Below are positions 1 through 24,905 of a stretch of DNA of 24,905 bases, piece by piece; position 1 is the first letter of the stretch; every line of letters starts with the position of its first letter. The DNA comes from a virus. A program made the position numbers and the translations under genes. The stretch is taken from the IMG/VR virus record IMGVR_UViG_3300042894_000335, positions 1-24,905 of that record. The stretch is one strand, 5' to 3'. The notes under the pieces are model-generated. The model had not been told where the DNA came from, ran no database searches, and saw nothing but the letters and a program-made list of their open reading frames with translations.

Positions 1-565
1 GACGATTTTCTTTATAGTCTTTAAAGAATGTCATTGCAATAAGCATATATGCAAATTGTGGAGTTTCATAAATTGTCTTAGTAGCACGATTTTGTACTAA
101 GTATTTATCACACAACTGTTTGATACCAGCATATGTAAAATTAAAATCTCTATCATGACGGAGATATTCATCCAATTTATCAAATTCTTGTTTGGTATAC
201 CATTCTAGAATTTCTTCGTCATAAACCAATGCGTCAATATTAGCTCTAACAAGATCATGTAATTTAGGAGGATTCTTTCCACCCCAAACATTCTTTCTTA
301 ATCTATAATTCAATAGTCTTGATGCTACATATTGATAATTAGGTTTTTGTTCACTGATCAAATTTGACGCAGCTTCAATCAACATTGTATGAATATCACC
401 AGAAGACATCTTATCAAAGAATGATAGATGTGCATTCATTGCGACTTCTTCAAAACTAACATTTTTAATATCATCGGTTGCCCATTGCAAAACCTTATTG
501 ATTTTATCTGCACTAAATTTTTCCAAATTTCCGTTGCGCTTCTTTATAAAAATTTCTTTGTTCAT
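1..565 (-). CDS. nrdA: Ribonucleoside-diphosphate reductase class I alpha subunit, N-terminal part (cut by window edge)
   Basis: The large subunit of aerobic class I ribonucleotide reductase converts ribonucleoside diphosphates to deoxy forms and feeds phage DNA synthesis. I translated this from the complement: ATG at 565-563, then 188 open codons to the edge. The catalytic cysteines lie beyond the window. Residues 1-90 look like an ATP-cone (IKKRNGNLEKFSADKINKVL), the allosteric activity domain. The NrdA N-terminal barrel follows, with YVASRLLNYRLRK, LVQNRATKTIYE and ETPQFAYMLIAM, all family landmarks. The upstream gene is the gp41 helicase, 103 bp away, and that gap holds a large hairpin. 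No Shine-Dalgarno is visible before the ATG. The family assignment is strong; whether the protein is complete cannot be judged. Confidence 0.93.
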   Translation of the reverse strand, partial: MNKEIFIKKRNGNLEKFSADKINKVLQWATDDIKNVSFEEVAMNAHLSFFDKMSSGDIHTMLIEAASNLISEQKPNYQYVASRLLNYRLRKNVWGGKNPPKLHDLVRANIDALVYDEEILEWYTKQEFDKLDEYLRHDRDFNFTYAGIKQLCDKYLVQNRATKTIYETPQFAYMLIAMTFFKDYKENR

Positions 566-585
566 ATGGGTAAAAAATAATTATC

Positions 586-659
586 CAATCGGGGAGAAAA
601 AGTCCAAAATAAAAGTTTAAAAAAATCTTGTTTTATAGAAACTTTTTCTCCCCAGATTG
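586..659 (-). promoter_or_regulatory. Long inverted repeat between gp41 and nrdA (attenuator/terminator candidate)
   Basis: GGGGAGAAAAAGT at 591-603 is a perfect 13-bp complement of ACTTTTTCTCCCC at 641-653. Outside one bulged A (654), CAATC 586-590 pairs with GATTG 655-659, giving an 18-bp stem. Within the 37-nt loop, 609-614 can pair with 631-636. In minus-strand RNA the stem starts about 10 nt after the gp41 stop and is followed by an AU-rich stretch containing a run of six U, ending about 20 nt before the nrdA ATG. It could be a partial terminator setting nrdA level, an RNA-processing site or an mRNA-stabilising 3' end. Confidence 0.75.
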
Positions 660-668
660 ATATATAGG

Positions 669-2048
669 TTATTCACTGTCCTCTGTACTATGAGCATTCC
701 ACTTGTTGCTCATCATTTTCTTGACTACATTTTCTTCTTGACTCATTTCATTCAAAATACCCATACCTTCACGGCTGTTTTCCGCAAAGATTCTGATATC
801 ACCACAACCAGCATTCATTCTAGCTGGGAATGTAATACCATCAGGTCCGAAACGATTCTTAATTACGTGGAATCGTGCAGTATTAGCTTGTTTATCCGAC
901 ATCTTACGACTCAGTGACATAACAAAGTCAGCAGTCATAATCTTACGATAACTATCTGAAATGTTATTTGCTTGAATGATATCTTCATCCATAGCAGCAC
1001 GATTGCTCTGTGAAGCACTCCAAATAGGAACTTGTAGTTCACCAGCTACACCACGTAGTTCTTCATAAATACCACCAGCTTCACTATAACTGTTACTATT
1101 ACGTTCACTCTGAGAAGGACGTAGAATATCAGCATAGTCAACAATAATCATATCTACCTTAGTACCAAGAGTTTGAATACGTTCAGCATGTAGCTTCAAA
1201 CTATGAGCGGATACAGTCTTAATTGGATAGTACTTAATAATCAATTTACCAGGCACTTCTGCAATCTTCTTCTTAACAATGTCAATGTTGTTACGGATGT
1301 TTTGGAAATCAATTCCAGTAAAACAAGCATCATAACGTAGACCAACATAGTTTTCATTCAATTCCAAAGTATAATGTAATACATTCTTACCTTGTTTCAT
1401 TGCCTCTGCACCCATCTTAGCAAGAACCCAACTCTTACCACTACCAGCACAAGCAGTAATAATTCCAAGTTCACCACCAGCAAGACCACCATCCATAATA
1501 CTATCTACTTCTGTCCAATTAGTCTTGACAGTTTTACGAGCCATTTGACTCATACGTTTTTCAATGTCAACCATGTATTCATGTCCAATATTGCGTTCCA
1601 TACCAGCTTTCATCGCAACATCAACTACATGTTTGATTTTATCATATTGACCACTCTTCAAATGATCAACACTTTCCATAATAGCATTCTTAATCTTCTG
1701 ATTCTTACAGAATTCAAGAAACTGTTCTTTGATATACTTCAAATCAGTATCACTGATTTTCTGATACACCAATCGAAGTTGTTCTACAACTGATTGTTTG
1801 AGTAAATCGTTTTCAATTCCATCAACTTTAACCTTAAATACTGCTAATGTTGGTAAATCTTTGTATTGAAGAAAATAACTAATCGTTTCTTTAACGATAA
1901 ATTTATGTGCATCAGTCTCGAAACTATCTGGTTCCAAGATATCACTGATACGTTCAATGAATGTTTTATCCGACACCAAACCACTAATACATTTGATTTG
2001 GAATTCAGATCCGAATTTTTTTAGGTTATCAATAATTTTTTCCGACAT
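669..2048 (-). CDS. 41: Replicative DNA helicase, DnaB/T4 gp41 type
   Basis: This is the hexameric 5'-3' helicase that unwinds DNA at the phage fork and works with a primase. It is 459 aa, close to T4 gp41 (475 aa). The N-terminal helical domain spans about 1-170, followed by a RecA-like motor. Walker A is ACAGSGKS at 199-206, a likely catalytic Glu is in TLELNE near 229, Walker B is IIVDYAD at 301-307, and a sensor Gln is in SASQSNRA near 347. The C-terminus is acidic and Ser-rich. The ATG at 2048 has no Shine-Dalgarno, only AT-rich sequence. The gene follows the FEN-type nuclease by 60 bp and precedes nrdA, forming the end of a replication block. No primase gene is visible in this window. 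Confidence 0.93.
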   Translation of the reverse strand: MSEKIIDNLKKFGSEFQIKCISGLVSDKTFIERISDILEPDSFETDAHKFIVKETISYFLQYKDLPTLAVFKVKVDGIENDLLKQSVVEQLRLVYQKISDTDLKYIKEQFLEFCKNQKIKNAIMESVDHLKSGQYDKIKHVVDVAMKAGMERNIGHEYMVDIEKRMSQMARKTVKTNWTEVDSIMDGGLAGGELGIITACAGSGKSWVLAKMGAEAMKQGKNVLHYTLELNENYVGLRYDACFTGIDFQNIRNNIDIVKKKIAEVPGKLIIKYYPIKTVSAHSLKLHAERIQTLGTKVDMIIVDYADILRPSQSERNSNSYSEAGGIYEELRGVAGELQVPIWSASQSNRAAMDEDIIQANNISDSYRKIMTADFVMSLSRKMSDKQANTARFHVIKNRFGPDGITFPARMNAGCGDIRIFAENSREGMGILNEMSQEENVVKKMMSNKWNAHSTEDSE

Positions 2049-2089
2049 ATATTTAATATAATTTATCTACACCAACTATACCATACCAT

Positions 2090-2116
2090 TTCTGTAAACC
2101 AAGATTATTTACAGAA
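2090..2116 (-). repeat. Small hairpin overlapping the nuclease stop codon
   Basis: TTCTGTAAA (2090-2098) and TTTACAGAA (2108-2116) form a perfect 9-bp stem with a 9-nt loop. The stem includes the TAA stop of the FEN-like gene. No U-run follows in the minus direction, so it is unlikely to be a strong terminator. It could affect mRNA decay or coupling to gp41. Confidence 0.45.
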
Positions 2117-3176
2117 CCATTGAGTTAATCTTTCCAAACACTTCATTTAACCATATCATGCTATTTGGAAAGTTATTTTGCATACAATCTTCCACCAACA
2201 ATTTGCTAAAACCAAATCTGTCAAGTTTAACGATTGGTTTTTCCATAATTTCGTTGATTCTCAATTGCGAGAATGATTGAATTTGTGTATCATGTAACTG
2301 CATCAAATCATAATTACGTTGCATTACATCTTTATTTTCCAATACTGTATCATACAATTTTAATTTGCCTTTATGAGTATCACTATAATTGTATAATTCT
2401 TGTAAGGAATATTGTTTATCTTCTGTAAGAATAGGATAACACTTGATAATAGTTTTTAACCCAGCACCTTTAATACCGTCAATGTTATCACTACTATCTC
2501 CTTCCATTACTCTATAGTTGATAAAGTTCTTACAACTAATACCATATTCCAATAGAATTTCTGCACAACCATACAATTTCTTTTTGGTTGGACTCCAAAT
2601 TTTAACTCTATCTCCAGCTAATTGTAAGAAATCTTTATCAGCACTCATAATGGTAACATTACTATTTTTAAAATATTCTGTTGCCAAATATGCAATTGTA
2701 TCATCTGCTTCAATATGATCAATTGCCATGGTTGTTACAGGCAACTTATCAAGATATTGTACAGTTCTCAACAACTGTTTCTTTAAATTTTTATCTTCTG
2801 TATCTGGAGTGGTAATATCATCATACGCTCTATTAAGCCTAATCTTAGTCTTTCTACCACTCTTATATTGAGGATAAATCTTCCGTCTTTTCAGTGAACC
2901 CCCCTGGCCATCAGACACAATTACAATCTTTGTGGGATTGATTAATTTTGCCGCATAACCAATGCTTTTTAAGCACCCTGCAATTCCACCAGTATGATTA
3001 CCATTGGAATTAAGGGAGGGGGAGGCCATGAACGCTCTAATAAAAGTGTTCATGAAATCAACAATTAGTATTTCAGATTCGGAAGATCTATTCAATCCAC
3101 CATTTCTGTCTTCTTGTTTTACATTATCGAATAACGAAAACAACCTCTTTTTTTCACTGTCAGATAGATTACTCAT
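2109..3176 (-). CDS. rnh: 5'-3' exonuclease / flap endonuclease, T4 RNase H type
   Basis: This FEN/PIN-family nuclease is likely to remove RNA primers and 5' flaps from lagging-strand fragments. From the ATG at 3176 it is 355 aa (T4 RNase H is 305). Metal-binding acidic residues are visible: D40 in ILIVDF, D89 in VSDGQ, E156/D158/D159 in HIEADD, D180/D182 in SADKD and D227/D230 in EGDSSDN. A helix-hairpin-helix follows (DGIKGAGLKT). The KRRKIYPQYKSGR segment is the usual arch/helical gateway region. The frame is open upstream to 3230, but I chose 3176 because it overlaps the uvsX stop by 8 bp, suggesting translational coupling, and because the upstream residues look unlike a conserved N-terminus. 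Confidence 0.88.
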   Translation of the reverse strand: MSNLSDSEKKRLFSLFDNVKQEDRNGGLNRSSESEILIVDFMNTFIRAFMASPSLNSNGNHTGGIAGCLKSIGYAAKLINPTKIVIVSDGQGGSLKRRKIYPQYKSGRKTKIRLNRAYDDITTPDTEDKNLKKQLLRTVQYLDKLPVTTMAIDHIEADDTIAYLATEYFKNSNVTIMSADKDFLQLAGDRVKIWSPTKKKLYGCAEILLEYGISCKNFINYRVMEGDSSDNIDGIKGAGLKTIIKCYPILTEDKQYSLQELYNYSDTHKGKLKLYDTVLENKDVMQRNYDLMQLHDTQIQSFSQLRINEIMEKPIVKLDRFGFSKLLVEDCMQNNFPNSMIWLNEVFGKINSMVL

Positions 3177-4320
3177 TCTCAGATGATACACCAGCATCTT
3201 CATCATTGTCAACAACTGCGTCGTCAACAATAATACTATTTGGATCTTTGTACTTCATAATTACTTCATCACAAATCTTCAAGTAAATTTCTTCACCCAA
3301 AACTTTGTCAGACTTCATTGTTTCTACAAAGTCCTTAGACTGGAACTTCCATTCACTACCATCATCTTTCTTATAGGTATAATAAGCACCACCTTGTTTT
3401 ACCAAGTTGTTTTCCTTCAATACTTTGATCCAACTGCCATAATCAGCAATTCCACTATCAAAGTAAATATCAAAAGCAGCTTGACGTTGTGGTGGTCCCA
3501 TACGGTTCTTGATAACAACTGCTTTACATTCATTACCAATAACTTCTTCACCTCTCTTGAGTTTACCAGTGTTGTTCAAACGTACACGAACACTACAATG
3601 ATATGCAAGTGACTTACCACCACTTACTACCCACTTATCACCAAATGCCATAGCATTTAGATTCTGACGCAATTGATTGGTGAATACAGTAAGAACTTTC
3701 TGTTTACCAATCATGTTGGTAATCTTACGCATTGCTTTGCTGATAATAATAGATTTACCGGTAGCAAATCCATCCTTACCATGATCACTTTCCAATTCTG
3801 CCTTTGTTGATGCTGCAGCAACAGAATCAACAATGATTGTAAGAATACGATCTTTATTGGACTTTCTTACAATTCCAATCATATGTTCCATCTTTTCAAA
3901 AATATCTTCAACAGTTTCGCATTGAACATATAGAAGTTTTGATAGATCTACACCGAGACTTTTCCAGAATTCTGGAGCAGCAGCATTTTCAGTGTCAATA
4001 ACAACTGCTACACCACCTTTTCTCTGTGTATCAGCAACAACATGCGCTGATACTAGACTTTTACCAGTACCTTCTAATCCATTGAATTCAACCATCTTGC
4101 CTACTGGTAATCCACCATGCGGACGATTACTAATTGCTAGATCAAGAATAGAAGAACCTGTACTAATCCAATCACTAATTTCTGCTGGATTTTCTTGTTC
4201 ATCCAAGAAATATGCAATCTTTCCGCCATCTTTATTGGCTTTATTTAACTCATTTGCGAGTAATTCTACTAACTCATCTCTTTGAGGAGTTTCTTGTGTA
4301 ACTTGATTTTTCTTTTTCAT
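3169..4320 (-). CDS. uvsX: UvsX/RecA-like recombinase
   Basis: This is a strand-exchange recombinase for recombination-dependent replication and repair. It forms filaments on ssDNA with help from gp32. It is 383 aa, very near T4 UvsX (391). Walker A is GLEGTGKS at 81-88, Walker B is LTIIVDS at 160-166, and the L2/sensor region FTNQLRQN is near 213-220. GGKSLAYHCSVRVRL is typical of the family. The C-terminus is strongly acidic (VDNDEDAG), as in RecA/UvsX regulatory tails. It lies directly downstream of gp32, after a hairpin with a U-rich tail, and overlaps the FEN gene by 8 bp. The start has no Shine-Dalgarno; the leader is TATTTTTATG-like. Confidence 0.94.
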   Translation of the reverse strand: MKKKNQVTQETPQRDELVELLANELNKANKDGGKIAYFLDEQENPAEISDWISTGSSILDLAISNRPHGGLPVGKMVEFNGLEGTGKSLVSAHVVADTQRKGGVAVVIDTENAAAPEFWKSLGVDLSKLLYVQCETVEDIFEKMEHMIGIVRKSNKDRILTIIVDSVAAASTKAELESDHGKDGFATGKSIIISKAMRKITNMIGKQKVLTVFTNQLRQNLNAMAFGDKWVVSGGKSLAYHCSVRVRLNNTGKLKRGEEVIGNECKAVVIKNRMGPPQRQAAFDIYFDSGIADYGSWIKVLKENNLVKQGGAYYTYKKDDGSEWKFQSKDFVETMKSDKVLGEEIYLKICDEVIMKYKDPNSIIVDDAVVDNDEDAGVSSENE

Positions 4321-4340
4321 AAAAATATAAAACTAAAATA

Positions 4341-4369
4341 GGGGTGGCAGTAATATATACTACCACCCC
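4341..4369 (-). terminator. Rho-independent terminator after gp32
   Basis: GGGGTGG (4341-4347) pairs with CCACCCC (4363-4369), and AGTA (4349-4352) pairs with TACT (4358-4361) around a 5-nt loop. The one C/A mismatch on the plus strand (4348/4362) is a G-U pair in minus-strand RNA, so the stem is complete only in the sense of gp32 transcription. A U-rich tail follows (complement of 4321-4340). It lies 17 bp past the gp32 stop, so gp32 may be expressed above uvsX, as in T4. Confidence 0.85.
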
Positions 4370-4385
4370 ATTACAAACAATTTAT

Positions 4386-5216
4386 TTAACTGTTAAACAA
4401 ATTATCAAAAGCAGCAGCTACATCATCTGAATTTGATTTTGCTGCAGTAGCAGTTGGTGATTTATTTGTTGCAGTTGCTTTTGGAAAAGCAGTAGCAGCA
4501 GTTGGAGGAGCAGTAAACGGAGTGTCATCTTCAACAATAGTATTGACGGTTCCTTCAGCAGATTGAGTTTCTGGATTCAACCATGCATTCATTACACCCT
4601 TTAGTTCTTCGTAGGAAAATTCTGGGAATAAATCCAGAATATTTGTTTGTTGTGCCAAGACATCTTTTTGAGCGACATCAATTGCAATACTTGCATTTGG
4701 CTTAACACGAATTGTAGTTTCTGGGAAAGACTTACCAGAATCTTCTGCAGTACGGAATTCTACTACAATATCACGACCGTTAACCAAATCGGTGATATCA
4801 CCGTAATCAACGTCATTGATGATGCTTAGAATTTCTTGGTAAACATTCTTACCGAATCCCCAGAAACGAACACCTTCTCCTTCTTCACCACGAACAATGA
4901 TAGGAGCATATGTACGCATCTTTGGTTCCATCTTCTTACCCAAAATCCAGTCTTCCTTGTTACCGGTCTTCTTCATACGATTGGACCATTCAACGATTGG
5001 ATCAGGACGATTGAAACTATCAGGAGATAGATAGGTCTTGTTGTTGATATTATAGTGGAACTTCAACTCAATAAAAGGATTATCAGGTTGATACTTGTAG
5101 GGAACGATACGAACCACTTGTTTACCAGGCTTTGGTTTCCAAATAAGATTGGTTTTGTTGCCTTGGTTTGTTAGAGAGCTCAAACGGCTCTTCAGCTTTG
5201 ATATGTCTAATGCCAT
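4386..5216 (-). CDS. 32: Single-stranded DNA-binding protein, T4 gp32 type
   Basis: This protein coats ssDNA cooperatively and organises the replication and recombination proteins. It is 276 aa (T4 gp32 is 301). A basic N-terminal segment (LKSRLSSLTNQGNK) corresponds to the cooperativity/LAST region. The OB-fold core with IVPYKY, FIELKFHYN and APIIVRGEEGEG is near 35-120. The Ala/Thr/Pro-rich linker (about 232-263) leads to an acidic tip, DDVAAAFDNLF, which is the partner-binding tail. Unlike T4 gp32 there is no cysteine at all and only one histidine (H54), so the structural zinc site is absent. The gene is followed by a terminator and preceded by a structured leader that may mediate autoregulation. 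Confidence 0.9.
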   Translation of the reverse strand: MALDISKLKSRLSSLTNQGNKTNLIWKPKPGKQVVRIVPYKYQPDNPFIELKFHYNINNKTYLSPDSFNRPDPIVEWSNRMKKTGNKEDWILGKKMEPKMRTYAPIIVRGEEGEGVRFWGFGKNVYQEILSIINDVDYGDITDLVNGRDIVVEFRTAEDSGKSFPETTIRVKPNASIAIDVAQKDVLAQQTNILDLFPEFSYEELKGVMNAWLNPETQSAEGTVNTIVEDDTPFTAPPTAATAFPKATATNKSPTATAAKSNSDDVAAAFDNLFNS

Positions 5217-5222
5217 AATTTT

Positions 5223-5299
5223 TTAATTAGTTAATTTAGTTAATTAGTTAATTAGATAACTCACACGAATTATTTAATGACAACCAATTAAGTTGTCAT
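5223..5299 (-). promoter_or_regulatory. gp32 leader: hairpin/pseudoknot plus tandem AU repeats, probable autogenous operator
   Basis: ATGACAAC (5277-5284) and GTTGTCAT (5292-5299) form a perfect 8-bp stem with a 7-nt loop. Between it and the gp32 ATG (5216) lie four tandem copies of TTAATTAG or TTAATTTAG at 5223-5255, reading CTAATTAA-type repeats in the mRNA. The loop UUAAUU is complementary to AAUUAA in the repeats, so a pseudoknot is possible. T4 gp32 represses its own translation by nucleating on a 5' pseudoknot and filling an unstructured AU-rich leader; the layout here matches that plan. The sequence is seen; the function is inferred. Confidence 0.6.
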
Positions 5300-5325
5300 C
5301 AATATATATGAAGACCAAAAAGATT

Positions 5326-5718
5326 TCAACTTATTATATCAAATATTTTGACGGAGACGATTTTGACAGATACTTCGCTCGTTAAAATAATTGAATTTCT
5401 GTAGAGATTCCAGTCCAATTGATAGGTTTTATCAAAAACACCATTGTTTTCCTCGGCAATCAACTTGTTCATCGCATTCAAAGTGTAAAGAGTATTTGTG
5501 TCTTTTTTTCTATGAACGCTGATAGTGTTTTTAAATTTCAGTGAATTTCCATCGGATAGGTCAACATTGTATGTAGCATACAGTTCTTTTGGGTTGTTGA
5601 CATTGCAGAGTAAAAATATTTTACCGTTAATGACGCTATAGAAACTTTTTATTTCTTGGATAATGTCATTATATTCTTTGGAATTGGTAAATGTACACAA
5701 TAGTTGTTTGTTCTTCAT
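5326..5718 (-). CDS. Phage protein of unknown function
   Basis: This 130-aa protein has no motif I can name. It reads as a small mixed alpha/beta protein: an N-terminal strand-helix (QLLCTFTNSKEYNDIIQEI), a strand pair (GKIFLLCNV, YATYNVDL), then ISVHRKKDTNTLYTLNAMNK and a C-terminal half with DWNLYRNSIIL. There is no signal peptide or membrane segment. Its ATG directly follows the stop codon of the preceding gene (TAAATG), so the two are almost certainly co-translated. It is the last gene before the gp32 leader. The coding call is strong because of spacing and a proper protein-like composition. Confidence 0.75.
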   Translation of the reverse strand: MKNKQLLCTFTNSKEYNDIIQEIKSFYSVINGKIFLLCNVNNPKELYATYNVDLSDGNSLKFKNTISVHRKKDTNTLYTLNAMNKLIAEENNGVFDKTYQLDWNLYRNSIILTSEVSVKIVSVKIFDIIS

Positions 5719-6324
5719 TTATTTTATTATTAGTTTTTTACCGTCAACATTCCACAATTTACCGACATAATCTCCCGAAGAATCAAACCAACTATTTCGT
5801 TTGTTATAAAATCCGTATTTTAAAGCTTCTTCTAAAGTATATTCATTAGTCAATTCTTTTTCAATTGCTAAAGCATCTTGTTCTTTTTCTTCAGGAGTTC
5901 TATCATCACCTTTTGATTGTTGTGGTTCTGCTTGTTGAACAGGTTGTGTTTGTTGTGGTTCAAATTCAATTTGTTGTCCACTTGGTTGTTCTGGTTGTTC
6001 ATCTCCTGTAAACACATTGGCTTGTCCCCTTTTTGGATTTTCTTCAAAATGGGTACCACGAGCAATAGCTTTTTGTTTGTATTCAGGAGTTGGAAATGTA
6101 ACAAGAATACCATTTGTATTGTATGCTTGTCTTTCTGGATATTTACCTTCAAGCATTTTATTCAAATATTGATTTACAATTTTATGATCAATATTTGAAT
6201 TCAACAAATATTCTCTCAATACTTCAATATGTTCTTGTTTAGAAATATCAAAAATACCGTTTTCAATTGAAATGTCGGTACTTGCTTGTTCTAGTGCTTC
6301 AAAAAATATTTGTTTGATATTCAT
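5719..6324 (-). CDS. Phage protein of unknown function, Gln/Pro-rich centre
   Basis: This 201-aa protein has three visible parts. Residues 1-65 form an amphipathic helical region beginning MNIKQIFFEALEQ. The segment ILVTFPTPEYKQKAIARG near 75-92 looks conserved. A low-complexity Gln/Glu/Pro linker (about 108-145) follows, and the C-terminal piece after 150 (TLEEALKYGFYNKRNSWF) ends in a small beta unit. It starts 2 bp after the 603-aa gene stops and abuts the next gene, so the three form one translation unit. I cannot assign a function. The flexible centre suggests a linker or virion-associated protein. Confidence 0.75.
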   Translation of the reverse strand: MNIKQIFFEALEQASTDISIENGIFDISKQEHIEVLREYLLNSNIDHKIVNQYLNKMLEGKYPERQAYNTNGILVTFPTPEYKQKAIARGTHFEENPKRGQANVFTGDEQPEQPSGQQIEFEPQQTQPVQQAEPQQSKGDDRTPEEKEQDALAIEKELTNEYTLEEALKYGFYNKRNSWFDSSGDYVGKLWNVDGKKLIIK

Positions 6325-6326
6325 AA

Positions 6327-8138
6327 TTAAAATACATCTTCTTCACTTAAATTGGAACGGTGAATTTCTGTTTTGAAAGAAAACTTACTTCCTCTTTCAT
6401 TTCTCAATTCAATTGCAGAATAAAATGGTTTTACTTCTACTTTTCCATTTTCTTCTTCTTCTCGTATATCAAATATAATATATAAATATACAACGAAATA
6501 TGTTCCCTCTTTATTTTTACTTACTTCAAACTTACTAAGTCTAAAATCCTTATTTTCACTTGCATCAATCAACTTTTTGCCACTTGAAAATTCAGACTTG
6601 GTTCCCATTCTGTTAATTGTCTTACCATTAAATACTACAAGCGGTAAACTATCATTGTTACCAAAGATTGCTTCAGCAGATATTTGACTTGCAAATTGAA
6701 TAAATTCTTTCTTGATTTGAGCTTCATTACCCACATTCATAAATCGTTCAATGAACTTTTCATAAAATGTAATTGCTGCAATGTTAGAATTAAAGATGTT
6801 CATTGGTCTAAATGCACCTTTATTCATCGGAACATCACCTTTAGTAGATGGATTAAAGTAATCATTATAAACCTTAATAGAAGCATTCTTGACTTGTTTT
6901 ACATCTTCTGGTGTAGTACCAGTAAGTTGAACCATAAACAAATTCTTATTATCAATTAATCTTACTTTTTCGTTTATGGTACTAAATAAAGAATCTGGTT
7001 GAATTCTATTAATTTGTTGAATAAAGATTGTGACATTTTTCTTTAATGAATCGGTCATTTTTACCAATACTTCATCGGCTTCTCTTGCTTCAGATAAAAC
7101 ACCAATTTCTTTTTCAATAGCATCCCAACTATTAAACATATTAGAATATTGATTTCTAGCATAATTCATGTCTTCTTGACATTTTTGTTCAATATTACCA
7201 AATATTTTAACAACGGTATTTTTAACTTTTTGTATAAAATCGGACCATCCTTTTGTCAATTCCGCAGACAAATCTCCAATTTTTGATGAAATTCTATTGA
7301 GTGATGACTTTAACGATGATATAAATTCAATTTCAGTTAGTAATGTTTTACCAATATAAATTTCTTCAAACACAGGAGCACCACCACTAAATACACTGCG
7401 TGGATCTTTTTCAATTGGTTTTCCATCTGGTTGTTGTGACTGTAACCATTGATAGTATTTTTCTCTTTCTGCGGGTGTACCTGAAAAACTTAATTTGTCC
7501 GGTAAAATATCAAAAGCACCTTTCATTCTTCCAATACGATAACTATCACCACCAGCTTTTAAAGAAACCATTGCGAATTTCTTTCCAGTACCAGTTATTT
7601 CACACAAACTTTCGTTGGTACCACTTACTTTTCTATCTTTTAAAGCAATTTGAATTTCTGATATACTACAATTGTACAACAATACCGCATCAGCAGTGTT
7701 TTCTTTTTTCTTATCTTTACTGGCATAACCACTCTTATTGAATGATTCATAGAACTTTTTGATGTCTTGATGAATAAATCCGGTTGGTTTTGTAGTTGTT
7801 ACATTTGCCAATGTTACACTAGTACCAGATGCCAATTCAATTCTAGCCTTTATATCAGCATAATTTTGATATAATTTATTTTTACCAACAGCAGTAATTA
7901 TTGCAGGATTATCTAATTGTTGTATGCTCTTTAATATCTTTTCTATTTCTTCAGATAATTTTAACCACTTTTTGATTGTGTCTTTTTCTTTCGGATAATA
8001 ATCGCCATTTTCGCCGAATATCTTATATAAAGGAAAACTTTCTCTCAATTGTTGACTGAATGGCAATGGCATAACAGTCTCAACCTGTTGTAACTTAACT
8101 TGTAAGTCTTTTAATTTTACATCTTCATCTATATTCAT
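6327..8138 (-). CDS. Large phage protein of unknown function with a possible nuclease-like core
   Basis: This is 603 aa with no signal peptide or membrane segment. Residues 1-110 are helical. Around 125-210 lies a segment with TADAVLLYN (D150), then KKFAMVSLKAGG (K194) and YRIGRM. A D...x-x-K arrangement on two strands is reminiscent of PD-(D/E)XK nuclease folds, but the acidic partner is not clear, so this is only a suggestion. The centre (about 270-400) is rich in helices, possibly coiled coil. The C-terminal 150 residues look beta-rich (GTYFVVYLYIIFDI). The ATG lies one base after a hairpin. It is followed 2 bp later by the 201-aa gene. Function is unknown. Confidence 0.8.
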   Translation of the reverse strand: MNIDEDVKLKDLQVKLQQVETVMPLPFSQQLRESFPLYKIFGENGDYYPKEKDTIKKWLKLSEEIEKILKSIQQLDNPAIITAVGKNKLYQNYADIKARIELASGTSVTLANVTTTKPTGFIHQDIKKFYESFNKSGYASKDKKKENTADAVLLYNCSISEIQIALKDRKVSGTNESLCEITGTGKKFAMVSLKAGGDSYRIGRMKGAFDILPDKLSFSGTPAEREKYYQWLQSQQPDGKPIEKDPRSVFSGGAPVFEEIYIGKTLLTEIEFISSLKSSLNRISSKIGDLSAELTKGWSDFIQKVKNTVVKIFGNIEQKCQEDMNYARNQYSNMFNSWDAIEKEIGVLSEAREADEVLVKMTDSLKKNVTIFIQQINRIQPDSLFSTINEKVRLIDNKNLFMVQLTGTTPEDVKQVKNASIKVYNDYFNPSTKGDVPMNKGAFRPMNIFNSNIAAITFYEKFIERFMNVGNEAQIKKEFIQFASQISAEAIFGNNDSLPLVVFNGKTINRMGTKSEFSSGKKLIDASENKDFRLSKFEVSKNKEGTYFVVYLYIIFDIREEEENGKVEVKPFYSAIELRNERGSKFSFKTEIHRSNLSEEDVF

Positions 8139-8139
8139 T

Positions 8140-8167
8140 CGTATATATAAATATTGATATATACACG
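8140..8167 (-). promoter_or_regulatory. Hairpin abutting the start of the 603-aa gene
   Basis: 8140-8149 pairs with 8158-8167 in a 10-bp stem with an 8-nt loop. The single A/C mismatch on the plus strand (8143/8164) becomes a U-G pair in minus-strand RNA. The stem ends one base before the ATG at 8138, so it covers the region a ribosome would need. Apart from CG ends it is AU-only, so its stability is modest. Confidence 0.45.
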
Positions 8168-8182
8168 AAAATCAAATTGTTT

Positions 8183-9535
8183 TTAAATATCTACCACCGT
8201 CATACTATCATAATTCTTACCAATATAACACTTTACAGGAAATTGATTGTTTGACATCAACCGTTTTAATTCCACCAATGTTTCTTTTTTATCATTCTTA
8301 TGACAATCAAACGAAACACTGTCATAAGTATACAAAATAGCCTTGGTTTGTTTACCATTCAAGTATTCATTGACTCTTACCAATGATTGCATTCCAAATT
8401 CAGTTTCACTAGCTTGCAAGATATAATTGAACAATTTGTTTGGATTTGGTTCATTTATATGGTTTGTAGTGATTCTTCTTTTATAAATTGGCGTTTCTAC
8501 ATATCCATTTTCACTAAAGAATTTCCATCTATGAGCAATATAATCACTCATTTTCTTAAAATATGGTATTTCCAATAATTCTTCGGGAATATTACCATAC
8601 ATACACTGGAATGTTAGGTTCTTTGACGCTTTGATTTCATCGTCCGATAACTTATCTTTACCATAGTATAACTTACCAAGATACTCATAAGCGTTTGAAG
8701 GAAGATTGTAATTGATTAACTTTGCAACTATGTGGGGGTGGTAGGCGCTATAATCAATCATAAACAACATACCATCATCACCATATCTGCTTATAAATGA
8801 TGATCTACAACCATTTTCTTTGTTCAATGCACTATAGTTAACGTTACCAAACCTATTACTGGGTCGTCCTGTTGCGGTATATAAGTTATATTGTGTATAA
8901 ACCATACCATCCCTATCTTTGATGGTTTTGTTCTCAAAATGCCTATTAAACAATTCTACATCCACTTTCAACCCATTGTGTTCAAGAATTCTAAGATTGT
9001 CTGTAATAGTGCTATTGATACTATGAAAACTGTCATCAATTTTGATGGATCTAAGTCTAATCAACACCGCATCATACATGTTTTCAAACTTTTCCAAATG
9101 TTTTACCATTGGAATTGCTTTATTCAATTCACCATACTTTTGAAATTTGGTTTTGATAACATTGTGTGCAGTTGTATCAAATTCACTATAATCTTCAACT
9201 TTACCGTCACTAATAAAGAAAATGATGTTAATATCAAACAGATTGTTTGTAGGAAATAGGTGTAAACACTTTTTCTTATCAAATACCCATTTCTTGCCTT
9301 TAAGTTTATTAAAGTCGTTGATTAGTGTGATTTTATTGATAAAGATATTACAATCTGGGTGTGTAAGATTGATAACATATGTAGTTTTAGATTTAAGCAT
9401 ATGAATCAAAACCATACACAATTCATCTACACAAGGATGTACTTTTTCATCTGATTGTATACATTCAAGAATAAAATCAGATGAATTATGCAATTCTAAA
9501 AATTTAGAATAAGATTGTTTGTCCAGACACACCAT
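8183..9535 (-). CDS. Short family A DNA polymerase (PolA-like)
   Basis: This is a template-directed DNA polymerase of the Pol I/T7 gp5 family. Counting from GTG 9541, motif A is IDYSAYHPHIV with D263. The O-helix K307, F311, Y315-G316 matches Pol I K758/F762/Y766. Motif C is YTYDSVSFDC with D407 kept, although the usual HDE is YDS. TATGRPSNRFGNVNY and LQASETEFGMQ correspond to the TGR and Q-helix motifs. At about 450 aa it is much shorter than Klenow (about 605) or T7 gp5 (704). The first 160 residues (FDKKKCLHLF, NLFDINI) look like a worn 3'-5' exonuclease domain without clear catalytic acids. I chose ATG 9535; GTG 9541 is the alternative. It sits between baseplate genes and unknown genes, with its own promoter-like sequence. 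Confidence 0.85.
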   Translation of the reverse strand: MVCLDKQSYSKFLELHNSSDFILECIQSDEKVHPCVDELCMVLIHMLKSKTTYVINLTHPDCNIFINKITLINDFNKLKGKKWVFDKKKCLHLFPTNNLFDINIIFFISDGKVEDYSEFDTTAHNVIKTKFQKYGELNKAIPMVKHLEKFENMYDAVLIRLRSIKIDDSFHSINSTITDNLRILEHNGLKVDVELFNRHFENKTIKDRDGMVYTQYNLYTATGRPSNRFGNVNYSALNKENGCRSSFISRYGDDGMLFMIDYSAYHPHIVAKLINYNLPSNAYEYLGKLYYGKDKLSDDEIKASKNLTFQCMYGNIPEELLEIPYFKKMSDYIAHRWKFFSENGYVETPIYKRRITTNHINEPNPNKLFNYILQASETEFGMQSLVRVNEYLNGKQTKAILYTYDSVSFDCHKNDKKETLVELKRLMSNNQFPVKCYIGKNYDSMTVVDI

Positions 9536-9556
9536 TGACACAATGTAACATTATAA

Positions 9557-9587
9557 CAAATGTAAGTCAATTATTTACCACCCCAAA
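9557..9587 (-). promoter_or_regulatory. Bacteroidota-type promoter upstream of the DNA polymerase
   Basis: On the minus strand TTTG (9587-9584), 19 bp, then TACATTTG (9564-9557) fits the known Bacteroidota consensus TTTG-N19-21-TAnnTTTG exactly. Transcription would start near 9552, about 15 nt before the polymerase ATG. A TGTTATAAT (extended -10-like) string overlaps just downstream (TATAAT at 9555-9550), but it has no properly spaced -35. The site occupies a 30-bp gap and the last codons of the preceding gene, where a chance match is unlikely. Confidence 0.6.
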
Positions 9588-9951
9588 ATTCAAGGGGATT
9601 GTTTAAATAAGTCTTTAATCCTTTCATACTTTTTTCACCATCATTTAAAGTTTGAATATTTTGTTCTTGAACTCCTTTTCTTTCAAGAATTTTATTATTA
9701 TATTGATTGTTTTTTGGACCGGATATTATCCATTGTATAATTAATTTATTATAATATTGAATAGATATATTATTATACATATTTTTATCCACTTCCGTAA
9801 TCATCAAATCATTTATTTTTTGAACAAAATAACGATAAAAATATCCTTTTGCGTAATCTTTTTGAGTCAGATTCGGCTTGGTATAATTAGGATAAACTTG
9901 ATTGGATAGATCAGTTCCTCCGATATTATTATAATCTGTTGGTGTAATCAT
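9571..9951 (-). CDS. Small phage protein of unknown function, baseplate neighbour
   Basis: This 126-aa soluble protein is rich in Asn, Tyr and Lys. Recognisable segments are NYTKPNLTQKDYAKGYFYRYF, MYNNISIQYYNKLIIQWIISG and a C-terminus NPLEFWGGK. The GYFYRYFVQKIND region suggests an amphipathic helix. The ATG follows the hub stop with a 1-bp gap (TAATATG), so it is translationally linked to the hub and probably a structural or assembly partner. I do not recognise the family. The downstream polymerase starts about 30 bp later from an apparent separate promoter. Confidence 0.7.
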   Translation of the reverse strand: MITPTDYNNIGGTDLSNQVYPNYTKPNLTQKDYAKGYFYRYFVQKINDLMITEVDKNMYNNISIQYYNKLIIQWIISGPKNNQYNNKILERKGVQEQNIQTLNDGEKSMKGLKTYLNNPLEFWGGK

Positions 9952-9952
9952 A

Positions 9953-12865
9953 TTACTTTATTATATTAATCGAATATTCATTTATACCATCGGTAGTGAA
10001 TGAAATTGATTGTCCTCTAATTGAACGAATGCCTGCTTTAATCGTAGTTGTCCAATTACCAGATTCAACTTTATGAGATACGTCTACAATTTGACAAATG
10101 ATTTCTCTTTCAGAATATGGACTTGGTAGGTTTTTTAAACTAAACAATTGAAATGTTCTTAGTCCAGATATACCTTGTAATGTCATTTCTACAGTAAATC
10201 CCGGCTGTTGTCCACCATAAATATTGGTATTATTTTTAAAATCCATATCATTCATCAATGCAATCAGCAAAGAATCGTTTGGTAATACCAAATTCACTAT
10301 GTTCCATCCAGTTTCAACACCTGACACTGTTGGATTTAATGGTGTAGTTGTTCTTGGCCCAGATGTATTAGTTGCTGCTGCAGCTCTGGAAGGTGGTGCA
10401 GGATTATTTGGATTTAATGGAGTAGTGGTTCTAGGAGTAGAAGCTGCAGCTCTGGAAGGTGGTGCAGGATTATTTGGATTTAATGGAGTAGTGGTTCTTG
10501 GTCCTGATATTGTAGTTAATCCATCTGATCTTGATAAATATGATTTAAACGACATTATATAAGAACCTTTTGTCGCAGTTGATGATTGTGGACTGTTTTG
10601 TAATTGTCTTATACTTTCTAAATTTTCATCTATTTTTCTTAATTGCAAAGGACCGTCTTTATTGAATCTATCACCATATGGAAACGGAAGTATTTGATTT
10701 GAATTTACTTCACCATTTGGATAATTTTCACCGGATCTTTTATTTGACGATGCAGATGAAATCACTTGATTAGCAGCTACATTTGATAGTTGCGCAGTAA
10801 AATTTATGGTTTTAATGAAACTATTTGATGCACCAACATCAAATTGATAAATTTTCATTTTATTATATTGTACATACTTTTTATCTACTATTCTTAATTT
10901 ACCAGAATCTTCACTATCTTCTACTACTGCAAGTTCCCATATTTTAGCTGCGGCTGCATTTATTTTTCCTAATAATGAATTATAAAATACTTCAACTGTT
11001 TCTGAAGATTTTGCACATTCAATTAATACGTTTTTATTTACATATAGATCTTTTAAATAACCCCAATAACCTGCAGGTTTACTAGTTTCTGTATCATTTG
11101 TCCATTGAGGAAACGATCTTGTTCCAGGAACTACTCCAGTGTCATATATAAATCTATTAATTATACCATCCAAATCATCTCTAAAAACTTGAAGTAAAAT
11201 AGGTTGTTTTGATCTGTCTTCTATAATTTGCGCATCACTCCGTATACCGGCAAGTTTTGTAATCAAACTATTTTCTACAGTAAAATCGTAAAATGATTGT
11301 ATTTGTGTTGGTTCATAAGTAGGATTATATGATTGATATCCGGTTCTAAATATTCTAAACAAAGTATTATCAAATGAAGAAGAAAATGGAGTATCTAACT
11401 TTTCAGAAAAAAACAAAGACTTATTTGCACCTTTTCCAAATTTTTGTTTTTGATAATCATTATTGGTAGGATCTACAGTTGGAAACATAGCACCAAGATT
11501 ATATTTTGGTGCCTTTTTATTTGGAATTAACAAAATGCTACCGTCACAAGAAATTAAATTTGGATGTGCTCCTATTTTTACATCATCAATATCAATTTCA
11601 TATAGATTATAATCTTTAGAATCTTTTAACTGGATATTGATTTGTTTGTTGAAAAATACATTTGCTAGTTCTACAACAAATCCCATAGTAACCCATATAT
11701 CTTTTTGATCTTTTCTATCCCAATCATAATCTGACATTCCTGTCATTCTTGCGGAATCACCATATTCTATTTTTCTTCCCATGAAAAATCTATCTTCAGG
11801 TCTTTTAAGATCTTTACCGTCATTCGATTTTGCGGTATAAGTTCCGTTGTTATATTTATAAAATGGAAAAGTTGATGATAAAAAAGTTGAATTTTTTTCT
11901 GCTTTTTCTTCTTCATCATCCAATGGAGTCATGAAATTTTTCTTTTGTAAAATACAATTTGGTATTTTAGTCAATCTTTTTTCTAAATATTCTGCAAAAG
12001 TAGATTGCACCGAACTTTTATTTGTATCAGACGAAACCTTCGCAGCAGTATTAACTAATACACCAGAATAGTTTGCGTGTTTAGATAATATTTCCGTCTT
12101 ACAGTCATATATAATTCCATCTTGACTAGAAAAATCAAATCCACTAATTATTCCCATCGTAACATCATATAAACCATATGATTCTTTAATATTTTTATCG
12201 TATAATAAAGATCCGCTATTGGTAAACAATTCTTTTAGATTATCCAAATTACTAGCTCTCAAATCAAGCAAAGACACAGGATTAAAATGATTCCATCCAA
12301 ATTCAACAAACGCACTAATCTTTGGTGTTAAGAAATATGGTGTCATGTACTCCAATTGAGCAAATCCATAACACTTCCAATTAACAGTAATTTTTCTGAT
12401 TCTTTCTTTTTGTATTATCGCATCAATAGATGTAATACCAGGAACAGGCAAAAATTTTTGAACCGTTCTATTTTCGTTTGATATAGAATTTGGAAATGTA
12501 ACAAAATTACCATCACTAGATAAATTTAATACGTGTTCTACACCTTCAGAATCATATCCTAATACATTTTTATTATCAGGAATACCGTAACTTTTATCAA
12601 ATCCTTCACCTCCATGCAAAATAAAACCGTTTCTAATAGGAAAATCGTTTTTATCACTTACTCTACCAGTTCCATTTGAAAACACTCTTGCCCAAGCGGT
12701 CATTGGACCTTTGTATTGTTGCCAATTACCATTATCATCCCAATTAATACTTACAGGAACAGGATAATCAAATCCAATATCATTTTGTCTTCTAATAAAT
12801 TCTTTAATTACCCAAGATGGTATTGGATGTGGTGCCCACGGTCTATTGTCTGGTGTTGTTGCCAT
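9953..12865 (-). CDS. Baseplate hub protein (gp27/gpD-like), large
   Basis: This 970-aa protein is probably the central tail hub to which the tube and spike attach. An N-terminal region (about 145-190) contains NWKCYGFAQLEYMTPYFLTP and FVEFGW, a pattern I associate with phage hub proteins. The C-terminal 110 residues (SLLIALMNDMDF, GFTVEMTLQGISGLRTFQLF, IICQIVDVSHKVE, WTTTIKAGIRSI) look like the final hub beta-domain in which a field is projected along the tail axis. Between them is a Pro/Thr/Ala-rich linker (about 784-847) made of a tandem repeat. T4 gp27 is only 391 aa, so the middle carries extra domains. It sits between LysM wedge and a small unknown gene, with 3- and 1-bp gaps. Confidence 0.65.
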   Translation of the reverse strand: MATTPDNRPWAPHPIPSWVIKEFIRRQNDIGFDYPVPVSINWDDNGNWQQYKGPMTAWARVFSNGTGRVSDKNDFPIRNGFILHGGEGFDKSYGIPDNKNVLGYDSEGVEHVLNLSSDGNFVTFPNSISNENRTVQKFLPVPGITSIDAIIQKERIRKITVNWKCYGFAQLEYMTPYFLTPKISAFVEFGWNHFNPVSLLDLRASNLDNLKELFTNSGSLLYDKNIKESYGLYDVTMGIISGFDFSSQDGIIYDCKTEILSKHANYSGVLVNTAAKVSSDTNKSSVQSTFAEYLEKRLTKIPNCILQKKNFMTPLDDEEEKAEKNSTFLSSTFPFYKYNNGTYTAKSNDGKDLKRPEDRFFMGRKIEYGDSARMTGMSDYDWDRKDQKDIWVTMGFVVELANVFFNKQINIQLKDSKDYNLYEIDIDDVKIGAHPNLISCDGSILLIPNKKAPKYNLGAMFPTVDPTNNDYQKQKFGKGANKSLFFSEKLDTPFSSSFDNTLFRIFRTGYQSYNPTYEPTQIQSFYDFTVENSLITKLAGIRSDAQIIEDRSKQPILLQVFRDDLDGIINRFIYDTGVVPGTRSFPQWTNDTETSKPAGYWGYLKDLYVNKNVLIECAKSSETVEVFYNSLLGKINAAAAKIWELAVVEDSEDSGKLRIVDKKYVQYNKMKIYQFDVGASNSFIKTINFTAQLSNVAANQVISSASSNKRSGENYPNGEVNSNQILPFPYGDRFNKDGPLQLRKIDENLESIRQLQNSPQSSTATKGSYIMSFKSYLSRSDGLTTISGPRTTTPLNPNNPAPPSRAAASTPRTTTPLNPNNPAPPSRAAAATNTSGPRTTTPLNPTVSGVETGWNIVNLVLPNDSLLIALMNDMDFKNNTNIYGGQQPGFTVEMTLQGISGLRTFQLFSLKNLPSPYSEREIICQIVDVSHKVESGNWTTTIKAGIRSIRGQSISFTTDGINEYSINIIK
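10377..10498 (-). repeat. Tandem 66-bp repeat in the hub gene
   Basis: 56 bases at 10377-10432 recur identically at 10443-10498 with a 66-bp period. A third, diverged partial unit lies at about 10325-10356. They encode a 22-residue unit PRTTTPLNPNNPAPPSRAAA with two spacer residues. The repeat is in frame and gives a flexible Pro-rich linker. Nearly identical DNA implies recent expansion or slippage. Confidence 0.9.
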
Positions 12866-12868
12866 AAC

Positions 12869-13165
12869 TTATGAATTTAATAACTTAAAATCTGCAATAA
12901 TATTAGAAATATTTTGTGGTATTCTCAATTGAATACCTGCTAATACACTTAATTTTCCATTTCCTAATTTGTTTGCTTGTGCCAATATCCACCACAATGT
13001 TGGATCTTTGTAATATGTATTGGCAAGCGCATCAAACGTAGTTGTTTCATTTGTTATAATATACAAATCGTTCATTGCATACGGAATTTTAGGATACAAC
13101 AAAGATTTGTATACTCTTTTTCCATCCCATCTTTTATTTTGATTTGCAAATGAATATCTATTCAT
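12869..13165 (-). CDS. 53: LysM-domain baseplate protein (gp53-like)
   Basis: This 98-aa protein is mostly one LysM domain (about 34-84): YIITNETTTFDALANTYYKD, PTLWWILAQANKL, then AGIQLRIPQN. The T(F)xxLAxxYYxDPTLWWxIAxAN signature is typical of phage baseplate LysM proteins such as T4 gp53, which joins wedges around the hub. T4 gp53 is twice as long (196 aa), so this is a minimal form. It starts 3 bp after the preceding stop and ends 3 bp before the hub start. The gp53 label rests on domain and position rather than full-length similarity. Confidence 0.75.
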   Translation of the reverse strand: MNRYSFANQNKRWDGKRVYKSLLYPKIPYAMNDLYIITNETTTFDALANTYYKDPTLWWILAQANKLGNGKLSVLAGIQLRIPQNISNIIADFKLLNS

Positions 13166-13168
13166 AAA

Positions 13169-15766
13169 TTATAATCCTGTTCTATCCATTTCATATTCTG
13201 CATTTTGATATTCTTGTGTTGGTTGATTAACAGTATTATTATACATCTCGTATATACTTTGTTGATTTGCGGCTTGTTGTTCTTGTTCAATCTTTAATTG
13301 ATAATTGTATTGAGCTGCAGCATCTTGTATATCTTCAGCTTTTTGATTCCAAGAATTGACTTCTTGTTGTAGTGCTTCTGCCTGTGCATTATTTGCATTT
13401 TGCATTGCAATTTCATTATTTTTAATTTGATCTATAGCTCTTTGAGTTGATAACACCACTCCGCCTGGGAAATTCATATATAAGTTTTTTGAAAATGAAT
13501 CGACTGTACCCTTTTCGTCCAATATTTCATTTTGATTTGTCATTCCGGACATTTGAATCGTTGGTCCCATACGAGTATCCACATAATAATCACCAAAATT
13601 AGCTCCTCCAACAACTGGACGTTCTTTTTCTAGTAAATCCATACTCAAATTCAATTCACATTCTCTTGGAAATTGAGCCACCTTTCCTATGCTATCTGCC
13701 CATTGAATTCGTCCATTTAAATACGTCCAATCAAATGTAGCAGATGTTTCTTCACTAACAGTTTCCCAAACACAATTTTCTGGTATATTTAACCCAATAC
13801 TTTTAATTACTCCTGGTTGGTTCTTATAAATATCACCGATAGTAAATCTAACAAGAGGAGGTATCATAAATCTAGAATACACATTAGAGTTACTTTGTCC
13901 GCCTTGTGTATAATTAGCTGGTTTTGTCAATCCTACTAAATAACTAATTCTTTGCCACATTGGAAGCAATTCTTTAACTGTATTAGCCACGACATTAAAC
14001 TTAAAACCAATTGTTCTAGAAAATCCTTTATATGATTGTAATTTGTCTGCTCTGCCAATATATTCTATAGCAGTCCAATCAGCGTTATAATTTTCATTCA
14101 ATCCAGTTATTGTAGCTCTGAATGGAATGTATTTATTATTAACAACATCATGGAAATAAAATTTGATTATATCATCGTTATTACTGTTATACTTTTTGTC
14201 TAATCCAAGATCTTCTTGATTTAAAATAGTTAATAAATTAATTTTATCGGATGCCATTGATCCAGCCATTCCTTTTCCTTTAGGATCATCCAATAATTGT
14301 TTTCTTTTGTTTAATCCAAATTGAGCAAGATATCCACCACGATAATTAAAAGGACTTTCTTCTCTTTGTTGAGAATATGGATCTTTTGTCAATTGTTTAA
14401 TGAAATCATAACCTTTGTAAGATTCATTTGAAAATTGTTGATTTATGATATCAGTGCTTGTTAATCCAGTATATTTGTATCCAGCACTAATAATTGTATC
14501 CAATACTTTCTTTAAATTATCTTCTACATCTTTTACGGATTGTGATTCTTTATCAGTAAATTTAGTTGAATAAGGTTGTTTTGCATCAGCATAATATGCC
14601 AAGTTAATCAACATTTCAGAATTCTTAAATTCTTGATCTGGAGTAATATTATTACCTACGATTTTACCATAAAATTCGTAAGCATCCGTTCTTGGATTAA
14701 GTCCTATTTCTTGACCAAATAATGTAGGAAATTTTCCTAATTTTGTACCATTCCATGTACCCGTCTTTCCTATAATCAAATAAGTACCATCAGCTTGTCT
14801 TAAATATCTACCTCTAACACCTGTTGTTTGCTCAGTATCACCTTTTCTTATAGTTCCGTCTTGGGTACCCGCATACCATTTTTGTATAACGGTTTTATCA
14901 AATGTATATTTTAAAGTTCCTGGTGCTTGATCAAATACCGTAGTAGATGATGCCATTACACCGTATGTTGCTTCATCTGCTCTATATTGTGGATCATTTG
15001 GTTGTTTTGGATTTGTAAACGCACCAAACAAAGTACTTGATTTGAAGAAATCAGCAATTCCAGATGAAGATTGTTTTCCTACCCACTTTGTCTTTAATAA
15101 TTTATCACCAGAAGTTGCAGTTGGTGCTCTTAAAAATCCTTTACCACCATCTAAACTTAATTTTGATAATGCGGCTTGATTACTATTACCAACGGTTCCT
15201 TTTGGTGGAGTAAGATTTTTTAATGATCCTTTTACACCAAGAGCAGCTAATGCACCAATACCATTTGGTTCAATAAATCTTGTTGGTCTTTCAATTAATC
15301 CCAATGAAGCAATACTAGTAGCAGCTAATATTGGCATTGCTGGATTATAAATCTTTGTTTCTGGAAATGGATTAAATCCTTGCAATAATGTTTGTGCCGT
15401 AGCAAAAATTACACCATTTGCACTAATTGTAAACTTTGTTATTCTTAATATGTCTTGAGGACCAGAACCAACTGGTGCTGCTCTATTTTCATATTTTTTT
15501 AATGAATTTAATCCTTTTGTTCCTGTATTTGGAGTAAAACTAAAAAATGGTTGTTTTGGTCCAAATTTTAATAATGGATTGGTACTATCAGTTTGTAACT
15601 TATACTTGTTATAAATTGCATCACTGTTTTGAGCATATAATACACTCAATTCACCTGGCTGTCTTAAATCATTAAATCCAGATGGCAATGTATATCCAGC
15701 ACCAATAATTTGTGTATTGGTAGTAGATAATGGAGCGGGTGATTCTAAATTATTAAGATTTGCCAT
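13169..15766 (-). CDS. Large baseplate / tail-tube-initiator-like protein
   Basis: This 865-aa structural protein lies between tape measure and LysM wedge. The N-terminal 110 residues are Pro/Ser/Gly-rich. A conserved-looking domain at about 540-715 contains YIPFRATITGLNENY, WTAIEYIGRADKLQ, YKGFSRTIGFKF, FMIPPLVRFTIGDIY and LNLSMDLLE. I associate this pattern with tube-initiator or baseplate proteins that cap the tube (gp48/gp54-type role). The last 100 residues are Gln/Asn-rich and probably coiled coil (AQAEALQQEVNSWNQKAEDI). No signal or membrane segment is seen. Its ATG lies 21 bp past the tape-measure stop. The specific T4 counterpart is uncertain. Confidence 0.6.
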   Translation of the reverse strand: MANLNNLESPAPLSTTNTQIIGAGYTLPSGFNDLRQPGELSVLYAQNSDAIYNKYKLQTDSTNPLLKFGPKQPFFSFTPNTGTKGLNSLKKYENRAAPVGSGPQDILRITKFTISANGVIFATAQTLLQGFNPFPETKIYNPAMPILAATSIASLGLIERPTRFIEPNGIGALAALGVKGSLKNLTPPKGTVGNSNQAALSKLSLDGGKGFLRAPTATSGDKLLKTKWVGKQSSSGIADFFKSSTLFGAFTNPKQPNDPQYRADEATYGVMASSTTVFDQAPGTLKYTFDKTVIQKWYAGTQDGTIRKGDTEQTTGVRGRYLRQADGTYLIIGKTGTWNGTKLGKFPTLFGQEIGLNPRTDAYEFYGKIVGNNITPDQEFKNSEMLINLAYYADAKQPYSTKFTDKESQSVKDVEDNLKKVLDTIISAGYKYTGLTSTDIINQQFSNESYKGYDFIKQLTKDPYSQQREESPFNYRGGYLAQFGLNKRKQLLDDPKGKGMAGSMASDKINLLTILNQEDLGLDKKYNSNNDDIIKFYFHDVVNNKYIPFRATITGLNENYNADWTAIEYIGRADKLQSYKGFSRTIGFKFNVVANTVKELLPMWQRISYLVGLTKPANYTQGGQSNSNVYSRFMIPPLVRFTIGDIYKNQPGVIKSIGLNIPENCVWETVSEETSATFDWTYLNGRIQWADSIGKVAQFPRECELNLSMDLLEKERPVVGGANFGDYYVDTRMGPTIQMSGMTNQNEILDEKGTVDSFSKNLYMNFPGGVVLSTQRAIDQIKNNEIAMQNANNAQAEALQQEVNSWNQKAEDIQDAAAQYNYQLKIEQEQQAANQQSIYEMYNNTVNQPTQEYQNAEYEMDRTGL

Positions 15767-15787
15767 ATTTTATAAATATCAAGTTAT

Positions 15788-18184
15788 TTAATATGCACCT
15801 CTAAATTTTGTAGCAACTCCAACAGCAGTGCTTACTTTGCTACCATCAATATTAACTGCAATACCACCATTTTTCATCAACACTATCAATTCATCCAATT
15901 TATTAACAACTTCAGCATTTCCTCCACCAGTTGCAGTTTTGATTGACTCTATATTTTTTAACGCTGGTAAATTAGTAGCTACTTTAGACAATTGTTCATT
16001 TAATAAACTAAGTGCAAGTGTCATTCCTGCAATTCCAAACAATATACTAGTATCTGTAAATACAGAGAAAGCATCTTCCAATGAAGCTATTTGAGAAATA
16101 TTCGATGCAATGTCACTAATACCAGTACTAACAGATTGTATACCTTGTCCGAATAATTGCATGCCTTTACCCGCAGCTAATGCAGATATAGAAAATGGTA
16201 TAAATGCAAGTCCTAACAATGCAATACCTCCTGCTGCAGTTTCAAGTACTCCAGTAGCCATTAATCCAGCAATAGTTGCACCTAATACTGCCAATATAAC
16301 TCCCATCTTTCCAAGTGAACTCCAATCTACTGTATTAAACTGTTGTCCAGCTTTTGCCAATATATACATTGCACCAGCAAACATTATTAATGCTGCACCC
16401 AATGATAATACTGTCGCAGGATTAATTCCTTTCATTGAATTTAAAAATCCAGAAGGTCCAGCGGATGGAGTTGTAGGAGCAGCACCAACAGCCGATGATG
16501 CCAAGTTACTTGCAATTTTTTTACCAGAAGCCGCAACAGTTTCACCCGCAACATCCATAGCACCTTTAAATGCACTACCAATTGTTTTTTGTAATACAAA
16601 TTTTAATGGTGCAAGAGGAAAAAGAATCGCTCTCATTAAAATATTGCCAAAACCAAGATTTGCAAACTTCATTAAAAGTAATGTCATTATACCAGAAACT
16701 ATAGCAATTCCTACTTTAAATTCTTCCATTTTATCTATAACAAATTGAAGACCATATCCCATTTTTTGAAGTATATCAACGCCAGGTTCAAATTTAATCC
16801 AAAGATCATTCACTAAATCATAAAGAACTTTAAATGGCATTAAAATAAATTTAGTGGTAATCGTGCTTATTTTTAATAAAACACCAACAACTGAAATTAA
16901 TCCACTTAAAAATGGAAGAACTACTTCGCCCAATTCAATCATGATACTATTAATACTAGCAAGTAACTTTTGTTGTTGGCTTGCTAATTGTTGTGACTTT
17001 AATTCTTTTTGATATTTTTCGGATAAACTTTCATTGGTTTTATCAATTGTATCTAAATTGGCGGTATATTTTGCATACAATGCAGGATCATCAATTCTAA
17101 GTTTATTCAACTCTTCTTGTTTAGCATTCATTTTAACCAATTGATCTACACTCAATCCCATTGATTCTGCTAATGCTTTTGCTTGAAATGCATCCAGTTT
17201 TCTAAAATCTCCAACCTCTTTTAAGATTCTGGATTGTTCTTTTGCTAGTCCTGCCAAATCCCCAGCATAGGATAATTCTCTTGCTCTTGTGAAATTGATG
17301 TCTTTTCCGAATAATACACTAGCTTCCATTTCGCTATTGATACTTGTTTGGAAATCTAGAAATTTATCCGCTGCAGCCCCTATATCTTTAAGTTCTATTC
17401 CCAATCGTCTTGCTTCAACTGCACCTTTAATCAAAGCGTTAACACTTCCTCTTACTAATTTAAATACTTCTCCACCAGCGGTAGCAACATCCTTCATTAC
17501 TTTTGCGAGTGGAACACCGGCTGCTTTTGCTAAACTTGCAGCTGCACCAGCAGTTTGTCGGGCAATATCAGGAGTCATTGCACCAATACCCATGAAATTT
17601 TGTAATAAACTAACAGAATCTTCTGCAGCTACACCAAGATTCTGTTTCATTAAAGAAACATACTCTATATTTTCTTTATTTGCAATTGCAGTATCATTAA
17701 ATGCAGTAGCAAGTTGTTGAGCTGCTTCAGAAGCAAGTTCTGCAGTAACACCAAATTGAGATAAATCTCTACTTGCAATTCTTATATTTTCTTCTACTTG
17801 TTTGGTTTGGGAAGATAAAAATCCTGTTGTTTCTCTAAACTTTAAAGCGGCATTATCTAATTCGATAAATCTATCTACTGATCGAGCGAATAATTCATAC
17901 ATCATCTTAGTAGGATCTACTAAATTTTGAATTGTACCGTTTAAATCTCCTGCTCTAGTTGCTAATTCTTGAAACTTATTAACAGATTGATTAACTATCT
18001 TAGCTTGTGCATCACTAAATTTTAATACTCTTTGCAAAGAATCCGTCAAATCTTCAACAGAATCATTCATTCTTTCTGCTGCATTTGCACTTTCTCTCCA
18101 TGTTTCTAACATGTCTTTTGTAAGACCTCTAGCTTTTGCCATGTTTTCAACATCAGATGCTGATATTTTTGGATCGTCTGCCAT
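15788..18184 (-). CDS. Tail tape measure protein
   Basis: This 798-aa protein sets tail length and probably ends up in the tube lumen. Residues 1-410 are Ala/Gln/Glu-rich helices and coiled coil. Hydrophobic stretches at about 421-450, 491-530, 591-615 and 625-680 (for example PATVLSLGAALIMFAGAMYI) are the membrane-active segments usual in tape measures. A short C-terminal part (NKLDELIVLMKNGGIAVNID) ends the protein. At about 0.15 nm per residue it would predict a tail near 120 nm; this is a rule of thumb. It follows the small gp51-like ORF and gp26-like gene, as expected for assembly chaperones. T4 gp29 (590 aa) is the functional counterpart. Confidence 0.82.
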   Translation of the reverse strand: MADDPKISASDVENMAKARGLTKDMLETWRESANAAERMNDSVEDLTDSLQRVLKFSDAQAKIVNQSVNKFQELATRAGDLNGTIQNLVDPTKMMYELFARSVDRFIELDNAALKFRETTGFLSSQTKQVEENIRIASRDLSQFGVTAELASEAAQQLATAFNDTAIANKENIEYVSLMKQNLGVAAEDSVSLLQNFMGIGAMTPDIARQTAGAAASLAKAAGVPLAKVMKDVATAGGEVFKLVRGSVNALIKGAVEARRLGIELKDIGAAADKFLDFQTSINSEMEASVLFGKDINFTRARELSYAGDLAGLAKEQSRILKEVGDFRKLDAFQAKALAESMGLSVDQLVKMNAKQEELNKLRIDDPALYAKYTANLDTIDKTNESLSEKYQKELKSQQLASQQQKLLASINSIMIELGEVVLPFLSGLISVVGVLLKISTITTKFILMPFKVLYDLVNDLWIKFEPGVDILQKMGYGLQFVIDKMEEFKVGIAIVSGIMTLLLMKFANLGFGNILMRAILFPLAPLKFVLQKTIGSAFKGAMDVAGETVAASGKKIASNLASSAVGAAPTTPSAGPSGFLNSMKGINPATVLSLGAALIMFAGAMYILAKAGQQFNTVDWSSLGKMGVILAVLGATIAGLMATGVLETAAGGIALLGLAFIPFSISALAAGKGMQLFGQGIQSVSTGISDIASNISQIASLEDAFSVFTDTSILFGIAGMTLALSLLNEQLSKVATNLPALKNIESIKTATGGGNAEVVNKLDELIVLMKNGGIAVNIDGSKVSTAVGVATKFRGAY

Positions 18185-18185
18185 A

Positions 18186-18224
18186 ATTTATATGAATATA
18201 AATATAAAAAATAATGTTTTTATA
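18186..18224 (-). repeat. Two adjacent AT-only inverted repeats before the tape measure
   Basis: ATTTATAT/ATATAAAT (18186-18193 and 18196-18203) and TATAAAAA/TTTTTATA (18203-18210 and 18217-18224) are perfect 8-bp inverted repeats filling the gap between the 68-aa gene and the tape-measure start. AT-only pairs are weak and expected to some degree in such AT-rich DNA. Confidence 0.35.
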
Positions 18225-18431
18225 TCATTTTCCTCTAGCAATATTTGGTCTGGATATAGAATTATTAGGGGATTTATTTGATTTATCCATTGCTTCTTTT
18301 TCTTTTTCTTTAAATTCTATGAGTTTTTTCAAATAAAAAATGCGCAAGTATACAGGAAGATTATATACAATATCCTGCGTAAATGCGCCTTGTGAATTAT
18401 ATGCTAGACTAAATATCTGTTCGTGAATCAA
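18225..18431 (-). CDS. Small baseplate-assembly ORF (gp51-like) / possible frameshift extension of gp26-like protein
   Basis: This is 68 aa from a TTG at 18431, the first possible start. The frame is open upstream to a stop near 18470 and lacks ATG or GTG. The product has IHEQIFSLAYNSQGAF, then IVYNLPVYLRIFYLKKLIEF and a Lys/Glu-rich tail. The aromatic-Pro-x-x-LRxFY pattern resembles small baseplate-hub assembly proteins (gp51-like) of T4 relatives. It begins 4 nt after the gp26-like stop and ends 40 bp before the tape measure. Since upstream codons GLTPQDKLL also read sensibly, production by frameshift from gp26 at the T7 run is possible. The family call is tentative. Confidence 0.55.
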   Translation of the reverse strand: MIHEQIFSLAYNSQGAFTQDIVYNLPVYLRIFYLKKLIEFKEKEKEAMDKSNKSPNNSISRPNIARGK

Positions 18432-18435
18432 GAGT

Positions 18436-19272
18436 TTATCTTGCGGAGTCAGGCCAAAAAAACTGTACCGTTAGCGGTACACCTAACCTTTCTTCATGAT
18501 TGCATTGTTCACATTTGAAGTTAAAATTCAAATCAATGTCAGGAGTTCTTTCCTTTACTTGTTTTCTCAATTCTAAACTATCTCTGGAAGTAAGTTCGTT
18601 TTCTACAAACTTTTGAATATCTTGTTTATTACTATTACCATCTATAGCAACAATAGTATAACGTAATCTTGTTGTTACTTCAGCAGTATTACCAGTTTTT
18701 ATTTTCTGTAAAACCTTAATTTCATTTTCGATCTGTTTTTCATCACCAGATGTTAATAACTTACATGTTACCGTCTTCTTACAGTAAGGAAGTTGAACGT
18801 CAAAATTATTTACGTTTGGTTCATATTTAGAAAAATCAATTTGTTTATAACTTAATTCACCCAAATTGAATGTACATTCATTATTTTCTCTACATGATGG
18901 ACACTTAATCTGAAGTGGTCCATAACTATCACCATAAGCAAATCGTCTTGTTGCAACGAAAATAGCATTTTTATCACCCAATAACAAATCATCCAATTTT
19001 ACATCTTTATCTACTATTAAAGATTCAATCAATTTATCAAGAACTATACCTTTTTTGATATAATTTTGATTGGTAAGAATATCTTCTTCTTTTGCAGTCA
19101 TTATCTTTAAGTTAATAGTACCATTACTCAATGGACTAGAAGAAGGATAAAAATGTCCCTGACTTGGCAAATCAACCACTTCAGATGGATATGTTGTTTC
19201 TTGTTTTGGTTGAGAACTATTTCCAGCAAATTGATTAGCTGGTTTTGTAATAGGAATTGTATAGTCGTCCAT
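18436..19272 (-). CDS. 26: T4-like baseplate protein (gp26-type, zinc-binding)
   Basis: This 278-aa protein belongs to the T4 gp26-like baseplate/hub assembly family. Evidence: VDLPSQGHFYP near 33-42, the central MTAKEEDILTN (about 58-68), FAYGDSYGP, and two CxxC pairs, C124/C127 (CPSC) and C254/C257 (CEQC), which together can hold one zinc. The C-terminus VPLTVQFFWPDSAR is characteristic. T4 gp26 is 208 aa. The position just before the tape measure suits an assembly chaperone. Its ATG directly abuts a 13-bp inverted repeat. Near its 3' end the mRNA has seven U in a row (T7 run, plus-strand 18456-18462). Confidence 0.85.
   Translation of the reverse strand: MDDYTIPITKPANQFAGNSSQPKQETTYPSEVVDLPSQGHFYPSSSPLSNGTINLKIMTAKEEDILTNQNYIKKGIVLDKLIESLIVDKDVKLDDLLLGDKNAIFVATRRFAYGDSYGPLQIKCPSCRENNECTFNLGELSYKQIDFSKYEPNVNNFDVQLPYCKKTVTCKLLTSGDEKQIENEIKVLQKIKTGNTAEVTTRLRYTIVAIDGNSNKQDIQKFVENELTSRDSLELRKQVKERTPDIDLNFNFKCEQCNHEERLGVPLTVQFFWPDSAR
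18456..18462 (-). other. T7 run, candidate programmed frameshift site
   Basis: In the minus-strand sense, CAG TTT TTT TGG CCT is the gp26 frame. A +1 (or -2) slip on the T7 run gives TTT GGC CTG ACT and continues without stop into the 68-aa frame. Coupled ORFs just upstream of a tape measure with frameshifting are common in other tailed phages. No downstream stimulatory structure was identified by eye. Confidence 0.4.
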
Positions 19273-19319
19273 AAATTATAACTTTCAGTATACCAATATA
19301 TAGTATAAAGTTATAATTT
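19273..19319 (-). promoter_or_regulatory. Perfect 13-bp inverted repeat abutting gp26-like start codon
   Basis: AAATTATAACTTT (19273-19285) and AAAGTTATAATTT (19307-19319) are exact inverse complements with a 21-nt loop. In mRNA the downstream arm ends at the base just before the ATG of the gp26-like gene, so the stem would bury the initiation region. In the minus direction no U-run follows. In the plus direction a T-rich stretch does, so a plus-strand terminator role is an alternative. Confidence 0.65.
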
Positions 19320-19328
19320 TTATTTTAT

Positions 19329-20177
19329 TTAATTAGAAGATTGTAATTGTTCTTTAGCAGATTTAACTAAATTTTGTTTTGATTTCAATTCATCACTTAA
19401 TTTTTTTAATTCTTCGGCAGATTTTGATTTATCCTCTGGAGAAGTTGATGTTTTACTTTTTTCTTGTGCGATTTTGATTTTATCATCTACTGCTCTTTTT
19501 TCCAACTCTCTTTGTAGAACCAATGCTTGATTTGTTTTTTTGGTAGCTGCTTTTATTTTTGCATCATCCTCCATCAATATTTCATTAATTAACTTAATCA
19601 AAGATTCTTTTATCTTTTTTTTGGATGTTGCCATTCCTTGTTTTACCGCATCAAATAATTCCTTTGCCAATTGCGGATTATTAGGAACGGTACCTTTGAA
19701 TGATTCAAAATCATTATTTTTAACAAATTCTCTAGCCATACTGGCACTAACACCTTCTACTCCTTCCGCACCATCTTCTCTTTCACCGCTGCTGACAATG
19801 TTTAAAGTACCGAATCTAGGTGTTTTATCCATACCATTCCATGTATTCAATAGTTTGGTAAATTCTGGGATTCTATCACTACCACAAACAAATGTTGCGT
19901 CAGTATAACCATTTGCCTTTAATTTATCTGCGGCTTGTAGTACATTCTTGATTGTCATATCGTATACAATCTTATCTTGTATACTAGGAAATAGTTTCTT
20001 TAAAAAACTTACTTTGGTTTGATAATCAAGTGGATTTTTATCAGGATCTTGTGATTGACTTGTAAATATATAAAAATCACCACCATCTGCAGCATCTACT
20101 ACAGTATCAATCAACTTTTTGTGTCCAATTGTAGGAGGATTAAATCTACCAAATGCAAATGCTACATGTTTCTTCAT
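19329..20177 (-). CDS. Nucleotidyltransferase, NMN adenylyltransferase-like, with coiled-coil tail
   Basis: This 282-aa protein is a class-I-tRNA-synthetase-like nucleotidyltransferase, which moves an AMP or CMP group onto a phosphate-containing substrate. AFGRFNPPTIGH (residues 8-19) carries the TIGH motif, CGSDRIPEF is near 98-106, and VSASMAR (143-149) matches the SxSxxR phosphate loop. NMN adenylyltransferase (NAD synthesis) is likely but not certain. After residue 183 comes a Lys/Glu-rich helix KIKESLIKLINEILMEDD and a long coiled coil to the end, not part of the enzyme fold. I chose ATG 20177; a TTG two codons upstream also exists. It sits inside the tail operon, so it may be virion-associated. 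Confidence 0.78.
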   Translation of the reverse strand: MKKHVAFAFGRFNPPTIGHKKLIDTVVDAADGGDFYIFTSQSQDPDKNPLDYQTKVSFLKKLFPSIQDKIVYDMTIKNVLQAADKLKANGYTDATFVCGSDRIPEFTKLLNTWNGMDKTPRFGTLNIVSSGEREDGAEGVEGVSASMAREFVKNNDFESFKGTVPNNPQLAKELFDAVKQGMATSKKKIKESLIKLINEILMEDDAKIKAATKKTNQALVLQRELEKRAVDDKIKIAQEKSKTSTSPEDKSKSAEELKKLSDELKSKQNLVKSAKEQLQSSN

Positions 20178-20206
20178 ATACAATAAATATTCTAATATAA
20201 AATAAA

Positions 20207-20235
20207 AAATCCCAATTCTTTTGGAACTGGGATTT
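20207..20235 (-). terminator. Rho-independent terminator after tail tube gene
   Basis: AAATCCCA (20207-20214) pairs with TGGGATTT (20228-20235). The stem continues with three more pairs across a plus-strand A/C mismatch (20215/20227) that is U-G in minus-strand RNA, closing a 5-nt loop. A run of U (complement of 20204-20209) and a U-rich tail follow. It lies 21 bp past the gp19 stop and would end or reduce transcription there, fitting high tail-tube expression. Confidence 0.88.
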
Positions 20236-20256
20236 AAAAGGAATGTTTTTGATAAA

Positions 20257-20748
20257 TTAATATTGTAAAATACAATAATCTACGCTCAAAGTTAAGTTAA
20301 TTGTCATAGCTTCACCACTGTCTGACCAATCCAATTCACCAAAATCTGCACTAGTGATAAATGCACCTTTGAGTGTCCATTCTTCTACTTTATCACCCAC
20401 AGGTCCAAGAACATTGATGGTTAAATCTTTCTTATAAAAATCACTATAACCATCACGCCCAGTAACAGATTCGTGTCCAAGGCGAATCCACTCCATAACT
20501 GCTTGCGCACCAGATGGTACGATTGGATCATATAGTTCAATTGTTATATCATCCCAAGTAGTCTTACCTTTATAGTATCGTTGGACATTGATGTGGTCAA
20601 GAGTCTTCTTTTCGCTTTTTGGGGATGGTCTCTTGCATTTCTTAATTAAGAAACTTGGGATACCGTCACAGTACAAAATGAACCTATTTTTAACTTTGGG
20701 TTCAAATGTTGTAAAGAAGATCTCATTGCTATTTAGTAGGTCTGCCAT
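20257..20748 (-). CDS. 19: Tail tube protein (T4 gp19-like)
   Basis: This 163-aa subunit forms the inner tail tube. T4 gp19 has the same length (163 aa). Matching features are an N-terminal NRFILYCDGIPSFLIKKCKRP, the middle DITIELYDPIVPSGAQAVMEWIR, and GPVGDKVEEWTLKGAFITSADFGELDWS, which is highly typical of gp19. The C-terminus MTINLTLSVDYCIL ends in the final strand. It has the only Shine-Dalgarno-like element I see (AAAGGA, about 10 nt from the ATG), consistent with strong expression, and is followed by a terminator. No sheath gene is in view; it may lie elsewhere in the genome. Confidence 0.92.
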   Translation of the reverse strand: MADLLNSNEIFFTTFEPKVKNRFILYCDGIPSFLIKKCKRPSPKSEKKTLDHINVQRYYKGKTTWDDITIELYDPIVPSGAQAVMEWIRLGHESVTGRDGYSDFYKKDLTINVLGPVGDKVEEWTLKGAFITSADFGELDWSDSGEAMTINLTLSVDYCILQY

Positions 20749-20795
20749 AATTGTTTATTCCTTTAGTTATAAATATAATAATAAATTAAAATATG

Positions 20796-20823
20796 TTGAC
20801 AAATTTTCAACTATTTGTATAAT
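20796..20823 (+). promoter_or_regulatory. Sigma70-type promoter on the plus strand (antisense to all genes)
   Basis: TTGACA (20796-20801), 16 bp, TATAAT (20818-20823): both boxes are perfect, in the 103-bp gap upstream of gp19. It points against every gene in the window. A start near 20830 would read into a hairpin at 20836-20850 and then the 3' end of the nucleotidyltransferase gene. A chance match in AT-rich DNA is possible. The TTG...TATAATTTG pattern is only an imperfect match to the Bacteroidota promoter. Confidence 0.5.
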
Positions 20824-20835
20824 TTGCTTATGCAT

Positions 20836-20850
20836 AGCGCTTGATGCGCT
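20836..20850 (+). terminator. Short GC-rich hairpin, terminator-like in the plus direction
   Basis: AGCGC (20836-20840), loop TTGAT, GCGCT (20846-20850), then TTTAATTGTTT on the plus strand. The T-rich tail is on the plus side only; in the minus direction ATGCATAAGC follows. It starts about 13 nt after the plus-strand promoter box, so a very short plus RNA (about 25-35 nt) would result. The stem is only 5 bp. Confidence 0.45.
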
Positions 20851-20851
20851 T

Positions 20852-21532
20852 TTAATTGTTTAAACTTTGTTTTTTATCGTACAGGTTTATAATTTCCTGT
20901 TTTAGTTTTTCTATATAATTCCTGTTGCGCAAAATCTTAAATACTAAATTTTCTGTGCTTAATTCTCCTGATTTATCTAAACCTGCTTGGCGCATATCAT
21001 AAACATCTTTGATTATTGATTTAAGCTTATCAATATCTTGCGTTTTAATCGCAGAATTAATTTTTCTGACAAAATCATTATATTTTTCTTGAATTTTTTC
21101 TTTATCAATTTCAATATTTTCTTTTTGCGGTTCACTTAACCATTTATCTTGCATTAAGGAATATACTCCGGTAGATCTATTTTCTTTGTTTACATCTTGA
21201 ATATAAACTTCAACATTGTGTCCTTTGAGATGAATATCATGTTCATCGTTCCATTTTGATTTAAGAGCATTTACTAATTTTTCAACAAGCTCTACATTTT
21301 CATCAACCTCTTTGAAATCTATTACTACATGCACATCAAAGTCACTTGTATCTGACCAATTATAATTTGCTAAACTACCTACAAACAATACATCCTTTAA
21401 AGGCGCATCAGTTTCTGTATCCGCATAGAAATCTTTGCCTATTTGCAGTAGCTTTTCTTTAATTTCTGGGTTAAGTTTATTATTATCCCAGATAGCTGGA
21501 TTTAATATATCGTTGTAAATTCTAACCTTCAT
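20852..21532 (-). CDS. Nucleotidyltransferase-fold protein (DNA polymerase beta superfamily)
   Basis: This is 226 aa. Residues 48-70 hold the signature VLFVGSLANYNW..SDFDVHVVI: G52-S53 and the metal-binding D64-x-D66, then a probable third acidic residue in HNVEVYIQD. This is the minimal nucleotidyltransferase core that transfers a nucleotide to RNA, protein or a small molecule; the substrate cannot be read from sequence. The C-terminal 90 residues are helical (KIQEKYNDFVRKI, YDMRQAG, RNRNYIEKLKQEI). Its ATG overlaps the HAD stop by 4 bp (ATGA), implying coupled translation. There is no signal peptide. The family level is confident, the function open. Confidence 0.8.
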   Translation of the reverse strand: MKVRIYNDILNPAIWDNNKLNPEIKEKLLQIGKDFYADTETDAPLKDVLFVGSLANYNWSDTSDFDVHVVIDFKEVDENVELVEKLVNALKSKWNDEHDIHLKGHNVEVYIQDVNKENRSTGVYSLMQDKWLSEPQKENIEIDKEKIQEKYNDFVRKINSAIKTQDIDKLKSIIKDVYDMRQAGLDKSGELSTENLVFKILRNRNYIEKLKQEIINLYDKKQSLNN

Positions 21533-22131
21533 ATTTTTATTTTAGCCTTTAGTTCATCTATGGCTTGATGTGCGTCTGTGAAAATGATACCATTACCGCC
21601 AGAAGCAATAAATGATTCTATATTTGGCGATAAATCGTCTATTAAGATACTATTTGCAGTTGCGTGTTTGGCTTTACTTTTGCCAGAATCGCTGAATATT
21701 ATAGAAATTGGTCCAGACCAATGTGTTCTTAACCAGGCTCTTTTACCTGATTCTATATTTTTAATATAATCTACAGCTTCTTGACGGGGATAATTTTTCA
21801 ATATTTGTCCAGCACTTGTACTGGTTAAAAACTTCAATTTGAATCTACCATCTGTTGCAATAGTGGTTAATTCTGTTTTAAAATAATCAAATTCTGGCAT
21901 TGTATCCATTGTTGACCAGAATTTTTCGCCTTCTTGTAAAATTACATTCCAAAATTCTTTTGTTCCATTGGATGCTTCAAATTCTTTTGGTGGTGTACTT
22001 GTTAATTTTTCAAATTGTTTTTCAAAGTCACATAGTACTCCGTCCATGTCGCAATATATTGTTATTTCAACATTATTTTCCAATAAATTTGCGTCAAAGA
22101 TTTCTTTAACAATGGACTTCAATTTTATCAT
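21529..22131 (-). CDS. HAD-superfamily phosphatase, 5'(3')-deoxyribonucleotidase-like
   Basis: This 200-aa protein is a phosphatase likely to act on nucleotides or nucleotide ends. Motif I is CDMDGVLCDF with D28 (nucleophile) and D30, motif II is in KFLTSTS, a Lys is in KSKAKHA (motif III), and motif IV is ILIDDLSPNIESF with two Asp. The first 20 residues (MIKLKSIVKEIFDANLLEN) form an amphipathic helix that precedes the HAD fold and looks like an added tag. It overlaps the pol-beta-type nucleotidyltransferase gene by 4 bp. Possible roles are dNMP turnover or removal of 3'/5' phosphates; neither can be chosen from sequence. Confidence 0.82.
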   Translation of the reverse strand: MIKLKSIVKEIFDANLLENNVEITIYCDMDGVLCDFEKQFEKLTSTPPKEFEASNGTKEFWNVILQEGEKFWSTMDTMPEFDYFKTELTTIATDGRFKLKFLTSTSAGQILKNYPRQEAVDYIKNIESGKRAWLRTHWSGPISIIFSDSGKSKAKHATANSILIDDLSPNIESFIASGGNGIIFTDAHQAIDELKAKIKI

Positions 22132-22146
22132 ATATAATAAATAGTA

Positions 22147-22512
22147 TTAATTTGTTGATAGTAACCACGATTTTGTAGTTTCATCCCAACTATACAATTG
22201 ATTGTCATTTGGATATAAAACAGGAGCTTCCCATATACAAGTTTCTTCGTTTAACACCCAACTTGGATATGGTTTGGGTGCTATAAATGCGTCTCTAATT
22301 GGATCGTAAGTAAATCCTAAACCAGCGTAATTTTTACGAAAAGAAGTTCCTCCATTTTTATGTACGCCACCTATTGTATTATAACTAGTGCGTTTACATA
22401 ATTGTCCACGAACATCCCCATAATATCTTTCCCAGTCAAAATTACTTTCGTCTTTACCAACAATAACTTCTGTAACTATATAGTTTTCATTTAAAAATGC
22501 ATAATGTGCCAT
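22147..22512 (-). CDS. Conserved small phage protein of the tail-fibre region
   Basis: This 121-aa protein has segments FDWERYYGDVRGQLCKRTSYNT, HKNGGTSFRKNYAGLGFTYD, RDAFIAPKPYPSW and a closing YSWDETTKSW. The aromatic-Pro pattern and paired Trp motifs recur in small proteins near phage fibre genes. It could be a fibre-assembly or virion-decorating protein. There is no membrane or signal segment. The start has no Shine-Dalgarno and lies 15 bp after the glycine-rich gene stop. Coding is well supported by conservation-like composition and spacing; the function is not known. Confidence 0.75.
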   Translation of the reverse strand: MAHYAFLNENYIVTEVIVGKDESNFDWERYYGDVRGQLCKRTSYNTIGGVHKNGGTSFRKNYAGLGFTYDPIRDAFIAPKPYPSWVLNEETCIWEAPVLYPNDNQLYSWDETTKSWLLSTN

Positions 22513-22527
22513 AAAATTTATTTTTTA

Positions 22528-23421
22528 TTATGATGTAAATGTTACTGTTCCTGTACCAGCAGTAACAGTACTTATTTTGTATCCTGCTGATGTTATAGTT
22601 GATGATGTGAGTCCCACGCTAAATGTTGCTGTATAGGATGAAGGATACTTTAAAATTACAAGACCTGATCCGCCTGCGCCGCCTGCTCCATTGTACGATC
22701 CACCGCCTCCACCACCACCTTTATTTGTTGCACCAGCAGTAGCATTTCCACTTGAACCGCCTCCTCCATTACCACCTCCTCCATTACCACCTACACCACC
22801 TGAACTGTTATCATATACGCCTCCTCCTCCACCTCCAGCATAATATGTTGCGATACCAGATATCGTGTTCTGTAAACCAATACCTCCATTTGCACCTAGA
22901 CTCCCATTCGTTCTACCTGTCATACCTACCGCACCGGCACCGCCACCACCACCGTGACTATAATTAGGAGTTCCACCTGTTCCTCCACCTCCTGCTCCAC
23001 CAGCATTACCTTGTCCAGTTGTACCAGCTCCACCAGCTCCACCTGGTGGAGAATCTGAATTTGCACCACCACCACCGGAACCTCCCGAACTACCCGAATT
23101 TCCACTATATGCTGGTGCACCAAATCTTGTTCCTCCGCCACCACCACCATAAGCAATTAATGTACTGAATACAGAATTAGAACCATTTGTTCCATTTATT
23201 CCGGTATCGCTTTGTGTTGATCCGTTTCCGCCTGCTCCTATAGTTACAGTATAAGTGATGTTGTTTGATGCTAAATTGCTGCCTGTTATATATCCACCTG
23301 CACCTCCACCGCCGCCGAAAGATCCTCCTCCACCACCACCTGCAACGACTAAATATTCAACAGTAAGTGGTAAACTATTTGTTGAATTATATCTGGAAGT
23401 ACTAAGGGTTTTAATATTCAT
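22528..23421 (-). CDS. Glycine-rich receptor-binding/adhesin protein
   Basis: This is 297 aa. After a short lead (MNIKTLSTSRYNSTNSLP), VEYLVVAGGGGGG begins a very Gly-rich region (about 28-265) with many GGGGGAGG, GGGGTGG, GGNGGG-type runs and scattered aromatic or polar residues. It ends in GSGLVILKYPSSYTATFS, a beta end. Such polyglycine domains act in phage adhesins, where Gly-rich helices (polyglycine II type) present variable tips to host receptors. Sequence such as SDSPPGGAGG and NYSHGGGGG are likely exposed loops. It lies between two small fibre-region genes, with 1- and 15-bp gaps, so it is likely the tip of a fibre or adhesin. Confidence 0.8.
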   Translation of the reverse strand: MNIKTLSTSRYNSTNSLPLTVEYLVVAGGGGGGSFGGGGGAGGYITGSNLASNNITYTVTIGAGGNGSTQSDTGINGTNGSNSVFSTLIAYGGGGGGTRFGAPAYSGNSGSSGGSGGGGANSDSPPGGAGGAGTTGQGNAGGAGGGGTGGTPNYSHGGGGGAGAVGMTGRTNGSLGANGGIGLQNTISGIATYYAGGGGGGVYDNSSGGVGGNGGGGNGGGGSSGNATAGATNKGGGGGGGSYNGAGGAGGSGLVILKYPSSYTATFSVGLTSSTITSAGYKISTVTAGTGTVTFTS

Positions 23422-23422
23422 A

Positions 23423-23752
23423 TTAACTTATTTCTGTACCGAATAGGTTAAATGATTGGCTAATGGATGATGCGTAAACTTGAACTTTATCATATTGTCC
23501 AAGAGTCATACCGATTGTTAATGCTATACTATCGTTTGCAGGTACAACAGTATCATATGCCAAATAACTTTTAGCTTGAAGTGATGAACCTGATGATAAC
23601 ACTGCGATTCTGAATGTACCATTTGTTGCGGCTAAATTGGCTATATTTAGTGTTGAACATACTGCGGATGTTGCAGCAGGTACTGTATATAAATCGGTAC
23701 TGGATGTTAAAGCAGGATTTGATTGTCCTAATATTTTATATGATGTTGCCAT
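23423..23752 (-). CDS. Small beta-rich virion protein
   Basis: This 109-aa protein has a repeated alternating beta-strand pattern: LYTVPAATSAVCSTLNIAN, FRIAVLSSG, SYLAYDTVVPANDSIALTIG and VQVYASSISQSFNLFGTEIS. It resembles small virion structural proteins found near phage fibre genes, but I cannot name a family with certainty. Its ATG follows the LamG fibre stop by 27 bp and the next gene begins 1 bp after its own stop. No signal peptide is seen. It is likely part of a fibre complex or decoration of the virion. Confidence 0.75.
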   Translation of the reverse strand: MATSYKILGQSNPALTSSTDLYTVPAATSAVCSTLNIANLAATNGTFRIAVLSSGSSLQAKSYLAYDTVVPANDSIALTIGMTLGQYDKVQVYASSISQSFNLFGTEIS

Positions 23753-23779
23753 ATTGTATATATATTTTTAAATTTTGAT

Positions 23780-24905
23780 TTACCCCAACAAAAATGGATG
23801 AAATGATTCTCCAGAAGGAGCATTTATAACATAACTGGATGATACAGCATAACTAGCAGATTGCGCAGTAGTTTGTACCTCTTTATAATTTAATACATTT
23901 ACATACACTCTGTCTACAGAAGCACTAAGAAAAGGCGACCCACTAATAGGTGTACCACTTACAGACATTTTTCTAATTTTTAGTGAACTGTCACTAAGTT
24001 TTTCAACACCATAATCAACATTAGTATCATTCAATCCGCCAACCAAACCAATGTATTTTGTTTCATATTGTGGTACTTGATTTGAAAATTCTATAGACTG
24101 TGTTGCAAAACTTGATGTATATCTAGCTATACCTTTGGTTATACGAAGTTCATCTATATAACCATAAAAATAACCTTCAAATCCAGTATATAAAAATCCC
24201 CCAATGATTGTTGATCTTGATGTAAAGGATTTTGTAATAGATACAGGTGTGCCACTAACACCATTAACAAATACTCTAACTGTTCCGGCATTTCTTGTTA
24301 CTGCTATATGATTCCATACATTTAATGTAGTCGCTGGACCATAGGCAAATGCCTGGCTAGAATTATCTCGTATCTGAATTACAGCATTTGAGGCATCTGC
24401 ATTGATAGCAAAATAATTGTTATCTGCACCTGTAGCATTTGAAATTAAAATTGAATTCGTTGATACTCTATAGAACCAACATTCAATAGTAAAATCGTCA
24501 GTGCCGAAATTAGATACAGTATTTGGCGTGGAAAGATAATCATTTGTACCGTCAAAAAATGCACTAGCACCACCAAATTTACTTTGCACAGTACTTATGG
24601 CAGTGCCATTATTTGATGTAACCGTAAGATTATTTGGACTATTATCTATAAAAGTTGTACTACCGTTACTGCCACTAAAATGCATTAATAAACTACAACT
24701 ATTATAGTATAAATCACCAGGAACAGAACCACTATTCCATTCTTCTATGACACTGACATCCCATTTATTTCCTGATAAGTCTAAGCCTGTGATTGTATTT
24801 TCTTGACTGGTAGTTACATTATATAATATTGTTTGATTAGAAATACTACCTGTTTGAATTCCTCCCAATACATAACTAGCTGTTAATGCATAACTACTAG
24901 TCACC
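23780..24905 (-). CDS. Tail fibre protein with LamG/ConA-like lectin domain, C-terminal part (N-terminus outside window)
   Basis: The reading frame is open to the window edge, so this is a 5'-partial gene with 374+ codons visible. The GTG at 24904 is only the first possible codon, not a supported start. SSYALTASYV at the visible start and SASYAVSSSYV near the end are beta-repeat units of the type seen in phage fibres. Residues about 68-270 form a laminin-G/concanavalin-like domain: LLMHFSGSNGST, AFFDGTNDYLS, DDFTIECWFYR, WNHIAVTRNAGTVRVFVNG and a closing GYIDELRITKGIARY. This is a glycan- or receptor-binding fold. The gene ends 27 bp before a small virion gene, forming the adhesion module. 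Confidence 0.82.
   Translation of the reverse strand, partial: VTSSYALTASYVLGGIQTGSISNQTILYNVTTSQENTITGLDLSGNKWDVSVIEEWNSGSVPGDLYYNSCSLLMHFSGSNGSTTFIDNSPNNLTVTSNNGTAISTVQSKFGGASAFFDGTNDYLSTPNTVSNFGTDDFTIECWFYRVSTNSILISNATGADNNYFAINADASNAVIQIRDNSSQAFAYGPATTLNVWNHIAVTRNAGTVRVFVNGVSGTPVSITKSFTSRSTIIGGFLYTGFEGYFYGYIDELRITKGIARYTSSFATQSIEFSNQVPQYETKYIGLVGGLNDTNVDYGVEKLSDSSLKIRKMSVSGTPISGSPFLSASVDRVYVNVLNYKEVQTTAQSASYAVSSSYVINAPSGESFHPFLLG

Follow-up and report, generated by a model that had tools for sequence, protein, structure and literature searches.

A sigma70-type promoter pattern conserved against the DNA polymerase start codon in a clade of large T4-like phages

Introduction

How is a phage DNA polymerase gene that sits next to tail genes transcribed? 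The locus that raises this question comes from IMG/VR record IMGVR_UViG_3300042894_000335, a virus contig of 24,905 bases with no named host on record, which we analysed at its full length and refer to as the window. It encodes on its minus strand a family-A DNA polymerase (Table 1), with tail-type genes upstream, including a baseplate-hub match (PHROGs), and with genes for SSB, UvsX, an exonuclease and a helicase downstream (Pfam, PHROGs). The PF00476 match is confined to the C-terminal polymerase part (profile 248-378), and this short 450-aa protein is perhaps a split enzyme. The named relatives of the polymerase are in Flavobacterium phage immuto (31%) and Microcystis phage Mel-JY01 (27%); elsewhere in its genome, immuto carries an additional family-A polymerase gene, a longer one. 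The gene preceding the polymerase has no family that we could find in Pfam or PHROG. From its stop codon to the polymerase ATG at 9535 there is a gap of 35 nt. The program-listed start of the polymerase ORF is a GTG at 9541, upstream of the transcription start that we predict. The original prediction assigned to this gap an exact promoter of the Bacteroidota type, TTTG-N19-TACATTTG.

Table 1. Coordinates of the features around the polymerase start in the window.
Feature	Positions	Strand	Remarks
ATATTTAT, candidate late-promoter core	8147..8154	-	before next gene (start 8138)
Family-A DNA polymerase	8183..9535	-	450 aa counted from ATG; PF00476 E 3e-12
Polymerase start codon ATG	9533..9535	-	transcription predicted to start at its A (9535), 6 nt past the -10
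-10 hexamer TACATT (extended -10)	9542..9547	-	TG one base upstream; TAnnnT in 110/110 examined loci
Spacer, 17 nt	9548..9564	-	letters not conserved; length 16 or 17
TTTG-N19-TACATTTG	9557..9587	-	letters present; full motif in 4/73 relatives; judged coincidental
-35 hexamer TTGACT	9565..9570	-	immediately 3' of the upstream gene's stop codon; TTGAC in 73/73 close relatives
Upstream gene, 126 aa	9571..9951	-	C-terminus ...PLEFWGGK; from ORF list and translation

Polymerase loci

The upstream regions of related polymerases come from two scans. The first set has 73 regions, the window plus 72 of 80 loci; the loci left out (L030, L048, L053, L054, L062, L071, L076 and L079) begin within the polymerase gene or at its boundary. 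The query of the second scan was the alignment A1 of 13 polymerases, and the best 80 of its 518 relatives were taken, of which 43 lie on contigs already in the first set and 37 were added. The two sets together make 110 loci, in which we searched for TTGA[CT]N followed after 15-18 nt by TAnnnT and, 5-10 nt further on, by an ATG or GTG in frame.

A conserved element before the polymerase gene

The 35-nt gap contains, on the minus strand at 9570-9533, TTGACT-N17-TACATT-N6-ATG, a sigma70-type promoter pattern, for which a TTGACA-like -35 and a TATAAT-like -10 at a spacing of 16-18 nt are expected. A plain sigma70 scan finds this element with 9/12 consensus letters, a spacer of 17 and a TG before the -10. 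The 300 bases around it include 2 sigma70-like sites where 2.1 are expected, and therefore one sequence alone would not reveal the promoter. In each of the 73 upstream regions of the first set, TTGAC lies 34-37 nt ahead of the ATG, and it is kept in nearly all the relatives of the second scan (the best 80 of 518), with protein identities of about 40% at the lowest. TTGAT replaces it in L148 and L149. The full arrangement TTGA[C/T]-N16/17-TAnnnT-N6-10-start codon is present in 110 of the 110 examined loci, the second-scan part of which comes from the best 80 of 518. Shuffling of the bases upstream leaves the element in 0.5 of the 110 loci on average and in 2 at most.

In 37 dereplicated upstream regions, the -35 is TTGAC in 36 cases and TTGAT in one, with an A as the sixth base in 24/37. 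The spacer is 17 nt in 27 regions and 16 nt in 10; lengths of 15 and 18 were allowed and never best. The -10 core is degenerate (third base T in 22/37, fourth base A in 14/37), and the T, A and final T of TAnnnT are imposed by the search pattern. The start codon of the polymerase is a GTG located 6-9 nt past the -10 in eight loci (L142-L146, L151, L162 and L163). In another four (L160, L161, L165 and L167), TTGAC is closer to the first in-frame ATG, so close that this codon would overlap the -10; a further start in the same frame restores the distance, at 7 nt. We also considered TATAAT at 9555-9550 as the -10, and rejected it: it is just 9 nt past TTGACT, it reads TATAGT in many near relatives, and it is missing there in distant ones. 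No TTGAC is found before the polymerase genes of immuto, Mel-JY01 and LR756508, and the element is therefore a feature of the clade.

The same element before other genes

The family includes relatives of 365 kb (G024), 174 kb (G023) and 119 kb (G025). At least one match to TTGACA-N16-17-TAnnnT-N6-9-ATG is present in 13 of 16 records, and compared to the reversed pattern the counts are 37 vs 0 in G024, 12 vs 1 in G023 and 7 vs 0 in G025. Taking as gene calls the longest ATG ORFs, which are not curated genes, and requiring at least 30 codons, the element precedes 67 starts in G024 with a mean of 6.85 (maximum 12) in the shuffles. The corresponding values are 20 vs 1.7 in G023, 11 vs 1.9 in G025, 6 vs 0.75 in G005 and 5 vs 0.6 in G004, and the signal is weak or absent in G011 (1 vs 0.4), G015 (1 vs 0.75) and immuto (2 vs 1.55). 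The counts of G002, G003, G004, G005 and G007 include a TTGAC-N18-TATCAT-N6-ATG before the 5'-3' exonuclease gene, which we do not take as independent evidence as it lies within the uvsX coding sequence. Intergenic matches to TTGAC-N15-18-TAnnnT (sense/antisense/shuffle) are 95/11/2.2 in G024 and 0/0/0.2 in immuto, and 35/11/1.1 in the ten contigs of the window clade, which are mutually related and whose counts are not independent. An unguided count has TTGACA as the most enriched hexamer upstream of the window-clade starts (25 vs 3.9). Genome-wide, the spacer peaks at 16-17 and the distance from the -10 to the ATG at exactly 6 nt.

As a control on named phages, we compared TTGAC-N17-18-TAnnnT-N6-8-ATG, forward plus reverse, to its reversed pattern. 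The family members give 57 vs 1 (G024), 18 vs 1 (G023) and 7 vs 1 (G025), Thermus phage phiYS40 gives 10 vs 1, and T4 gives 3 vs 0. There is no excess in P-SSM2 (3/3), phiKZ (3/4), SPO1 (0/1), Bacteroides phage crAss001 (1/1), RM378 (0/0), Chryseobacterium phage MA9V-3 (0/0), immuto (1/4), Mel-JY01 (1/2) or LR756508 (1/1).

We compared ten of the genes carrying the element to Pfam. Eight of them had a match there, two to DruA and one each to Mom, DNA ligase, NAD synthase, NAPRTase, a helicase and UvdE. None of these eight is a structural gene, and the two further genes matched nothing. In distant members, a leaderless-type element precedes orthologous-looking genes, one for a UvdE-like UV endonuclease in G001, G004, G005 and G016 and another for a small MxxSQLxSL protein in G024, G001 and G028. 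A search of a limited literature collection found no paper describing the promoters of the window clade.

Predicted transcription start

By the usual geometry, a -10 that ends 6 nt before an ATG makes the A of that codon the +1. The genome-wide peak at exactly 6 nt therefore predicts transcription to start at that A. The -10 of the window is so placed, and in the 37 dereplicated loci the distance to the start codon is 6 nt in 14, 7 in 10, 8 in eight, 9 in four and 10 in one; for the polymerase loci at 7-10 nt, a leader of 1-4 nt is therefore as likely as none. The 35-nt gap itself has just enough room for a -35/-10 promoter without a leader. The same argument from the distance between -10 and start is made in a survey of bacterial genomes (PMC3160421). 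The Shine-Dalgarno signal is at about the shuffle level in G024 (0.026 vs 0.034) and in most contigs, and above the shuffles in G025 (0.125 vs 0.037), G001 (0.070 vs 0.028) and G023 (0.072 vs 0.034).

In our judgement the gap quite probably holds a sigma70-type promoter set against the polymerase ATG, from which the gene is read early and alone into an mRNA that is leaderless or nearly so. Behind this proposal are the computed conservation, spacing, recurrence and mostly missing Shine-Dalgarno, and from them we infer the transcription start, the timing and the RNA polymerase involved. TTGACT-N17-(TGt)TACATT would direct transcription to start at the polymerase ATG or within a few bases of it. 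The host RNA polymerase with a sigma70-like factor would read the promoter early; among 13 records of family members or related phages, part of which are fragments, no gene scores over the cut-off for PF04542 (sigma70 region-2). The resulting mRNA would be translated without a Shine-Dalgarno sequence, and the polymerase would be transcribed independently of the late tail genes nearby. That the polymerase is expressed apart from the tail genes is the part of the original prediction that we keep, with an own, probably early promoter that is not the TTTG/TAnnTTTG element. The same promoter class would serve many non-structural genes throughout the clade.

Alternative explanations

We regard it as unlikely that the element is instead a middle-stage promoter at which a phage activator binds TTGAC. 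Conservation is much stronger in TTGAC than in the -10, which recognition by an additional protein would lead one to expect, and the element recurs before DNA-metabolism and NAD genes; the 16-17 spacing and the TTGACA consensus are, however, those of sigma70 promoters, and matches of the same spacing are found in phiYS40.

It is slightly more improbable that a Bacteroidota promoter occupies the conserved place, with the TTG of TTGAC as the -33 and with TACATTGT (9547-9540) as a -7 variant like TAnnTTTG or the SM5 motif of F. psychrophilum (TAnnTTGY). Although TACATTGT is an exact fit to SM5 as given in PMC9723704, and TAnnTTTG is found at the conserved -10 place in 3/73 upstream regions (L031, L032 and L082), bases 7 and 8 from TAnnnT are mixed, and base 5 is a T in only 11/37 dereplicated regions. 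What is kept is the whole TTGAC(A), beyond TTG, while a -33 motif is not evident in F. johnsoniae in the portions of the literature consulted. In intergenic stretches of the window clade SM5 is not clearly enriched (23 vs 17.4, with 9/100 shuffles reaching 23).

The promoter originally proposed, of the Bacteroidota sigma-ABfr type with TTTG (9587-9584), TACATTTG (9564-9557) and a short leader, is highly improbable. Its letters are indeed present on the minus strand, an exact match with an accepted spacing, and the leader to the ATG at 9535 would be about 17 nt. The placement in the gap is right for TACATTTG and wrong for TTTG, which is inside the upstream gene. There it belongs to the codons GAA-TTT-TGG (the Phe-Trp part) of the C-terminal PLEFW that the relatives keep. 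For the wider spacing TTTG-N17-23-TAnnTTTG, the window has 5 matches on both strands where 2.77 are expected, and 11/100 shuffles reach 5. For N19-21 there are three places. Two are on the plus strand within genes, which leaves 9587-9557 as the sole match lying beside a start on the coding strand. By our own arithmetic, the probability of a chance match at most 50 nt upstream of a start is about 0.06 (about 1.4 expected per strand, times about 5% of the sequence). Such a position alone is mildly suggestive; it is no longer so because the full motif is in only four of the 73 polymerase upstream regions (the window, L019, L027 and L081).

The enrichment across genomes that this promoter type would have led one to expect is not seen: for TTTG-N19-21-TAnnTTTG in its TAHHTTTG form, the 22 family records have 30 matches vs 27 for the reversed pattern. 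With spacings of N18-22, the motif and its reversed control give 20 vs 14 in G024, slightly up, 5 vs 6 in G023 and 4 vs 3 in immuto. The TTG form in intergenic stretches of G024 gives 5 vs 1.1. The same N18-22 form gives 11 vs 0 in Bacteroides phage crAss001, and the test is therefore able to detect Bacteroidota promoters. Two observations remain on the side of a sigma-ABfr promoter, that Flavobacterium is the host of the named phage closest in its polymerase and that the Shine-Dalgarno signal is not clear, as in Bacteroidota; set against the TTGACA/TATAAT-like element that is actually conserved, they do not make the polymerase promoter one of the Bacteroidota type.

Finally, it is scarcely credible that the stretch is an RNA element, for instance an operator through which the polymerase would regulate itself in the manner of T4 gene 43. 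Although it precedes the polymerase gene of a T4-like phage and abuts its start codon, the window has no unusual fold (z -0.18), the spacer letters are not kept, and the same element is ahead of many unrelated genes.

A different motif before the neighbouring genes

The starts of the tail genes neighbouring the polymerase carry ATATTTAT, unlike the polymerase with its TTGAC/TAnnnT element. On the minus strand of the window, ATATTTAT is located shortly before five gene starts (at 8147, 15772, 18198, 20183 and 20769), and the window has 10 matches in all with 6.13 expected. Before 337 window-clade starts, we find it 53 times vs 9.9 in shuffles, mostly 5-8 nt from the ATG. Enrichment is seen in immuto as well (15 vs 2.7), with spread distances. 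By analogy with T4, ATATTTAT is a candidate late promoter. At 5-8 nt from the ATG, a late promoter would imply that the late mRNAs are nearly leaderless too.

Other elements in the window

A full-consensus TTGACA-N16-TATAAT-N6-ATG is present on the plus strand at 20796-20832, in the gap between two tail-region genes. It points against the surrounding minus-strand genes, and the ORF after it has 4 codons. Similar TTGACA...TATAAT stretches are found in G002, G004, G008 and G019. This promoter possibly produces an antisense or small RNA.

The minus strand has two more elements. In the gap between ssb and uvsX (4321-4385), a hairpin GGGGUGGUAGUA-UAUAU-UACUGCCACCCC is followed by a U-rich tail (-23.3 kcal/mol, z -4.48), and most family members have hairpins with altered letters at the same place; it is a candidate terminator or processing site. 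At 5217-5325, the gp32-like ssb gene has a long AU-rich leader with UUAACUAA-like repeats right before the ATG, repeats that are kept in kind across the family. T4 gene 32 has an autogenous operator, which this leader recalls.

The host

The original prediction took the motif as telling the host phylum; with the motif coincidental, that reading does not hold. Moreover immuto, a Flavobacterium phage, has no excess of the motif, and the motif test therefore bears on promoter type and not on host. A Bacteroidota host would still be compatible with the missing motif, because immuto has neither the TTGAC element nor a surplus of TTTG/TAnnTTTG.

The named relatives point two ways, to Flavobacterium, the host of immuto, and to Microcystis, from which Mel-JY01 is recorded. 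A genome scan for the host with the window polymerase gave no match, and the scan with the polymerase alignment gave three weak ones: a MAG of an unnamed phylum (36%), a fragment of a Flavobacteriaceae MAG (35%) and a fragment of an Aliivibrio MAG (33%). Upstream of the start codons, the frequency of A at -12/-13 is 0.72/0.67 in immuto, the one control phage here, and 0.38/0.43 in the window clade and 0.39/0.49 in G024. According to published reports, about 3.7% of 5' UTRs in B. thetaiotaomicron are shorter than 10 nt, 5.5% of the examined mRNAs of F. psychrophilum are leaderless (PMC9723704), and TA-led genes occur in 1/37 Bacteroidetes/Chlorobi genomes (PMC3160421). Bacteroidetes mRNAs being mostly leadered, a sigma70-type leaderless class would fit a Bacteroidota host poorly.

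Discussion

Several known systems resemble this locus in part. In T4, early and middle promoters give replication genes that lie among other genes their own promoter, as we propose for the polymerase here. The mRNAs of T4 have leaders with Shine-Dalgarno sequences, a difference from the window clade, and its genome gives 3 vs 0 in the control pattern. Thermus phage phiYS40 is likewise a large phage with a promoter class abutting the start codon, and it gives 10 vs 1 in the same pattern search. Most of its middle and late mRNAs are without a leader, as stated in a review (PMC3594737). It belongs to another lineage, has a known thermophilic host with many leaderless genes, and its leaderlessness is reported from experiment whereas ours is predicted. 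Leaderless genes of Actinobacteria and Deinococcus-Thermus have a TANNNT -10 about 12 bp before the start, per PMC3160421 and PMC12340547, and the window clade has its TAnnnT at an equal distance. Unlike those bacterial genes, it also keeps a strong TTGAC(A) at 16-17 nt, and its genes are those of phages. The Bacteroidota sigma-ABfr motif TTTG/TAnnTTTG has its exact match nearby in the window, but it is neither conserved nor enriched.

A correction to the host inference follows for this contig, where the seeming Bacteroidota signal is a coincidence of coding sequence. For the family, a simple sequence rule marks the predicted leaderless class in 110 polymerase loci and in contigs of up to 365 kb. 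In the genomes of the clade it is an aid to start-codon assignment; their promoters are compact, and their start codons would double as transcription starts.

More tentatively, and at somewhat less than even confidence, we suggest that both early and late genes may be leaderless across an entire lineage of large T4-like phages from environmental metagenomes. If so, early genes would be expressed from TTGACA-N16/17-TAnnnT-N6-ATG and late genes from a core of ATATTTAT with the ATG about 5-8 nt further on. Few cases of leaderless expression as a main mode are known in phages, phiYS40 being one in the parts of the literature available. Either the phage would retune initiation in its host, as phiYS40 is reported to do, or the host would have ribosomes for which mRNA without a leader is a main route.
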